The notes under the pieces: model-generated
What the model was told of the DNA's origin: nothing
Database searches by the model: none
The model's input: only the letters and a program-made list of their open reading frames with translations
Position numbers and translations under genes: made by a program
Shown: piece after piece, positions 1 to 64,000 of the stretch
Layout of the letters: each line of letters opens with the position of its first letter
How positions within the stretch are numbered: position 1 is the first letter of the stretch
DNA from: Asanoa hainanensis
Lineage (GTDB): Bacteria > Actinomycetota > Actinomycetes > Mycobacteriales > Micromonosporaceae
Direction: 5' to 3'
Assembly: GCF_900188485.1 (NCBI RefSeq)
Contig: NZ_FZPH01000002.1
Span: 1 to 64,000, forward strand
DNA length: 64,000 nucleotides

Positions 1-1
1 A

Positions 2-283
2 GGCCGCATCATCCAACGCCTCGTTCATGCGTTCGGCGATCCTGCGGCGCACCGGCGTCACGTCCCACGGGCTGTTCGTGACGAAATGGTTCAACGCCTG
101 CTCGTGTGGCCCGCGCAACCGGGCCGCCATCGGCTGGATCGACTTACGCCGACCATCGAGCATCAGGCCACGCAGATAATGCCCGGCCCGGTCCTGCCAA
201 CCCGCGTATCTCAGCGACGCGAACACATCCCCGACATACTCCGCCAGATCATCGCCGAGCCGTCGTACCTGCGCAGTGTCCAT
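2..283 (-). CDS. IS701-like transposase, N-terminal part (runs off the window edge)
   Basis: The reverse strand is open from an ATG at 281-283 to the window edge, giving 94 residues. The start reads MDTAQVRRLGDDLAEYVGDV, followed by an arginine-rich helix with RGLMLDGRRKSIQPMA and then a segment with NSPWD and VRRRIAERM. This pattern (a conserved RKS..P turn, then WD and a VRRR helix) is what I know from the N-terminus of IS701-type DDE transposases. The catalytic DDE part would lie outside the window, so I cannot tell whether the element is intact. The 67 bases between its start and the next gene hold no other gene; a terminal inverted repeat could be there but its partner is not visible. 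Confidence 0.6.
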   Translation of the reverse strand, partial: MDTAQVRRLGDDLAEYVGDVFASLRYAGWQDRAGHYLRGLMLDGRRKSIQPMAARLRGPHEQALNHFVTNSPWDVTPVRRRIAERMNEALDDAA

Positions 284-350
284 TCCTCGACGACACCAAC
301 ATCAACCCGAACCCGTCACCATCAGCCACTCGAAGGGTGACAAAGCCCTA

Positions 351-1487
351 CTAGCCCAGCAGCTCGGCCAGCCGGGGCCGCACCTGCCAGGTCGTGACGA
401 GCTCGTCGTACTCGGTGCGGGGGCCCGGCTGGCCGGTTCGGCGTGCCCGCAGCAGCAGGTTTCGCGGTGTGTGCGCGGAGTCTATGAACTCGGTCACGTC
501 GACCCGGTAGCCCCGCGAGCGGAGCAGCTCCGCCCGCAGCGAGTCGGTCAGCACGTCCGCGAAGCGCTCCCGCAGGATCCCCTGCCCGGTGATCAGGTGG
601 TACGGGCCGGGCGCGGTCTGCTTGCGCAACTGCGCGGCGATGTCGTGGTGGCAGCAGGGCGCGGCGAGGATCCACTCGGCGCCCCAGCCGACGGCGCGGT
701 GCAGGGCCTCGTCGGTCGCGGTGTCGCAGGCGTGCAGCGCGAGCACCAGGTCGGGGGCGGGCGCGACCTCGGCGTCCAGGATGCTGCCCGCGACGAACCG
801 CAGCCGCTCGCCGTAGCCCAGCCGCTCGGCCAACGCGGTGTTCCGCTCCCGCTGGTCCGCGCGCACGTCGACGCCGACCATCTCGACGTCGAGCCCGCGC
901 ACCGAGGTCAGCCAGCGGAACGCGGCGAACGTCAGGTAGGCGTTGCCGCAACCCAGGTCGACCACCCGCAGCGGGGCCGGCAGCCCGTCGGCGGGCAACG
1001 TCGCGGCCAGCGCCCGCAGGAACGCGTCGACCTGGCGCCGCTTGGCCGCCGTGCCGCCGATCACCTCCCACAGCGGGTCGCCCGGGTCGAGCAGGTGCTC
1101 GCGTACCCGGTCATGGGCCTCGGGTTTGCCGGTTGGCTCGTCGGTGGCCTGCCGGTGCACCTGGGCGTCGCCCTTCTTGGTCACCCGGACCTGCACGGTC
1201 GCGCCCGCGCTCTCGACGTGCCAGTTGCCGAACGGCTCCGTGAGCAGGGCGTCGACCGCGGCCTCCGCGTCCGGGCCGGGTGCCACGTTGGTGGTGTGCG
1301 GGCGGGTGCCGTCGCTGGTGACGATCTGGAGGCGCCGGCCGGCCTTGAGCGCGACCGGTCGCAGCTCGGCCCGGACCACCGACGGGGTCGCGCCGCGCCG
1401 CCGGCCGGCCGCGACCGCTCGGGTCAGGCCGGGGTCGAGCAGCAGGTCGCGTACCTCGGCGAGGACGGCGGTCAGGTCTTCGGGCAT
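351..1487 (-). CDS. Class I SAM-dependent methyltransferase (Methyltransf_32-like)
   Basis: A 378-residue protein. The C-terminal half is a Rossmann methyltransferase: the SAM-binding glycine loop DLGCGNAY is at residues 177-184, an acidic strand end (GVDVR) follows, and later come LHACDTATDEAL and APCCHHDI. The LHACD and PCCHH motifs are typical of the Methyltransf_32 group (METTL25/GSTCD-type proteins), whose substrates are mostly unknown. The N-terminal 130 residues form a separate alpha/beta region. It starts 2 nt after the stop of the upstream MBL-fold gene on the same strand, so the two are probably one transcript. The substrate cannot be deduced here. Confidence 0.8.
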   Translation of the reverse strand: MPEDLTAVLAEVRDLLLDPGLTRAVAAGRRRGATPSVVRAELRPVALKAGRRLQIVTSDGTRPHTTNVAPGPDAEAAVDALLTEPFGNWHVESAGATVQVRVTKKGDAQVHRQATDEPTGKPEAHDRVREHLLDPGDPLWEVIGGTAAKRRQVDAFLRALAATLPADGLPAPLRVVDLGCGNAYLTFAAFRWLTSVRGLDVEMVGVDVRADQRERNTALAERLGYGERLRFVAGSILDAEVAPAPDLVLALHACDTATDEALHRAVGWGAEWILAAPCCHHDIAAQLRKQTAPGPYHLITGQGILRERFADVLTDSLRAELLRSRGYRVDVTEFIDSAHTPRNLLLRARRTGQPGPRTEYDELVTTWQVRPRLAELLG

Positions 1488-1489
1488 AC

Positions 1490-2479
1490 CTACATTGTCC
1501 GCGTTCCGCCGATCGACAGCTCCCAGAGGTCGGCGAGGTCACGGCCGGCGGCCGTCCACGCGGCGCGCAGTCGCTCGGGCGGCTCCAGCAGGGGCTCGCT
1601 GCTGAGCGGGAAGGTGCCCCAGTGCATTCCCGCGACCTTCCGGACACCCAGGTCTTCGGCGGCCTGGACCGCGTCCTCCGGGTTCAGGTGCTGGTTGCGC
1701 ATGAACCAGCGCGGCTCGTACGCGCCGATCGGCAGCAGGGCCAGGTCGAGGTCGGGGAAGCGGCCGGCGATCTCGGCGAACCGCGCGCCGTAGCCGGTGT
1801 CACCGGCGAAGTAGATCTTCGGCCCCCGGTCGGTGGTCAGCACCCAGCCGCCCCAGAGGCTCTTGTTGGTGTCGGCCAGGCTCCGGCGGCTCCAGTGGTG
1901 CGCCGGCACGAAGGTGAACTCCACCGGGCCGATCCGCCGGGACTCCCACCAGTCCCGCTCGGTGACGTCCGCGAACCCGCGGCGACGAAACCACCAGGCC
2001 AGGTTCGCGGGTACGAGCATCGGCGTCGACCGGGGCAGCCGTTCGATGGTCGGCGCGTCCAGGTGGTCGTAGTGGTTGTGGGAGATCAGCACCGCGTCGA
2101 CCGGGGGCAGCCCCGCCCAGGCCACGCCCGGCGAGGTGTAGCGGGCGATGAACGGCGGGATCCGCTGTGCCCAGACGGGGTCGGTCAGCACCGTGAGGCC
2201 GCCCGTTTGCAGCACGAAGCTGGCATGCCCGACCCAGGTGACGGCCGTGGTTCCCGGTTCGGCCGGTGGCAAGGTGGCCTGCGGTTCCTGCGGGATGGCT
2301 TTGCCGGCGCGGTCCCGGTCGGCGGCGCTCGGGCGCCTCTCGCGCATCATCCTTGCGATGTCGCCGACGCCGGGCAGCGGTGCGGTCAGCCGGTCCGCGA
2401 AGGTCGGCGGCCACTGTCGACCGTCATGGTTTCGGCGTGCGTCCTCGATGCGGCGGCGTACGCGGCTGGGATCGAACAC
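1490..2479 (-). CDS. MBL-fold metallo-hydrolase (NAPE-PLD/UlaG-like)
   Basis: A 329-residue metallo-beta-lactamase-fold hydrolase with a GTG start. The signature ISHNHYDHLD supplies metal ligands H134, H136, D138 and H139. Further ligands are expected in the motifs AHHWS, FAGDTGYG and GMHWGTF. The upstream WVGHASFVLQ...LTDPVW segment is characteristic of the Lactamase_B_2 group, which includes N-acylphosphatidylethanolamine phospholipase D and UlaG lactonases. No signal peptide is visible, so it is probably cytoplasmic. It is the first gene of a pair with the methyltransferase. Its start faces the heme oxygenase gene across 91 bp that hold a candidate iron box. The substrate is unknown. Confidence 0.85.
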   Translation of the reverse strand: MFDPSRVRRRIEDARRNHDGRQWPPTFADRLTAPLPGVGDIARMMRERRPSAADRDRAGKAIPQEPQATLPPAEPGTTAVTWVGHASFVLQTGGLTVLTDPVWAQRIPPFIARYTSPGVAWAGLPPVDAVLISHNHYDHLDAPTIERLPRSTPMLVPANLAWWFRRRGFADVTERDWWESRRIGPVEFTFVPAHHWSRRSLADTNKSLWGGWVLTTDRGPKIYFAGDTGYGARFAEIAGRFPDLDLALLPIGAYEPRWFMRNQHLNPEDAVQAAEDLGVRKVAGMHWGTFPLSSEPLLEPPERLRAAWTAAGRDLADLWELSIGGTRTM

Positions 2480-2516
2480 TTACCCACCGTCCGCGCGACA
2501 CCACTGGACCGTCAAG

Positions 2517-2535
2517 TAAGGGTCGCCTAAGCTCA
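2517..2535 (+). promoter_or_regulatory. Candidate IdeR/DtxR iron box upstream of hmuO
   Basis: The 19-mer TAAGGGTCGCCTAAGCTCA matches the DtxR/IdeR consensus TTAGGTTAGSCTAACCTAA at 14 of 19 positions (my own count), including the core GCCTAA. It ends 35 nt before the hmuO start, where a promoter-overlapping operator would lie. In Corynebacterium the heme oxygenase gene is repressed by DtxR, so iron control here is plausible. It could equally affect the divergent MBL gene. No binding evidence is available. Confidence 0.5.
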
Positions 2536-2570
2536 CGGCACTACCCACGGCCGGGTGCGGGAGGTCAAAC

Positions 2571-3215
2571 ATGGTCAACGCAGCCGACACGGAACTGGGC
2601 CTCGCGGCGCGGGTCCGCTCCCTGACCCGCGCTGACCACGAGGCGGCGGAGACCACGCCGTTCGTGGGCGACCTGATGGCGGGGCGGTTGGACGTCGCGG
2701 CGTACGCGCGGCTGGTCACCCAGCACTACTTCATCTACGAGACGCTCGAGCGGGCCGCGTCGGCGATGCGCGCCGATCCGGTGGCCGGCGACTTCGTGGC
2801 CTTCGGGCTCGACCGGGTGCCGGCGCTCGGCGCCGACCTGCACCACCTGCGCGGGCCGGCCTGGCGCTCGGAGATCACCCCGCTGCCGGCCACCCGCGCC
2901 TACCTGGCCCGGCTGCGCTCGGTCGCGTTCGTGGACCCGCCGGCGTTCGTGGCGCACCACTACACGCGCTACCTGGGTGACCTGTCGGGCGGGCAGATGG
3001 TCAAACGCGCCCTGCGGCAGGCGTACGGCGTGGGCGCGGCCGGCACGTGCTTCTACGAGTTCCCGGGCGTGGCCGCCGGTGCGGTCAAGCGGCGCTATCG
3101 CGAGCTGCTCGACGCCGCACCGTGGTCGGCCGACGAACAGGCGCGCTTCATCGACGAGGCGAAACGCGCCTTCACGCACAACCGCCAGGTCTTCGAAGAC
3201 CTGGCGGTTGTTTAG
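2571..3215 (+). CDS. hmuO: Heme oxygenase (biliverdin-producing)
   Basis: A 214-residue soluble heme oxygenase of the HO-1/HmuO family, which opens heme to biliverdin, CO and free iron using oxygen and electrons. The N-terminal helix LTRADHEAAE carries the probable proximal heme ligand H23. The distal helix is the canonical YLGDLSGGQMVKRAL, whose glycines allow heme bending. Length is typical of bacterial members (about 215). It stands alone between a divergent hydrolase and a convergent helicase. A likely iron box lies upstream, consistent with heme-iron scavenging under iron limitation. A 30-bp palindrome covers its last codons. Confidence 0.95.
   Translation: MVNAADTELGLAARVRSLTRADHEAAETTPFVGDLMAGRLDVAAYARLVTQHYFIYETLERAASAMRADPVAGDFVAFGLDRVPALGADLHHLRGPAWRSEITPLPATRAYLARLRSVAFVDPPAFVAHHYTRYLGDLSGGQMVKRALRQAYGVGAAGTCFYEFPGVAAGAVKRRYRELLDAAPWSADEQARFIDEAKRAFTHNRQVFEDLAVV
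3180..3209. terminator. Palindromic terminator inside the 3' end of hmuO
   Basis: The arms AACCGCCAGGTCTTC and GAAGACCTGGCGGTT form a perfect 30-bp palindrome covering the final codons of hmuO (QVFEDLAVV). The + strand continues GTTTAGCGGTTTTT, so a T-rich tract follows closely. The convergent helicase gene ends at 3228, so the structure can serve both strands. A real hairpin would leave a few bases unpaired at the tip. Confidence 0.7.
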
Positions 3216-3227
3216 CGGTTTTTCCTC

Positions 3228-4889
3228 TTAGGACGCTTCGGTAGGTGCCGCGGTGGTGCCGCCCGCGCCGCGGGAGCGGCGACGGCGGCGGGTGCGCGGC
3301 TTGGCCGGTGCTTCGCCGTCGGAGTCGGCCACCGCTACGACGGTCGACTCGGCGCCGGTCGGCTCGGTCGCGGCGGCCTCGCCGGCCACGACCTCGCCCG
3401 CCCGGCGGCGTCGGCGCGGGCGGCGGGTGCTCGGCGTCGACGACTCGGTGTCGTCGGCCGCGCCGGGCTGGTCCGCGTCCGAGGTCGCCGGTTCGGCACC
3501 GTCGCGCGTACCCCCGCGGCGGCGGGACCGGGTGCGGGCCGGGCGTTCGGCGCGCGAAGCCGGACCCCGACGGCGGCCGCCGCCCAGGTCCTCTTCCTTC
3601 TCCGCGGCCAGACCAGCCCGCTTGCGCTCGGCGGTCGGCAGCGTGCCGGTGACGTCGGTCGGGATCGCCAGCTCCTCGTAGAGCCACGCCGACGTGTGGT
3701 AGGTCTCGCGGGGCTCCGGCATGTCCAGGCCTAGGGTCTTGTCGATGATCCGCCAGCGCGGCATGTCGTCCCAGTCGACGAACGTGACCGCGACGCCGGT
3801 CGCGCCGGCGCGGCCCGTGCGGCCGATGCGGTGGGTGTAGGTGTCCTGGTCTTCCGGGCAGTCGTAGTTGATCACGTGGGTGACGCCCGAGACGTCGAGC
3901 CCGCGGGCCGCTACGTCGGTGGCCACCAAGATGTCGATCTTGCCCGCCCGGAACGCCCGCAGCGCCCGCTCGCGCGCTCCCTGGCCCAGGTCGCCGTGCA
4001 CCGCGGCGACCGCGAAGCCGCGGAAGTCGAGGTCCTCGGCGAGCCGGTCGGCGGCCCGCTTGGTGCGGGTGAAGATCATGGTCAGGCCGCGGCCCTCCGC
4101 CTGGAGGATGCGCGCGACGACCTCGACCTTGTTGAGCGAGTGGGTGCGGTAGACCAGCTGCTGGGTCTGCGGCGACGGACCGGTCTCGGCCGTGTGCCCG
4201 GCGTGGATCGTGACCGGGTGGCGCAGGAAGCGGCGGGACAGCGCGACGATCGGGTCCGGCATGGTGGCCGAGAACAGCATCGTCTGCCGGTCCTCGGGCA
4301 GCATCGCCAGGATCTTCTCGACGTCGTCGAGGAAGCCCAGGTCGAGCATCCGGTCGGCCTCGTCGAGCACCAGCGCGTGCACCCGGTCGAGCCGGACCTG
4401 CTTCTGCTTGGCCAGGTCGAGCAGGCGGCCGGGCGTGCCGACCAGGATCTCGACACCGCTCTTGAGCGCCTCGATCTGCGGCTCGTAGGCGACACCGCCG
4501 TAGATCGGCAGGACCCGGACACCACGCGTACGCCCGGCGGCGGCGAGGTCCTTGGCCACCTGGAGGCCGAGCTCACGGGTGGGTACGACGACCAGTGCCT
4601 GCGGGACGCCGTCGGAGCCCTCGCCGGGTGCGAAGACCCGCTCGAGCAGGGGCACGCCGAAGCCGAGCGTCTTGCCGGTGCCGGTGGGGGCCTGGCCGAT
4701 CAGGTCGGTACCACGCATCCCGATCGGGATCGCGTATTCCTGGATGGCGAACGAGTTGGTGATGCCGGCGGCGGCGAGGGCCTCGACGGTCTCGGGGCGG
4801 GCGCCAAGCTCGGCGAAGGTGGGGGAGTCTTTTCGGACCGGCGCGTCGGGTACGAGCGCGTCGCCCGTGGGTTCGATTAGTTCACTCAT
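3228..4889 (-). CDS. DEAD-box ATP-dependent RNA helicase (RhlE-like)
   Basis: A 553-residue DEAD-box helicase. Motifs appear in order: Q motif (FAIQEYAIP), Walker A APTGTGKT, PTRELGLQV, TPGRLLDL, VLDEADRMLD, LFSATMP, ATDVAARGLDV and HRIGRTGRAG. The tail after about residue 430 is basic, Arg/Gly/Ala-rich and probably disordered, as in actinobacterial RhlE-like proteins that bind RNA or the degradosome. I chose the ATG that gives MSELIEP; the frame stays open 106 codons further upstream, but that stretch is not helicase-like and crosses a palindrome. The gene order helicase / ferritin-like / DUF3107 / TetR matches the Rv3208-Rv3211 region of Mycobacterium. Confidence 0.93.
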   Translation of the reverse strand: MSELIEPTGDALVPDAPVRKDSPTFAELGARPETVEALAAAGITNSFAIQEYAIPIGMRGTDLIGQAPTGTGKTLGFGVPLLERVFAPGEGSDGVPQALVVVPTRELGLQVAKDLAAAGRTRGVRVLPIYGGVAYEPQIEALKSGVEILVGTPGRLLDLAKQKQVRLDRVHALVLDEADRMLDLGFLDDVEKILAMLPEDRQTMLFSATMPDPIVALSRRFLRHPVTIHAGHTAETGPSPQTQQLVYRTHSLNKVEVVARILQAEGRGLTMIFTRTKRAADRLAEDLDFRGFAVAAVHGDLGQGARERALRAFRAGKIDILVATDVAARGLDVSGVTHVINYDCPEDQDTYTHRIGRTGRAGATGVAVTFVDWDDMPRWRIIDKTLGLDMPEPRETYHTSAWLYEELAIPTDVTGTLPTAERKRAGLAAEKEEDLGGGRRRGPASRAERPARTRSRRRGGTRDGAEPATSDADQPGAADDTESSTPSTRRPRRRRRAGEVVAGEAAATEPTGAESTVVAVADSDGEAPAKPRTRRRRRSRGAGGTTAAPTEAS

Positions 4890-4936
4890 GTGGTGTTCGG
4901 GGTGCCCTCTCGTGGTGCGCCCCGTCGTGTCGTAGG

Positions 4937-4957
4937 GCGCGATATCGGATATCGCGC
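4937..4957. promoter_or_regulatory. 21-bp inverted repeat upstream of the helicase gene
   Basis: GCGCGATAT - CGG - ATATCGCGC is a perfect 9-bp inverted repeat with a 3-nt centre, 47 nt upstream of the helicase ATG. It could be an operator or, if transcribed, a 5'UTR hairpin; helicase genes are often controlled at that level. The rest of the 253-bp gap to the divergent ferritin-like gene shows no clear promoter to me. Confidence 0.35.
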
Positions 4958-5142
4958 GGGCCACACGCGAGGTGAGTCGCGGGCCGCACACGCGTGCCGT
5001 GGGGATCAACCCGCCCACGGCTAACGTGACCATGTTACCGGATTGACCTCGTGACGGTGCCGAACGTGAGGCGGATGCGCCAGCTGGGCCTCGTCGTGTG
5101 GCGCAGCTCTCGCCGATCAGGTGGCGGGAGTAACCTGCGGGC

Positions 5143-5814
5143 GTGACTCCTGAGCTGGCTGACAAGGATGCGCTGACGACCGAGGCGCTGGTCGACCTGC
5201 TCGGCATGGTGGCCTACGGCGAGTTGTCCGCCTTCGAGCGGATGGCGGCCGATGCCCGGCTCGCCCCCGACCTGCGCCGCCGTGCCGCGCTGAGCGAGAT
5301 GGCCGCTGTGGAGATCGCCAACTACGGCCGCCTGGCCGCCCGGCTCACCGAGATCGGCGCCGACCCGGAAGTGGCGATGACCCCCTACGTGGGCGTGTTG
5401 CAGGCGTACCACGACTCGACGGAGCCCAAGGACTGGCTGGAGGCGCTGACCAAGGCCCACGTGGGCGACGGCGTGGCCGACGACTTCTTCCACGAGATGG
5501 CCAAGCTGATCGAGGAGCCCGACCGGCAGCTGGTCCTCGACGTCATCCACGACCAGCGCTACGACGAGTTCGCGGTCAACGAGATCCGCACGGCCATCGA
5601 GGCCGACCCGGCGACCCGCGCCCGCCTCTCGATGTGGGCCCGGCGCCTGGTCGGCGAGGTCTACTCCCAGGCGACAAAGGTGGCGGGCCAGCGAGCGGCC
5701 CTGACCACCTTGATCGTCACGAGCGGCGGCGACCAGGCCGCGGTCCAGGCCCTGTTCCGCCGCATCACCAACGCCCACACCGCCCGAATGACGGCACTGG
5801 GCCTCAACAACTAG
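5143..5814 (+). CDS. Ferritin-like fold protein (MiaE_2-like)
   Basis: A 223-residue, mostly helical protein beginning with GTG. Acidic and His residues sit on successive helices (YGELSAFERMAADA, LSEMAAVEIANYGRL, DDFFHEMAKLIEE, IHDQRYDEFAVNEI), the pattern of a four-helix ferritin-like bundle with a possible di-iron site. In actinobacteria this family is placed in PF13794 (tRNA hydroxylase MiaE-like), but hydroxylase activity is not established. It is divergent from the helicase. Its stop codon is immediately adjacent to the stop codon of the convergent DUF3107 gene. The neighbourhood is the one that contains Rv3210c in M. tuberculosis. Confidence 0.8.
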   Translation: MTPELADKDALTTEALVDLLGMVAYGELSAFERMAADARLAPDLRRRAALSEMAAVEIANYGRLAARLTEIGADPEVAMTPYVGVLQAYHDSTEPKDWLEALTKAHVGDGVADDFFHEMAKLIEEPDRQLVLDVIHDQRYDEFAVNEIRTAIEADPATRARLSMWARRLVGEVYSQATKVAGQRAALTTLIVTSGGDQAAVQALFRRITNAHTARMTALGLNN

Positions 5815-6039
5815 CTAGCGGGCGGTGAAGCCGACCGTGCCGCGGGTCGCCTCGGCGATCTCGACGTAGGCCAGCTTGCTCACCGGGATGATGACCCGGC
5901 GGCCCTTCTCGTCGACCAGGGACAGCGTGCCCTCGCTCGCGATCGCCTCGGTGACGCTCTTCTCCACCTCGGCGGGCGACTGCGAGCTCTCGATGACCAG
6001 CTCGCGCGGCGCGTACTGCACGCCGATCTTGACCTCCAC
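5815..6039 (-). CDS. DUF3107 small conserved protein
   Basis: A 74-residue cytoplasmic protein starting MEVKIGVQYAPRELVIES and ending VEIAEATRGTVGFTAR. It is an ATP-binding-free alpha/beta mini-protein as far as I can see, with no catalytic motif. It matches the DUF3107 family (TB9.4/Rv3208A in M. tuberculosis), which is actinobacteria-specific and of unknown function. Length is as expected for the family. It lies downstream of the TetR gene on the same strand, 92 nt away, and so may be co-transcribed with it. Confidence 0.85.
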   Translation of the reverse strand: MEVKIGVQYAPRELVIESSQSPAEVEKSVTEAIASEGTLSLVDEKGRRVIIPVSKLAYVEIAEATRGTVGFTAR

Positions 6040-6131
6040 GGAAGCCCTCCTCGTCGTGGTGCGCGGTCGATACCGGCACCGCTGCGAAGGCTATCCGATC
6101 CGTGGGGTGAACGACGACGGCGGCTTGCGTG

Positions 6132-6800
6132 TCAGACCGGTTCGCCTTCCGCCCAGGCACCTTCCTGGGGTTCGCCCTGCAGCGGGAAGCTCGCGATGCC
6201 CCGCCAGGAGAGGGCCGCGAGCAGCGACTCGGCCTCGGCCTTGGGCACCTGGCGGCCGCCGGCCAGCCAGAACTGCGCGGCCGTCTCCGCGGCGCCGACC
6301 AGGCCCGAGGCGAGCAGCTCGGCGCGGGACTTGCTCACGCCGGTGTCCGAGATGATCGTGTCGGTGATGGCCGCGATGCAGCCCCGCTCGACCCGCTCGA
6401 CCCGCTCCCGGACGGCCGGCTCGTTGCGCAGGTCGGACTCGAAGACCAGCCGGAACGCCTCACTCTCGTGGTCGACGAAGTCGAAATAGGCCTCGACCGC
6501 ACCGCGTACGCGTTCCTTGTTGTCGCTCGTCGCCTCCATCGCTGCCTGCACATGCGCCACGATCGCGTCGCAGTGCTTGTCGAGCAGCGCCAGGTAGAGC
6601 TCCAGCTTGCCGGGAAAGTGCTGGTAGAGCACGGGCTTGGAGACACCGGCCCGCTCGGCGATGTCGTCCATCGCCGCCGCGTGGTAGCCCTGCGCGACGA
6701 AGACCTCCTGGGCCGCCGCGAGCAGCTGCTTTCGGCGCGCCGACCGGGGCAGCCGGGTCGGCCGTCCGTCCGGCTGGGCATCGCCCGAAGCCGCCACCAT
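6132..6800 (-). CDS. TetR family transcriptional regulator (Rv3208-like)
   Basis: A 222-residue regulator. The N-terminal helix-turn-helix domain (about residues 18-64) reads RRKQLLAAAQEVFVAQGYH, then MDDIAERAGVSKPVLYQHF. The C-terminal helical ligand and dimer domain contains DFVDHESEAFRLVFESDL. The closest context match is Rv3208 of M. tuberculosis, next to the DUF3107 gene as here. It is divergent from the large proline-rich gene across 149 bp. That gap contains two inverted repeats that could be its operators. The ligand is unknown. Confidence 0.88.
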   Translation of the reverse strand: MVAASGDAQPDGRPTRLPRSARRKQLLAAAQEVFVAQGYHAAAMDDIAERAGVSKPVLYQHFPGKLELYLALLDKHCDAIVAHVQAAMEATSDNKERVRGAVEAYFDFVDHESEAFRLVFESDLRNEPAVRERVERVERGCIAAITDTIISDTGVSKSRAELLASGLVGAAETAAQFWLAGGRQVPKAEAESLLAALSWRGIASFPLQGEPQEGAWAEGEPV

Positions 6801-6833
6801 GGTTTACCTCCGAAATCCCAGATCCATCGACCG

Positions 6834-6902
6834 CGGATGACACATCCGATCGGTGCCTGTCGCATCGGTCGGTGAAATGGACCGCGATTGCAACTTATCG
6901 CG
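6834..6902. promoter_or_regulatory. Two inverted repeats between the TetR gene and the proline-rich gene
   Basis: CGGATG-ACA-CATCCG spans 6834-6848 and CGCGAT-TGCAACTT-ATCGCG spans 6883-6902. Both lie in the divergent intergenic region where a TetR protein would usually bind to control itself and its neighbour. The two arms differ in sequence, so at most one is likely to be the specific operator. Confidence 0.35.
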
Positions 6903-6949
6903 ACCGTGCCCACACGGTAGCCTCAGCGAGGGCGACCGAGGAGTGCACG

Positions 6950-9900
6950 GTGGATGATTCAGGTCAACCCGGCGACGCACCGGGCGGCGGCGGGGGCAAC
7001 CCGCCGGCCTCTCGCGACCCCGACGCCTGGGCCGACCGCGACCGTGACTCCGGCACGCGGTCCGCGTGGCACAGGTCTCGTTACGCCAACCTGCTGACGC
7101 CGATCGTGCCCGCCTCCAGGCAGCCCCGGCAGCAGGTCAACGGCTCTTCCGAGGCACATTCCGCCAGCGCACCGCCCTATCCCTACGAGGGTGACCTGGA
7201 AGACGCGGCGCAGTCCTCGATACCCACCCAGGCGCACGGCGACGAGCAGCCGCAGTGGCCCGCCGCTGCTCCGCCGCAGGCCGCCGGCGGCGATCCCGAC
7301 TGGCGCGGCTGGGCGCCGCCGCCGGGCGCCGACGAAGCCCTGCCCGAGCCGCCGTCACCGTGGGCGCCCGGCTGGGCTCCGGCCCCGGCCGACGGAGCCA
7401 CGCCCGAAATCGCGCCACCCGCACCACCGGCGCCCGGCGCCGTGGGGCCGTTCGCCGTGCCGTTCCCGCCCGCGCCGCCGCGGTTCGACGAGTCCGCGCC
7501 GCCACCCGTGCGGTTCCGGCCGCGTCAGGACGAGCCGCCCCGTCCTGCCGGCGACGGCCAGCCCGCCGACGGCGGTGCGCCGCAGGTTCGGCCGATCCGT
7601 CCTCCCGGCGACACCAACCAGGCCACCGGGGGCTTCCCGCCCATCGGTGCGGTCGCGGCCGGTGCGTCGACGGACAACGCCCCGCCCGGCACGCCGACGG
7701 AGGCCGACCCCTATCCGGCCGGGTTCCGGCCCAGCGCCGCCGGCCCGGCACCGGCCGCCGGCCCTGACTGGGCGCCGGAATGGCCCTGGTCACCGGCGCC
7801 ACCCGCGCCGACGTCGCCCGCCGGTCGCCTCCAGGTGCCCGCCCCGCGTCCCGACCAGCCGGCCGCGTCGATGCCCGACGAGACCGCCCTGCCCAGCCGA
7901 CGTGGCTTCACTCCGCCCGCGCCGCCGCCGCAGCGCAACACGCTGCCCGGCTACATCCGCGGCGGTGAGGCGCCGTCCGGTGACGAGGCGCGGTTCGTCA
8001 CCGGCAGCCACCCGACGGTGGCACCCAACCCCGAGCGACGCCCGACCGCCGAGCCGGCCGGCGACGAGACCGGGCCGGCCCGCGTCGAACGCACCGCGTC
8101 GGGCAGTTTCCCCGTCGTCGACCGGCGCTCGGCCGGGCTGAGCCGCAGCTTCCCGGCCGGCGAGCAGGCCGAACCGCCGGTCTCACCCAGCCGGCTGACC
8201 CGCGCGTTCCCGGGCGGTGACGGGCCGCCCGCCGTGCCGCAGGCCACGCCGTCGACCGGTGCGTTCCCTGGCGGCGACCGTGGCGCACCGGCGGGAGCCG
8301 ACCGCCCGACCGACCTGTCCGGCCGCCGCGCCGCCGCCGTGCCGCCGGCACCGGTGTCCCCGGCCGCCGACACGGGCCCGCGCGACGACGGCCCGGCCCG
8401 TCCGCCGCTGCGGCTCGCGAGCCGCAACGGCGACCCCATCGGCGACGAAGCGGTGCCGCCCGAGCGGCTGAGCGGCCCGGCCCAGCGGGGCCTCCACGGC
8501 GAGCCGACCAGCGGGCCACCCGCCGGCGAGCACCAGAGTGGCTTCCCTGCCGGCGACGGCGTCCGGCGTGGCTTCGGCGGTGCCGACCCGGCTGACGACG
8601 AGGGTGGCTTCGCCCGGGGGTTCCCGGGCGACCAAGGCACCCGAGCGGCCAGCGGCTTCGCCGTGGAGCGGGCTCACGGCGAGCCCACCAACGGCGCGCC
8701 AGCCAGCACCAACGGCGCGCCCGGCGACGAGCCGCCCAACCCGTTGCGCCAGCGGCCCATCGACCGCCCGGCGACTCCGCCGCGGTCCGTGGTCGACGAC
8801 ATGATCGACGAGCTGTCCGGCCTGCCGCAGCGCGTGCCGGCCGAACCCGACGTGCCGACCGTGCCGGAGCCGCCCTCGGACGCGCCGGCGGATCCGCCGC
8901 AACTGGCCCGGATCGCCACCCATCTGCGGCGGCCCGACCTGCCCGAGGAGCGGGAGCGTCCGGACGGCTTCGACGTCGACGCGATCCTCGACGCCGTGCG
9001 CGGCGTCTCCGGCGTGAAGGGCGCCTCGCTGCGCCAGACGCCGGCCGGCGCCCACAGCCTCCGCCTCGACCTGGCCGACGGCGCCGACGCGGCCGACGTG
9101 AGCCGGCACGTGGCCCGGCTGCTCCAGGAGCGGATGGGACTCGCCGCCGCGCCGCAGAACCTGCCCGGCATGGCACCGCCGCCGGAGGCGCCGCTCGGCG
9201 GCGACACCCCTCCGACCGGCTTCAGCAGCACGGGCGGATATATGCCGCCACCGCCGCTGCCGGAAGCCATGCGGCCGGCGCCCCGCCCGACCGAGGCCGC
9301 GCGCCAGGCACCGCGCCCGCCCGAGGCGATCCGGCCGGCGCCGCGTCCCGCCGACGTGATCCGGCCGGCCCCGCGCCCGACCGAGACGACCAAGCCGCGG
9401 CCAGCCGAGGCGACCAAGCCGCGGCCGGCCGAGGCCACGCGGCCCGCACCCCGCGCGGCCGACCAGCCCGCGGCGTCGCCGGCGCCCGCACCGCCCGGCT
9501 TCGAGCCGCCGACCGAGCCGGAACAGAGCACGCCCCGCGGTCGGGCCCACGTCGGCGCGCAGTCCGGAGTGGACACCCGCGACCTGGCCGAGCGAGCGGC
9601 GGCGGCCGCCGCCGCGTCGACCGCGCCCGTGTCCGCGGCACCGGCATCCGGGCCGCCGCGGCGCACCGAGCCGGCGGCCCACCGCCCGGCAACCGGCCTG
9701 CCGCAGCGCACCGAGGCGACGGCACCAAAGCGCACCGAGCCGGCTCCACCAAAGCGCACCGAGGCGGCGACCGACAGCGCCGAACGGGGCCACCTCTACG
9801 GCGGCACCCGGGAGACCGACCCCCGCACCGGCTCCGACCAGCCGGCGTCGGGCTCGTTCCCGGAGTTGGGCAGCGCCGCCGGCATCATCGGCAGCGTCGG

Positions 9901-10408
9901 GGGTCATCCGGTGATGGCCGCCGCGACGGCGTACTCGGGCGGCCAGATCACCACCACCGAGTCGGCGCCGTCCCGGCCGCTGAACCCGGGTGCCGAGCCC
10001 GGCCCGCGCGTGGTGATCGACCACGTGCAGGTCAGCACGTTCGGGTTGGACGCCACTGTGGAGACCCGCCTGGCCGCGGGCAAACAGATCGCCAACGGGC
10101 TAGCCACCGGCCCGGCCGTCGACGGCTACGTGCTGCGGCTCTGCGCGGTCTCCGCCGCGACGGCCATCGACGAGCTGCTGCGCACCGCCTCCCGGGCGGA
10201 CGACCGCGGCCGGTGTTTCGTCGAGCACGCGGCGGTCGTCCCGTTCGGCAACTGCGAGGTCGCCGTGGTGGTCGTGTTCCTCGTGTGTGGTGGGTGGGTC
10301 GAGCAGCTTGCCGGCTCTGCGCTGGTTTCAGGCGATCCACGGCAAGCTGTCGTACGTGCGACACTCGCCGCCGTAAATCGTCGTCTGGAAGCGCTGCTCT
10401 CCGACTGA
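6950..10408 (+). CDS. Large proline-rich, mostly disordered protein with two short folded domains
   Basis: A 1152-residue protein. I chose the GTG at 6950 because GAGGAG lies 6 nt before it. Most of the chain is low-complexity Pro/Ala/Gly/Asp. It contains recurring motifs: F-P-(G/A)-G-(D/E) seven or so times at about residues 385-560, RPAPRP(T/A)(E/D) repeats at about 765-840, and (K/R)RTE repeats near 900-940. A compact region at about 664-730 (DGFDVDAILDAVRGVSGVKG...VSRHVARLLQERMG) and a C-terminal domain at about 1015-1152 (VVIDHVQVSTFGLDATVETRL...) look folded. No signal peptide, membrane helix or catalytic motif is visible. I do not recognise the function. It is divergent from TetR and followed by the hydrolase gene after 31 nt. 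Confidence 0.8.
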   Translation: MDDSGQPGDAPGGGGGNPPASRDPDAWADRDRDSGTRSAWHRSRYANLLTPIVPASRQPRQQVNGSSEAHSASAPPYPYEGDLEDAAQSSIPTQAHGDEQPQWPAAAPPQAAGGDPDWRGWAPPPGADEALPEPPSPWAPGWAPAPADGATPEIAPPAPPAPGAVGPFAVPFPPAPPRFDESAPPPVRFRPRQDEPPRPAGDGQPADGGAPQVRPIRPPGDTNQATGGFPPIGAVAAGASTDNAPPGTPTEADPYPAGFRPSAAGPAPAAGPDWAPEWPWSPAPPAPTSPAGRLQVPAPRPDQPAASMPDETALPSRRGFTPPAPPPQRNTLPGYIRGGEAPSGDEARFVTGSHPTVAPNPERRPTAEPAGDETGPARVERTASGSFPVVDRRSAGLSRSFPAGEQAEPPVSPSRLTRAFPGGDGPPAVPQATPSTGAFPGGDRGAPAGADRPTDLSGRRAAAVPPAPVSPAADTGPRDDGPARPPLRLASRNGDPIGDEAVPPERLSGPAQRGLHGEPTSGPPAGEHQSGFPAGDGVRRGFGGADPADDEGGFARGFPGDQGTRAASGFAVERAHGEPTNGAPASTNGAPGDEPPNPLRQRPIDRPATPPRSVVDDMIDELSGLPQRVPAEPDVPTVPEPPSDAPADPPQLARIATHLRRPDLPEERERPDGFDVDAILDAVRGVSGVKGASLRQTPAGAHSLRLDLADGADAADVSRHVARLLQERMGLAAAPQNLPGMAPPPEAPLGGDTPPTGFSSTGGYMPPPPLPEAMRPAPRPTEAARQAPRPPEAIRPAPRPADVIRPAPRPTETTKPRPAEATKPRPAEATRPAPRAADQPAASPAPAPPGFEPPTEPEQSTPRGRAHVGAQSGVDTRDLAERAAAAAAASTAPVSAAPASGPPRRTEPAAHRPATGLPQRTEATAPKRTEPAPPKRTEAATDSAERGHLYGGTRETDPRTGSDQPASGSFPELGSAAGIIGSVGGHPVMAAATAYSGGQITTTESAPSRPLNPGAEPGPRVVIDHVQVSTFGLDATVETRLAAGKQIANGLATGPAVDGYVLRLCAVSAATAIDELLRTASRADDRGRCFVEHAAVVPFGNCEVAVVVVFLVCGGWVEQLAGSALVSGDPRQAVVRATLAAVNRRLEALLSD

Positions 10409-10439
10409 AACCGGGGCCCGATCCGGGCACAATAAATTC

Positions 10440-11405
10440 ATGAAGCGCGCTCTGCTCGGCGCCGACGAGGCCTTCGGGCCCGACCGGATGCCGCCGCCGT
10501 GGCCCGGTCGGATGGCGCTGATCGACGGCGAGCAGACGTTCGTGCGAGACACCCCGGGCACCACCACGGCGGCGCAACCAGCGCTTTACGTGCACGGCCT
10601 GGGCGGATCCTCGCAGAACTGGACAGACCTCGCGGGCCTGCTCTCGGACCGGCTCGACGGCCAGGCGATCGACCTGCCCGGCTTCGGCCGCAGCGGCCCG
10701 GCGAAGCAATACACGATCAAGGCGTTCGCCGATCGCATGATCCGGCTCATCGAGGTCGCCGAGCGCGGTCCGGTGCACCTGTTCGGCAACTCGCTGGGCG
10801 GCGCGGTGGTCGTCCGGGTCGCCGGCCTGCGCCCCGACCTGGTCCGCACGCTGACCCTGATCTCTCCGGCGATGCCCTTCCTCGACCCGCGGCGCTCGCT
10901 GCAGGGCCCGGTGGTCCCGCTGCTCGCGCTGCCGCGGGCCGACCGGCTGGCCGCCTGGATGATGGGCCGCTACGCACCGGAGGAGCTGGCCGCGCAGGTC
11001 ATCGAGGCGTGCTTCAACGACGTCAGCCGGGTCAGCGACCAGCGCCGCCAGGAGGCGGTCGAGGAGATCAAGATTCGCTACGAGGCCGCGCACTACGCCG
11101 ACGCGTACGTGCGTTCCCTGCGCGGCCTGGTCAGCAGCTTCCTGCGGGCGTACCTGCCCGGCGCCAACTCGATGTGGAAGATCGCGTCGCAGATCACCGC
11201 GCCGACGCTGGTCGTCGGCGGCCGCCAGGATCGGCTGGTCGACATCCGGGTGGCGCCGCAGGTGGCCAAGGTCATCCCCGACAGCCGACTGCTGATCCTC
11301 GACGGCGTCGGTCACGTCGCGCAGATGGAAGTGCCCCGGATCGTCGCCCGCGGCGTGGTCGCGCTGCTCGACGAATACGAGCGGGAGCAGGCCGGGGTCA
11401 CCTGA
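10440..11405 (+). CDS. Alpha/beta hydrolase
   Basis: A 321-residue alpha/beta-fold hydrolase. The oxyanion strand YVHGLGGSSQNW precedes the nucleophile elbow GNSLGG (catalytic Ser). The acid is probably the Asp of GGRQDRLVD, and GHVAQME carries the catalytic His. Such proteins are esterases, lipases or related enzymes; in M. tuberculosis the equivalent region carries lipV. It has no signal peptide. It follows the proline-rich gene by 31 nt and precedes the first DUF3152 gene by 32 nt, so a shared transcript is plausible. The substrate cannot be predicted. Confidence 0.88.
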   Translation: MKRALLGADEAFGPDRMPPPWPGRMALIDGEQTFVRDTPGTTTAAQPALYVHGLGGSSQNWTDLAGLLSDRLDGQAIDLPGFGRSGPAKQYTIKAFADRMIRLIEVAERGPVHLFGNSLGGAVVVRVAGLRPDLVRTLTLISPAMPFLDPRRSLQGPVVPLLALPRADRLAAWMMGRYAPEELAAQVIEACFNDVSRVSDQRRQEAVEEIKIRYEAAHYADAYVRSLRGLVSSFLRAYLPGANSMWKIASQITAPTLVVGGRQDRLVDIRVAPQVAKVIPDSRLLILDGVGHVAQMEVPRIVARGVVALLDEYEREQAGVT

Positions 11406-11437
11406 TCGGGTCGTCATGTGGCAGGCTAAGGCCCAGC

Positions 11438-12304
11438 ATGATCAACGCGAGGCACCCCCGACCTCGTGGCCGGTCCCGCAATCGACGGTCGCGCCGCAGT
11501 CGCGGTCCCGCCCGTGTACTCATTGTCGCCGGGCTGTCGCTCGTGGTCGGCATCGGCTTGATGATCTTCGGTCTGCCCCTGCGCGCCGGCCAGACGGACT
11601 CGGCCGCCCAGTCGCTGCCGTCGAGCCCCGCCGGCACCGGGTCGCCCTCCGCATCGGCGTCCGTCACCCCGACCAAGGCACCGCCTCCGGTCTACCGGTT
11701 GAAGGGCACACCGCCGCGGCGCGGCGAGAACACCTTCAGCTACGGCCAGACCACCGGGAAGGTCGCCGGCACGTCCGGCACGTTGCGCCGCTACCGGATC
11801 GCGGTGGAGAACGGCTCCAAGGAAGACATCGAGGCGTTCGGCGACCAGGTCGACGCCGCCCTGAGTGACAAGCGGAGCTGGATCGCGAGCGGCAAGCTCC
11901 GGCTGCAGCGGGTCGCCGAGGGCGAGGACTACAGCTTCACCGTCTACCTGGCCACCGCCGGCACCTCGCACGACATGTGTGCCCGCGGCGGCACGAACAC
12001 CAACGTGGACGGCGAACCGTACACCTCGTGCCGGACCGTCGGAAAAGTGATCATCAACCTCGACCGGTGGAACACGTCCGTTCCCGAGTTCATCGGGGCG
12101 AAGATCCCGCTGTCGGTCTACCGCACCTACGTGGCCAACCACGAGACCGGGCACGAGCTCGGCAACCACCACGTGTCGTGCCCGGGCCAGGGCAAGCCGG
12201 CTCCGGTGATGATGACGCAGACCCTGGGACTCAACGGCTGCAAGCCGAATCCCTTTCCGTACGTCAACGGAAAGCTCAACACCGGCCCGCCAGCTAACCA
12301 ATAA
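11438..12304 (+). CDS. DUF3152 membrane-anchored zincin-like protein, copy 1
   Basis: A 288-residue protein. A very basic N-terminus (RHPRPRGRSRNRRSRRSRG) is followed by one hydrophobic segment (VLIVAGLSLVVGIGLMIFGL), so it should be anchored with the rest outside. After a Ser/Thr/Pro linker comes the DUF3152 domain. This has a metzincin-type motif HETGHELGNHH (H235, E236, H239, H245) and later a conserved PVM...Met-turn-like stretch and paired cysteines. Rv3207c is the mycobacterial member, described as metalloprotease-like; activity is not proven. The start is the ATG after the hydrolase gene; the frame is open far upstream but overlaps that gene. It is followed by a paralogue. Confidence 0.85.
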   Translation: MINARHPRPRGRSRNRRSRRSRGPARVLIVAGLSLVVGIGLMIFGLPLRAGQTDSAAQSLPSSPAGTGSPSASASVTPTKAPPPVYRLKGTPPRRGENTFSYGQTTGKVAGTSGTLRRYRIAVENGSKEDIEAFGDQVDAALSDKRSWIASGKLRLQRVAEGEDYSFTVYLATAGTSHDMCARGGTNTNVDGEPYTSCRTVGKVIINLDRWNTSVPEFIGAKIPLSVYRTYVANHETGHELGNHHVSCPGQGKPAPVMMTQTLGLNGCKPNPFPYVNGKLNTGPPANQ

Positions 12305-12343
12305 GCGCGCAATGTCCGAAATGACCTGGCATCGTGTTGGTTC

Positions 12344-13165
12344 ATGGCGACGCCGTTATCCGGCCACCGACTTCCCGCACCGCGCACGCCCGAACCCCCA
12401 CCGCGACCTGACCGCTATCGCGGCCTGCTGGCGCTCGGCCTCGCGCTGATCGCCTCCGCCGCCCTGCTGATGGCGGTCAACCACGCTCGCCGCTCGCCCG
12501 ACGCGGCACCCCAGCCGAGCCAGACCCAGGCCGCTTCGCCCGTACCCGGGAAGATCGGGCCCTTCGCGGCGCCGACCGCGTCGAACAATGCCGGGCCGGC
12601 GCCCGACGGACCCGGGGTGTTCAGCACCGAGCGGAGCACCGGCCGCACCCTCGGCCGCGGCACCGACCTGCGCCGGTTCCACGTCGCGGTGGAGAAGAGC
12701 ATCAACCTGGACCTGGCGCCGTTCGTCGCCTCCGTCGACACCATCCTCGGCGACAAGCGCAGCTGGATCGCCGACGGCAAGCTGCGGCTCCGCCGGGTCG
12801 GTGCCGACCAGCCCGCCGACTTCACGATCTATCTGGCCAGCGCGGGCACCTCGGAGCGGATGTGCGCGGAGGGCGGCCTGGACACCGAGCGGTTCACCTC
12901 GTGCCAGCTCGGCGACCAGGTGGTCATCAACGCCGACCGCTGGGTCAGCGCCGTGCCGTGGTTCGAGGCGCCGCTCGGTGAGTACCAGGCGTACGCGGTC
13001 AACCACGAGGTCGGCCACCAGCTTGGCCACCAGCACGAGGCGTGCCCGAAACCCGGCGCGGCGGCGCCGGTGATGCAGCAGCAGACGTACGGGATGCAGG
13101 GCTGCCTGCCCAACGGCTGGCCCTACGTCGGCGGCCGGCGCTACGCGGGCCCGCCTATTCCCTGA
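12344..13165 (+). CDS. DUF3152 membrane-anchored zincin-like protein, copy 2
   Basis: A 273-residue paralogue of the preceding gene, 39 nt downstream. It has a short cytoplasmic N-terminus, a hydrophobic anchor (LLALGLALIASAALLMAV), a Pro/Ala linker and the DUF3152 domain. The metal-binding motif is HEVGHQLGHQH (H221, E222, H225, H231). Shared landmarks with copy 1 include DKRSWIA.GKLRLRRV, YLA.AGTS..MCA and a C-terminal NGWPYV. The two differ freely in the linker and anchor, as expected of an old tandem duplication with conserved enzymatic domains. The target peptide is unknown. Confidence 0.85.
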   Translation: MATPLSGHRLPAPRTPEPPPRPDRYRGLLALGLALIASAALLMAVNHARRSPDAAPQPSQTQAASPVPGKIGPFAAPTASNNAGPAPDGPGVFSTERSTGRTLGRGTDLRRFHVAVEKSINLDLAPFVASVDTILGDKRSWIADGKLRLRRVGADQPADFTIYLASAGTSERMCAEGGLDTERFTSCQLGDQVVINADRWVSAVPWFEAPLGEYQAYAVNHEVGHQLGHQHEACPKPGAAAPVMQQQTYGMQGCLPNGWPYVGGRRYAGPPIP

Positions 13166-13273
13166 CCCGCCGTCAAGAGGACGTGGCGCGTGTCATGGCA
13201 CCCAGGCGTGTCCCGAGCAACAATTGCTCGGCACCACCCCATCGATCCGACCAGATACCCGGGGAGACCCACC

Positions 13274-14455
13274 GTGTCATTGCCCCCGCTCGTCGAGCCC
13301 GCCGCCGAGCTCACCGTCGACGAGATCCGCCGCTACTCGCGCCACCTGATCATCCCGGACGTCGGGGTGACGGGGCAGAAGCGGCTCAAGAACGCCCGGG
13401 TGCTCTGTGTCGGCGCCGGCGGCCTCGGCTCGCCGGCACTGATGTATCTCGCCGCGGCCGGGGTCGGCACGCTCGGCATCGTCGAGTTCGACACCGTCGA
13501 CGAGAGCAACCTGCAGCGGCAGATCATCCACGGGCAGTCCGACATCGGCAAGCCCAAGGCCGAGTCGGCCGCCGCCACGGTCCGCGAGATCAACCCGCTG
13601 GTGAACGTGGTCATCCACAACACGGCGCTCGACCGCGACAACGTCAAGGAGATCTTCTCCCAGTACGACCTGATCGTCGACGGCACCGACAACTTCGCCA
13701 CCCGCTACATGGTCAACGACGCCGCGGTGCTGCTCGGCAAGCCCTACGTGTGGGGCTCGATCTACCGCTTCGACGGCCAGGCGTCGGTGTTTTGGGCCGA
13801 GCACGGCCCCTGCTACCGCTGCCTCTACCCGGAGCCGCCGCCGCCCGGCATGGTCCCGTCCTGCGCCGAGGGTGGCGTGCTCGGCGTGCTCTGCGCGTCG
13901 ATCGGCTCCATCCAGGTGACCGAGGCGATCAAGCTGCTGACCGGGATCGGCGAGCCGCTGGTCGGTGGCCTGACGGTCTACGACGCGCTGGAGATGTCGT
14001 ACCGCAAGATCAAGGTTCGTAAGGACCCGGACTGCGTGCTGTGCGGCCCCAACGCGACGCTGACCGACCTGATGGAGGACTACGACGACTTCTGCGGCGC
14101 GGTCTCCGTCGAGGCGCAGGAGGCGACGCTCGACGCGACGATCACCGCGCGGGAGCTCAAGGAGTGGCAGGACGCCGGCAAGGACTTCTTCCTGGTCGAC
14201 GTCCGTGAGCCGGCGGAGTACGAGATCGTCCGGATCCCGGGCTCGACCCTGATCCCCAAGGGCGACATCCTCAACGGTGAGGCCCTCGCCAACCTGCCCC
14301 AGGACCGGCAGATCGTGCTGCACTGCAAGTCGGGCGTCCGCTCCGCGGAGGCGCTGGCGGCGGTGAAGGCGGCCGGCTTCAAGGACGCCGTGCACCTCCA
14401 GGGCGGCGTGCTCTCGTGGATCAAGCAGATCGACCCGAGCCTTCCCGCTTACTGA
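13274..14455 (+). CDS. moeZ: Adenylyltransferase/sulfurtransferase MoeZ (MoeB-rhodanese fusion)
   Basis: A 393-residue two-domain protein. The N-terminal ThiF/MoeB domain has the ATP-binding GAGGLGS at residues 47-53, the specificity stretch DESNLQRQI, and two zinc-binding cysteine pairs (CYRC and CVLC). The C-terminal rhodanese domain has the loop HCKSGVRS with catalytic Cys near residue 350. Such proteins adenylate the C-terminus of small sulfur carriers (MoaD-, ThiS- or CysO-like) and load sulfur for molybdopterin and other sulfur compounds. The GTG start is chosen because GGGGAG lies 7 nt before it and the length matches Rv3206c (about 390). A strong terminator follows. Confidence 0.95.
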   Translation: MSLPPLVEPAAELTVDEIRRYSRHLIIPDVGVTGQKRLKNARVLCVGAGGLGSPALMYLAAAGVGTLGIVEFDTVDESNLQRQIIHGQSDIGKPKAESAAATVREINPLVNVVIHNTALDRDNVKEIFSQYDLIVDGTDNFATRYMVNDAAVLLGKPYVWGSIYRFDGQASVFWAEHGPCYRCLYPEPPPPGMVPSCAEGGVLGVLCASIGSIQVTEAIKLLTGIGEPLVGGLTVYDALEMSYRKIKVRKDPDCVLCGPNATLTDLMEDYDDFCGAVSVEAQEATLDATITARELKEWQDAGKDFFLVDVREPAEYEIVRIPGSTLIPKGDILNGEALANLPQDRQIVLHCKSGVRSAEALAAVKAAGFKDAVHLQGGVLSWIKQIDPSLPAY

Positions 14456-14465
14456 GCAAACCGAC

Positions 14466-14502
14466 AAAAGCCAGTCCTGCCGGTTCGGCAGGACTGGCTT
14501 TT
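14466..14502. terminator. Intrinsic terminator after moeZ
   Basis: A perfect 13-bp stem, GCCAGTCCTGCCG / CGGCAGGACTGGC, has a 3-nt loop and is flanked by AAAA on the left and TTTT on the right. It works in both directions on paper. It closes the moeZ transcript 10 nt after the stop codon. Confidence 0.95.
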
Positions 14503-14587
14503 CTCGGTGCTAAACCTGCCCGACGGGCCGTTGACCTTGGCCAACCGCTTGAGGCGGACTCGCCTTTCCGGCGGTACCGTTTCGGCC

Positions 14588-15409
14588 GTGGTGGATCTGG
14601 ACGCGGCGATCGGATTCGTGGTCGCCCATGGCGACGCGGTCGACCGCGCCCGCCTGTCGTGGTTGCGGGTGGGCGCGCCGCCGCAGCCCGCGATCCTCGA
14701 GGACGCCGAGGTGGGCCAAGCCCACGACGGCGGCTGGCCGGCGATCTGGGGCGGCGACACGGCCTCGGTCGACGCGACCTGCTTCCGGCTCGCCGAGCTC
14801 GACGACCTCGGTGCGCTCGGCCGCCCGGCGGCCCGCCGTGCGCTGGACTGGCTGGCCACCCGCCAGCGGCCCGACGGCACCTGGGAGGAAGACCCGTCGC
14901 TGTCCGGCTGGGCGCCGCCGTGGGCGACACCCGGCGACCCGGAGGCGACCCTCTACCTGACCGCCAACGCCGGCTTCTGGCTCACCGTCGCGGGCCACGA
15001 CGCCCGGGCCGCGGGTCCGTTCGACCACCGGGTCGGTGGCGTCTACGCCGGCGTGGTGCAGGGCGCGGCCCAGGTGTTCGCGGCCGCGCTCCAGTCCGAC
15101 GGCACCTGGCCCTCGTTCCTGGCCGCGGGTTGGCTCGGCGCCGCGGTGCTCTACCGCCAGGAGATGTACTACGAGTCGGCGCGGATCCAGGTGGTCCTCA
15201 CCGAGCGGGTCCGCGACATGACCCCGTCGGATGTGACGGCGATGGCCTCGGCTCTGCGTCGGGTCGGCCTGTCGGTCGACGACACGCTGCTGTCCGCCGC
15301 CGCGCGCCGGCTGGCCCAGACCCAACGCAGCGACGGCGGCTGGGCCAGCGACGACGGCGAGGCGTTCGACGTGCACACCACGCTGGCGGCGATCCGCGCG
15401 TTCAGGTGA
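14588..15409 (+). CDS. Prenyltransferase/squalene-cyclase-repeat protein
   Basis: A 273-residue all-helical protein from a GTG start. It contains QW-type repeats of the terpene-cyclase beta domain: LATRQRPDGTWEE, AALQSDGTWPSFLAAGWLG and LAQTQRSDGGWASDDG. The spacing suits an alpha/alpha toroid domain like those of prenyltransferase beta subunits and class II cyclases. The DxDD acid motif of true class II cyclases is not obvious, so it may be a non-catalytic or divergent member. The frame extends 27 codons upstream, but that piece overlaps the moeZ terminator region. The last 8 nt overlap the convergent DUF2252 gene. Confidence 0.75.
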   Translation: MVDLDAAIGFVVAHGDAVDRARLSWLRVGAPPQPAILEDAEVGQAHDGGWPAIWGGDTASVDATCFRLAELDDLGALGRPAARRALDWLATRQRPDGTWEEDPSLSGWAPPWATPGDPEATLYLTANAGFWLTVAGHDARAAGPFDHRVGGVYAGVVQGAAQVFAAALQSDGTWPSFLAAGWLGAAVLYRQEMYYESARIQVVLTERVRDMTPSDVTAMASALRRVGLSVDDTLLSAAARRLAQTQRSDGGWASDDGEAFDVHTTLAAIRAFR

Positions 15410-16703
15410 GCCCGGGCACCCGCCCGTTGCGGAAGAGGTCGACGAAGATCTGGTGGTCCTCGCGGGCGCGGATGCCGTAGCGCTGGGCGAAGTCGACCAG
15501 ATGCGCGACGAAGCCGTGCTCGTCCTTGTCGACCGCCGCCACGATCGCCTCTTCGGTGGAGAAGTCGACCAGGTCGTGGCTCGACTCGTCGTCGGCGACC
15601 GAGTGCATGCGGGCCACCGCGCGGCCGAGGTCGCCGACCACGCCCGAGAGCTCGTCGGGCTCGTTGACGTCGGACCAGTCCAGGTCGGCGGCGTACGGCG
15701 AGACCTCGGCGACGAGCTGGCCGACGCCGTCGAGCTCGGTGTAGCCCAGCCACGGGTCGGCGTGCGCCTGGAGTGCCCGCTGGGACTCGGCGGTGCGGTG
15801 GCCCTGGTGGTGGAAGTAGCCCCGGACGCGGCCGTCGGTGATGTGCCGGGCCACCGCGGGCACCTGGGCCTGCTTCATGTAGATCACGACGTCGTTCTCG
15901 AGCGCCTGGGTGTGCCCTTCCAACAACAGGTTGTACGAGGGCAGGCCGGCCGAGCCGATCCCGACGCCCTTGCGCAGCACGACGTCCTTGATCCGGGTGG
16001 CGACGGGGCGGTGCGCCGGCAGCGTGTCGAGGTAGCCGTCGAACGCCGCGATCACGGCTTCGCGCCGGGCGTCGTCGATCTCGAAGACGCCGTCGCCGAG
16101 GGCGAACCGGCGCTCGAAGTTGTCGATCGTCGTCTGCGTGTCGAGCATCGCCACCCGGGTGCTCAGCCGGGCCTGTTGGAGCACGGTGCGCAGCACGCCG
16201 TCGGCGTTGGCCAGGGTGATCGAGCCGATCGCGTCGTCGCCGCCGGCCACGATCGCGCGCAGCTCGGTCAGGTAGGCGCCGGCGAACCGGGCGACCAGGT
16301 CCGCGATCACCTCGTCGGAGAGGGCCTTCGCGTAGCCGATCAGCGCCACGCTCGCCGCGAACCGCTTGAGGTCCCAGGAGAACGGCCCGACGTACGCCTC
16401 GTCGAAGTCGTTGACGTTGAAGACCAGCTCGCCGGACCCGTTCATGTAGGTGCCGAAGTTCTCCGCGTGCAGGTCGCCGTGGATCCACACCCGGCTCGTG
16501 TGCTCGTCGAGGAACCGGTCGTCGGCGAACTCACCGACGAGGTCGGCGTAGAACACCGCGGCACTGCCCCGGTAGAACGCGAACGGCGAGGCCGCCATCT
16601 TGCGGAACTTGCGCCGGAAGGCGGCGGGGTCGAGGGCCATCAGCTGGCCGAACTCGGTGGTGAGCACGTCCACCAGGGCGGTGGCACGCCGTTCGTTGGT
16701 CAT
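15402..16703 (-). CDS. DUF2252 family protein (kinase-like fold)
   Basis: A 433-residue protein of the DUF2252 family. It shows the family hallmarks FRKMAASPFAFYRGSA, WIHGDLHAENFG, NVNDFDEAYVGPFSWDLKR, RVRGYFHHQG and RAVARMHSVADDE. The GDLHAENFG and NDFD motifs resemble the catalytic loop and metal-binding Asp of aminoglycoside-phosphotransferase-like kinases, so a phosphotransferase role has been suspected, but the substrate is unknown. It is the last gene of a minus-strand run, 38 nt after the SDR gene. Its 3' end overlaps the convergent prenyltransferase-like gene by 8 nt. Confidence 0.85.
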   Translation of the reverse strand: MTNERRATALVDVLTTEFGQLMALDPAAFRRKFRKMAASPFAFYRGSAAVFYADLVGEFADDRFLDEHTSRVWIHGDLHAENFGTYMNGSGELVFNVNDFDEAYVGPFSWDLKRFAASVALIGYAKALSDEVIADLVARFAGAYLTELRAIVAGGDDAIGSITLANADGVLRTVLQQARLSTRVAMLDTQTTIDNFERRFALGDGVFEIDDARREAVIAAFDGYLDTLPAHRPVATRIKDVVLRKGVGIGSAGLPSYNLLLEGHTQALENDVVIYMKQAQVPAVARHITDGRVRGYFHHQGHRTAESQRALQAHADPWLGYTELDGVGQLVAEVSPYAADLDWSDVNEPDELSGVVGDLGRAVARMHSVADDESSHDLVDFSTEEAIVAAVDKDEHGFVAHLVDFAQRYGIRAREDHQIFVDLFRNGRVPGLT

Positions 16704-16741
16704 GCGCCGAACGCTAGACCTCGCGCGCCACCGTGGTCATG

Positions 16742-17530
16742 TCAAGATTCCGTCAACGCGGCGGCCCGGGCGGCCAGCGCGGCCCGGAAGGCCGGGTCGT
16801 AGGCCTGCGCGCGGACCCGCTCCTCGCGCTCGCCGTCGAAGTACCGGCCGGTGACGCCGTCCAGCGCGGGGTCGTCGACGAGCCGCAGCGTGGCGCGAAG
16901 TCCCTGCTCCAGAGTGGATACCGGGGCGTACTCGGCGATCCGCACCAGGGTGGTCGGCATCAACGTCGCCGGATGCAGGCAGTTGACGGTGACGCCGGTG
17001 CCGGCCAGTTGCTCCGCGAGGTCGAACGTGTCGCAGATCATGGCGAGCTTCGCCCGGCGGTACGCGCGGGTTCCGTCGTACCCCTGCGTCATCATCAGGT
17101 CGTCCAGGTCGATGTCCGCCTGGCCGATCGACGCGACGTTGACGACCCGCGCCGTGGCGGGTTTGCGCAGCAACGGCAGCAGCAGACGGGAGAGGAGGTG
17201 GGGCGCCAGATAGTTGACCGCCAGCCGCAGCTCGATGCCGTCACTGGTCAGCTCGCGCGGTGCGCCGGGCGCCCCGAAGCCGACGCCGGCGTTGTTGACC
17301 AGCACGTCCAGCGAGTCATAGCGGTCGGTGACCGCGCGCGCCAGATCGCGGACCTCGGCTTGGACCGCCAGGTCGGCCCGGAACGCCACCGCGCCGGTCG
17401 TCCGTGCCACCTCGGCCAGCCGCTCGGGATCGCGGCCGTGCAGCACCAGCTCGTGGCCTCGCTCGGCCAGCGTCAGCGCGAGCGCCCGGCCGAGGCCGTC
17501 CGAGGCGCCGGTGATCAGGATGCGCGACAT
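16742..17530 (-). CDS. Short-chain dehydrogenase/reductase
   Basis: A 262-residue classical SDR. The NAD(P)-binding loop TGASDGLG is at residues 7-14, NNAG at about 79-82, and the catalytic set is S134, Y157 and K161 (VNVAS... and YRRAK). HGRDPERL after beta-2 suggests NADP(H) preference through the Arg. Its ATG overlaps the stop of the nuoB-like gene (TGATG), so translation is probably coupled to it. Substrate not predictable. The context (lyase-like enzyme and lipid-type transporter upstream) would fit lipid or long-chain carbonyl metabolism, but this is inference. Confidence 0.88.
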   Translation of the reverse strand: MSRILITGASDGLGRALALTLAERGHELVLHGRDPERLAEVARTTGAVAFRADLAVQAEVRDLARAVTDRYDSLDVLVNNAGVGFGAPGAPRELTSDGIELRLAVNYLAPHLLSRLLLPLLRKPATARVVNVASIGQADIDLDDLMMTQGYDGTRAYRRAKLAMICDTFDLAEQLAGTGVTVNCLHPATLMPTTLVRIAEYAPVSTLEQGLRATLRLVDDPALDGVTGRYFDGEREERVRAQAYDPAFRAALAARAAALTES

Positions 17531-18318
17531 CAGTCGCCGGTCGGGTGGTGGTAGTCGACGCTGCCCTCGTCCAGCGGCACCGCGTCGTCGCCGAACGGCG
17601 CCGAGGCACCGGCCCGGTTGCCGGTGGCCTCGCGCACCGGCAGCGTGCCGTCAGGCCCGAGCGGCGCGGCCAACGGGGCGGGTGGGGTGTGTGCCCAGTT
17701 GACGCCGTCGGGGTGCGTCGCGGACCTGTCGCTGCCCGCGGGAGCGCGGTTGACTGTGTCGGGCAGGGCCACCGGGCGATTGGTGCCGTCGGGCGCTGGC
17801 ACCAGGGGTGCGGTCAGCGCGCTGCGGGCGGCCAGCGGGTCGGGGCGGGGCACGCCGCCGGGCCCGGCCGGCTCACCCGCGATCTTGTCCTGCAGGCGCA
17901 GGATGCCGTGCATCAGCGCTTCGGGGCGGGGCGGGCAGCCGGGCACGTACACGTCGACCGGGATGATCTGGTCGACGCCCTTGGTCACCGAGTAGGAGTC
18001 CCAGTACGGGCCGCCGCAGTTCGAGCAGGCGCCGAACGAGATGACGTATTTGGGCTCGGGCATCTGGTCGTACAGCCGCTTGATCGCCGGCGCCATCTTG
18101 TCGGTCACCGTGCCCGAGACGACCATCAGGTCGGCCTGCCGCGGGCCGTGCGCGAACGGGATCACGCCGAGCCGCATGAAGTCGTGCCGGCCCATGCTGC
18201 TGGCGATGAACTCGATCGCGCAGCAGGCCAGGCCGAAGTTGAAGACCCAGAGCGAGTAACGCCGACCCCAGTTGAGCACGAACCGGATCGGCTCCCCGAG
18301 CACGGCAGGCAGTTCCAC
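17530..18318 (-). CDS. nuoB: NADH-quinone oxidoreductase subunit B, with long C-terminal extension
   Basis: A 262-residue NuoB-type protein. The N-terminal 155 residues are canonical and carry the N2 cluster ligands: C32-C33 ([10 protein letters not shown]), C98 ([10 protein letters not shown]) and C128 (VPGCPPRPE). The following 100 or so residues are a Pro/Ala/Asp-rich extension with recurring D(G/T)(T/V)N(R/W) motifs and no similarity to complex I. This is clearly a second-type NuoB, because it sits away from other nuo genes. It lies 10 nt after a PLP-enzyme gene and is coupled to an SDR gene. Its natural partners may be nuoC, nuoH and nuoI-N at 29-41 kb. Confidence 0.9.
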
Positions 18319-18328
18319 GATCCCCAGG

Positions 18329-19786
18329 CTAGTCGAAGGCCGGCCGTTGGAGCAGGCCCAGGAACTCCACGAGCAGGCGCTCCCGCACGGGTACGGGCGC
18401 CGCGTCGAGCAGGGTGTTCACCGCGGCCACGCGACTGGGCAGTGGCGAGCCGTCGCCGCCCAGGCCCAGCGCGGCCGCCAGCCCCGCCACCACCTCGGCG
18501 GTCAACGCCGCCGGGTCGAGCGCGGTCACCAGGGCCAGCACCTCGGCCGGCAGGTCGACGGGGCCGTGCGCCTCGGCGGCGGCCGCGGCCGAAGCGAGCG
18601 CGGCGGCGAACTCCTCGACGTGCGGCGCCACCGACGCGGTCACCGTCAGGTGGATGCTGGCCGGAATGTCGCCGTAGTGCATCTGTGGCTGGGTGTGGAA
18701 GCCCCGCGCGGTGAGCTCGTCGGCCAGCACGAACAGGTTCGGGCCGGTGAAGCAGACGACGGTCGTGGTCGGGGGCGCCATCAGCCGCAGCCCGTCGACC
18801 GCCTCGACCGCCGCGGCCAGCCTGCGCACCGCGTGCCGGGTGATCTCGGCGAACTTCAGGTAGCCGTCGTCACCGATGCTGCGCAGTGTGGCGTACGCGG
18901 CCGCGATCGGTCCGCCCGAGCGCGTCGACGAGATGCCCGGATTGATCATCGTGTAGCCCGGCCAGTCGCCGAACGCGAAGTACTGCGGCGCGCGCAGTGA
19001 CGCGTCGCGGTGCAGCAGGACCGAGGTGCCCTTTGGCGCGTACGCGTACTTGTGCAGGTCCACGGAGATCGAGGTGACACCCGGCACCGCGAAGTCGAAC
19101 TCCGGCAGGTCGGCGCCGAGCCGGCGCAGGTAGGGCAACGTCCACCCGCCGAAGCAGGCGTCGACGTGGCACCGCACACCGGCCTCCGCCGCCACCGCGG
19201 CGGTTTCCGCCACCGGGTCGACCACACCATGGGCGTACGACGGGGCCGAGCAGGCCACCAGCACGGTGTCGGGCGTGATCGCCGCCGCGATGTCCGCGAC
19301 GGACGGCCGCAACGTCGAAGGGGAGACCGGCACCGCGTCCAACGCCATGCCGAGGTAGTGCGTGGCCTTCGCGAAGGCGGCGTGCGCGGTCACCGGCACC
19401 ACGATCCGCGGCGCGGCGACGTCGGGCCGGGCGTCCCGGGCCGCCTTGACGGCCAGGATCAGCGACTCGGTGCCGCCGCTGGTCACGCTGCCCACGACGT
19501 CCGGCGCGGTGGTGCCCGGTCCGCCCCCGAGCTGTCGCGCCGCCGCGCCCACGAGCGCGTTCTCCATCGCCAGCAGGGACGGGAACGCGGTCGGGTCGAG
19601 CCCGTTGACCGAAGCGGAGATCGCGTGGGCCGCGTTCGTCAGCTCGTCGAGCCCGGGCACCGCGGGGTCGTAGACGTACGCGAACAACCGGCCGCCGTGC
19701 GTGGGCTGGTCGGCCCGCCGCAGCGCGCGCAGCTCGTCGAGAATCTCCTCGGCCGGCAACCCGTGTCGCGGCAAAGCCTCCACCAT
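18329..19786 (-). CDS. PLP-dependent lyase/decarboxylase, sphingosine-1-phosphate-lyase-like
   Basis: A 485-residue fold-type I PLP enzyme. TSGGTESLI (residues 102-110) holds the phosphate, HVDACFGG contains D209 that pairs with the pyridine nitrogen, and [13 protein letters not shown] carries the Schiff-base K246. The motif set ([26 protein letters not shown]) is that of the sphingosine-1-phosphate lyase branch of group II decarboxylases. The reaction would be retro-aldol cleavage of a phosphorylated long-chain base or decarboxylation of an amino acid. I use the ATG giving MVEALPRHG. It lies 10 nt downstream of an MFS_2 transporter gene, and nuoB follows after 10 nt. No membrane anchor is visible. 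Confidence 0.85.
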
Positions 19787-19796
19787 GGCCGAGACG

Positions 19797-21182
19797 CTAG
19801 TTGATCGCCGCCGCTTCCGCCTCACCCACCGCCGTCGTCAGCTTGGCCTCGGTCAGGTCGTACCCGCGCATCAACAGCACCGCCAACCCCACGATCAGCC
19901 CGGGCAGCACGGTGAAGCCGAGCAGCACGCCCAGTCGCGCGGTGTCGTCCTGCGCGGCGGCCTCGCCCGACGACGACGAGACGTAGCCGAAGGCCTGCAA
20001 CACCAGCAGGTAGATGCCGGGCCCGAGGGCCAGGCCGAACGTCTCGCCGGCGGTCCACAGGCCCGTGAACACCCCGGCCTGCCGCTTGCCGGTGCGCGCG
20101 GTGTCGTAGGCGATGCAGTCCGGCAGCATGGCCAGGCCGAAGACCTGTTGACCGGCGTACGCGACGCCCAGCACTCCGACGATCAGATAGATCAGCACGG
20201 CGGGCAGCACCGGCGCGAGCACCAGCAGCACCGCACCGGCGGCGAACAGGAGCGACGCCAGCACGAACGCGCGGGCCTTGCCGACCCGGGCGCCCACCCG
20301 GCTCCACAGTGGCATGACCAGCAGCGCCGGCCCGACGAAGCAGGCGAACAGCACCGTCGGCCCGGTGTCGGGGGAGAACAGCACGTGGTCGGCGAAGTAC
20401 TGCACGCCGGCCAGGATCATCGCGATGCCGACCGCCTGGATCACGAAGCAGATCAGCAGCAGCCGGAACGGCCGGTTGCGGGACGCCACGGCCAGTTGGG
20501 CCCGCAGCGTCGGCTCGCTCTCCCGGACGGTGCCGGTCGGCGCGCGCGAGGTGCCGACGAAGACCGCGATCGTGCCGACCACGATCAGGCCCGCCACGAA
20601 CACGCCCATCCAGCGGTGCCCGGGAATCCCGTCGCCGCCCGCGTTGACCACCAGCGGTGCGATCGCGCCGGAGACCAGGATGGCGATCGCCAGCACGGCC
20701 ACCCGCCAGGTCAGCAGCCGGGTCCGCTCGCTGTAGGAGTCGGTGAGCTCGGCCGGCATCGCCACGTAGGGCACCTGGAAGAACGCGTACGCGGTCGCGG
20801 CCAGCAGGAACGCGAGGGCGACGTAGGCGCCCCGGCCCGAGCCGAACGGCGCCGCGAAGATCGCCGCGAACAGCACGGCCAGGGTCAGACCACCCACCAG
20901 GAGGTACGGGCGACGCGCGCCCCACCGGCTGCGGGTGCGGTCGGAGATCCGACCGGCGACCGGGTTGACCAGCACGTCCCAGGCCTTCGGCGCCCACACC
21001 AGCACACCTGCCAGCCAGGCCGCCACGCCCAGGGTGTCGGTCAGGTACGGCGCCAGCAACAGCCCCGGCACCGTGCCGAACGCACCCGTGACCAGCGAAC
21101 CCAGGGCATATCCCGCGTGCACCCGGCGGGGTAGCTGGGTACCCGATCGGGTGATCACCGATTGGCTCGGCCGCGCGTCCAT
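19797..21182 (-). CDS. MFS_2/GPH-family cation symporter
   Basis: A 461-residue membrane protein with about 12 hydrophobic segments. It shows GPH/MFS_2 hallmarks: WDVLVNPVAGRISDRTRSRWGARRPY in the loop between helices 2 and 3 and FFQVPYVAMPAEL in helix 4. The family includes melibiose-type sugar symporters and, in animals, the lysolipid transporters MFSD2. It begins the minus-strand run with the sphingosine-phosphate-lyase-like gene, which raises the possibility of a lipid or amino-alcohol substrate. A sugar substrate is equally possible. Its start is divergent from the gamma-glutamyltransferase gene across about 90 bp. Confidence 0.85.
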   Translation of the reverse strand: MDARPSQSVITRSGTQLPRRVHAGYALGSLVTGAFGTVPGLLLAPYLTDTLGVAAWLAGVLVWAPKAWDVLVNPVAGRISDRTRSRWGARRPYLLVGGLTLAVLFAAIFAAPFGSGRGAYVALAFLLAATAYAFFQVPYVAMPAELTDSYSERTRLLTWRVAVLAIAILVSGAIAPLVVNAGGDGIPGHRWMGVFVAGLIVVGTIAVFVGTSRAPTGTVRESEPTLRAQLAVASRNRPFRLLLICFVIQAVGIAMILAGVQYFADHVLFSPDTGPTVLFACFVGPALLVMPLWSRVGARVGKARAFVLASLLFAAGAVLLVLAPVLPAVLIYLIVGVLGVAYAGQQVFGLAMLPDCIAYDTARTGKRQAGVFTGLWTAGETFGLALGPGIYLLVLQAFGYVSSSSGEAAAQDDTARLGVLLGFTVLPGLIVGLAVLLMRGYDLTEAKLTTAVGEAEAAAIN

Positions 21183-21271
21183 GAGGCGGGATGTTAGCGA
21201 TCCGCACGCGATAGCGGGAGATTTACCTCTACCCTGCTGGCCGAGCGGGATTATCGGACGTAAAAGGGGTG

Positions 21272-22669
21272 ATGCCGGTGAAAGCCGGTGTGGCAGCGGG
21301 GCATCCGGCGACCACCGAGGTCGGCCTGCGGGTGCTGGCCTCGGGCGGCTCGGCCGCCGACGCGGCGGTGGCCGCGGTGCTGGCTTGCTCCGCGTCGGAG
21401 AGCGTGCTGACCGGGATAGGCGGTGGCGGCTTCGCCACGTTCTACGACGCTGCCAACCGGGCGGTCACCTGCCTCGACTTCTTCTGCTCGATCCCGGGCC
21501 TGGACGGCGACGTGACGCCGCAGCCGATGCTGCCGATCGAGGTCACCTTCGGCGGGGTGCCGATGCCGTACTCGATCGGTGGCCCGAGCGTCGGCATCCC
21601 CGGCGTGCCGGCCGGCTGCGGCGAGGTGCACCGCCGCTGGGGCCGGCTGCCCTGGCACGAGGTCGTCGAGCCGGCGGTGCTGCTGGCCCGCGCCGGGGTG
21701 GCGCTGCCCGAGGCGCAGGCCCGCACGCTGGTCAGCGTCGCGCCGGCGCTGACCCCGAGTGACGGCGGCGAGATCTACGCGCCCGGCGGCCGGCTGCTGC
21801 GCGGCGGTGAGACGCTGCACCACCCGGGCCTGGACAAGGCGCTCGACGGGCTGGCCGACGAGGGTCCGGACATCTTCTACACCGGCCGCTACGGCGACCT
21901 GCTGGTCGAGGCGGTCCGGGCCGCCGGTGGTGCGATCGGTCCCGCCGACCTGGCCGCGTACGAGGTGCTCGAACTGCCCGTGGAGCACGCCCGGCTGGCC
22001 GGCCAGCACGTCTACGCGCGCACCGACCTCAACGGCACCATCCGCACGATCCGCGCCCTGCCCGACCCGATCCAGGCCCTGTCGCGGCCGAAGCGGGCGG
22101 TGGCGGTGGCCGACGCGCTGCGGGAGTACGGCCGGCCCCGGCTGGGCGACACCACCAACGTCTCGGTCGTCGACGCGGAGGGCAACGCCTGCGTGATCAC
22201 GACGACCCTCGGCATCGGCGCCGGCGTCTGGCTGCCCGGCCTGGGGATCAACCTCAACTCGATGCTCGGCGAAGGCGAGCTGATCACCGAGGACATGGCG
22301 CCGGGCCAGCGGATGCAGTCGATGATGTGCCCGCTCGTGGTGATCGGCGACGACGGCGACCTCGTGCTGGCCGCGGGCTCGGCCGGCGCGTCGCGGATCC
22401 GCACCGCGCTGGTCGACACGCTGCTCGGCGTGCTGGTCGACGGTCTCGACACGGAGACCGCGGTGGCGCGCCCGCGCTTCCACGTGGTCGACGACGCGGT
22501 GCACGCGGAGCTCGGCTACCCGGAGGACGAGCTGGCGGAGCTGGCCCGCGCGGGCTACACGATCGTGCAGTGGGACGAGCTGAACCACTTCTTCGGCGGC
22601 GTCAGCGCGGTCGGCACGGCTGGCGCCGGCGGCGACCCCCGCCGAGGCGGCACAGGCCAACTCCTGTAG
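21272..22669 (+). CDS. Gamma-glutamyltransferase family protein (Ntn hydrolase)
   Basis: A 465-residue GGT-like protein. GHPATTEVGLRVLASGGSAADAA and GIGGGGF are the N-terminal family motifs. GDTTNVSVVD contains the Thr (about residue 294) that would become the nucleophile after self-cleavage, and GSAGASRIRTAL is the oxyanion-loop region. It is shorter than the usual 550-580 residues and has no signal peptide, so it is probably a cytoplasmic divergent member acting on gamma-glutamyl or related amides. The start is uncertain: GTG at 21269, ATG at 21272 and GTG at 21278 are all possible, the last having the best spaced AGGGG. Confidence 0.85.
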   Translation: MPVKAGVAAGHPATTEVGLRVLASGGSAADAAVAAVLACSASESVLTGIGGGGFATFYDAANRAVTCLDFFCSIPGLDGDVTPQPMLPIEVTFGGVPMPYSIGGPSVGIPGVPAGCGEVHRRWGRLPWHEVVEPAVLLARAGVALPEAQARTLVSVAPALTPSDGGEIYAPGGRLLRGGETLHHPGLDKALDGLADEGPDIFYTGRYGDLLVEAVRAAGGAIGPADLAAYEVLELPVEHARLAGQHVYARTDLNGTIRTIRALPDPIQALSRPKRAVAVADALREYGRPRLGDTTNVSVVDAEGNACVITTTLGIGAGVWLPGLGINLNSMLGEGELITEDMAPGQRMQSMMCPLVVIGDDGDLVLAAGSAGASRIRTALVDTLLGVLVDGLDTETAVARPRFHVVDDAVHAELGYPEDELAELARAGYTIVQWDELNHFFGGVSAVGTAGAGGDPRRGGTGQLL

Positions 22670-22675
22670 CCCCGG

Positions 22676-22990
22676 TCACTCCGGCCACCAGGCCGCGCGG
22701 GAGAGGTCGACCCGGCCGTTCTTCAGCGGGGTCGCTTCGCCGACCAGGCGGGCCAGCGCTTCCTTTTCGTGCCCAGGCACGACGCGGCCGTTGGCGGCCA
22801 CGACGCGGTGCCACGGGACGCCGCCGCCGTGCTTGGCCATGATCGCGCCGATCAGGCGGGAGGAGGACCGGCCCGAGCGTTCCGACAGGTAGTCGGCGAT
22901 CGCACCGTAGGACATCGCCCGCCCCGGTGGGATGCGCTCGACCACGGCGAGCACTTCCTCCACGTACTCCTCCGGCTCCACACCGGCCAC
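22676..22990 (-). CDS. Alkyltransferase-like protein (ATL), MGMT family
   Basis: A 104-residue protein with the DNA-binding domain of O6-alkylguanine-DNA alkyltransferases: IPPGRAMSYGAIADYL, SRLIGAIMAKHGGGVPWHRVV and the arginine finger region. The alkyl-acceptor Cys of the PCHR motif is replaced: the sequence is PWHR with W60. That is the defining change of ATL proteins, which flag alkylated guanines for nucleotide excision repair rather than remove the alkyl group. I choose the GTG at 22990; the longer open frame would run across the proB start. Rv3204 occupies the same neighbourhood in M. tuberculosis. It is divergent from proB by 43 bp. Confidence 0.88.
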   Translation of the reverse strand: MAGVEPEEYVEEVLAVVERIPPGRAMSYGAIADYLSERSGRSSSRLIGAIMAKHGGGVPWHRVVAANGRVVPGHEKEALARLVGEATPLKNGRVDLSRAAWWPE

Positions 22991-23033
22991 ACTATGGGAT
23001 CTAAAAGTGATCTTGAGTGACCGACCGCGCAGA

Positions 23034-24152
23034 ATGGACCCCGTGCGCGAAGCAGTAACGACGGCACGCCGGATCGTCGTCAAGATCGGGTCGTCGTCGT
23101 TGACCACGGCCGACGGCGGGCTCGACGCCGGCCGGGTCGACGCCCTCGCCGACGTGCTGGCGGCCGCCGCCCGGGCCGGGCGCGAGGTGGTGCTGGTCTC
23201 GTCCGGCGCGATCGCCGCCGGCCTGGCCCCGCTGGCCATTCCCCGCCGCCCGCGCGACCTGGCCACCCAGCAGGCCGCCGCGTCCGTCGGCCAGGGCCTG
23301 TTGATCGGGCGGTACGCGGCCGCGTTCGCCCGCCACGGCCTGACCGTGGGCCAGGTGCTGCTGACCGCCGACGACGTGACCCGCCGGGCGCACTACCGCA
23401 ACGCGTACCGCACGCTGCGCAAGCTTCTTGATTTTGGTGCCGTGCCGATCGTCAACGAGAACGACACCGTGGCCACCGACGAGATCCGGTTCGGCGACAA
23501 CGACCGGCTCGCCGCGCTGGTGGCCGCCCTGGTCGACGCCGACCTGCTGGTGCTGCTCTCCGACGTGGACGCGCTCTACACCGGCGACCCGCGCAAGCCC
23601 GACTCCCGCCGCATCGACGAGGTGCGCGCCGAGACCGACCTGACCGGCGTGGCGATCGGCGGCGCCGGGCGGTCCGGCGTCGGCACCGGCGGCATGGTCA
23701 CCAAGGTGGAGGCCGCCCGGATCGCCACCGGCTTCGGCATCCCGGTGGTGCTGACCTCCGCGCCGAACGCGGCCGACGCGCTGGCCGGCGAGCCGGTCGG
23801 CACCCTGTTCCACCGGATGGCCCACCGGCCCACGGCCCGGCTGTTCTGGCTGGCCCACGCGACCTCGCCGCGTGGCCGGCTCCACCTGGACCCGGGCGCT
23901 GTGCAGGCGGTGGTGGCCCGGCGCAAGTCGCTGCTGCCGGCCGGCATCACCGCGGTCGACGGGGTGTTCACCGCCGGCGACCCGGTCGACCTGGTCGACA
24001 CCTCGGGCGCGCCCGTCGCCCGGGGGCTGGTCAACTACGACGCCGTCGAGCTGCCGGCGCTGCTCGGCCGCTCGACCGGCGACCTGGCCGCCGAGCTCGG
24101 CCCCGGCTACGAGCGTGAGGTCGTCCACCGCGACGACCTGGTATTGCTGTAA
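23034..24152 (+). CDS. proB: Glutamate 5-kinase
   Basis: A 372-residue proline biosynthesis enzyme that phosphorylates L-glutamate on the gamma-carboxyl. The amino-acid-kinase domain starts [14 protein letters not shown], has VSSGAIAAG and [12 protein letters not shown] for substrate binding, and [15 protein letters not shown] late in the domain. A PUA domain follows (about 270-372), as in longer ProB proteins. The ATG at 23034 is used; a GTG at 23043 is an alternative. proA follows 26 nt downstream, so the first two steps from glutamate are in one operon. Confidence 0.96.
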
Positions 24153-24178
24153 GGGCATCCGTTGACAAGGAGGAAGCG

Positions 24179-25423
24179 ATGAGTGTGCGGGAGCAGGCCG
24201 AGCGAGCCCGGGTGGCGGCGGTCACCCTCGCGGCGACGCCGCGGGCGGTGAAGGACCGCGCTCTGCTCGGCATGGCCGACGCGCTGGTCGCCCGCGCGCC
24301 CGAGGTCATCGAGGCCAACGCCGCCGACCTGGCCGCGGGCCGGGCGGCCGGGCTCTCCGACGCGATCCTCGACCGGCTGGCACTGACGCCGGCCCGGGTC
24401 ACCGCCATCGCCGCCGCGCTGCGCGAGATGGCCGCGCTGCCCGACCCGGTCGGCGAGGTGGTCCGCGGCTCGACGCTGCCCAACGGCCTCGAGCTGCGCC
24501 AGGTCCGGGTGCCGTTCGGCGTGGTCGGCATGATCTACGAGGGCCGGCCCAACGTCACCGTCGACGCCGCCGGCATCTGCCTCAAGTCGGGCAACGCGGC
24601 GCTGCTGCGCGGCTCGTCGTCGGCCGCCAACTCCAACGCCAAGCTGGTCGAGATCCTGCGCGAGGCCCTCGACGTGGCCGGGCTGCCCGCCGACGCGGTG
24701 CAGCTGCTCGACTCGTCCACCCGCGACTCCGTCAAGGAGCTGATGCGCGCCCGCGGCCTGGTCGACGTGCTGATCCCGCGCGGCGGGGCTTCGCTGATCC
24801 GGGCGGTGGTCGAGGAGTCGACGGTTCCGGTGATCGAGACCGGCGTCGGCAACTGTCACGTCTACGTCGACGCGGCGGCCGACCTCGACAAGGCGCTCGC
24901 GATCGTCCTCAACTCCAAGACCCAGCGCCTCTCGACCTGCAACACCGCCGAGTCGCTGCTGGTGCACGCCGACGTCGCCGACGCGTTCCTGCCCCGCGTG
25001 CTGGCCGCGTTCGCCGACGCCGGGGTGACCGTGCACGGCTCGCCCGAGGTGGCCGCGCACTCGAAAGACGTGGTCCCGGCGACCGACGAGGACTTCGCGA
25101 CCGAATACCTCTCGGCCGACATCTCGGCCGCCGTGGTCCCGTCGCTGGCGGCCGCGGTCGACCACATCCGGCGCTACGGCACGCAGCACACCGAGGCCAT
25201 CGTGACCGAGTCGCTGGCGGCGTCACGTGAGTTCGTCGCCGCGGTCGACGCGGCCGCGGTGATGGTCAACGCGTCGACCCGGTTCACCGACGGCGGCGAG
25301 TTCGGGTTCGGTGCCGAGATCGGCATCTCGACGCAGAAGCTGCACGCCCGCGGCCCGATGGGCCTGCCCGAGCTGACCTCCACCAAATACGTCGTCACCG
25401 GCGAAGGACAATTACGTGTTTGA
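24179..25423 (+). CDS. proA: Gamma-glutamyl phosphate reductase
   Basis: A 414-residue aldehyde-dehydrogenase-fold enzyme that reduces gamma-glutamyl phosphate with NADPH to glutamate semialdehyde. The catalytic Cys lies in [13 protein letters not shown], and the family stretches [25 protein letters not shown] and [15 protein letters not shown] are all intact. A strong AAGGAGG at 24167-24173 precedes the ATG by 5 nt. It is the second gene of proBA. The third step enzyme (ProC) is not in the window. Confidence 0.97.
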
Positions 25424-25444
25424 ACGCCGTGTTCGATGGCGAAT

Positions 25445-26497
25445 TCAGCGTTCGCCGAATTCGACCACGACCTTGATGTCGCCGGCCTGCGGATCCGCGT
25501 ACGCCTCGCGGTAGTGCTCGACCGGCACCCGCCGGGTGATCAGCCGGTTGAGCCACTTGCGGTCGGCGGCGGCCAGCGCGTCCGCACCCGCCTTCCAGTG
25601 CCGGGCGTTGGCGTTGACCGAGCCGAAGACCACGTTGTTCTCCAGCACCAGGGCCCGGTTGAGCGCGCCCGCGTCGACCGGGATCTGGTGGCCACCGGTC
25701 GACACGCCGGTCAGGCAGACCACTCCGCACGGGCCGACGGCATCCATCACGCCGAACACCACCGGCGGGGCGCCCGTGCACTCCAGCACCAGGTCGGGAG
25801 CGAACCCGAGCTCGTGCACCGGCTTGCTGTGGTACGTCGCGCCCAGGTCGTGGGTGAGCTGCGGCTTGGGTCCGTCGGTGGCCAGGTCGACCACGTGCAC
25901 GTCGAGGTCGCGCTGCTTGCCCAGCAGCGCGGCCAGCAGCCCGATCGGCCCGGCCCCGGTGACCAGCACGTTCTCCGGCTGCCAGGGGTCGCGCTCGACG
26001 AACCGGTCGATCAGCTCCCAGGCCTTGGCGACCACGCTCGTCGGTTCGAGCAGCACGCCCAGCAGGCCGAGCGACCGGTCCAGCTTGACCGCGTGCTCGG
26101 GCTCGATCCGCCAGCGGTCCCGGGCGAAGCCGTCCAGCGCCTTGATCCCGTGCTCGGTGTACTGGCCGTTGCGACACATGTCCCACTGGCCCTCCGCGCA
26201 GTTGGCGCACGGCACGGGGTCGGGATGGCGGACGATGCCCGCGACCAGGTCGCCGAACTCCAGCCGGCCCGTCGGGTCCTCGACCACCCGGCCGAGCGAC
26301 TCGTGGCCGATCACCAGCCGGTCACCGCCGGGCGGGGCCTCGCCGTAGTCACCGGCGATGATCTCCCGGTCGGTGCCGCACACCCCGACCGCGACCGCCT
26401 CCACCAACAGCCCGCCCTCGTGCTCGGCGGGCTCGGCGAAGTCCTCCTCGAGCCGCAGCGAGTCCTTGGTGCCGGGTGTGACGGTCAGTGCCCGCAT
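25445..26497 (-). CDS. Zinc-dependent medium-chain dehydrogenase (glucose dehydrogenase-like)
   Basis: A 350-residue MDR enzyme. VGVCGTDREI (catalytic zinc Cys), GHESLGRV, and a structural-zinc type set PCANCAEGQWDMCRNGQY define the N-terminal domain. VTGAGPIGLLAALLGKQRDLDVHVVD is the nucleotide-binding loop. The order and the GTDREI / GHESLG motifs resemble the archaeal-type glucose 1-dehydrogenases, with a Glu_dehyd_C-like second half, so an aldose is a likely substrate; an alcohol cannot be excluded. It is convergent with proA, with 21 nt between the stops, and is a single-gene unit. Confidence 0.85.
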   Translation of the reverse strand: MRALTVTPGTKDSLRLEEDFAEPAEHEGGLLVEAVAVGVCGTDREIIAGDYGEAPPGGDRLVIGHESLGRVVEDPTGRLEFGDLVAGIVRHPDPVPCANCAEGQWDMCRNGQYTEHGIKALDGFARDRWRIEPEHAVKLDRSLGLLGVLLEPTSVVAKAWELIDRFVERDPWQPENVLVTGAGPIGLLAALLGKQRDLDVHVVDLATDGPKPQLTHDLGATYHSKPVHELGFAPDLVLECTGAPPVVFGVMDAVGPCGVVCLTGVSTGGHQIPVDAGALNRALVLENNVVFGSVNANARHWKAGADALAAADRKWLNRLITRRVPVEHYREAYADPQAGDIKVVVEFGER

Positions 26498-26541
26498 AGG
26501 ACCATCTTGCGGCCCAGGCCCGCTCCGCGCTCAGAAACCGG

Positions 26542-27288
26542 TCAGCGCAGGCAGATCTCGCCGTCCTCGCTGGCCAGCACCGAGTCGCTGGGGAACGGGG
26601 CGACGTCACCGGCCGCGATGATCACGGGGATGGGCGGGTCCGCGCGCAGCGCGTACCAGGGGCCGACGCAGATCGACGACTCCCGCAGCGTGGTCGTCAC
26701 CTTGGGCTCACGCGCGGTCAGCGTGTGCTTTTCGGTGGCGAACAGCGTCTGCGTCCCGTCGCGTTGCGTCTCGTAGGTCACCCAGGACACCGCGATCTCC
26801 GCGGTGGGGCAGACCGGCCCGGCCGAGATCACCAGTTGGCTGCCGGTGGCGGCGGCGGTCACCTTCGAGACGCACTCCGGCGGCGGCGGCAGGGCCACCC
26901 CGTCCGGCTCGGTCGACGGGGTGTTGGAACCGGGCCCGCTGTCACCGGGGGGCACCGTGGTGGCCGGCGGGCTCGTCGCCGGCGAGGTGGGCGCGGACGT
27001 CGGCGGCGCGAACGGCGGGAGGAGCACGCTCGGTTGTGTCGCGCTGCCTACGGTCGCTGGTGGCTCCGCCATGTTGTGCGCCGGCTGTTCCATCAGCGGC
27101 AGCCGGACCAGGGTGATCACCCCGGCGACGGCGAGCACGGCGGCCGCGACGCCGCCGACGCGGCGCTGCCGCCGGCGGTGGACGGTCTCCCGCACCGCCT
27201 CGACGCCCGGTGGGCGGAGCCAGGGGTCGACCGACTCGGTGAGCTCGCCGAACGCGCGGTCGAGCCGGTCAGGTGGTGGCTCACGCAC
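26542..27288 (-). CDS. Membrane-anchored partner of the ECF sigma factor (putative anti-sigma)
   Basis: A 248-residue protein with a GTG start. A cytoplasmic N-terminus of about 45 residues with a basic patch (RRRQRRVGG) is followed by one hydrophobic helix (VAAAVLAVAGVITLVRLPL). Then come a Ser/Thr/Pro linker and an extracytoplasmic domain with three cysteines (PECV, PVCP and SICV) and a final EICLR. There is no HxxxCxxC zinc anti-sigma motif. Its start overlaps the end of the sigma-factor gene by 8 nt, the usual sigma/anti-sigma arrangement, so a sensing and restraining role is inferred. It may instead be an unrelated sigma-regulated membrane protein. Confidence 0.7.
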   Translation of the reverse strand: MREPPPDRLDRAFGELTESVDPWLRPPGVEAVRETVHRRRQRRVGGVAAAVLAVAGVITLVRLPLMEQPAHNMAEPPATVGSATQPSVLLPPFAPPTSAPTSPATSPPATTVPPGDSGPGSNTPSTEPDGVALPPPPECVSKVTAAATGSQLVISAGPVCPTAEIAVSWVTYETQRDGTQTLFATEKHTLTAREPKVTTTLRESSICVGPWYALRADPPIPVIIAAGDVAPFPSDSVLASEDGEICLR

Positions 27289-27835
27289 TGCGCACCTCCG
27301 GGCTCGCGTGGACGTCGTCGTCGGTCAACCGCAGCGCGAGCGTCGCCCGGCCCCGGTGCAGCCAGGACTTGACCGTGCCCTCGGCCGCGCCGGTCAGGTC
27401 GGCGATCTCGGCGATCGACACGTCGGCCAGGTAGAACAGCACCACGGCCTGGCGCTGCCGTTCGGGCAGGGTGGCCAGCGCCGCGCGGAGCGCGACCGCG
27501 TCCGGGCCCGGCCCCGGGGTGTGCTCCTCGCGGACGCCGCGGGTCAGGTGCAGCAGCCGGCGGGCCCGCCGCCAGCGGCTGGTCGCCAGGTTCCACGCGA
27601 CCCGCCGCACCCAGGCGCCGGGGTCATCCAATGTGGACCAGCGCGGCCACGCCCGGCAGAATGCCTCCTGCACCACGTCCTGCGCCTCGGCCAGATCGCC
27701 CGTGTGGGCGAACAGCTGATGCGTCAGGGTGCGGAACCACGCGGCGTAGAACTCCGCGAAGTCGAGCTTGTCGGGCACAACTCTCCCGGGGTCGACGGCA
27801 CCCACACAGTATCCCGTCAGCGCAGCCGTGCTCAT
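27281..27835 (-). CDS. SigE-family ECF RNA polymerase sigma factor
   Basis: A 184-residue ECF sigma factor. Region 2 reads FAEFYAAWFRTLTHQLFAHTGDLAEAQDVVQEAFCRAWPRW, with the VQEAF core-binding motif. The ARRVAWNLATSRWRRARR stretch precedes region 4. Region 4 is LPERQRQAVVLFYLADVSIAEIADLTGAAEGTVKSWLHRGRATL, with a helix-turn-helix that reads the -35. It is of the SigE-like (SIG50) group common in Streptomyces and Micromonospora. The true start may be the GTG that gives VPDKLDF, about 20 codons later. Its downstream overlapping partner is a membrane protein. Confidence 0.88.
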   Translation of the reverse strand: MSTAALTGYCVGAVDPGRVVPDKLDFAEFYAAWFRTLTHQLFAHTGDLAEAQDVVQEAFCRAWPRWSTLDDPGAWVRRVAWNLATSRWRRARRLLHLTRGVREEHTPGPGPDAVALRAALATLPERQRQAVVLFYLADVSIAEIADLTGAAEGTVKSWLHRGRATLALRLTDDDVHASPEVRSA

Positions 27836-27885
27836 TGTCGTAATTCGGCCGACGCGGAGGCGTTGTTGGGGTGAAACTGAGAGCC

Positions 27886-28062
27886 ATGACGCGATCGCGG
27901 CAAATCAACGGCTCGCAATCCCGTCGACTGGTCCAGGACCCGTGCGACGACGAGAGCTGCCCCAGCTGCTACGGCGACCCGGCGCAGGCAGACGCCATGC
28001 GCCGCGCCGGCCGGTTACCCGACCGCAACCACCGCCTCGACGAACGCCCCGAAACGGATTAG
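27886..28062 (+). CDS. Small CxxC protein, unknown
   Basis: A 58-residue open frame starting MTRSRQINGSQSRRLVQDPC and containing DPCDDESCPSCYGDP. Three cysteines lie within eight residues, then charged low-complexity sequence. A start 15 nt earlier (GTG at 27871) is possible. The Cys cluster could bind a metal. It is convergent with the oxygenase gene (4 nt between the two ends) and divergent from the sigma factor. I do not recognise a family; the high density of charged residues and a good fit between its neighbours make it more likely real than not. Confidence 0.45.
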   Translation: MTRSRQINGSQSRRLVQDPCDDESCPSCYGDPAQADAMRRAGRLPDRNHRLDERPETD

Positions 28063-28065
28063 CCC

Positions 28066-29028
28066 CTAGCCCCACAGCTCCGGAAAGACCTTCGCCACCT
28101 TGGCGGTCAGGTAGTCGCCGTAGCTGCCGGTGAACGCCACCGGGTCCGCGCCGTCCCAGCGTGGCTCGCCGGTCGCCGTCGTGCGCGCCCGGCCCGGCAG
28201 CGGTGGCACCTCCGCCAGGAAGTCCGGGTCGAAGAAGAACGGGTACGACAGCCGCTCGTTGCCGCTCACGTTGCGCACCCGGTGCAGGGTCGACCGGTAC
28301 CACCCGCCGGTCAGCCGCTCGAGCATGTCACCGATGTTGCAGACGAACGTGCCGGGCAACGGCGGCGCGTCGACCCAGCCAGCCGGCGTGCGTACCGCCA
28401 GACCGCCGTTGGGGTCCTGCGCCAGCAGCGTCAGCAGGCCGTAGTCGGTGTGCTCGCCGACGCCCCAGTCGTCGGTGTCCGGCGGCTGCGGCGGGTAGTG
28501 GAAGATCCGGAACAGCACCGTCGGCACCCGCGTGTAACCGGCCGCGAAGTAGTCGGCCGGCAGGTCCAGGCTCCGGGCGACTCCGCGCATGACGTCCTGG
28601 GCCAACCCGGTCAGCGCGGCGATGTAGTCGAGCACCGCACCGCGCAGATCGCCGGCCGGGAACAGGTTGCGCCCGTGCAGCGGGAGCCCGGTGCGCGGGT
28701 CGCCGTCGGGCAGCTCCTCGCCGAAGTAGATGCCCTCCTTGCGGTCCGGCCGCCCGGCGGTCAGCTCGCCGCCGAGCGGGAAGTAGCCCCGCCACGCCGG
28801 CCCGGCGTGCCGCATCGCGATCGCCAGCTTCTCCGCCTCGGGCAGCGCGAAGAACGCCCGGGCCGCCGTGTCCATCCGCGCCAGCAGGTCGCCCGGGATC
28901 CCGTGCCCGGTCACGTAGAAGAACCCGGTGTCCCGGCAGGCGGACTCGATCTCCCGGGCCACCCCGTCCGGGTCGCCGCCGCTCCGCAGTGGGCCGACAT
29001 CGATCACCGGGAGCCTCGTCTCCGCCAT
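28066..29028 (-). CDS. 2-oxoglutarate/Fe(II)-dependent oxygenase (isopenicillin-N-synthase family)
   Basis: A 320-residue oxygenase. The DIOX_N part has [14 protein letters not shown]. The jelly-roll core provides the iron triad H193, D195 (GEHTDYGLL) and H249 (RSTLHRVRN), and R259-L-S261 binds the 2-oxoglutarate C5 carboxylate. Motif set and length are those of plant-type 2OG dioxygenases, including gibberellin, ACC and isopenicillin N synthase-type enzymes. The oxidised substrate is unknown. It faces nuoC head to head with only 22 bp between the start codons, which leaves almost no room for two conventional promoters. Confidence 0.88.
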
Positions 29029-29050
29029 GTGCAGAGCCTAGGATCTCCGC

Positions 29051-29620
29051 ATGACCCCGGAGGAGATCGGAGCGCGGCTGATCGAGCTGGTCGCCGGCGA
29101 GGCCTCCGTCTCCGGCGGCAACGCCCACGCCCGCGCGACCGTCGACGTGCCGCCCGCCGGGTGGGCCGAGGCGGTCCGGGTCGCCCGCGACGACACCGCG
29201 CTGGCCTGCGACTTCTTCGACTGGCTGTCCGCGGTCGACGAGCTCGACGACGGGTTCGCGGTGGTCGCGCACCTCTGGTCGACCGGCCACCACCACGGTC
29301 TCCTGCTGCGCACCCGGGTGCCGCGGGCCGAGCCGGTGGTCGACACGGTCGTGCCGATCTTCCCGGGCGCGGCCTGGCACGAGCGCGAGACCCACGAGAT
29401 GTTCGGCATCGACTTCGCCGGGCACCCCGACCTCAAGCCGCTGCTGCTGCCGCCCGAGTTCGAGGGCCACCCGCTCCGCAAGGAGTTCGTGCTCGCCGCC
29501 CGGGTCGCCAAGTCGTGGCCGGGCGCCAAGGAGCCGGGGGAGAGCGAGGCCGGCACCGCCAAGCGCGCGCCGATGCGCCCGCCGGGTGTCCCGGCTCCGG
29601 GCGAGTGGGGGCCGGCCTGA
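29051..29620 (+). CDS. nuoC: NADH-quinone oxidoreductase subunit C
   Basis: A 189-residue NuoC (30-kDa subunit). The diagnostic stretch VVPIFPGAAWHERETHEMFGIDFAGHPDLKPLLLP is complete, then HPLRKEF. NuoC is part of the peripheral arm that contacts NuoD in the quinone channel. It has a Pro/Ala tail of about 30 residues. No nuoD follows; nuoH begins 1 nt inside the stop codon (TGATG). Start is the ATG at 29051. Confidence 0.92.
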   Translation: MTPEEIGARLIELVAGEASVSGGNAHARATVDVPPAGWAEAVRVARDDTALACDFFDWLSAVDELDDGFAVVAHLWSTGHHHGLLLRTRVPRAEPVVDTVVPIFPGAAWHERETHEMFGIDFAGHPDLKPLLLPPEFEGHPLRKEFVLAARVAKSWPGAKEPGESEAGTAKRAPMRPPGVPAPGEWGPA

Positions 29621-30579
29621 TGCCGCTCTGGCTGGAGATCCTCGTCCGGGTGGTCGGCGTCGTCGCCGCGTTCCTGGTCCTCCCGCTGGTCGTCGGCCAG
29701 ACCGAGCACAAGGTGATGGCGCACATGCAGGGCCGGCTCGGCCCGATGTACGCCGGCGCGTACCACGGTTGGGCCCAGCTCATCGCCGACGGCATCAAGT
29801 TCGTGCAGAAGGAGGACGTGACGCCGGCCGCCGCGGACCGGGCGGTGTTCCGCCTGGCGCCCATGGTGGCGCTGGTTCCGTACCTGCTGGTGCTGCTCGT
29901 CATTCCGCTCGGTCCCGGCGACCTGGTCGGCCAGAACCTCGACGTCGGGCTGTTCTTCGTGCTCGCGGTGCTCGGCTTCGGCGTGGTCGCGGTGCTGATG
30001 TCGGCGTGGGCCTCGGCCAACAAATACAGCCTGCTCGGCGGCCTGCGCGGCGCTGCCCAGCTGCTCGGCTACGAGCTGCCGATGGTGCTGGCCGCGGCCA
30101 GCGTCGCGATGGCGGCCGGCACGTTGAGCCTGACCGGCATCGTCGAGGCGTGGCGGCCGTGGTGGCTGCTCTGGCAGCTCCCGGCGCTGGTGGTGTTCTT
30201 CGTGGCCGGGCTCGCCGAGATCCGCCGTCCGCCCTTCGACATGCCGATCGCCGACTCCGAGCTCGTGTTCGGCTATCTGACCGAATACACCGGCCTGCGG
30301 TTCGCGTTCTTCCTGCTCGCGGAATACGTCGGCATCGTGGTGATCGCGGCGCTGACCACCGTGCTGTTCCTCGGCGGGTGGAAGGGCCCGTTCGACGACC
30401 AGCTCGGCTGGCTGTGGACGCTGGTCAAGATCTTCGCGGTCGCGTTCGTGGTGATCTGGTTCCGGGTCGCCTACCCCCGGCTGCGCGAGGACCAGTTGCA
30501 GCGCCTGTGCTGGCTGGTCCTGGTGCCGGTGTCGCTGGGCCAGCTCGTGCTGACCGCGGCCGTGCGGGTGGCGCTGTGA
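29620..30579 (+). CDS. nuoH: NADH-quinone oxidoreductase subunit H
   Basis: A 319-residue membrane subunit with about eight hydrophobic segments. It carries the conserved loops RLGPMYAGAYHGWAQLIADGIKF and AEIRRPPFDMPIADSELVFGYLTEYTG that line the quinone site, and the FRVAYPRLREDQL end motif. The start is the ATG at 29620, overlapping the nuoC stop by one base, which indicates coupling. The next gene starts inside its stop as GTGA. In full nuo operons nuoI follows; here a SnoaL-like gene and a two-component system come between. Confidence 0.95.
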   Translation: MPLWLEILVRVVGVVAAFLVLPLVVGQTEHKVMAHMQGRLGPMYAGAYHGWAQLIADGIKFVQKEDVTPAAADRAVFRLAPMVALVPYLLVLLVIPLGPGDLVGQNLDVGLFFVLAVLGFGVVAVLMSAWASANKYSLLGGLRGAAQLLGYELPMVLAAASVAMAAGTLSLTGIVEAWRPWWLLWQLPALVVFFVAGLAEIRRPPFDMPIADSELVFGYLTEYTGLRFAFFLLAEYVGIVVIAALTTVLFLGGWKGPFDDQLGWLWTLVKIFAVAFVVIWFRVAYPRLREDQLQRLCWLVLVPVSLGQLVLTAAVRVAL

Positions 30580-30983
30580 GCAACCGCGAGACCACCGTCC
30601 GGCGGCTGATCACCGACGTCTGGAACGGCCACAACGAGGCCACCGCGTACGAGCTGATCGCGCCCGACTGTCCCGGCCTTGGCACGAGCGGCCCGGCCGG
30701 CGTGCTCGCCTGGCACCAGGAGCGGCGCGCGTCCTTTCCGGACCTCCGCTACAAGATCGTCGACCTGATCGTCAGCGGCGAGCGGGCGGCGGTGCACTGG
30801 CGGGCCGCCGGCACCCAGACGGGTCAATTCGGGCCGGTGCCACCAACGGGCACGGTGGTCAGCTATTCGGGTGCCACGTTCCTGCGGTTCGACACCGAAG
30901 GGCTGATCTCCGACGTCTGGAGCATCAACGAGCTGTTCCAACTGCTTCAGCAACTAGGTGTCGAAATGTTGCCTCCGGGTTAA
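30576..30983 (+). CDS. SnoaL-like ester cyclase/limonene-epoxide-hydrolase-fold protein
   Basis: A 135-residue alpha+beta-barrel protein. It starts VSNRETTVRRLITDVWNGHN and has the family pattern LAWHQERRASFPDLRYKIVDLI, VHWRAAGTQTGQFGPVPPTG and RFDTEGLISDVWSINEL. This is the NTF2-like SnoaL/PF07366 type, known from polyketide cyclases and from many uncharacterised small proteins. Its GTG overlaps the nuoH stop by 4 nt (GTGA), so it is translated with nuoH. Function in a complex I cluster is unknown. A ligand-binding or accessory role is possible, and the Asp/His acid pair is partly present. Confidence 0.8.
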   Translation: MSNRETTVRRLITDVWNGHNEATAYELIAPDCPGLGTSGPAGVLAWHQERRASFPDLRYKIVDLIVSGERAAVHWRAAGTQTGQFGPVPPTGTVVSYSGATFLRFDTEGLISDVWSINELFQLLQQLGVEMLPPG

Positions 30984-31053
30984 CCCCTCCAGGCGACCGT
31001 ACGCTCGCAATGCGTGGTTGAATGCCGACATCGACACGCGTCTGGGTGCGTCG

Positions 31054-32304
31054 GTGCCCACTCCCAGCCTCCGGCGGCCGCCTTCCGGTCCGCCGGACCG
31101 GCCGTGGTCGGCGCCCGAGCCGATCTCCATGGCACCGGTGCCCGCGGCGCCCGACGCGGAGCCCACCTCGAACCCGGCCGGCCTCGCCCTGGCCCGGGTC
31201 TACGCGGTGTTCCCGGCCGCCATCCGGTTCAGCTGCGGCATCGCGGTCGCGACGGTCGCCCTCGCGGTGCGGGAGCCACCGGTCCAGGCGGTGCCGCTGG
31301 CGCTGGCCGTGGTCGTGCTGACGATCTGGTCCTTCGTGTTCTACCGGCAGACGATCGACAACGGCATCCGCGCCCGGATCGTGCTGGTCGACTGCGCGCT
31401 GACCATCACCGCCTGCCTGGCGATGCGGGTGCTGGTGTCGCCCGAGGTGATGCCCGGCGGCGTGAGCTGGGTCGCGGTGCTGGCCAGCACCTCGATCATC
31501 ACCGCGCAGTTCGCGCTGCGGGTCGTGCACGGCGTGCTGCTCGGGCTCGTCATCGCGGCCGCCTACTGCGTCGGCGCGATCCTGGCCGGCCAGACCGGCG
31601 AGGCGGTCAGCCACTCCGCGGTGCTGGTGCTCCAGAGCTTCCTCGCCGCGGGGCTGGTCTACCTGACCCGGCGCAGCGGCCGCGCGGCCGACAGCGTGTT
31701 CACCGCCTACCAGAGCGCCCACCGCGAGACGGTGATCGCCCGGGCCGCCCGCGAGGCCGAGCGCAAGCAGAACCGCGACCTGCACGACACCGTGCTCTCC
31801 ACGCTGACCATGGTCGGCCTCGGCGGTGTCGCGAGCCAGTCGGCGATGCTCCGCGCCCGGGCCTCGTCCGACCTCCGTACCCTGTTCGACCCGGCCCGCC
31901 GGGCAGTGCTCGACCCGGCCGCCAAGGTGTCCCTCGACGAGCGGCTGCGGCTGGTCGTCGAGCGCTACGAGGGCTATCCGCTGACCGCAGCCCTGGAGCC
32001 GTGCCGCGTGCCCTCGGTCGTGGCCGACGCGATCGCCGAGAGCGCCGACGCCGCCCTGTCCAACGTGGTCCGGCACGCCGAGAACTCGGTCGCCTGGCTG
32101 CGCCTGCACCACACCCGGGACGCCGTCGTGGTCGAGGTGATCGATGTCGGGCCGGGCTTCGACATGGCCGCCATCCCGCCCTACCGCTACGGCATCCGTG
32201 AGTCGATCATGGCGCGGATGACCTCGGTCGGCGGCACCGCGCGGATCGACACCGCACCCGGCAACGGCACCCGCATCCACCTGGAGTGGGCCGATGTCAG
32301 CTGA
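31054..32304 (+). CDS. Membrane sensor histidine kinase (NarL/DesK type)
   Basis: A 416-residue protein if the GTG at 31054 is the start; TTG at 31018 and ATG at 31129 are alternatives, and none has a clear ribosome site. Five or so hydrophobic segments occupy about residues 50-220. A dimerisation helix follows, with NRDLHDTVLSTL (phospho-acceptor His near residue 244), then an ATPase domain: DAALSNVVRHAEN (N box), DVGPGFD (G1 box) and PGNGTRIHLEW. It should phosphorylate a partner regulator, most likely the LuxR-type regulator 1.1 kb downstream. The signal is not predictable. Confidence 0.85.
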   Translation: MPTPSLRRPPSGPPDRPWSAPEPISMAPVPAAPDAEPTSNPAGLALARVYAVFPAAIRFSCGIAVATVALAVREPPVQAVPLALAVVVLTIWSFVFYRQTIDNGIRARIVLVDCALTITACLAMRVLVSPEVMPGGVSWVAVLASTSIITAQFALRVVHGVLLGLVIAAAYCVGAILAGQTGEAVSHSAVLVLQSFLAAGLVYLTRRSGRAADSVFTAYQSAHRETVIARAAREAERKQNRDLHDTVLSTLTMVGLGGVASQSAMLRARASSDLRTLFDPARRAVLDPAAKVSLDERLRLVVERYEGYPLTAALEPCRVPSVVADAIAESADAALSNVVRHAENSVAWLRLHHTRDAVVVEVIDVGPGFDMAAIPPYRYGIRESIMARMTSVGGTARIDTAPGNGTRIHLEWADVS

Positions 32305-33421
32305 GCGCCTGCGGGTCGCCGGCGCGGCCGTCGTGTCCAACGTCGACCGCGGCGGCCGGATGGCAGCCGTCTTCATCGCGTTCGGCTGGCACATCGGGGT
32401 CAACGTGCCGGGCCTCGTCGGCGGCTGGGACGACTACCGGGTGCCGTGGGCCGCGCTGGCCGGCTGGGTGCTGTTCAGCCTGGTCGGCGTGCTGGCCACC
32501 GCCCGCCTGTTCTACGGCTTCGCCGTGCCGGTCGTCCCGCTGCTGGCCGTGCTGCTGATCGTCGACGTGCTGGTCATCGCGGTCGTCCCCGACGGCGGCT
32601 TCTTCAACGCCTACAACTGGGCCTGGGGCACGATCGGGTGGTTCGCCATCCTGCTGCTCTACGACCGTGGCGTCGCCGCCCTCGTCGCCGTGCTCGCGGC
32701 CAACGCCGCGTTCGGCCTGATCGGCGTGGTCGCCGCCAACACCGGCAGCGGCGCCGTCGACCTCAGCCGGTTCGTCATGTACGTCTACGGCACGGGCGTG
32801 CTGCCGATCGCGCTGGTCGCGGCGATGGGCGTGCTGCGCGACACGGCCAGGTCCGCGGCCGCCAACGAGGCGGCGCGCGCCGCGCTGGAGTCCGAGCGCC
32901 TCGGTGCGGCACACGCGCAGCGGGAGCGCCAGCACCGGCTCGGCATCGTCTCCGAGGCCGGCGGCGCGCTGCTGCACGACCTCGCCACCGGCCGCGCCGA
33001 CCCGGCCGACCCCGACGTCCAGCGGGCCTGCGCGCTCGCCGCGGCCCAGCTCCGCCGGCTGATCGCCGAGTCCGACGACGTGCCCGACCCCCTGCTGCAC
33101 GAGCTGCGCGCCTGCGTCGACGTGGCGGAGCGCCAGGGCGTACCGGTCGACCTGATCGCGGTCGGTGAGCTCCCTGTGCTCGACGTGGCGATCCGGCGCC
33201 GGCTGGCCGAGCCGCTCGCGGCGACGCTGGCGACGGCACGGGACTGGGCCCGGGTGACGGTGGTGGCGCAGCCCGACGAGGTCGTGGTCAGCCTGACCAC
33301 CCCGGCGACGGCGGGGCCGGCCAAGGAGTCGCATTCCTGGCCGATGGACGGCGTAGTGGACTACTGGTACGAGCGGGACGAGGAACTGGTATGGACGCAG
33401 ACACGGTGGCGAGCGGCATGA
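32294..33421 (+). CDS. Membrane protein resembling a sensor kinase, lacking catalytic motifs
   Basis: A 375-residue protein overlapping the kinase gene by 11 nt. The N-terminal 190 residues hold five or six hydrophobic segments (WVLFSLVGVLATARLFYGF, VPLLAVLLIVDVLVIAVV and others). A coiled-coil-like helix (RSAAANEAARAALESERLGA) is followed by a soluble region resembling a kinase dimerisation/ATPase domain. The phospho-acceptor RDLHD is replaced by HRLGIVSEAGGALLHDLATG, and there is no DxGxG box. It may be a pseudokinase that regulates its neighbour. Its stop overlaps the start of the response regulator (ATGA). Confidence 0.7.
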   Translation: MSAERLRVAGAAVVSNVDRGGRMAAVFIAFGWHIGVNVPGLVGGWDDYRVPWAALAGWVLFSLVGVLATARLFYGFAVPVVPLLAVLLIVDVLVIAVVPDGGFFNAYNWAWGTIGWFAILLLYDRGVAALVAVLAANAAFGLIGVVAANTGSGAVDLSRFVMYVYGTGVLPIALVAAMGVLRDTARSAAANEAARAALESERLGAAHAQRERQHRLGIVSEAGGALLHDLATGRADPADPDVQRACALAAAQLRRLIAESDDVPDPLLHELRACVDVAERQGVPVDLIAVGELPVLDVAIRRRLAEPLAATLATARDWARVTVVAQPDEVVVSLTTPATAGPAKESHSWPMDGVVDYWYERDEELVWTQTRWRAA

Positions 33422-34113
33422 CGTACGGGTCGGGGGGCGCGCGGACCTCGGTCGCGATCGTCGACGACCACCCCGTGGTGCTCGAGGGTGTCCGCTCCTG
33501 GCTGGCCGCCGACCCGCGGCTCGAAGTGGTCGCGACGGGCGACAACGTCGACGCCGTGCTGACCGTCGGCCCGGCCGACGTGATCCTGCTCGACCTGCGG
33601 CTGCACGGCCGGATGGCGATCGACAAGGTGAGCGAGCTCAGCGCGGCCGGCCAGCGCGTGGTGGTCTACTCCGAGCACCACGAGCCGTCGACGATCCTGG
33701 CGGTGCTCGACGCCGGCGCGGTGGCGTTCCTGGCCAAGCACGAGGGACGCGACCACTGTGTCGAGACGGTGCTGGCCGCCGCGGCCGACCGGCCTTACGT
33801 TCCACCGTCGCTGGCCGGTGCGATGGTCGGTGACCGTCGCAGCTCCCGGCCGGCACTGTCCGACAAGGAGCGCGAGGCGCTGCTGCTCTGGTTCCAGTCG
33901 ATGTCGAAGGCGTCGGTGGCCAAGCGGATGCAGATCAGCGAGCACACGGTCAAGCAATACGTGGACCGTGCGCGGATCAAGTACGCGCGGGCCGGGCGGC
34001 CGGCGGCGACCAAGTCGGCACTGCTAGCGCGGGCCATCGAGGACGGGCTGATCCGCCCCGAGGAGATTGGGACGTACCGGTCATACGCCTCACCCGATCG
34101 GCCATTGCCCTAA
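33418..34113 (+). CDS. Two-component response regulator (NarL/LuxR type)
   Basis: A 231-residue regulator. The receiver domain has acidic pair D16-D17, phospho-acceptor D59 (VILLDLRL) and K107 (FLAKHEG). A LuxR-type helix-turn-helix occupies about residues 145-210 (LSDKEREALLLWFQSMSKASVAKRMQISEHTVKQYVDRARIKY). Start is the ATG at 33418, overlapping the upstream membrane-protein stop by 4 nt (ATGA). It belongs with the two sensor-type genes before it and lies between nuoH and nuoI. It may control the nuo genes, but that is inferred only from position. Confidence 0.88.
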   Translation: MTYGSGGARTSVAIVDDHPVVLEGVRSWLAADPRLEVVATGDNVDAVLTVGPADVILLDLRLHGRMAIDKVSELSAAGQRVVVYSEHHEPSTILAVLDAGAVAFLAKHEGRDHCVETVLAAAADRPYVPPSLAGAMVGDRRSSRPALSDKEREALLLWFQSMSKASVAKRMQISEHTVKQYVDRARIKYARAGRPAATKSALLARAIEDGLIRPEEIGTYRSYASPDRPLP

Positions 34114-34136
34114 CCCGCCGATCGAACGACCCCCGG

Positions 34137-34151
34137 TTGACTGTCATGACA
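34137..34151 (+). promoter_or_regulatory. Possible promoter/operator upstream of the 254-aa protein gene
   Basis: TTGACT at 34137-34142 has a good -35 shape and overlaps the palindrome TGTCATGACA at 34142-34151. A -10 about 17 nt on (CGGTAA region) is weak. The gap between the response regulator and the next start is 95 nt, so a separate promoter is plausible. Confidence 0.3.
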
Positions 34152-34208
34152 CTGCGTGGCGGTAAGGCCAACATGGTGACAGGTTCCTCACCCTGGAGGC
34201 CCCTCCCC

Positions 34209-34973
34209 ATGAGTGCCACACCCTTCTTCATCCAGCCATACCGGTTCGACGACCCGGCCGCCGACGACTCCGGCCCGATGCTCGACCGCCAGCGCGCCGT
34301 CGTGCTCGAGCCGGGCGAAGAGATGCTGTGGCGCGGGCAGGTCAACGTCACGGGCTACCTGGTCGGCCCGACGGGCGACGGCCACGCCGAGCGCCGCTGG
34401 ACGCTGCCTCGGTACGCCGACGTGACGATCACCGATCGCCGGCTCGCGTACGTCTGCGACGACTGGGACCTGGCCCGTGTCGGTGCGCCCCGGCACCGCT
34501 CGGCGCCGTCCTTCGCCAGACCGCGGCCGAAGCGCCGCCCCGCACTCGGCGGCGGCACTCGGGTCGCCACCGGCCAGATCCTCTGGCAGTGGCCGTGGAA
34601 GCTGCACCTGCTGCCGCCGCCCGGCCCGCAGGGTGTGCTGATCGTCTGCGACTCGATGCGGTCCAACCGCCGCCCGGCGCTGATGCTCGCCGGTGGTGTC
34701 GCGGCCGACGGCCGGGAGCTCGCGCTGACGGTGCGCCGCTCGATCGCCCAGTTCCGCCTGACCAACCCCGACATCGTCGAGCTCTCGCCGCGCGACCGCG
34801 ACGCGCTGCAACTGCGGGCCGGCTCGGCCCTGCTGCTCGACGAGCTCACCGACCCGCAGCGTGGCGTCGCCCTGCCGGGCGGCCTGCCGGTCGAGTTCGT
34901 CAACCGCGACGACTACTACCACCCGGCCCCGGTCCAGCAACAGTGGGGCCTGGCTGGCGGCGGCCCCGCCTAG
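34209..34973 (+). CDS. Conserved hypothetical protein with PH-like region
   Basis: A 254-residue soluble protein from the ATG at 34209 (MSATPFFIQPYRFDD); in-frame sequence further upstream looks non-coding. About residues 27-90 read LEPGEEMLWRGQVNVTGYL...RYADVTITDRRLAYVCDD, a pattern (GE..LW.G...ITDRRL) common in bacterial PH-like domains. Then comes a basic linker, a beta-rich middle with ILWQWPWKLHLLPPPG, and a C-terminal helical segment ending in a Gln/Gly-rich tail. I do not recognise a named family. It sits between the response regulator and a terminator before nuoI, so it may be the last gene of the sensory unit. Confidence 0.6.
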   Translation: MSATPFFIQPYRFDDPAADDSGPMLDRQRAVVLEPGEEMLWRGQVNVTGYLVGPTGDGHAERRWTLPRYADVTITDRRLAYVCDDWDLARVGAPRHRSAPSFARPRPKRRPALGGGTRVATGQILWQWPWKLHLLPPPGPQGVLIVCDSMRSNRRPALMLAGGVAADGRELALTVRRSIAQFRLTNPDIVELSPRDRDALQLRAGSALLLDELTDPQRGVALPGGLPVEFVNRDDYYHPAPVQQQWGLAGGGPA

Positions 34974-35000
34974 GCTGTCGGCTTCCGTCCCTCCCCGGCA

Positions 35001-35030
35001 AACAGGGCGTCCCGACAGGGGCGTCCTGTT
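35001..35030. terminator. Hairpin terminator between the unknown gene and nuoI
   Basis: AACAGGGCGTCCC pairs with GGGGCGTCCTGTT over 13 bp, two of them G-U, with a 4-nt loop. There is no T tract, as often in high-GC actinobacteria. It lies 28 nt after the preceding stop and separates that unit from nuoI. Confidence 0.65.
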
Positions 35031-35084
35031 CGCATTGGGCGCACGGATTGAATCAAGACAACCACTCACGGCAGGATATGGGTC

Positions 35085-35639
35085 ATGGGTGTACCCGGAG
35101 CAGGGTTGGCGAAGGGCCTCGCCGTCACGTTGAAGACGATGACGCGTCGCTCGCACACCCATCAGTACCCGGACGTGGCCCCTGACCTGCCGCCGCGGTC
35201 GCGCGGAGTGATCGCGCTGCTGGCCGAGAACTGCACGGTGTGCATGTTGTGCGCGCGTGAGTGCCCCGACTGGTGCATCTACATCGACTCGCACAAGGAA
35301 GAGGTCGTGGTGCCGGGCGCGGCCCGGGCCCGCCAGCGCAACGTGCTCGACCGCTTCGACATCGACTTCTCGCTGTGCATGTACTGCGGCATCTGCATCG
35401 AGGCGTGCCCGTTCGACGCGCTCTACTGGTCGCCGGAATTCGAATACGCGGAATACGACATCAAGAACCTCCTGCACGACAAGGACCAGCTGGGCGAGTG
35501 GATGGCCACCGTGCCGCCGCCGCCCGCGCACGACCCCAACGGCGAGCCGGCCAAGGAGGAGTCCACCGCGGCCAAGCGCGCCGCCGGCGGCGAGCCCGAC
35601 GCCGGCCGCCCGGCCCGGCCGCCGAGGGCACCGAGGTGA
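35085..35639 (+). CDS. nuoI: NADH-quinone oxidoreductase subunit I
   Basis: A 184-residue NuoI. Two 4Fe-4S motifs are intact: C50-x2-C53-x2-C56-x3-C60 ([13 protein letters not shown]) and C98-x2-C101-x2-C104-x3-C108 ([12 protein letters not shown]). These hold the N6a/N6b clusters, which pass electrons to NuoB. A Pro/Ala/Asp-rich tail of about 45 residues follows. The start is the ATG at 35085; weak TTGAAT (35048-35053) and GGATAT lie just before it, so the message may have a very short leader. It is first of the nuoIJKLMN run. Confidence 0.93.
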
Positions 35640-36139
35640 CGGGCGCCGACGTGCTGCTGCTGGCCCTCGGGGCGGTGGCGGTGGGTGCCGGCGCCCTCGT
35701 GGTGACCACCGACCAACTGGTCCGGGCGGGCCTCTACCTGGTCGTCTGTCTCGGCGCCATCGCCGGCCTCTACCTCGTGCTCACCGCCGAGCTCGTGGCC
35801 TGGGTCCAGGTGCTGATCTACGTCGGCGCCGTCGTGGTGCTGCTGCTGTTCGCGGTGATGCTCACCCGGGCGCCGATCGGCCGCTCGCCCGACCTCAACC
35901 GCCCCGGGCTGCCCGCGGCGCTGATCGGCGGCGGCGCCGGGCTCGGCCTCGCGGCGCTGTTCGCCGACGCGTTCCGCTTCACCAAGGTCGACCTGCCGGG
36001 GCCGGGCAACGCGGAGGCCATCGGCACCGAGCTGTTCCGCTCCTGGGTGCTGCCGTTCGAGGTGCTCTCCGTGCTGCTGCTCGCGGCGCTGGTCGGAGCC
36101 ATCATCGTGTCCCGGCCGGACATCGGGAGCAAATCTTGA
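35636..36139 (+). CDS. nuoJ: NADH-quinone oxidoreductase subunit J
   Basis: A 167-residue membrane subunit with five hydrophobic segments. The conserved third helix reads [23 protein letters not shown], with the invariant acidic/hydrophobic pattern of NuoJ. The GTG start overlaps the nuoI stop by 4 nt (GTGA). The frame is open further upstream but would overlap nuoI completely. NuoJ sits in the membrane arm near NuoH and NuoA; a nuoA gene is not in the window. Confidence 0.92.
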
Positions 36140-36489
36140 GACCGGTCATCCCGTACGTGGTCGCCGCGCTGCTCTTCGGCGCCGGCGTCTACGGGGTGCT
36201 CCGCCGGCGCAACGCGGTCCTGGTGCTGATGGCCGTCGAGCTCATGCTCAACGCGGTCAACCTGATCCTGGTCACCGCCGACACCACGGTCCGCGCCACG
36301 TTGCCGCACGGCGGGCAGGTCTTCGCCCTGTTCGTCATCGTGCTCGCCGCGGCCGAGGTCGGCGTCGGCCTGGCCATCGTCCTCCAGCTCTACCGGCTGC
36401 GGTCCAGCGTCGCGGTCGACACCGTGCGGCTGGACGCCGCGCCGGCCAGCGAGCTCGACGAGCCGCGGATGGTCGCGCATGAGCGTTGA
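36136..36489 (+). CDS. nuoK: NADH-quinone oxidoreductase subunit K
   Basis: A 117-residue membrane subunit with three hydrophobic helices and the two membrane-buried Glu of the proton path (AVELMLNAVNLILVT and AAAEVGVGLAIVLQL). The start is an unusual TTG, overlapping the nuoJ stop as TTGA; no other start gives the expected N-terminus ([13 protein letters not shown]). NuoL begins 11 nt before its stop. Length is typical (100-120). Confidence 0.92.
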   Translation: MRPVIPYVVAALLFGAGVYGVLRRRNAVLVLMAVELMLNAVNLILVTADTTVRATLPHGGQVFALFVIVLAAAEVGVGLAIVLQLYRLRSSVAVDTVRLDAAPASELDEPRMVAHER

Positions 36490-38338
36490 CGTCCTCGGGC
36501 CGCTGCTGCCCGTCGTACCCCTGGTGGCGGCTCTCTCGGGTTTTGTCCTGCCGCTGCGGTCGAAGAACGCGGCGGCTCTGCTCGGCATCGCGGGCGCCAC
36601 CGGGGCGTTGGTCGTCGCGATCCTGCTCGCGGTCCGCGTCGACGAGCCGTTCGAGACCGTCGTCGAGTGGGTCCAGATCGGCAACCTGTCGGTCACCGCG
36701 GGCGTGCGAATCGACTCGGCGGCGGCGCTGGTGGCCGTCGCGGTCGGCGTGGTCGCGCTGGCGGTCCAGGTCTACTCGACCGCCTACCTGCACGACGACG
36801 ACCGCTATCCGCCGTACGCCGCCCAGATCAGCCTGTTCACCGCCGCGATGCTGCTGGTCGTGGTGGCCGGCGACCTGATTCTGCTGCTGGTCGGCTGGGA
36901 GATCATGGGCATCTGCTCGTACCTCCTGATCGGCCATGACCGGCGCCTGCCCGAGGCACCCGCGGCGGCGGTGAAGGCGTTCCTGGTCACCCGGGTGGGT
37001 GACATCGGCTTCCTGCTCGGCATCGTGCTGCTGGGCGTCAACGCGGGCAGCTTCTGGATCACGCAGGTGCTGGCCGCGCTGCCCGGCCTGCCGGCCGCCA
37101 CCGTGACCGCCGCGGCGCTGCTGCTGCTCGCCGGGGTCGCCGGCAAGAGCGCGCAGTTCCCATTGCACACCTGGTTGCCCGACGCGATGGCCGGCCCGAC
37201 GCCGATCTCCGCCCTGATCCACGCCGCGACGATGGTCGCCGCCGGCATCTACGTGGTGACCCGGCTCTACCCGGTGTTCGTGCTCGGCGACCCGTCGCTG
37301 ACCGTGCTCGGCATCATGGCCGTGGTCACGGTGCTGATCGGCGCGCTCGCCGCGACCGCCCAGGACGACATCAAACGGGTGCTGGCCTGGTCGACCGTCT
37401 CGCAGATCGGCTACATGGCGGCCGCGCTCGCCGTCGGTGCGCCCGCGGTCGCGCTGTTCCACCTGCTCACCCACGCCGCGTTCAAGGCGCTGCTGTTCCT
37501 CGGGGCCGGCTCGATCATCCACGAGGTGGGCAGCAACTCGATGTCCGCGATGGGCGGGCTGCGCCGGCGGATGCCGGCCACGTTCTGGTCCATGACCATC
37601 GGGCTCGGCGCGCTGATCGGGCTGCCGCCGCTGGCCGGCTTCTGGAGCAAGGACGCGGTGCTGCACGCCGCTTCCTCGTCCTCGGCTGGTTGGTTGCCGG
37701 ATGTGGTCTACGGCGTCGGCCTCGCCGGGGTGCTGGTCACCGCCTGGTACGCCGGCCGCCTCTGGCTGCGCACGTTCTTCGGCGCACCCCGGTCGCCCGG
37801 GGCCTCGTCGGCCCACGAGCCGTCTTGGCCGATGACGGTGCCCGTGGTGGTGCTGGCCGTGCCGAGCGCGCTGCTCGGGCTGCTGGCGTTCGCCGACGGC
37901 TTCGGCTCGCGGCTGACCCCGTTCGTGGTCGACCTGCCCGAGGTCTCGCTGTCCCACCTCGGCGCCGAGACGGCCGCCCCGCTGGCGTTGTTGGCGGTCG
38001 GGCTGGTGCTGGTCTGGGTGCTGTGGCGGCGGGACGCGGCACGCGACCCGGCCCGGTTCCTCGGCCCGCTGCGGTCCACGTTCGACAACGCGTTCTGGCT
38101 CGACAACGTCCAGGACCGGCTCGTGGTCCGTCCGGTGCGGGCGCTGGCCCGCCGGGTCTCGACCGCCGACCAGCGGGTGGTCGACGGAGCGGTCGAGGGC
38201 ACCGGTCAGGGCACCGCCGACGCGGGTGACGTGCTCGCCGCCTGGCACCGGGCCGGGCTGCCCCGGGCCGCGACCGCCCTGCTGGCCGGCGTGCTGCTGT
38301 TCGCGTTCGCGGCGGCGCTCTACGGGAGTGCGACATGA
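36479..38338 (+). CDS. nuoL: NADH-quinone oxidoreductase subunit L
   Basis: A 619-residue antiporter-like subunit with about 16 hydrophobic helices, from the ATG at 36479. The proton-channel landmarks are present: GWEIMGICSYLLIG, KAFLVTRVGDIGFLLG, KSAQFPLHTWLPDAMAGPTPISALIHAATMVAAG, DDIKRVLAWSTVSQIGYM and THAAFKALLFLGAGS. A C-terminal lateral helix region (TTFDNAFWLDNVQDRLV) follows. It overlaps nuoK by 11 nt and nuoM by 4 nt, so the run is tightly coupled. Confidence 0.96.
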   Translation: MSVDVLGPLLPVVPLVAALSGFVLPLRSKNAAALLGIAGATGALVVAILLAVRVDEPFETVVEWVQIGNLSVTAGVRIDSAAALVAVAVGVVALAVQVYSTAYLHDDDRYPPYAAQISLFTAAMLLVVVAGDLILLLVGWEIMGICSYLLIGHDRRLPEAPAAAVKAFLVTRVGDIGFLLGIVLLGVNAGSFWITQVLAALPGLPAATVTAAALLLLAGVAGKSAQFPLHTWLPDAMAGPTPISALIHAATMVAAGIYVVTRLYPVFVLGDPSLTVLGIMAVVTVLIGALAATAQDDIKRVLAWSTVSQIGYMAAALAVGAPAVALFHLLTHAAFKALLFLGAGSIIHEVGSNSMSAMGGLRRRMPATFWSMTIGLGALIGLPPLAGFWSKDAVLHAASSSSAGWLPDVVYGVGLAGVLVTAWYAGRLWLRTFFGAPRSPGASSAHEPSWPMTVPVVVLAVPSALLGLLAFADGFGSRLTPFVVDLPEVSLSHLGAETAAPLALLAVGLVLVWVLWRRDAARDPARFLGPLRSTFDNAFWLDNVQDRLVVRPVRALARRVSTADQRVVDGAVEGTGQGTADAGDVLAAWHRAGLPRAATALLAGVLLFAFAAALYGSAT

Positions 38339-39849
38339 GCGAGGCGTTGCTGGTCGCGGTGCTCGCCCTGCCCGCGGTGGGCGCTCTTGGCGCCTTGTTC
38401 CCTGACCGGGCCGGCCGGCTCTTCGGCACCGTGTTCGCCGCACTGGCGTTCGTCGCGAGCCTGCTCCTCGGCGCCTACTCGCACACCACCGGCTGGTTCT
38501 CCTACACCCCGGCCGCCTCGGGCGCGCCCCCGATCGTGCCGTGGACCTCGGTCGACGCGTCCTGGGTGCCGGCACTCGACCTGCGGCTGCATTTCGGTGT
38601 CGACGGAGTCTCGTACCCCCTGGTCGTGTTGACCACGCTGTTGACCCTGCTGTGCTGCCTCTACACCTGGTGGCACGTGCCCGCCGGCGGCCGTGGCTCG
38701 ACGCTGGTCGCGCTGCTGCTGGTCGTCGAGGTCGGCATGCTGGGCACCTTCCTGGCCCTCGACCTGGTGCTGTTCTTCGTGTTCTTCGAGGTCGTGCTGC
38801 TGCCGATGTACGCGGTGATCGCCGGCTGGGGTGGCGAGCGCCGCCGGCACGCGGCCCGCAAGTTCGCCCTCTACACGCTGTTCGGCTCGGTCCTGCTGCT
38901 GGTCGGCGTCTTCACGGTGGTCGCGGCGGCCGGCACGGCCGACCTGGTCACGCTCACCTCGAGCACGGTGTTGACGCGAAACACCCAACTGGCCGCGTTC
39001 GCGCTGCTGGCGATCGCGTTCGCGGTCAAGAGCCCGCTCTGGCCGCTGCACACCTGGCTGCCGGACGCACACACCCAGGCGCCGACGGTGGGCAGCGTGC
39101 TGCTCGCCGGGGTGCTCCTCAAGATGGGCACGTACGGGCTGATCCGGGTGGCCGTCGGCGTGGCACCCGAGGGCGCGCGCTGGGCCGCGCCGCTGCTGGG
39201 CGCGCTCGCGGTCGCGGCGATCCTGGTCGGCTGCCTGGTCTGTCTCGCCCAGACCGAGCTCAAGCGCCTGATCGCCTATTCGAGCGTCGGCCACATGGGC
39301 TTCGTCCTGCTCGGCGTCGCGACGCTGACCGCGACCGGCATCCAGGCCGCGCTGATCGGCAACGTCGCGCACGGCATCATCACGGGCCTGCTGTTCTTCC
39401 TGGCCGGCGCGGTCAAGGACCGGTTCCACACCGGCGACCTGGCGGTGCTCGGCGGGCTGCGCGAGCGCTCGCCGTGGCTGTCGGGGCTGCTGGCGTTCGC
39501 GGCCATCGCGTCGCTCGGGCTGCCGGGCCTGGCCGGCTTCTGGGGTGAGGCGTTCGCGGTCGTGGCCGCCTTCGAGCGGGGCGGCGCCGGCTGGATCACG
39601 CTGGGCGTGCTGGCGGCGATCGGTGGCGCGCTGACCGCCGCGTACTTCCTGCGCATGCTGCGCAAGGTCACCCACGGCGCGGCCTCGCCCGCGGTCGCCG
39701 CTCCACCGGCCGTGCGCCTGAGCGGTGCGGAACTCGTCGCCTGGTCGCCGCTGGTGGTGCTGGCCCTGCTGGTCGGCCTGGTGCCCGCGGTGGTGCTCGG
39801 CCTGTCGGCGGCGCCGGTGCAATCGCTGGTCGAGGCGGTGACCCCGTGA
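38335..39849 (+). CDS. nuoM: NADH-quinone oxidoreductase subunit M
   Basis: A 504-residue antiporter-like membrane subunit, about 14 helices. Typical motifs are FFEVVLLPMYAVIAGWGG, KFALYTLFGSVLLLVG, KSPLWPLHTWLPDAHTQAPTVGSVLLAGVLLKMG, ELKRLIAYSSVGHMGFVLLG and HGIITGLLFFLAG. The ATG overlaps the nuoL stop by 4 nt (ATGA). The Lys and Glu of the proton path are conserved in these motifs. Confidence 0.96.
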   Translation: MSEALLVAVLALPAVGALGALFPDRAGRLFGTVFAALAFVASLLLGAYSHTTGWFSYTPAASGAPPIVPWTSVDASWVPALDLRLHFGVDGVSYPLVVLTTLLTLLCCLYTWWHVPAGGRGSTLVALLLVVEVGMLGTFLALDLVLFFVFFEVVLLPMYAVIAGWGGERRRHAARKFALYTLFGSVLLLVGVFTVVAAAGTADLVTLTSSTVLTRNTQLAAFALLAIAFAVKSPLWPLHTWLPDAHTQAPTVGSVLLAGVLLKMGTYGLIRVAVGVAPEGARWAAPLLGALAVAAILVGCLVCLAQTELKRLIAYSSVGHMGFVLLGVATLTATGIQAALIGNVAHGIITGLLFFLAGAVKDRFHTGDLAVLGGLRERSPWLSGLLAFAAIASLGLPGLAGFWGEAFAVVAAFERGGAGWITLGVLAAIGGALTAAYFLRMLRKVTHGAASPAVAAPPAVRLSGAELVAWSPLVVLALLVGLVPAVVLGLSAAPVQSLVEAVTP

Positions 39850-41327
39850 CCCAGTCCGTCGACCATGTCGCGCTGCTGCCGGGCTACCTGGCGGCCGCCA
39901 CGGCGGTGCTGGTGCTGCTGGCGGACCTGTTCGTGGCCCGCCGGGCCGTCACCCTGGTGGTCGCGGTCTGCGGGGCGGTGGCGACCGCGGTGGTCGCGAT
40001 CGTTTTTTCCGGGGCCCGCGCGACCTTCTGCCTGCCGGAGGGCTGTTCCTACGTCGTCAACAGCCGGTCCGCGCTGTTCGCGGCGTTGTTCGGTTTCTTG
40101 ACGGCGGGCGTGCTGCTGCTCTCGGCGCCGCTGCTGCGCGCGGGTGTGGCCCCGGCGGGGGAGTACTGCTTCCTGCTCGCCTGCTCCATGACCGGCGGCG
40201 TCGTGCTGGCCTCGGCGGGCGACCTGATCACCCTGATCATCGCCCTGGAGACCTTGACCCTCCCCTTGTACGTGCTGGTCGGCATGCGCCGCCAAACCAT
40301 GGAGAGCGCGGCCGCTGCGGTCACCTTCTTCGTGGTCAGCGTCGTGGCGACGGCGGTGTCGCTGCTGGGCGCTGCCCTGCTTTACGCGGTGACGAGCCGC
40401 CTGCATCTCTCTTCGCTGGGGCCGGCCCTGACCGGAGACGTCTCGCTGGCGGGCGGCGACCCGGTGCGCGCACTGGACCTCCCACTCACCTCGGCCGGCA
40501 TCGCCCTGCTCGTGCTGGGCCTGGCCTTCAAGGTCGCCGCGGTGCCGTTCCACGCGTGGGCACCGCCGACATACGACGGCGCCCCGCTGCCGGTGGCGGC
40601 CTACCTGTCGACAGCATCGAAGCTGGGCGGCGTGATGGCCCTGCTGGCGGTGGTCACGGTCGCGCTGCCGCCGGCGGTAACGGGCCCGGTGCTGGCCGCG
40701 CTAGCGGTCCTGACGATGACGGTCGGCAACCTGGTGGCCCTGCGCCAAATCCGGATGACCCGCCTGCTGGCCTGGTCGTCGGTAGCCCAAGCGGGCTACA
40801 TCCTGGCGCCGCTGGGCGCGCTGGCGTTGTCTCCCGGGCGCACGGGCGAGGCCTTCGACACCGCGATCACGGCGGCGGTGTCCTACACGGTCTTCTTCGT
40901 GGTGCTGGAGCTAGGCGCCTTCGCCGCGGTAGTAGCGCTCCGCGAGCCCACCGCCGACGGCGGCCGCCTGGACTCCTACCGCGGCGCCGCCCGCCGCACC
41001 CGCTGGGTCGGCGCGGCGCTGGCGCTGGCCCTGATCGGCCTGGCCGGCCTGCCACCGGGCCTAGCGGGCCTGTTCGCCAAGGTAGCCGTGGTCCGCTCCC
41101 TACTGACGGGCTCGTCGGGTTGGCTAGCGGTAATCGTCGCCCTGAACGCGGTGATCGGCCTGGCCTACTACGTCCGCGTAGCGGCACTGCTCTACGCCCC
41201 AGACCCACTGAACCGCCCAACCCGCGCAATCCCGTGGCCAGCAGCCGGAGTACTGGCAGCGGCGACGGCCTTCGCCATAGCGGTCGGCTTCGCGCCACAG
41301 TTGGTCCTGAACTGGGCAACGGGCTAA
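39846..41327 (+). CDS. nuoN: NADH-quinone oxidoreductase subunit N
   Basis: A 493-residue antiporter-like subunit, from a GTG that overlaps the nuoM stop by 4 nt (GTGA). Motifs include ALETLTLPLYVLVGM, FKVAAVPFHAWAPPTYDGAPLPVAAYLSTASKLG, RQIRMTRLLAWSSVAQAGYIL and GLAGLPPGLAGLFAKVAV. It ends the nuo run; no nuo gene follows. Codon use in its last 300 nt shows more A-ending and GTA/GCA codons than its neighbours, close to where the repeat island starts. Confidence 0.95.
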   Translation: MTQSVDHVALLPGYLAAATAVLVLLADLFVARRAVTLVVAVCGAVATAVVAIVFSGARATFCLPEGCSYVVNSRSALFAALFGFLTAGVLLLSAPLLRAGVAPAGEYCFLLACSMTGGVVLASAGDLITLIIALETLTLPLYVLVGMRRQTMESAAAAVTFFVVSVVATAVSLLGAALLYAVTSRLHLSSLGPALTGDVSLAGGDPVRALDLPLTSAGIALLVLGLAFKVAAVPFHAWAPPTYDGAPLPVAAYLSTASKLGGVMALLAVVTVALPPAVTGPVLAALAVLTMTVGNLVALRQIRMTRLLAWSSVAQAGYILAPLGALALSPGRTGEAFDTAITAAVSYTVFFVVLELGAFAAVVALREPTADGGRLDSYRGAARRTRWVGAALALALIGLAGLPPGLAGLFAKVAVVRSLLTGSSGWLAVIVALNAVIGLAYYVRVAALLYAPDPLNRPTRAIPWPAAGVLAAATAFAIAVGFAPQLVLNWATG

Positions 41328-41461
41328 GAACCAAAGCCCGTAGTGGCCGTTCCGGGGCTGGGTGACCGGTGGCGTTGATCTGCCGGACGACCCGGCGGCG
41401 AGACGGTGCCCGATGTATCGGTCTTCAAAGCGACCCGAGCAGACGATAAAGCCGCCGCCTA
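41328..41461. other. Intergenic DNA between nuoN and the palindrome
   Basis: About 130 nt after nuoN with no recognisable gene, promoter or terminator. The first palindrome arm begins at 41462. Confidence 0.6.
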
Positions 41462-41603
41462 GGGGCGGGTCCCGTTGTCGGGCGTAGCCCACCAATCAGG
41501 ATCTCCGGGCGGTGACAAGGTGGAGCGCCCTGCTGGACGTACGACCTTGTCACCGCCCGGAGATCCTGATGCCCTTGCGAAGTCCGAGAACGGGACCCGC
41601 CCC
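41462..41603. repeat. Nested palindromic repeat, copy A
   Basis: Outer arms GGGGCGGGTCCCGTT (41462-41476) and its exact complement (41589-41603) enclose inner arms of 26 nt (41496-41521 and 41544-41569) that are perfectly complementary. The 22-nt loop contains GGAGCGCCCT. A matching element, copy B, lies at 54579-54720. Several differences between copies come in complementary pairs, so the structure is kept while the sequence changes. It could be a transposon-derived palindrome, a long RNA hairpin at the 3' end of the nuo transcript, or a protein-binding site. It carries no open reading frame I would accept. Confidence 0.85.
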
Positions 41604-41623
41604 TTCCCCTGGGTCCCCGCAGC

Positions 41624-42325
41624 TCGGGTGGGGACCGGGGCAAAGCCCCGGAAACCCGACCACCGAACTCCGCCCAGCCAGCTCGCCCGAATTCGGCAGC
41701 GGGCAGCCTTCCTCTCGCGGCCGGCGGGAGTTCGGGCGGGTTCCGCGACAAGGCCCCGGAGACCCGCCCAGCGGGCGCCGCCCGGCCAGGTTGCGTGGGG
41801 TTTGGCGGCGGGCTGGCTTTCTCCTGGTGGGTGCCCGGGGTTCGGGTGGGTCCGTGACAAGGCCCCGGAAACACGACCAGCGAACTCTGCCCAGGCAGCT
41901 TGCCTGGATTCGGCAGCGGGCTGGCTTCCTCTTCGCGGCCGGCCGGAGTTCGGGTGGGTTCCGGGACAAGGCGCAGGGGACGCGCCCAGCGGGCGCCGCC
42001 CGGCCAGGTTGCGTGGGGTTCGGCGGCGGGCTGGCTTCTTCGGTTTGGGTGGCTGGGGTTCGGGTGGGTTTGGGGCGAAGCCCCGGGAGACGCGACGAGC
42101 GAACTTCGCGTAGGCGGATTGTGTGGGTCCGTGAGGGGGTTGGCTTCTTCGGTTTGGGTGGCTGGGGTTCGGGTGGGTTTGGGGCGAAGCCCCGTAGACC
42201 CGACGAGCGAACTCCGCCCAGGCGGATCGCGTGGAACCGCGAGGGGCTGGCTTCTTCCGGGTGGGTGGCCGGAGTTCGGGTGCGGTTCGGGGGCAAAGCC
42301 CCCGAGACACGACCAGGAGCACTAA
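41624..42325. repeat. Tandem array of seven degenerate ~109-bp units
   Basis: The anchor TCGGG recurs at 41624, 41732, 41842, 41950, 42060, 42169 and 42276, so successive units are 108, 110, 108, 110, 109 and 107 nt. Each unit has a core like CCGGGGC-AAA-GCCCCGG (variants GGGGC-GAA-GCCCC), a segment like CGACGAGCGAACTCCGCCCAG, and GGCTGGCTTCTTC. The last unit is truncated. Unit length is not a multiple of three, so it is not a protein repeat. The first unit follows the palindrome and its tail; copy B near 54.7 kb has only the start of one unit. Confidence 0.85.
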
Positions 42326-42643
42326 GCCCCACCACAGTCGCCCCCCGGGCGGGCAACCTGCTGGCGGAGCGACGCGGCTGGGTTTTTGGTTCGTGTGCCG
42401 CGGACCTGGCAGGGACGGGCCCCCCAGGGCCCGGCCCGGTCCCCGGCGGGAGCAACGGTCCGGCCCCCGACGAACCCGGGAAATCCCGATCTCGATCCCG
42501 ATCTCGATCCTGATTTTGTTCCCTGGATCGCCGTTTGTTCTGTTTCGTGGTTTCGCGTTCAGCGAACTCACAGCCGGCCCGGGCATGGTCGATGGATAGC
42601 GGGGTGTTGAACAGTTCAGCGGGATCACCCCACCCGCGTTCTG
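42326..42643. other. GC-rich intergenic DNA before htpX
   Basis: About 320 nt with no gene I accept. It includes a short direct repeat (GATCTCGATCCC then GATCTCGATCCT, near 42489) and a more A/T-rich stretch after 42510 that may hold the htpX promoter. I see no clear -10/-35 pair. Confidence 0.5.
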
Positions 42644-42656
42644 AAGGAGGGACGCG

Positions 42657-43538
42657 TTGCACAGGCATTTCAACGGCCTCAAGACGGCCGCGCTTCTAGG
42701 CCTGCTCACAGCGCTCATTCTCGGCATCGGCTTCGCGGTCGCCGGTACGTCCGGTCTGGTTATCGCCCTGATCATCTCGCTGCTGCTCAACGGCACCAGC
42801 TACTTCTGGTCTGACAAGATCGCGTTGCGGTCGATGCGGGCCCGGCCGGTCAGCGAGGCCGAGTTCCCCGCGCTCTACCAGATGGTGCGGGAGCTCGCGG
42901 CGGACGCTCGGCAGCCGATGCCCCGGCTCTACGTCAGCCCTACGATGCAGCCCAACGCGTTCGCCACGGGGCGCAACCCCCAGCACGCCGCGGTCTGCGT
43001 GACCACCGGGATCACCCAGATCCTCGACTACCGCGAACTGCGTGCGGTGATCGGTCACGAACTGTCGCACGTCTACAACCGCGACATCCTGATCTCCAGC
43101 GTGGCGGCGGCGATCGGCGGCATGATCACGTTCCTGGCCTACCTGGCGTGGTTCCTGCCCGTGGGTGGCGGTGACGACGACGAGGGTCAGAACCCGGCCG
43201 TCTTCTTCGCGATGCTGATCCTCGGCCCGTTCGCGGCGTCGATCATCCAGCTCGCGATCAGCCGGAACCGCGAGTACCAGGCCGACGCCTCCGGTGCCGC
43301 GCTCAGCCGCGACCCGCTGGCGCTCGCCAGCGCGCTGCGCAAGATCGACGCCGGCGCCCGGCAGCTCCCGCTGCCGGCCGACAACCAGTACACGACCACC
43401 GCGCACCTCATGATCGCCAACCCGCTGCGCGGTGCGGGCATGGCCAAGCTGTTCTCCACCCACCCGCCGATGGCCGACCGGGTCCGCCGGCTGGAGGAGA
43501 TGGCCAACCGCCAGGTTGGACCGGTCCAGTTCCGGTAA
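42657..43538 (+). CDS. htpX: Zinc metalloprotease HtpX
   Basis: A 293-residue membrane protease of the M48 family. The TTG start is fixed by AAGGAGG at 42644-42650, 6 nt away, and by the family N-terminus MHRHFNGLKTAALLG. Two or three hydrophobic segments come first, then the catalytic HELSH (H134, E135, H138; GHELSHVYNRD), another membrane segment, and the third ligand E206 (REYQAD). It degrades damaged membrane proteins from the cytoplasmic side. It is followed by its own terminator. Confidence 0.95.
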   Translation: MHRHFNGLKTAALLGLLTALILGIGFAVAGTSGLVIALIISLLLNGTSYFWSDKIALRSMRARPVSEAEFPALYQMVRELAADARQPMPRLYVSPTMQPNAFATGRNPQHAAVCVTTGITQILDYRELRAVIGHELSHVYNRDILISSVAAAIGGMITFLAYLAWFLPVGGGDDDEGQNPAVFFAMLILGPFAASIIQLAISRNREYQADASGAALSRDPLALASALRKIDAGARQLPLPADNQYTTTAHLMIANPLRGAGMAKLFSTHPPMADRVRRLEEMANRQVGPVQFR

Positions 43539-43565
43539 CCTGCGTCACCTCGTAAACAGTTAGGC

Positions 43566-43604
43566 CGGAAGACCAGTCGACCGTTAGGTTCGGCTGGTCT
43601 TTCG
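43566..43604. terminator. Terminator after htpX
   Basis: CGGAAGACCAGTCGA pairs with TCGGCTGGTCTTTCG over 15 bp with two G-U pairs; the loop is 9 nt. It lies 28 nt after the htpX stop and ends 12 nt before the next start. Confidence 0.8.
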
Positions 43605-43616
43605 GTCGTTACAGGG

Positions 43617-44885
43617 GTGATTTCGGTGGCAGCGCTGCGGCAGTACCTGGTGGTCTGGCGGATCCCAGGCGCGCCGGTGCTGTTCGTCTTCGGCATCATC
43701 GGCCGGCTCGGCATCGGCATGACCCCGCTCGCCCTCCTGCTGGTGGTCGAGGACGTCACCGGACGCTTCACGACGGCGGGCATCGCGGGCGGCATCTACG
43801 CGGTGGCCGGAGCGCTGCTCAGCCCACTCGCCGGGCGGGTCGCTGACCGGATCGGCCCGACTCCCGTGCTGCTCGTGACGGGCGTGGCGCACCCCCTGGC
43901 CCTGCTGGCCCTGGTCGTCGCCCACGACAACGGCCTGGCCGTGATCTACGCGGCCAGCGCGGTCGCCGGCGCGACCTTCCCACCGATGAGCGCGGCGCTG
44001 CGCGGTGCCTGGAACGACGTGACGGCACCCGCCACCGGCCGGTACGCCCTGCGCAACCTCGCCCTGGCCGCCGAGACGGCGTTGTTCGAGCTCGTCTTCG
44101 TACTCGGCCCGCTCCTGGTCTCGGCTTTCCTGCTCTTCGCGGACGCCACCGCGGCGCTGCTCGGCGCCGGCGTGGTCACCCTGGTCGGCACGGTCGTGGT
44201 GGCCCTGGGCAAGGTCATGCGCGGCTGGCGACCGCACCCGCCGTCGACCCACGCGAAGGGCCTGGGCCCGCTGAAGGTCCCGGGCTTCCCGGCCCTGCTG
44301 GTCTGCGTCTTCGGCCTGGGCACGGCCTTCGGCGCGACCGGGGTGACGGTGCCGGCCTTCGCCGCCGCCGAGGGGGTGTCGAACCCGGACACCCTGGCCG
44401 GGTTGCTCCTGTCGATCTGGGCGGTGGGCAGCGCGACCGGAGGCTTCTGGTTTGGCACCCGGCGGCCGGCGGCCAACATGACGCGTCAGTTCACCGTCCT
44501 GTTGACCATGCTGGCAGGCACGTTCGTGGTCTTCGCGGTCATGCCATCGCCGTTGTGGCTGGGCATCGCCCTGGTCTTCGGCGGCGTAGTGATCGCGCCC
44601 GGGCTGGTCGTGGAGAACACGATGGTCGGCCGGATCGCCCCTGGGTCGATGTTGAACGAGGCCTACACGTGGGTGGTGACCGTGTCGGTCGGAGCGTCGG
44701 CCGTCGGCGGCGCCGGCGCGGGCTGGCTCGTCGACAAGGCCGGCCCACCGTGGGCGTTCGTGTTCGCGGGGGTAGCGGTGGCGGTGGGCGCGCTGGTCGC
44801 GGCCCCGGCCGGAGGCCCGATCGCCCGAGCCGAAAAACACGCGGCGGCACGCCTGAACGCGGCACTAGAGCCCGAAGCTGTCTGA
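43617..44885 (+). CDS. MFS transporter
   Basis: A 422-residue major facilitator with 12 hydrophobic segments. The N-half has [24 protein letters not shown] and the loop-2/3 motif [25 protein letters not shown] (GrxaDrxG-like). The C-half has [22 protein letters not shown]. The organisation is that of drug/proton or metabolite exporters, but the substrate is unknown. Start codon GTG at 43617 or GTG at 43626. It stands alone after the htpX terminator; the 168 nt that follow it hold no gene I can support. Confidence 0.82.
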
Positions 44886-45053
44886 CGGGCCGGTCGCGCT
44901 CGCGGGGTCCGACCGTGCGGGCCGAGAACCGCGACGTCGTACGCATGGAGGCGGTCGCGCTTGCGTGGGAGGCCGATCGGGGCCCAGCGCGGGTGACGCG
45001 GTTCGGCCCGGTCGCGGGTGCCGCGGCCGGGCCGAGAAGAGCGGACCGCTGGG

Positions 45054-45551
45054 TCAGCGGTAGTTGGTGAACTGCAGCGCCACGCCGAAGTCGCCGCCCT
45101 TGAGGAGGGTGATGACCGCCTGCAGGTCGTCCTTCTTCTTGCCTGTCACGCGGAGCTGGTCGCCCTGGATCTGGGCCTGGACGCCCTTCGGGCCCTCTTC
45201 GCGGATCTTCTTGCTGATCGCCTTGGCCTTCTCGGTGTCGATGCCCTGCACGATCTTGGCGTCGATCTTGTAGGTCTTGCCCGAGGCACGGGCCTCGCCG
45301 GCGTCCAGCGACTTCAGCGAGATGTTCCGCTTGATCAGCTTCTCCTTGAAGACCTCGAGCGCGGCCTTCACCCGCTCCTCGGTCTCGGCGGTGAGGTTGA
45401 CGGCGGCCTCGCCGCCGGCCCAGCTGATCTCCGCCCCGGTGCCGCGGAAGTCGAAACGGGTCGCAAGCTCCTTCTCGGTCTGCCGTACGGCGTTGTCGAC
45501 CTCTTGCGTGTCGACCTTGCTGACGACGTCGAAGGACGGGTTCGCTGCCAT
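45054..45551 (-). CDS. YajQ-family nucleotide-binding protein
   Basis: A 165-residue protein from ATG at 45551 ([21 protein letters not shown]). The family core is complete: [70 protein letters not shown] and [12 protein letters not shown]. YajQ proteins bind nucleic acid, and some bind cyclic di-GMP. A cyclic di-GMP turnover protein lies about 2 kb away. An in-frame extension upstream would cross the tRNA-Tyr gene and is rejected. Length matches the family. Confidence 0.93.
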
Positions 45552-45630
45552 GATCATGCTCCAACTCGGTGCGGTGTTCTGGCGGTGTCCACGGCCGGCA
45601 CGGCGGCGGGGACATGCCGACCGTACCCGG

Positions 45631-45661
45631 TTGCATTCCGGGCCGGTGCTACCGCTATCCT
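45631..45661 (+). promoter_or_regulatory. Possible promoter of tRNA-Tyr
   Basis: TTGCAT (45631-45636) and TATCCT (45656-45661) are 19 nt apart, somewhat long. The -10 ends 37 nt before the mature tRNA 5' end. Confidence 0.35.
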
Positions 45662-45698
45662 TGCTTCCGCTGCCGCATCCGGTGTGGCGGCACGCCCT

Positions 45699-45779
45699 GG
45701 CGGGTTGCCCGAGCGGCCAATGGGAGCGGACTGTAAATCCGTCGCGAAAGCTACAGAGGTTCGAATCCTCTACCCGCCA
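45699..45779 (+). tRNA. tRNA-Tyr (GTA)
   Basis: Acceptor arms GGCGGGT and ACCCGCC pair perfectly; anticodon GTA is at 45733-45735 in a GCGGA-CTGTAAA-TCCGT stem-loop. A long variable arm makes it a class II tRNA, and AGAGGTTCGAATCCTCT is the T arm. CCA is not encoded. A terminator follows. Confidence 0.95.
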
Positions 45780-45792
45780 CAAGCACTACCCG

Positions 45793-45836
45793 ACGACCCC
45801 AGACCGGTAATACGCGGTCGGGGGTCGTTTCATTTT
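45793..45836. terminator. Terminator after tRNA-Tyr
   Basis: ACGACCCCAGACCG pairs with CGGTCGGGGGTCGT with one mismatch and an 8-nt loop; the downstream TTTCATTTTT is T-rich. Confidence 0.85.
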
Positions 45837-45885
45837 TGCCAATTATCCGTCGGCCTTTTGCGCGGGCCCATGGCAATCTGGATCG

Positions 45886-46311
45886 ATGACTGGTCCGGTG
45901 GTGGCTCAGGTCAATCTCGTCGTCCGCGATCTCGCCGCGAGCCTCGCTTTCTACCGGCTGCTCGGCTGGGACGGCGAGCCCACCGGGCCGCACGTCGAGT
46001 TCCACTTCCCGAGCGGGTTGCGGGTCGAGCTCGACGAGGCCGAGTCGGTCCGGCTGTGGAACAGCGGCTCTCCGGGACAGCAGCCGGGCAGCGGCGTGAT
46101 CGGCACGCGCGTGGCGAGCCGGGACGACGTCGACGCGCTCTGGCGGAAGATCGTCGATGCCGGGTACGAGAGCCGCCAGGTGCCCTTCGACGCCTTCTGG
46201 GGATCGCGCTACGCGATCGTCGCGGACCCGGACGGTCACCAGATCGGCCTGATGAGCCCGGACGACGACGCCCACCGCCACTGGCCCCCTCGCCCGGCGC
46301 CCAGCTCCTAG
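45886..46311 (+). CDS. VOC (glyoxalase/bleomycin-resistance fold) protein
   Basis: A 141-residue VOC-family protein made of paired beta-alpha-beta units: VVAQVNLVVRDLAASLAFYRLLGWDG, then HVEFHFPSGLRVELDE, and in the second half SRQVPFDAFWGSRYAIVADPDGHQIGLMSP. The WGSRYAIVADPDGH stretch is the usual end of the fold with a metal-ligand type Glu absent or replaced. Members range from metal-dependent enzymes to resistance proteins that bind antibiotics. Which this is cannot be told. It is a single-gene unit. Confidence 0.85.
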   Translation: MTGPVVAQVNLVVRDLAASLAFYRLLGWDGEPTGPHVEFHFPSGLRVELDEAESVRLWNSGSPGQQPGSGVIGTRVASRDDVDALWRKIVDAGYESRQVPFDAFWGSRYAIVADPDGHQIGLMSPDDDAHRHWPPRPAPSS

Positions 46312-46425
46312 GAGAACCAACGCCGAGCCAACGCCCGGAGGGGATGATCTAGGGGTGGCCGTTCGCGCCATTCGCAAGAAAAAGCATGTCTCCATCTTCT
46401 AGATCAAAGTCCGCCAAGCCGCTGG

Positions 46426-46887
46426 TCAGGCGCCGGCAGCGGTCAGCGCGACCACCGCGCGGTGCGCCGCCGCCCGTACCCGGGGGATCGGATCGGTCCG
46501 CAACACGGTGACGGCCGTCAACGCCTCGCCGACCACGTGGCGGGCGACCACCTTCGCGGCCATCTCCCGCACCCGCCATTGCGGGTCGGCCAGGGCGCGC
46601 ACCACGGTCGATGCCGCGCGGTCGTCCCACGCCCAGAGCAGACCGCGCGCCGCCCAGACGCGAACCCAGTACCAGCGGGAAGAATGCGGACCGCCCTCCT
46701 CCGGATCGAGCGCCCACGATGCGGCCGGACCGCCCAGGACGGCGATGAGCGATGCGTCCCGGTCGTCGGCGCCGGCCAGCAGGGCGATGCAGCCGTCCAC
46801 CACCGCGCCGCGCCCGCGCCGTTCGCACTCGGCCAGGATCCGGGTGCGCGGTGGCGGTGCGTACACCGTTCGGGGTCGGTCGTTCAC
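46426..46887 (-). CDS. HEAT-repeat protein
   Basis: A 153-residue protein from GTG at 46887 (VNDRPRTVYAPPP). The second half has helical repeats with the W/R-E pattern: ARGLLWAWDDRAASTVVRALADPQWRVREMAAKVVARH and ALTAVTVLRTDPIPRVRAAAHRAVVAL. Two or three HEAT-like units are visible, suggesting protein binding. A longer in-frame start exists 17 codons upstream. No enzymatic motif; function unknown. It is convergent with the VOC gene. Confidence 0.7.
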   Translation of the reverse strand: MNDRPRTVYAPPPRTRILAECERRGRGAVVDGCIALLAGADDRDASLIAVLGGPAASWALDPEEGGPHSSRWYWVRVWAARGLLWAWDDRAASTVVRALADPQWRVREMAAKVVARHVVGEALTAVTVLRTDPIPRVRAAAHRAVVALTAAGA

Positions 46888-47099
46888 CCTCGGATTGTCA
46901 CCTCGGTAAGCCGAAGTGGTGGACTTCCGACTGGACAAATGCGACCGACCAAAGCGATGGTTAAGGTTCGCCTCATACGATTGGTTGGGTTTTCATCTGC
47001 CGATGGTTCGGGCCCGGCCCGATGCTCTGTGCGTCGCCATGCATGATGTGGCACCATCTCCTTACTCGTAACGTCCCACCTGCGACAGGGAGCAGCCAG

Positions 47100-47297
47100 A
47101 TGCGTGCACGCTTGTTCGGCCGTTGGGTCGGCCGGGCTGCCGTCTTCGCCGTCCTCGGCTTCGGCGCCCTGGTCGCTGGCGGTGTCGCCTCCGCAGCGGT
47201 CTACGTCGACCACGCCGAGGTGCCCGCGATGGGGTCCGCCATCTCGAGCGCGGCGTCGGAATCGGCGCTGTCGGCATTCTCGTTCGACTGGGGCTGA
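47100..47297 (+). CDS. Small membrane protein, unknown
   Basis: A 65-residue protein from ATG at 47100: MRARLFGRWVGRAAVFAVLG, a basic N-terminus and then one hydrophobic segment (VFAVLGFGALVAGGVASAA), followed by a short acidic Ser-rich tail. It resembles a secreted or single-pass small protein. It precedes the large cyclic-di-GMP protein by 44 nt on the same strand, so it may be co-transcribed and could be a partner. No family recognised; a GC-rich artefact remains possible. Confidence 0.5.
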   Translation: MRARLFGRWVGRAAVFAVLGFGALVAGGVASAAVYVDHAEVPAMGSAISSAASESALSAFSFDWG

Positions 47298-47341
47298 CCA
47301 GGCCGGCGCGGTCAACGCGCCCACAGTGAAGGCGCTAACCG

Positions 47342-49885
47342 GTGACCGCTGCTCGAAGCAACGTTCGTCGCTCAGAGGACCTGGCCTGGTTGATCACCGG
47401 TCCGATGGGCCTCTTCGCCATCCTGGTCACGCTGTTCATCGGCCTCAACCTCAAGGACTTCGCCGGTTCGTGGCTGCTGGGCCTGCTCTTTCTCGGCCTG
47501 TTCGCCCTCGCTGATCTCTACCCGCTGGTCTTCCAGGTCCGGCGCCAGGCGTTCAAGATCGTCCTGACCGAGATCCCGCTACTGCTGGCGTTGTACGCGA
47601 TCCCGCCGCTCACGCTCATGCTGGCGCGCGTCCTGGCGGTCATCATCTCCCGGCAGATCCACCGGTCGGCGCCGGTCAAGCTCTGGTTCAACGTGGCCAG
47701 CAACGCCGCCGGCACGGCACTGGCCTGCCTCATCGTGTTCGCTTTCGGTCCACTGCACGCCCCGGGTGCACCGCGCGAGGCCGGCCCCTATGCCCTCGCG
47801 GTGCTCGCGGTCGCGGTGGTGGGCATGACGGTGCTGACCCTCGCCACCACCGCCGGCGTCATCACCCTGGTGCAGGGCCGGATCTCCAGCCGCGTGCTGA
47901 ACCAGATCGCGATCCCCGGTCTGATCGTGTCGGGCATCAACATCACGCTGGGCCTGATCACGCTGCTGATCGTGCAGCAGGGCGCCTGGGCCGCACTGCT
48001 GCTCGCGGCGTTGGCCAGCTGCTTCTTCGCGGCCTACCGCTCCTATTCGCAGTTCGTGCGCCAGCACCGCACGCTGAGCGAGATCTACGACTTAACCCGC
48101 GCGATCGCCGACACCCCGCACGACGGCACGCTGACCGACGTCCTGCTGCACCGGGTGCGGGCACTGCTCCAGGTGGAGTACGCGACGCTCTGGTTGCCCG
48201 CCCTCGGCCGCTATCCCGAGGTGCTGCTCAGCGCCCGGGTCGACGACACGGGGCTGGTGGACCTCACCGGCGTGCCCGAGTCCATCCGCCGGCGGGTCGG
48301 GGAGACCGGCGAGACGATCGCCGTCGGCCACAAGCTCGGCGGTGACGAGCTGCGCGCGGAGCTCGGCACGACCCGCTCCAAGGACGCCATCGTGGTCGCG
48401 CTGCGGGCGGGCTCCGCCGTGATCGGCACGCTGGAGGTGGCCAACCGCCTCGGTGACGCCGCGACGCTCGGGCCCGGCGACGCCCGCCTGCTGGAGACCA
48501 TCGCCGCCCACGCCGCCGTCGCGGTGGAGAACTCGCGGCTGGTCGAGCGGCTGCGGCACGACGCGTACCACGACGCTCTGACGGGCCTGCCCAACCGGCG
48601 GCGGGTCACCGCCGCGATCGAGGAGTCCGTCGGCGTGGGCGCGCCCGGCGAGCACGTCGCGGTCCTGCTCTTCGACGTCGACGGTCTGCGGCAGGTCAAC
48701 GAGTCGATGGGGCACGTCGCGGGTGACCAGGTGCTCGCCGAGGTGGCCCAACGGCTGCGCGGCTGTGCGCCCTCGGGCGCGTTGCTCGGCCGGCTGGGCA
48801 GCGACGAGTTCGTCGTGACGCTGCGGGTCGACAGCGCCGAGGACGCCGAGGCGCTGGCCACCCGGATGCGCCAGCAGATCCGCGACGAGATGGTCTTCGG
48901 CTCGCTCACGCTCGACGTCGAGACCGCGGTCGGCATCGTCGTACACCCGGATCACGGCAGTGACGCGGCCCTGCTGCTCCAGCGCGCCGACCTGGCCGCC
49001 ACCGCGGCCAAGACCGTGCCCGGCAGCATCCAGCTGTTCAACGCCGGGCTCGAGTCGCGTTCCGTGCGCCGCCTGGCGCTCGCCGGCGACCTGCGCCGGG
49101 CCCTCGACAACGACCAGATCGAGGTCTACTTCCAGCCCAAGGTGACCTTGACCGACCGGCGGCTGCTCGGCGTCGAGTGCCTGGCCCGCTGGGAGCACCC
49201 GGCGCACGGTGCGGTGCCGCCGGAGGACTTCGTCGCGGTCGCCGAGCACACCGGCCAGCTCGCCCGGTTGACCGAGGCGGTGCTCAAGGAGGGCCTCAAG
49301 CGGTGCCGGGACTGGCAGGCCACCGACCATCCGCTGTCGATCTCGGTCAACCTCTCCGCGCGTACGCTGATCGACGCTGATTTCCCCACCCGGGTGCAGG
49401 AACTGCTCGGGGAGTACGGCGTGGCGCCGCACCGCCTGACCTTCGAGATCAAGGAGGAGGGCGTCCTGGACGGCACCGACCGTCCGATGCCCACCTTGCG
49501 CCGGTTGCGCGACATCGGCGTGCGGCTGTCGGTCGACGACTTCGGCACCGGCTACTCGTCACTGTCTTATCTGCGCCGCCTGCCGGTCCACGAGGTCAAG
49601 GTGGACCGCTCGTTCGTGCAGGGCATGGCGACCGACCCGGCCGACCTGGCGATCGTCAACGCGGTCGTGACGCTGTCGCAGCAGTTCGGCCTGACCGTGG
49701 TCGCCGAGGGCGTCGAGAGCGAGCTGACCCTCGAGCTCCTGCAGGACATCGGTTGCGAGGTCGGGCAGGGCTTCCTGTTCAGCCGGCCGCTGCCCTACGA
49801 GCGGCTGGAGGCCTGGTTCTCGGCGCAGACCGAGGCCGAGTCGACCGCCGCGGGCGAGGTCCGGCGGCTGCGCGCGGTCACCTGA
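47342..49885 (+). CDS. Membrane GAF-GGDEF-EAL cyclic di-GMP protein
   Basis: An 847-residue protein from GTG at 47342. About residues 15-225 are hydrophobic helices (six or seven). A GAF-like sensor domain (about 250-400) follows, then a GGDEF domain whose signature is GSDEF (GRLGSDEFVV near 485), so the second Gly is Ser. The EAL domain has ECLARWEHP in place of EAL (near 611), and the later phosphodiesterase residues are intact: NLSARTL, DDFGTGYSSL, KVDRSFV, AEGVES and GQGFLFSRPL. The EAL half looks active. The cyclase half may be an allosteric or weak site. It follows a small membrane protein. Confidence 0.93.
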   Translation: MTAARSNVRRSEDLAWLITGPMGLFAILVTLFIGLNLKDFAGSWLLGLLFLGLFALADLYPLVFQVRRQAFKIVLTEIPLLLALYAIPPLTLMLARVLAVIISRQIHRSAPVKLWFNVASNAAGTALACLIVFAFGPLHAPGAPREAGPYALAVLAVAVVGMTVLTLATTAGVITLVQGRISSRVLNQIAIPGLIVSGINITLGLITLLIVQQGAWAALLLAALASCFFAAYRSYSQFVRQHRTLSEIYDLTRAIADTPHDGTLTDVLLHRVRALLQVEYATLWLPALGRYPEVLLSARVDDTGLVDLTGVPESIRRRVGETGETIAVGHKLGGDELRAELGTTRSKDAIVVALRAGSAVIGTLEVANRLGDAATLGPGDARLLETIAAHAAVAVENSRLVERLRHDAYHDALTGLPNRRRVTAAIEESVGVGAPGEHVAVLLFDVDGLRQVNESMGHVAGDQVLAEVAQRLRGCAPSGALLGRLGSDEFVVTLRVDSAEDAEALATRMRQQIRDEMVFGSLTLDVETAVGIVVHPDHGSDAALLLQRADLAATAAKTVPGSIQLFNAGLESRSVRRLALAGDLRRALDNDQIEVYFQPKVTLTDRRLLGVECLARWEHPAHGAVPPEDFVAVAEHTGQLARLTEAVLKEGLKRCRDWQATDHPLSISVNLSARTLIDADFPTRVQELLGEYGVAPHRLTFEIKEEGVLDGTDRPMPTLRRLRDIGVRLSVDDFGTGYSSLSYLRRLPVHEVKVDRSFVQGMATDPADLAIVNAVVTLSQQFGLTVVAEGVESELTLELLQDIGCEVGQGFLFSRPLPYERLEAWFSAQTEAESTAAGEVRRLRAVT

Positions 49886-49979
49886 CAAAGTCGCCCGGAC
49901 GGCACTGGTATCCCGATTTCCTGGCCTGACAACAGCCGTGTACTCTTACCCCTGCGCGTCAGCGAGCTAGATCGCGCGT

Positions 49980-50052
49980 GCCCCCTTAGCTCAGTCGGCA
50001 GAGCGTCTCCATGGTAAGGAGAAGGTCTACGGTTCGATTCCGTAAGGGGGCT
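49980..50052 (+). tRNA. tRNA-Thr (GGT)
   Basis: Acceptor arms GCCCCCT and AGGGGGC pair; the D arm is TAGCTCAGTCGGCAGAGC, the anticodon stem-loop is CTCCATGGTAAGGAG with anticodon GGT, and the T arm has GGTTCGATTCC. Discriminator T. No CCA encoded. Followed 14 nt later by tRNA-Met. Confidence 0.95.
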
Positions 50053-50065
50053 CTGTTCCACCCGC

Positions 50066-50138
50066 GGCGGTGTAGCTCAGTTGGCAGAGCAAGCGGCTCA
50101 TAATCGCTGTGTCGCCGGTTCAAATCCGGCCACCGCTA
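50066..50138 (+). tRNA. tRNA-Met (CAT), elongator type
   Basis: Acceptor GGCGGTG pairs with CACCGCT (first pair G-U, usual for this tRNA), anticodon CAT at 50099-50101 in GGCTCATAATCG, T arm CCGGTTCAAATCCGG. The D-arm pattern and G-U end resemble elongator Met rather than the initiator. Closely behind tRNA-Thr and before a terminator. Confidence 0.93.
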
Positions 50139-50147
50139 CTGTTGATT

Positions 50148-50170
50148 CGGGCGCCGCTGGCGCCCGTTTT
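50148..50170. terminator. Terminator after the tRNA pair
   Basis: CGGGCGCC-GCT-GGCGCCCG followed by TTTT: a perfect 8-bp stem with a 3-nt loop. It ends the tRNA transcript before rpmG. Confidence 0.9.
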
Positions 50171-50244
50171 GCTGGATGACCGTGCCACCAGGTAATCTGG
50201 TCGGCCGGTAGGTTCAACAACCGTTTCGAGGAAGGCACCCCGCC

Positions 50245-50412
50245 GTGGCCAAGGCGACCGACGTCCGTCCCAAGATCACTTTGGCGTGCACGGAGTGCAA
50301 GGAGCGGAACTACATCACGCGGAAGAACCGGCGCAACGACCCGGACCGCATCGAGCTGAAGAAGTTCTGCCCGCGCGACGGCCGTCACACGGTCCACCGC
50401 GAGACGCGCTAA
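50245..50412 (+). CDS. rpmG: 50S ribosomal protein L33
   Basis: A 55-residue protein with GTG start and GAGGAAGG 9 nt upstream. It begins [20 protein letters not shown] and contains two Cys of the C+ type ([12 protein letters not shown] and [13 protein letters not shown]), so it may bind zinc. It sits in the large-subunit interface. The position before the hadAB-like genes and tRNA-Trp is the usual actinobacterial one. Confidence 0.93.
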
Positions 50413-50551
50413 CCCGCAGCCAAAGCTTCCACGGCCGGCACCGCCATCGGCGGGGCCGGCCGTCGTGCTGCCCGGGTTGACCGCCCGGTGGCAACAGATA
50501 GGCAACGCCCGCCTCCGTCACACCGGGCACACCTCGCTCTACGCTAGGCAG

Positions 50552-50998
50552 ATGCCCCTGGACCCGTCGTTTGTCGGCCGCAGCTACCCGCCGACCCCCG
50601 CCTACCTGGTCGGTCGCGAGAAGATCCGTGAGTTCGCGAAGGCGATCGGCGCCACCGACGCCGCCTACCACGACCCGGACGCCGCCCGGGCGCTCGGCTA
50701 CGCCGACGTGATCGCGCCGCCGACCTTCCCGACCGTCGTCTCGTTCGCGTCCAACAACGCGGTCGTCGACGATCCGGACCTCGCGATCGACTACTCCCGC
50801 GTGGTCCACGGCGACCAGCGCTTCCAATACACGCGGCCGATCGTCGCGGGTGACGAGCTCGTCGGCCGCCAGACGATCGAAGAGATCATCTCGCGCGGTG
50901 GCCACGACTTCATCACCACGCGCACCGACATCACCGACTCCACCGGCGCGTCCGTCGCGATCGCGTGGTCCAAGCTCGTCGTCCGCGGGGAGGGCTGA
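50552..50998 (+). CDS. HadA/HadC-like hydroxyacyl-thioester dehydratase subunit
   Basis: A 148-residue hot-dog-fold protein (FAS1_DH_region type) starting MPLDPSFVGRSYPPT. It has IREFAKAIGATDAAYHDPDAARALGYADVIAPPTFP and VHGDQRFQYTRPIVAGDELVG. In mycobacteria such proteins (HadA, HadC) pair with HadB as the dehydratase of fatty-acid elongation. The catalytic Asp/His of hydratase motif 2 is not in this subunit. It precedes the hadB-like gene by 3 nt and is read as its partner. Confidence 0.88.
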   Translation: MPLDPSFVGRSYPPTPAYLVGREKIREFAKAIGATDAAYHDPDAARALGYADVIAPPTFPTVVSFASNNAVVDDPDLAIDYSRVVHGDQRFQYTRPIVAGDELVGRQTIEEIISRGGHDFITTRTDITDSTGASVAIAWSKLVVRGEG

Positions 50999-51001
50999 CC
51001 C

Positions 51002-51403
51002 ATGGAGCTACCCACCAAGAAATACCCGGTGACCCGGGCCGACCTGGTCCGCTACGCCGGCGCCTCGGGCGACTTCAACCCGATCCACTGGAACGAGCGG
51101 TTCGCCACCAAGGTGGGCCTGCCCGGGGTGATCGCCCACGGCATGCTCACCATGGCTCTGGTCGGCCGCGCCGTCACCGAGTGGGCCGGCGCACCCGACG
51201 CCGTTCTCGACTTCTCTGTCCGGTTCAGCCGTCCGGTGCCGGTCCCCGACGACGAGAGCGGCACCGAGATCGAGGTCTCCGCGCAGGTGAAGAGCACCAC
51301 CGACGAGGGTCACACCGTGCTGGCCATCACGGCCGTCTGCGGGGGCGAGAAGGTGCTCTCCCAGGCGCGGGCGACAGTGCGAACCTCCCGGTTGGGAAAG
51401 TAG
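51002..51403 (+). CDS. hadB: HadB-like MaoC dehydratase subunit
   Basis: A 133-residue MaoC-type hot-dog protein. YAGASGDFNPIHWNERFATKVGLPGVIAHGMLTM is the hydratase-2 motif with the catalytic Asp and His. It dehydrates (3R)-hydroxyacyl-ACP to the enoyl form with the upstream subunit as a heterodimer. Directly after the HadA-like gene, and followed by tRNA-Trp as in mycobacteria. Confidence 0.9.
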   Translation: MELPTKKYPVTRADLVRYAGASGDFNPIHWNERFATKVGLPGVIAHGMLTMALVGRAVTEWAGAPDAVLDFSVRFSRPVPVPDDESGTEIEVSAQVKSTTDEGHTVLAITAVCGGEKVLSQARATVRTSRLGK

Positions 51404-51484
51404 GTCCCGTACCCGTACACTGGTCCGCCGTGGGGTCCGTGACTCCTGCGACGCTGCTTGCGCTCGTAGGGTTGCACCTCGCAA

Positions 51485-51557
<73 letters not shown>

Positions 51558-51686
51558 CGCCTATGGCCTGACCGGCTTGACGTGGGATTGGCATCGCCGA
51601 GCAGGGCCCCTGTCGGTGATCGGCCAGTCTCACTGAGCCGCTAAGGTCGGCGTTACCGAAGCACCACGACCGCGACGGAGGGCGAA

Positions 51687-52067
51687 GTGGCCGAGAAAAA
51701 TCGGCGCGACGACGAGTTCGCCGACGACCGCCTTGAGGACGAGGCGTTCGACGACGCTGTCGACGACGACGCCACCGACGAAGACGAACCGGTATCGCGC
51801 GGCGGCACCGCTACGCGTTCCCGCGTCGCCAAGGCCGGTGAAAGCACCAGCAAGCGCACCGAAACCGGTCGCGTGGGATTCTTCGGGCGGATCGCCCGGT
51901 TCTTCCGCGAGGTCGTCGCAGAGCTGCGTAAGGTCATCTGGCCGACCCGCAAGGAACTGCTGACGTACACGGCCGTGGTGGTGGTGTTCGTCGCGGTGAT
52001 GCTCGCGATCGTGGCCGTCCTCGACTTCGGGTTCGCCAAGGGCGTCCTGGCGGTCTTCGGCAACTGA
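51687..52067 (+). CDS. secE: Preprotein translocase subunit SecE
   Basis: A 126-residue protein. The first 60 residues are acidic and disordered (EDEAFDDAVDDDATDEDE). The conserved amphipathic helix and hinge (FFREVVAELRKVIWPTRKELLTYTAVV) come next, then one transmembrane helix. It is the clamp subunit of SecYEG. A GGAGGG precedes the GTG start. Sits between tRNA-Trp and nusG as in other actinobacteria; long acidic N-termini are usual there. Confidence 0.95.
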   Translation: MAEKNRRDDEFADDRLEDEAFDDAVDDDATDEDEPVSRGGTATRSRVAKAGESTSKRTETGRVGFFGRIARFFREVVAELRKVIWPTRKELLTYTAVVVVFVAVMLAIVAVLDFGFAKGVLAVFGN

Positions 52068-52127
52068 TGGCGCGGCGCCGCGGCCCCGAACGGCCGGCCG
52101 CGCCGGCCAACACACAGACGGAAGTGA

Positions 52128-52871
52128 ATGAGCGTGCCTGAGTACGACGAGACCGGCGAGACCATCGACGAGCAGTCGTCAGTGGCCACGGCGGACACCG
52201 ACGGTTCGAGCGAGGCCGCGACCGGCGACACCGAGGCGGAGGCCGGCGAGACCGCGCTGGCCGAGCCTGACGACGACTACGACCCGGTTGCCGAGCTTCG
52301 GCAGAAGCTGCGCTACGCGCCCGGCGACTGGTACGTCGTGCACTCCTACGCCGGCTACGAGAACAAGGTCAAGACCAACCTCGAGACCCGGATCACGAGC
52401 CTCGACATGGAGGAGTACATCTTCCAGGTCGAGGTGCCGACCCGCGAAGAGGTCGAGGTCAAGAACGGCAAGCGCCTCCAGGTGCAGAACAAGGTCTTCC
52501 CGGGCTACATCCTGGTCCGGCTGGAGCTGACCCCGGAGTCGTACTCCTGCGTGCGCAACACGCCTGGGGTCACCGGCTTCGTCGGCGCCACCGACCGGGC
52601 CGACCGGCCCGCGCCGCTGTCGCTCGACGAGGTGCTCAAGTGGCTGGCCCCGGCGGTCGAGACCGAGCAGACCAAGAAGACCAAGGTCGAGGTCAAGGTG
52701 CTCGACTTCGAGGTCGGCGACTCGGTCACGGTCACCGACGGCGCGTTCGCGTCGCTGCCCGCGACGATCAGCGAGATCAACGCCGACCAGCAGAAGCTCA
52801 AGGTGCTCGTTTCGATCTTCGGTCGAGAGACGCCGGTCGAGCTCAACTTCAACCAGGTCGCGAAGATCTAA
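52128..52871 (+). CDS. nusG: Transcription termination/antitermination factor NusG
   Basis: A 247-residue NusG. After an acidic N-terminal extension of about 60 residues, the NGN domain begins ([23 protein letters not shown]) with [13 protein letters not shown], and a C-terminal KOW domain ends [25 protein letters not shown]...ETPVELNF. It binds RNA polymerase, Rho and S10. Start: ATG at 52128 (or GTG at 52134). It lies downstream of secE. Confidence 0.96.
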
Positions 52872-52994
52872 AACCGCTGAGTTACGCTTGTACGTCGGCC
52901 CGCCGGGGCCGCGCTCGACCGTGCGCTCTGCACCGCCGTTCGGGTCCGGTCCGGCACTCCGGCCAACTGAGTCCACCCAAGCCCAGGAAGTGAC

Positions 52995-53426
52995 ATGCCT
53001 CCGAAGAAGAAGCTCGTCAAGACCTTCACGCTGCAGCTGCCGGCGGGTCAGGCGACCCCCGCGCCGCCGGTTGGCCCCGCGCTCGGCCAGCACGGTGTCA
53101 ACATCATGGAGTTCTGCAAGCAGTACAACAAGGAGACCGAGGCTCAGCGGGGTGACATCGTCCCGGCCGAGATCAGCGTCTACGAAGACCGGACCTTCAC
53201 CTTCGTGCTGAAGACCCCGCCGGCCGCGCGCCTCCTGATCAAGGCCGCCGGTGTGCCCAAGGGTTCCGGCACACCGCACACCGCCAAGGTCGGCACCGTG
53301 AGCCGCGCCCAGCTGCGCGAGATCGCCGAGCGCAAGATGTCCGACCTCAACGCCAACGACGTCGAGCAGGCCGAGAAGATCATCGCCGGCACCGCCCGGT
53401 CGATGGGCATCACGGTCCGCGACTAA
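52995..53426 (+). CDS. rplK: 50S ribosomal protein L11
   Basis: A 143-residue L11: [41 protein letters not shown] at the N-terminus (thiostrepton-side domain with the conserved proline residues), [18 protein letters not shown] and the C-terminal rRNA-binding domain ending [11 protein letters not shown]. Forms the L11 stalk base with L10 and binds the GTPase centre. rplA follows after 61 nt. Confidence 0.97.
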
Positions 53427-53487
53427 TCAGTTCGTGGGAGGACCGCCGTTGACGCGGTCCGCCAACTACCACAGGAGATAGACAGCA

Positions 53488-54204
53488 ATGACACAGCGCA
53501 GCAAGAGTTACCGCAAGGCGGCCGAGCAGATCGACCGGGACAAGCTCTACACCCCGGCCGAGGCCGTCAAGCTCGCCAAGGGCGCCAGCGTCGTCAAGTT
53601 CGACCCCACCGTCGAGGTCGCCATGCGTCTCGGGGTCGACCCGCGTAAGGCCGACCAGATGGTCCGCGGCACGGTCAACCTGCCGCACGGCACCGGCAAG
53701 ACCGCGCGCGTCATCGTGTTCGCGGCCGGCGCCAAGGCCGAGGAAGCCACCGCGGCCGGCGCCGACGCCGTCGGCACCGACGAGCTGGTCGCCCGCATCC
53801 AAGAGGGCTGGCTCGAGTTCGACGCGGCGATCGCCACGCCGGACCAGATGGCCAAGATCGGCCGGATCGCGCGGATCCTGGGCCCGCGCGGCCTCATGCC
53901 GAACCCGAAGACGGGCACGGTCACCATGGACGTGACCAAGGCAGTCAACGAGATCAAGGGCGGGAAGATCACCTTCCGCGTCGACAAGCACTCGAACCTG
54001 CACCTGATCATCGGCAAGGCCTCGTTCACCGAGGACCAGCTGGTCGACAACTACGCCGCGGTCCTCGACGAGGTCCTCCGCGCGAAGCCGTCGGCCTCCA
54101 AGGGCAAGTACCTCCGCAAGGTCGTCTTCACGACCACCATGGGCCCGGGCGTTCCGGTCGACCCGAACGTGGTCAAGAACCTGCGCGAGAGCACTGACGC
54201 CTGA
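53488..54204 (+). CDS. rplA: 50S ribosomal protein L1
   Basis: A 238-residue L1, starting [19 protein letters not shown]. The two-domain pattern is complete: [38 protein letters not shown] and [22 protein letters not shown]1 often represses its own operon by binding its mRNA; no site is obvious here. A strong terminator ends the rplKA unit. Confidence 0.97.
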
Positions 54205-54216
54205 GTTCTTCGCCTT

Positions 54217-54253
54217 AATCGCCCGTCGCCCTTCTGGGGTGGCGGGCGATTTT
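54217..54253. terminator. Terminator after rplA
   Basis: AATCGCCCGTCGCC pairs with GGTGGCGGGCGATT over 14 bp with two G-U pairs, followed by TTTT. It lies 12 nt after the rplA stop. Confidence 0.92.
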
Positions 54254-54318
54254 GCGTGGCTCTTGGGCGCTGTTCGCCTCGACGGGCTCGTTCTTCGCGT
54301 TGGGTTGCGGTCTTGGTC
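54254..54318. other. Short intergenic stretch before the long inverted repeat
   Basis: Sixty-five nt between the rplA terminator and the 26-bp inverted repeat. I see no gene, promoter or repeat in it. Confidence 0.5.
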
Positions 54319-54394
54319 GGGGGAGGATGTTGTGGGTGCCGACAGGCCGCAAAGAGCGCGACCTCTATTGTCGGCACCCACAACATCCTCCCCC
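54319..54394. repeat. Perfect 26-bp inverted repeat
   Basis: The left arm 54319-54344 (starting GGGGGAGGATGTTG) and the right arm 54369-54394 are exact complements over 26 nt, around a 24-nt centre. The arms are unrelated in sequence to the other palindrome in this intergenic region. If transcribed it would fold into a very stable hairpin; as DNA it could extrude a cruciform or bind a dimeric protein. I see no gene in the roughly 185 nt between it and the next palindrome. Confidence 0.85.
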
Positions 54395-54578
54395 GCCCTG
54401 ACCCAGTTCGTCGCGAGCGACTTCGCTTGCGGTGCGTGGGACACAGTCCCTTTGGTCGCGGAGCGTTGGGGTCTCTTCTCGCGGGACCGGGTCGTGGGCG
54501 AGTTGCGGTCCATGGTGGACGCCACTCGCGGACGCGCGCGGCGTCTTAAGGTCGTGGCCCCATACGAAGCCGCAGCTT

Positions 54579-54780
54579 GGGGTGGGTCCCGTTGTCGGGC
54601 GTAGTTCTTTTGTCAGGATCTTCGGGTGGTGACAAGGTGGAGCGCCCTACCGGACGAACGACCTTGTCACCACCCGAAGATCCTGATGCTCTTGCGAAGT
54701 CCGACAACGGGACCCACCCCTTCCCCTGGGTCCCCGCAGATCGCGGCGGGGTCCGGGGCAAAGCCCCGGAGACGCGACCA
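54579..54780. repeat. Nested palindromic repeat, copy B, plus the start of the tandem-type unit
   Basis: Outer arms of 20 nt (54579-54598 and 54701-54720) enclose inner arms of 26 nt (54613-54638 and 54661-54686), with a 22-nt loop. Against copy A at 41462-41603, T replaces C in GGGGTGGG and A replaces G in the opposite arm; two more paired changes occur in the inner arms. After it come TTCCCCTGGGTCCCCGCAG and the hairpin core CCGGGGC-AAA-GCCCCGG (54753-54769), the same tail that starts the tandem array behind copy A. No open frame is acceptable here. Confidence 0.85.
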
Positions 54781-54830
54781 GTCAACAGGGGCGGTTCCGT
54801 TTCTCAGGTCGGCATGGGAGAGTCACCCGC

Positions 54831-55568
54831 GTGCGACTGGACGGCGTTTCCTACCGCTATGGCCGGCGTGGACCGTGGGTTCTGCGGGAGGTCGACGTCG
54901 AGCTTCCGGAAGGCGGCACGGTGGTCGTGCTCGGGCGCAACGGCGCCGGGAAGTCGACCCTGCTGCAGCTCGCCGCCGGGGTATTGCGTCCTAGTGGTGG
55001 CGTGGTCCGGGAGCGGCCGAGTCCGGTCGGCTGGGTGCCTGAGCGGTTTCCCGCCGACCAACCCTTCACGGTCGTGGGCTATCTGACCGCGATGGCGCGG
55101 GTGCACGGGACCGTCGAGCGCAACGCCATCGAGGCCTGGATTGATCGGCTCGGGTTGGCGCCCTATCGGGGCACAAGGTTGGGTGAGCTTTCCAAAGGGA
55201 CCGCGCAGAAGGTTGGGCTTGCGCAGGCGTTGATTCCCGGTCCGGGGCTGCTCGTGCTCGACGAGCCCTGGGAAGGGCTCGATGCCGCCGCCCGGGAGCT
55301 CGTGCCCGAGATCGTGGCCGAGGTGGTCGCGGCCGGTGGCTCTGTGCTTGTCAGTGATCATCGGGGTGAGACCGGTCGGCTGCCTGGCGCCGTGACCTGG
55401 ACCGTCGCTGACGGGACCGTGACCGTGGGGGAGGCCGGCGGCGCCGGTGAGACGGCGATCATCGAGATCGCGGTGCCCGCCGGCGACGCCGAGGCGACCG
55501 TGGCCGCGTTGCGGGCCGACGGGCACGACGTGGTCGGCGTCCGGACGACGGCGGGGGTCAGGGCATGA
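54831..55568 (+). CDS. ABC transporter ATP-binding protein
   Basis: A 245-residue ATPase from a GTG start. Walker A GRNGAGKST, Q-loop region GWVPERFPADQPFTVVGYL, signature LSKGTAQK (in place of LSGGQ) and Walker B LLVLDEPWEGLD are present; the H-loop His is in VSDHRGE. It is of the small importer/exporter-like ABC-2 or drug-export class. It overlaps the downstream membrane-protein gene by 4 nt (ATGA). Its substrate is unknown. Confidence 0.9.
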   Translation: MRLDGVSYRYGRRGPWVLREVDVELPEGGTVVVLGRNGAGKSTLLQLAAGVLRPSGGVVRERPSPVGWVPERFPADQPFTVVGYLTAMARVHGTVERNAIEAWIDRLGLAPYRGTRLGELSKGTAQKVGLAQALIPGPGLLVLDEPWEGLDAAARELVPEIVAEVVAAGGSVLVSDHRGETGRLPGAVTWTVADGTVTVGEAGGAGETAIIEIAVPAGDAEATVAALRADGHDVVGVRTTAGVRA

Positions 55569-56228
55569 CCGCGCTGGTGCGCATGCGGCTGACCGCCTTT
55601 CTCCGTAGCGGGCGTGCGCTGCCCGGGCTGCTCGGCACGCTGGTTGTCGTCGGCATCATCTACGGCGGCGGGAAGTCCGATGCTGCTGAGGCGTACGGGT
55701 TCTCCGCTGTCGCGCTGTTTCCGGTGATCGCTTGGCAGGCCAAGCTTGTCCTGGATACCGAGCCCGACGTCCAGCGTCGGCTGGCGGTCAGTGCCGTCGG
55801 GCTGCGTCGGGAGATCGTCGCGGGGCTCGCCGCGGGCCGGCCTCGTCGGCCTTGCCACGGTTGTGTTGGCGATGGTGTTGCCGTGGGTGGTGGGTGGGAT
55901 CACTGGGCCTGGCGGGATCGGGCCCGGGCTGTGGGCGCATGCCGCCTCCCTCGCCGGTGCGGTGGGGCTCGGGGCTTTGGCCAGTCGGCCGATCACCCGG
56001 TCGACCCTGTACGGGGTGGCTGTTCTGGTAACCGGGTCGGTGCTGGCGATGGTGCTGGGGCTCGACGGCTCTGTGGCGCCTTGGTTGGCTCCGCCGTTGA
56101 TGGCTGTTGCCCGGCATCTGGCCGGGCGGCCCGACAGCGCCAGCGTCGTGGCGTTGACCGGGCAGGCAGCGCTGTGGGCCGCCGTGGTCGGGCTGGTCTA
56201 CGCGCGGCTCAGGCGTACCCGTAGCTGA
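55565..56228 (+). pseudogene. ABC transporter membrane protein gene, interrupted by a frameshift
   Basis: Reading from the ATG at 55565, the first 90 residues are a coherent membrane protein (MTALVRMRLTAFLRSGRALP, then hydrophobic helices to RREIVAGLAAG). Near 55837 the frame becomes Arg-rich nonsense. A shift of +1 restores hydrophobic sequence (AGLVGLATVVLAMVLPWVVGGI and on) to a stop at 56228. One extra base in the GGGCCGGCC stretch explains this, so it is a real mutation, a sequencing error, or recoding. It is the membrane partner of the ABC ATPase just upstream. Confidence 0.75.
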
Positions 56229-56254
56229 TTTGGCGCAGGCCCCGCGCGTCGCGT

Positions 56255-56455
56255 ACTCTTCGTGACGAAGTTCCACCAGAGACCGCTGGTCATCGCGCCG
56301 TGAGGCGCGGTCGAAGGCTCCGCATCCGGGGCGGCCCGCGCAGGTTGAACGGTTCGAGAGCCCGCGGCCGCAAGCCGCCCTCCCGCCCCGTGCGCCCTGC
56401 GCCGGGGCGTTTTCCATGCCGGAGCCGAGCACGCCAGCTTCGAGCATTTGGAAGG
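56255..56455 (+). promoter_or_regulatory. Leader of the L10-L7/L12 operon (L10 leader)
   Basis: The roughly 230 nt before rplJ fold into several GC hairpins: GCGCC-GTGA-GGCGC (56295-56308), enclosed by GACC and GGTC, and CGCCC...GGGCG followed by TTTT at 56393-56413, which looks like an attenuator. Such leaders are bound by L10-(L12)4 to limit translation or transcription. Borders are approximate. I do not see a certain promoter. Confidence 0.65.
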
Positions 56456-56461
56456 AGGGAC

Positions 56462-57016
56462 ATGGCGGACAAGCCGGTTCGGGCCGACAAGGCCACCGCC
56501 GTCGCCGAGCTAACCGAGCAGTTCCGTAGCTCGGGCGCCACCGTGCTGACCGAGTACCGGGGCCTGACGGTGTCGCAGCTGACCCAGCTGCGGCGCTCGC
56601 TGGGCAAGGAAGTCACCTACTCGGTCGCCAAGAACACGCTGGCCAAGCGGGCAGCCTCTGAGGCGGGCATCGACGGCATCGAGCAGCTGTTCACCGGTCC
56701 TACCGCGCTCACCTTCGTCTCCGGCGACGTCGTGGAAGCGGCGAAGAGCCTTCGTGAGTTCGCGAAGGCCAACCCGCTTCTCGTCATCAAGGGCGGCGTT
56801 TTCGAGGGCAAGGCCATCACGGCCGCTGAGGTCAACCGCCTCGCCGACCTCGAGTCCCGCGAGGTGCTGCTGGCCAAGCTGGCCGGCGGCATGAAGGCCA
56901 ACCTGGCCAAGGCCGCGGCCCTGTTCCAGGCGCCGCTGTCGAAGACCGTCCGTACGGTCGCCGCTCTGCAGGACAAGCGCGAGCAGGAAGGCGCCCCGGC
57001 CGCCGACGCGGCCTGA
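56462..57016 (+). CDS. rplJ: 50S ribosomal protein L10
   Basis: A 184-residue L10: [21 protein letters not shown], then [38 protein letters not shown] and the C-terminal helix that binds L7/L12 dimers ([27 protein letters not shown]). GGAAGGAGGGA precedes the ATG. The frame is open upstream but that is leader sequence. rplL follows after 42 nt. Confidence 0.96.
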
Positions 57017-57058
57017 GCGCATCACCGACCCACGATCTACCAAAAGAGGTAAGGAAAC

Positions 57059-57445
57059 ATGGCGAAGCTCAGCACCGACGAGCTGCTCAGCGCGTTCAAG
57101 GAGATGACGCTGATCGAGCTCTCCGAGTTCGTGAAGCAGTTCGAGGAGACCTTCGACGTCAAGGCCGCCGCGCCCGTCGCGGTCGCGGCTGCCGGCCCGG
57201 CCGGTGGCGCCCCCGCCGAGGAGGCCGTGGAGCAGGACGAGTTCGACGTCATCCTCGACGCCGACGGCGGCAAGAAGATCCAGGTCATCAAGGTCGTGCG
57301 CGAGCTGACCGGCCTGGGCCTCAAGGAGGCCAAGGACCTGGTCGAGGCCGCGCCGAAGGCCGTCCTCGAGAAGGCCAACAAGGAGACCGCGGAGAAGGCC
57401 AAGGCCAAGCTCGAGGCCGAAGGCGCCAAGGTCACCCTGAAGTAA
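57059..57445 (+). CDS. rplL: 50S ribosomal protein L7/L12
   Basis: A 128-residue stalk protein. N-terminal dimerisation helix [30 protein letters not shown], Ala/Pro hinge ([15 protein letters not shown]), then the factor-binding C-terminal domain [42 protein letters not shown]. It recruits translational GTPases. A terminator follows. Confidence 0.97.
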
Positions 57446-57461
57446 GTACGGAACCAACGCT

Positions 57462-57500
57462 GACGGGCGGCGATCCATGACCGGATCGCCGCCCGTCGGC
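57462..57500. terminator. Terminator between rplL and rpoB
   Basis: GACGGGCGGCGATCC and GGATCGCCGCCCGTC form a perfect 15-bp stem with a 6-nt loop; there is no strong T tract. It may act as an attenuator with partial read-through into rpoB, as known in other bacteria. Confidence 0.8.
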
Positions 57501-57735
57501 GTACGCTCGAATCGGATCAAGTTCAAAGACCTGGTCCGACCCGCGTCATAACCCTTGACGCGGAGTGTGCTGACAGGCACGCTGGCATCAAGCAAGACCT
57601 TCCGCGCTTGCGACAGCCACCGGTTGGGTATGGGACACCAGACCTGATTGAGGTGCAGAAGACGCGTTCTGAGCGGCCGGCGAGGCGCCCACGGGTGCCC
57701 CCAAGACACGCTCCGCGGTCTCCTGCGCTGCGGGC

Positions 57736-57764
57736 TGGACAGCGGTTAGCCGTTCGGCTACACT
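57736..57764 (+). promoter_or_regulatory. Probable rpoB promoter
   Basis: TGGACA (57736-57741), 17 nt, then TACACT (57759-57764) is a good sigma-70/HrdB pair. Transcription would begin near 57771, leaving a 120-nt leader before rpoB. A second, weaker pair is TTGACG (57555-57560), 17 nt, CACGCT. The rest of the 445-nt gap between rplL and rpoB shows nothing else I can support. Confidence 0.65.
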
Positions 57765-57890
57765 GCTAGTTTGCCGTGTCTTCCGTCTTTGACCCTGTCC
57801 GTAATGTCCATCTGGGCGTTTGCGGGTAGGGCCCGTCGGACTGCACGAACAACGGCCGTTTAGCAACACCGGTCCTCGGAAGGACGCATC

Positions 57891-60800
57891 TTGGCAGCTT
57901 CCCGCCCTGCGAAGACCAGTCGTACGTCGAGCGCTTTCGCTCCCCGCCGAATTTCCTTCGGCCGGATCACGGAACACCTCGAGGTCCCCAACCTCCTCGC
58001 CATCCAGACCGAGTCATTCGACTGGCTGGTTGGCAACGAGGCGTGGCAGGGCCGGTCGGCTGATGATCCGCACGCTCGCTCGGGTCTCGCAGAGATTCTC
58101 GAAGAGATCAGTCCGATTGAAGACTTCTCTGGCACCATGTCCCTTTCCTTCTCCGCGCCCCGCTTCGACGAGGTCAAGGCCTCGATCGAAGAGTGCAAGG
58201 AGAAGGACCTGACCTACTGCGCGCCGCTCTTCGTGACCGCGGAGTTCACCAACAACACGACTGGTGAGATCAAGAGCCAGACCGTGTTCATGGGTGACTT
58301 CCCGATGATGACGCCCAAGGGCACCTTCATCATCAACGGCACCGAGCGCGTCGTGGTCAGCCAGCTCGTCCGGTCCCCGGGCGTCTATTTCGACAAGCAG
58401 CCGGACAAGACTTCCGACCGCGACCTCTCCAGCGTCAAGGTCATCCCGAGCCGGGGTGCCTGGCTGGAGTTCGACATCGACAAGCGCGACACCGTCGGCG
58501 TCCGCATCGACCGCAAGCGTCGGCAGGCCGTCACGGTCCTGCTGAAGGCTGTCGGTTGGAGCAACGAGCAGATCCGTGAGCGGTTCGGCTGGTCCGAGCT
58601 CATGATGACGACGCTCGAGAAGGACCACATCGCCGGTGCCGACGAGGCGCTGCTCGACATCTACCGCAAGCTCCGCCCGGGCGAGCCGCCGACGCGCGAG
58701 AACGCCCAGACCTTGCTCGACAACCTCTTCTTCAACCCGAAGCGGTACGACGTAGCCAAGGTCGGTCGATACAAGTTCAACAAGAAGCTCGAGCTCGACG
58801 TCCCGATCAACAAGGGCACGCTGACCGAGGACGACATCGTCGCCACCGTGGAATACCTCTGCCGGCTGCACGCCGGTGAGGAGGGCTACGAGGCCGACGA
58901 CATCGACCACTTCGGCAACCGGCGCCTGCGCACCGTGGGCGAGCTGATCCAGAACCAGGTTCGGGTCGGCCTCTCCCGCATGGAGCGCGTCGTCCGCGAG
59001 CGGATGACCACCCAGGACGTCGAGGCGATCACGCCGCAGACCCTGATCAACATCCGCCCCGTGGTGGCTGCGATCAAGGAGTTCTTCGGTACGTCGCAGC
59101 TCTCGCAGTTCATGGACCAGACCAACCCGCTGGCGGGTCTCACCCACCGGCGCCGGCTGAGCGCGCTCGGCCCGGGTGGTCTGTCCCGTGAGCGGGCGGG
59201 CTTCGAGGTTCGCGACGTGCACCCGTCCCACTACGGCCGGATGTGCCCGATCGAGACGCCGGAAGGCCCGAACATCGGCCTGATCGGTGCGCTCTCGACG
59301 TTCGGGCGGGTCAACCCGTTCGGCTTCATCGAGACGCCGTACCGCAAGGTCGACAACGGTGTGGTCACCGACCAGATCGACTACCTGACGGCAGACGAAG
59401 AGGACCGTTACGTCAAGGCACAGGCCAACGCCGTGCTCAAGGCCGACGGCACCTTCGCCGAGGACCGCGTCCTGGTCCGTCGAAAGGGTGGTGAGGTCGA
59501 CTTCGTGACCGGCACCGCCGTCGACTACATGGACGTCTCGCCGCGCCAGATGGTGTCGGTCGCGACCGCGATGATCCCCTTCCTCGAGCACGACGACGCG
59601 AACCGGGCCCTGATGGGCGCCAACATGCAGCGTCAGGCCGTGCCGCTGGTCAAGGCCGAGTCCCCGTTCGTCGGCACCGGCATGGAATACCGTGCCGCGG
59701 TCGACGCCGGCGACGTGGTCGTGGCCGAGGTCGGTGGCGTGGTCGAGGACCTGTGCGCCGACTACGTGACCGTGCACCAGGACGACGGCCACCGCCGCAC
59801 GTACCTGCTGCACAAGTTCCGTCGGTCGAACTCCGGCTCCTGCGTCAACCAGAAGCCGGTGGTCTTCGAGGGCGACCGCGTCGAGGCCGGTCAGGTCATC
59901 GCCGACGGTCCGTGCACCGACGAGGGCGAGATGGCGCTCGGGCGCAACCTGCTCGTGGCGTTCATGCCCTGGGAGGGTCACAACTACGAAGACGCGATCA
60001 TCCTGTCCCAGAAGCTGGTGCAGCAGGACACCCTCACCTCGATCCACATCGAGGAGCACGAGGTGGACGCCCGCGACACCAAGCTGGGCCCGGAGGAGAT
60101 CACCCGCGACATCCCGAACGTCAGCGAGGAAATGCTCGCCGACCTCGACGAGCGCGGGATCATCCGGATCGGCGCCGAGGTGGTCACCGGTGACATCCTG
60201 GTCGGCAAGGTCACGCCCAAGGGCGAGACCGAGCTGACCCCGGAGGAGCGGCTGCTCCGCGCGATCTTCGGTGAGAAGGCGCGTGAGGTCCGGGACACCT
60301 CGCTGAAGGTTCCGCACGGCGAGACCGGCACGGTCATCGGCGTTCGCACCTTCTCGCGCGAGGACGGCGACGAGCTGCCCCCGGGCGTCAACGAGTTGGT
60401 CCGCGTCTACGTTGCCCAGAAGCGCAAGATCCAGGACGGCGACAAGCTCGCCGGCCGCCACGGCAACAAGGGCGTCATCTCGAAGATCCTGCCCGTCGAG
60501 GACATGCCGTTCCTCGAGGACGGGACGCCGGTCGACATCGTGCTCAACCCGCTCGGTGTGCCGAGCCGGATGAACATCGGCCAGGTGCTGGAGACCCACC
60601 TCGGTTGGGTCGCCAAGACCGGCTGGAAGATCGATGGCGACGACGCCAAGTGGAAGACCGCGCTGAAGTCCATCGGTGCCGGCGAGTCCGTGCCGGACAC
60701 CAACGTGGCCACGCCGGTCTTCGACGGTGCCAAGGAAGAAGAGATCACCGGGCTGCTCAGCAGCACGCTGCCCAACCGGGACGGTGTGCAGCTGGTCGGT

Positions 60801-61322
60801 GGCTCGGGCAAGGCGCAGCTGTTCGACGGCCGTTCCGGCGAGCCGCTGCCCGACCCGATCGCGGTCGGATACATCTACATCCTGAAGCTGAACCACCTGG
60901 TCGACGACAAGATCCACGCTCGGTCGACCGGCCCCTACTCGATGATCACGCAGCAGCCGCTGGGTGGTAAGGCGCAGTTCGGTGGCCAGCGGTTCGGCGA
61001 GATGGAGTGCTGGGCGATGCAGGCCTACGGCGCGGCGTACGCGTTGCAGGAGCTGCTCACGATCAAGTCAGACGACGTCCTGGGCCGCGTGAAGGTCTAC
61101 GAGGCGATCGTCAAGGGCGAGAACATCCCAGAGCCGGGCATCCCGGAGTCGTTCAAGGTGCTGCTCAAGGAGCTGCAGTCGCTGTGCCTCAACGTCGAGG
61201 TGCTTTCCAGCGACGGCGTGGCCCTCGAGATGCGCGAGACCGACGACGAGGTGTTCCGCGCTGCGGAGGAACTCGGCATCGACCTGTCGCGGCGTGAGCC
61301 GAGCAGCGTCGAGGAAGTGTGA
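57891..61322 (+). CDS. rpoB: DNA-directed RNA polymerase subunit beta
   Basis: A 1143-residue beta subunit from a TTG start with GGAAGGA about 7 nt upstream. Conserved regions are all present. The rifampicin pocket is at about residues 402-428 ([20 protein letters not shown] then [18 protein letters not shown]); the Asp, His and Ser that mutate in resistant strains are wild-type, with Ala where E. coli has S522. The catalytic-centre region [22 protein letters not shown] and the beta-beta' contact [22 protein letters not shown] are intact. Length is as in related actinobacteria. rpoC follows after 78 nt. Confidence 0.98.
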
Positions 61323-61328
61323 GTTGGG

Positions 61329-61354
61329 GCCGGGGCCTCGTGAGAGGCCCCGGC
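61329..61354. terminator. Hairpin between rpoB and rpoC
   Basis: GCCGGGGCCTC-GTGA-GAGGCCCCGGC is a perfect 11-bp stem with a GTGA loop and no T tract. It is more likely an mRNA processing or stability element within the rpoBC message than a full stop, but its effect cannot be told from sequence. Confidence 0.5.
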
Positions 61355-61400
61355 TCCCCGCCCGGTAGGTAAGAGCAACGACAGACTCGAGGGACATAAA

Positions 61401-64000
<2,600 letters not shown>

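What the first reader, a model, noticed from the sequence alone, without database searches (positions are those of the whole stretch)
41462..41603. Two-copy nested palindrome with complementary (covarying) changes
The element at 41462-41603 and the one at 54579-54720 are clearly the same sequence. Their arms differ at positions that change in pairs: GGGGCGGG/CCCGCCCC against GGGGTGGG/CCCACCCC in the outer stem, and two further C-to-T changes in the left inner arm matched by G-to-A in the right arm. In both copies each stem remains perfect. That is the mark of selection on structure, or of gene conversion between arms. Both sit at 3' ends of + strand transcription units (nuoN and rplA), both have a 22-nt loop starting GGAGCGCCCT, and both are followed by the same tail. 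I know of no described family matching it; no search was possible.
Basis: seen in the sequence. Interest (0 to 1): 0.82.

Follow-up and report, generated by a model that had tools for sequence, protein, structure and literature searches.

The report
Orphan capped hairpin of mobile elements
Two matching DNA hairpins in this soil bacterium belong to an apparently undescribed hairpin family, spread through actinobacteria and sometimes carried by mobile elements, in which sequence changes freely while the folded shape and a nearly fixed tip are kept, so the fold itself seems to be what is recognised.

Summary
The window lies in an Asanoa genome with five full copies; all six Asanoa genomes searched match, and relatives occur in Micromonospora, Streptomyces plasmids and other actinobacteria. 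The element is a hairpin: basal stem, junction (a four-way junction in some relatives), 26-28 bp arm, and a nearly fixed 22-nt cap (GGAG-CGCCC-NNNN-GGACG-WACG).

Covariation is overwhelming: 21 of 27 arm pairs change on both sides, 0 of 500 shuffles reach the observed values. Outside Asanoa, stem wobbles are G.T rather than A.C on one strand (35:3), so one strand is the folding one; Asanoa copies show no such bias.

Some relatives belong to integrative elements. The circular element pMR2 carries it, and in 20 of 20 distinct loci with an integrase match the folding strand is the integrase sense strand. Three Asanoa elements of pMR2 type have no match, so it is not obligatory. The window genome has no pMR2-type replication protein: its copies look like orphans parked near gene 3' ends.

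Best mechanism (unproven): a structure-recognised single-strand element, most like a single-strand origin of rolling-circle replication. A structured RNA or terminator remains open. Rfam 15 and the papers searched gave no matching family.

The parts
41462..41603 (+). Element copy 1 (nuoN-downstream). Folding strand defined as the one on which the cap reads GGAGCGCCC
41462..41483 (+). Copy 1, basal stem P1, 5' strand (22 nt; one G.G mismatch, 41477/41588)
41484..41494 (+). Copy 1, junction 5' side (a possible mini-hairpin GGGC-GTA-GCCC reaches into it; not in the MFE fold)
   Evidence: by eye
41495..41521 (+). Copy 1, apical arm P3, 5' strand (27 nt)
41522..41543 (+). Copy 1, nearly fixed cap GGAG-CGCCC-TGCT-GGACG-TACG
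41544..41570 (+). Copy 1, apical arm P3, 3' strand
41571..41581 (+). Copy 1, junction 3' side
41582..41603 (+). Copy 1, basal stem P1, 3' strand
41604..41661 (+). Conserved tail of copy 1 with two small hairpins (GGTCCCC...GGGGACC and CCGGGGC-AAA-GCCCCGG, by eye); right limit approximate
54579..54720 (+). Element copy 2 (375 nt after the rplA stop)
54612..54638 (+). Copy 2, apical arm P3, 5' strand
54639..54660 (+). Copy 2, cap GGAG-CGCCC-TACC-GGACG-AACG
54661..54687 (+). Copy 2, apical arm P3, 3' strand
54721..54779 (+). Conserved tail of copy 2; right limit approximate

Best explanation
The two palindromes are stand-alone copies of an undescribed (as far as searched) actinobacterial hairpin family. 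Its best-documented setting is a non-coding piece of integrative elements: pMR2 and what look like cut-down relatives with cargo genes. One strand folds into a basal stem, a junction that can form two mini-hairpins, and a 26-28 bp arm ending in a nearly fixed cap with an internal loop; the fold and the cap, not the arm sequence, are conserved. Most likely mechanism (inferred): when the element becomes single-stranded during rolling-circle replication or transfer, the strand carrying the int/rep sense sequence folds, and the cap and junction are recognised by a host or element protein that starts second-strand synthesis, as a single-strand origin does. In Asanoa the hairpin has come loose from such elements, inserted singly or as inverted pairs near gene 3' ends, and there acts at most as a passive two-way transcription barrier. 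Shown: family, fold, one-strand bias outside Asanoa, presence on pMR2 and beside integrases, same orientation as int, presence/absence in Asanoa. Inferred: the molecule (ssDNA or RNA), the recogniser, the role, the direction of descent.
For: Covariation: 96.2% of cells paired against 70.9% shuffled (sd 1.1) and at most 48.9% when slid, 21 of 27 pairs changed on both sides (33 chosen copies); on all 75 elements reduced to 15 clusters 79.2% against 60.9% (sd 2.6), 0 of 5000 shuffles reach it. One folding strand: stem G.T 35, A.C 3 outside Asanoa; that strand more stable in 61 of 75. Setting: pMR2 carries the unit next to int and a tRNA-3'-end-like stretch; integrase matches are co-directional with the folding strand in 20 of 20 distinct loci; in L096 an integrase gene follows the unit directly, with no tra or rep match in that 4.75-kb contig. 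Precedent: the sso of ICEBs1 works in one orientation only, and that paper cites an sso (pBAA1) that still worked with changed sequence but kept secondary structure (PMC4595007, passages read); pMR2 has a RepSA-type rolling-circle initiator (PMC3218068, passages). Insertions: element present or absent at the ybaK and LuxR loci of sister genomes.
Against: Three pMR2-type elements in Asanoa (one in G003, two in G004; tra, rep, xis and int matched) have no match to the model in the 16.5-18 kb taken, so the hairpin is not obligatory. The window genome has no pMR2-type Rep and only a weak Tra match. Asanoa stems show no strand bias (1 G.T, 0 A.C). In most of the 92 entries no integrase was found in the DNA held. 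Of eight plasmid loci read with 4-5 kb on each side besides pMR2 none has an annotated integrase; L188 has an unannotated match and L184 has no annotation. The integrase lies left of the hairpin in pMR2 but right of it in 15 of the 20 loci, so the arrangement is not one fixed layout. No experiment on any copy was found.
Confidence: 0.37

Rival explanations
1. Structured RNA: the folding strand is transcribed (3' UTR or read-through from int/tra) and the capped arm is bound by a protein or processed, for example to end or stabilise transcripts or to regulate the element.
For: G.U wobbles on one strand, kept non-paired positions in the cap and a junction with possible mini-hairpins look like an RNA. 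The folding strand is the int sense strand. In Asanoa 12 of 14 nearby left genes run into the element.
Against: No Rfam match. No sigma-70-like site in the stretches scanned around the window copies (actinobacterial promoters may escape such a scan). No transcript data could be used. G.T pairs favour a folded strand of DNA just as well.
Confidence: 0.28
2. Non-autonomous mobile repeat (MITE/REP-like): a transposase or recombinase acting in trans recognises the folded strand, and the hairpin is simply the end that it needs.
For: Copies per genome vary (5 full in the window genome, 16 places in G001); presence/absence between sister genomes; in Asanoa inverted pairs with outer inverted repeats CTTTGGTTGCG...CGCAACCAAAG; similarity between Micromonospora copies ends at defined points.
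Against: No clear target-site duplication by eye; Y1/REP transposase not found in five of six Asanoa genomes, one broken match in the sixth; no transposase family recurs in more than two of the scanned neighbour ORFs of any set (most frequent families shown).
Confidence: 0.18
3. Folded-strand recombination site, like the attC sites of integrons, moving single-gene cassettes by a tyrosine recombinase.
For: Hairpin unit stands beside varied genes (restriction, Shedu, Pycsar, MazF-like and others) and, in some loci, tyrosine integrases; one strand folds.
Against: The conserved part is the tip, whereas in attC the core sites near the base are conserved (recalled); a conventional tRNA-like stretch lies next to int in pMR2 (by eye); orientation of the left-hand gene is not fixed.
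Confidence: 0.07
4. Bidirectional transcription terminator kept between genes, the paired changes being arm-to-arm correction (template switching) and not selection.
For: Asanoa copies are near-perfect palindromes without strand bias and tend to follow genes; 9 of 13 right-hand genes within 600 nt also run towards them; one Streptomyces plasmid copy lies between converging genes.
Against: Cannot explain a nearly fixed cap from Nocardiopsis to Asanoa, one-strand wobbles and kept mismatches that correction would erase, or the orientation relative to integrases. No T-run follows the stem in either window copy (the scans cannot judge a 22-nt loop).
Confidence: 0.1

Closest known systems
Single-strand origins (sso; sti of pIJ101, sso1 of ICEBs1)
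   Same: Non-coding, one strand folds, orientation-dependent, structure reported to matter as well as or instead of sequence, found on rolling-circle plasmids and ICEs (PMC4595007 and PMC4170104, passages read)
   Different: No sequence kinship shown; the sso of ICEBs1/pBAA1 is a set of three stem-loops (PMC4595007, passages); no activity shown here
clt loci (cis-acting transfer sites bound by TraB)
   Same: Non-coding, on the same kinds of elements, inverted repeats plus short direct repeats; TTCGGCA(A/G) stands three times inside the unit in 12 of 58 loci (two of the 12 being one record)
   Different: clt of pIJ101 and pWTY27 are about 54 and 175 bp with short direct repeats (PMC3583192, passages read); transfer is thought to be of double-stranded DNA; no capped arm or covariation known to me
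REP/REPIN/GTAG- and CGTC-tagged palindromes with RAYT
   Same: Dispersed extragenic palindromes, single or as inverted pairs; GTAG occurs at the junction of many Asanoa copies
   Different: REPs are 20-40 bp and the GTAG kind has a Y1 transposase; here about 142 nt, few copies, Y1 not found in five of six genomes; a word search of that paper's text gave 0 for actinobacteria, Streptomyces, Micromonospora, Salinispora and Frankia (PMC3733652)
Integron attC sites
   Same: Hairpin next to varied genes, one strand favoured
   Different: Conservation at the tip and not in core sites at the base (attC anatomy recalled)

Membership tests
AICE (actinomycete integrative and conjugative element) module | Located on an element with int, xis, rep and FtsK-like Tra | tested here: met
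   pMR2, NC_006910.1; tra matches also near the copies in L106 and L097. Met for some relatives only
AICE (actinomycete integrative and conjugative element) module | Present in every element of that type | tested here: not met
   0 of 3 Asanoa pMR2-type elements have a match in the 16.5-18 kb taken
AICE (actinomycete integrative and conjugative element) module | The window copies themselves lie in an AICE | tested here: not met
   They lie after nuoN and rplA; no pMR2-type rep in the window genome
Single-strand origin (sso/sti) | Strand-specific secondary structure | tested here: met
   for non-Asanoa copies; not met in Asanoa
Single-strand origin (sso/sti) | Fixed orientation relative to replication/integration genes | tested here: met
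   20 of 20 distinct loci with an integrase match; rep seen only in pMR2. The window copies have no such gene nearby
Single-strand origin (sso/sti) | Promotes second-strand synthesis | not testable with these tools
   needs an ssDNA assay
clt | Bound by the element's FtsK-like Tra protein at repeated short motifs | not testable with these tools
   repeated TTCGGCA(A/G) is a lead only
REP/RAYT repeats | Y1 (RAYT) transposase in the genome | tested here: not met
   PF01797: 0 matches in 5 of 6 Asanoa genomes, one match with a stop in G003
REP/RAYT repeats | 20-40 bp, high copy number | tested here: not met
   about 142 nt, five full copies in the window genome; REP size from the PMC3733652 abstract (listing)
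MITE | Terminal inverted repeats with target-site duplication | tested here: inconclusive
   Inverted pairs with outer inverted repeats in Asanoa; no duplication seen by eye against empty sites
Intrinsic terminator | Hairpin followed by a T-run | tested here: not met
   Both copies are followed by TTCCCCTGGG. Scans allow loops of 3-8 only; the one '-' strand match (41468-41452) touches the left edge of copy 1 but is not its hairpin, 0.5 expected by chance
Integron attC | Conserved core sites at the base, variable tip | tested here: not met
   The tip is the most conserved part; attC anatomy recalled
Any Rfam 15 family | Score at gathering threshold | tested here: not met
   window; in eight related loci at E up to 1 the hairpins of three gave only sub-threshold miRNA-model matches (25-45 bits, thresholds 78 and 97), the other five none

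The most novel reading that the evidence does not exclude
A class of structure-recognised single-strand element spread over the Actinomycetota: a junction hairpin whose arm sequence is free but whose tip (an internal-loop motif GGAG/WACG between two helices) is nearly fixed from Streptomyces and Nocardiopsis to Asanoa, in the int sense orientation wherever an integrase is recognised, on or beside elements that carry cargo including defence-type genes. It implies one conserved host protein (or RNA polymerase) that reads the tip, and free copies such as those in the window are landing marks of past mobilisation.
Probability: 0.4. Interest if true: 0.82.

Novelty: new variant of a known kind. Interest (0 to 1): 0.64.

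Why it matters
It gives a searchable mark (a covariance model) for one kind of integrative element and its cargo, and a concrete candidate for how a lone strand of such an element is recognised in actinobacteria. The tip is so nearly fixed across families that finding its binding partner is a direct biochemical experiment. It also shows that a repeat which looks like an ordinary palindrome in one genome can be the worn-down form of a structured element.

Tried and rejected
REP/RAYT: rejected as membership, no Y1 transposase found in five of six Asanoa genomes. Known RNA family: no match. Phage origin: no exact pattern match in viral contigs, no similar DNA in phage records. Coding sequence: the cap can be read as a peptide, but a 3-nt loop occurs in some copies (L002, L030, L110) and the arms vary freely, so rejected. 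The rplA-terminator reading: thought unlikely. A simple attC reading: weak, see rivals. A clt reading from the TTCGGCA repeats: kept only as a lead. TnpB/omega-RNA and IS110 bridge RNA were considered by recall and not tested; IS110-type transposase genes beside some copies look like insertions into the hairpin's left flank.

Things that went wrong: the pattern had one N too many and found nothing; one search used the one repeat allowed. Scripts stopped part-way on a missing match; what they printed before that is used. In one search the locus L175 was read at a wrong offset and not examined. My gene caller (GC of the third codon position) is crude, so counts are approximate. Alignments A2, A3 and A6 hold unrelated proteins, only so that each could be scanned. 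On re-reading, three statements were weakened: the four-way junction is the best fold only in some relatives, 'short elements' rest on one small contig, and G001 has 16 copies, not about 20. The confidence of the best explanation was lowered from 0.40 to 0.37 for the second of these.

Full report
What is there. The window belongs to an Asanoa genome: a contig of the sister genome G003 has the same length, 3,023,953, as a record of A. ishikariensis DSM 44718. Two 142-nt elements lie at 41462-41603 and 54579-54720. Each is a nested palindrome: 22-bp basal stem, 11-nt junction strands, 27-bp arm, 22-nt cap. Both fold far better than shuffles. They differ by exactly three paired changes in the stems, all C-G to T-A; by one change that leaves a G.G mismatch in copy 1; by one A-T to G.T at the base of the inner arm; by seven changes in the unpaired junction; and by three in the cap. 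The genome has five full copies, one half copy and two tail-only matches.

Where they sit. Copy 1 begins 135 nt after the nuoN stop. Copy 2 begins 375 nt after the rplA stop, behind a terminator-like repeat that, by eye, all six Asanoa genomes keep (the scan did not call it) and behind another long hairpin. Both sites are occupied in G003 as well. In G001, G002, G004 and G005 no copy was seen in the 1.5 kb after nuoN; after rplA, G001 has a different variant in the opposite orientation and the other three show none (for G004 only about 1 kb was available). Between ybaK and the converging sugar permease gene, G005, G002 and G004 carry a composite of two inverted hairpins (the right one partial in G002, little left of it in G004), G003 and G001 are empty, and the window genome has only a tail there. 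After a LuxR-type gene only G003 has the composite. These are presence/absence differences, best read as insertions. No clear target-site duplication was seen by eye.

Family. All six Asanoa genomes match; 131 of 300 genomes of the family match the DNA query at E 0.001 or better, many only through the cap and inner arm, two candidates being scored per genome. A degenerate cap pattern finds 36 stretches in named genomes: 23 Micromonospora, 9 Asanoa, 2 Salinispora, 1 Phytohabitans, 1 Thermocatellispora. An exact cap pattern occurs in 6 of 396 genomes over the phylum, the window genome included, and its reversed control in none. Plasmid records with similar DNA are mostly Streptomyces (14 of 16 and 9 of 11 records for two related queries; 1 of 2 for the window element). 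The covariance model R1 of arm and cap finds 32 of 296 genomes of the class at E 1e-4; I looked at 29 loci. The weaker ones (about 39-55 bits) include caps with long extra loops and L174/L176, which overlap a predicted gene, so the lower end of that list is less certain. Viral contigs and phage records gave nothing.

Covariation. From 75 non-identical elements I picked 36 clean ones by eye and aligned 33 (dropping L030 and L110, whose caps are one base short, and L131, a poor stem; bulged copies were not picked). Of 27 arm pairs 21 have changes on both sides; 96.2% of cells pair against 70.9% in shuffles, and the covariation score is 0.632 against 0.162, 0 of 500 shuffles reaching either; sliding the partner drops pairing to 48.9% or less. 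This set favours good stems, so I also took all 75 without selection: reduced to 15 clusters at 80% identity, 79.2% paired against 60.9% (sd 2.6), 0 of 5000 shuffles. Relatedness means these are not probabilities. RNAalifold on 28 full-length copies gives 46 pairs, 28 with changes on both sides.

One strand. Taking the strand on which the cap reads GGAGCGCCC, arms alone are more stable on it in 61 of 75 copies; in 13 the other strand is more stable, 11 of these being Asanoa copies. In clean stems outside Asanoa there are 35 G.T and 3 A.C pairs (28 distinct stems; 8 bulged and 14 duplicate ones left out); in Asanoa 1 and 0 (15 distinct; 2 and 8 left out). The inner helix of the cap covaries too (CGCCC/GGACG, CGCGC/GTACG, CGCGC/GCACG, CTCCC/GGAAG) while its third pair stays C.A; pMR2 has C.C there and a further mismatch beside it. 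A process that only corrects palindromes would erase such wobbles and mismatches, so outside Asanoa selection on one folded strand is the better account. For the Asanoa copies, with near-perfect and strand-neutral stems, correction between arms is not excluded.

Setting. In Micromonospora similarity between copies starts at the left base of the hairpin and runs about 245-270 or 515-550 nt to the right; in 28 of 58 loci a sequence of the form TTGAT...AG...TTCGGCA follows. To the left lie varied, often low-GC genes; matches among 82 neighbouring ORFs of one set include type III methyltransferase, SduA, Pycsar, GmrSD and AAA proteins. Tyrosine integrases matched 5 of 73, 3 of 82 and 2 of 71 ORFs. 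Four loci share a left-end block of about 200-350 nt at roughly 1.2-6.8 kb from the hairpin, in L094 just after what reads by eye as an integrase C-terminus. The circular 11,188-bp element pMR2 of M. rosaria carries the unit at 2445-3019 on the minus strand, next to int and a tRNA-3'-end-like stretch, on the strand that is sense for int, xis, rep and tra. With pMR2 proteins and three other integrases as queries over 92 oriented element entries, an integrase was found in 21; the best match of all 21 is co-directional with the folding strand (20 distinct loci, two entries being one record; not all independent by descent). It lies to the right of the hairpin in 15 of the 20 and to the left in 5, pMR2 among the latter. 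Left-hand neighbour genes outside Asanoa show no orientation preference (22 against 17); right-hand ones are more often co-directional (22 against 9).

Against. pMR2-type elements in Asanoa G003 (one) and G004 (two), with tra, rep, xis and int matches and a tRNA gene about 0.1-1.5 kb beyond int, show no hairpin by the model or by a relaxed cap scan in the 16.5-18 kb taken. The window genome, G001, G002 and G005 have no match to pMR2 Rep, and the window genome only a weak Tra match. Of eight plasmid loci other than pMR2 read with 4-5 kb on each side, none has an annotated integrase (L184 has no annotation, L188 an unannotated match). So the hairpin is an optional passenger or a replaceable module, and the window copies are orphans.

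Mechanism. Orientation shared with int (and rep in pMR2), a folded strand whose sequence is free, and an element with a rolling-circle initiator together fit a single-strand origin best. The ICEBs1 sso works only in one orientation, and that paper cites the pBAA1 sso as still working with changed sequence but kept secondary structure (PMC4595007, passages). The clt loci of Streptomyces plasmids are a second candidate; the TTCGGCA repeats inside the unit are a lead (PMC3583192, passages). An RNA role is not excluded. I put the sso-like reading at 0.37, with family, fold and one-strand selection outside Asanoa much firmer (about 0.9) and the link of some relatives with integrative elements at about 0.8.

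Known or new. Rfam 15 has nothing at its thresholds. Nine paper searches listed no description of such a hairpin; they were read as listings, with word-search passages of PMC3733652, PMC3610266, PMC3218068, PMC4170104, PMC4595007 and PMC3583192. Most subscription papers, and the original pMR2 report (recalled, not seen), are not in the library.

Noticed in passing
window 54315-54398: A second, different long hairpin (30-nt arms, 97% complementary) between rplA and copy 2; by eye G004 has a variant with different arm sequence, also complementary, after its rplA. Probably another palindromic family; R1 scores it 37 bits without the cap.
   Followed up: partly
L048/L094 (one record), L124, L092 (Micromonospora): A shared 1.2-kb stretch with an IS110-family transposase gene lies just left of the hairpin (2.8 kb further out in L092), and the first bases of the basal stem differ there, as if the IS had inserted into the stem.
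   Followed up: partly
   Followed up: no
L095 1094-1140 and 7318-7364: 47-nt direct repeat that looks like a tRNA 3' end, bounding about 6.2 kb with two hairpin copies and low-GC genes (M. tulbaghiae).
   Followed up: partly
G000:C28:136352-136391: Tail of the element alone beside ybaK in the window genome, where sister genomes have hairpin composites or nothing.
   Followed up: partly
L068, L069, L070 (G005, G003): Inverted pairs of hairpins with outer inverted repeats like CTTTGGTTGCG enclose 0.4-1.3 kb of repeat-rich, apparently non-coding DNA between genes; the repeats inside differ at each site.
   Followed up: partly
L185, L188 (Streptomyces plasmids): AIPR and AbiV (L185) and AbiEii/AbiGii-type (L188) genes, names linked with phage defence, are annotated within about 5 kb of hairpin copies.
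   Followed up: no
L179, L180, L181: Caps with long extra loops between the CGCCC and GGACG halves, suggesting that the internal loop and inner helix, not the end loop, are the conserved part.
   Followed up: no
L121 (Phytohabitans flavus): Hairpin lies between a tRNA-Tyr and an 889-aa ORF, which is probably the one TrwC-relaxase match (the table does not name the member); a second kind of conjugative setting.
   Followed up: no
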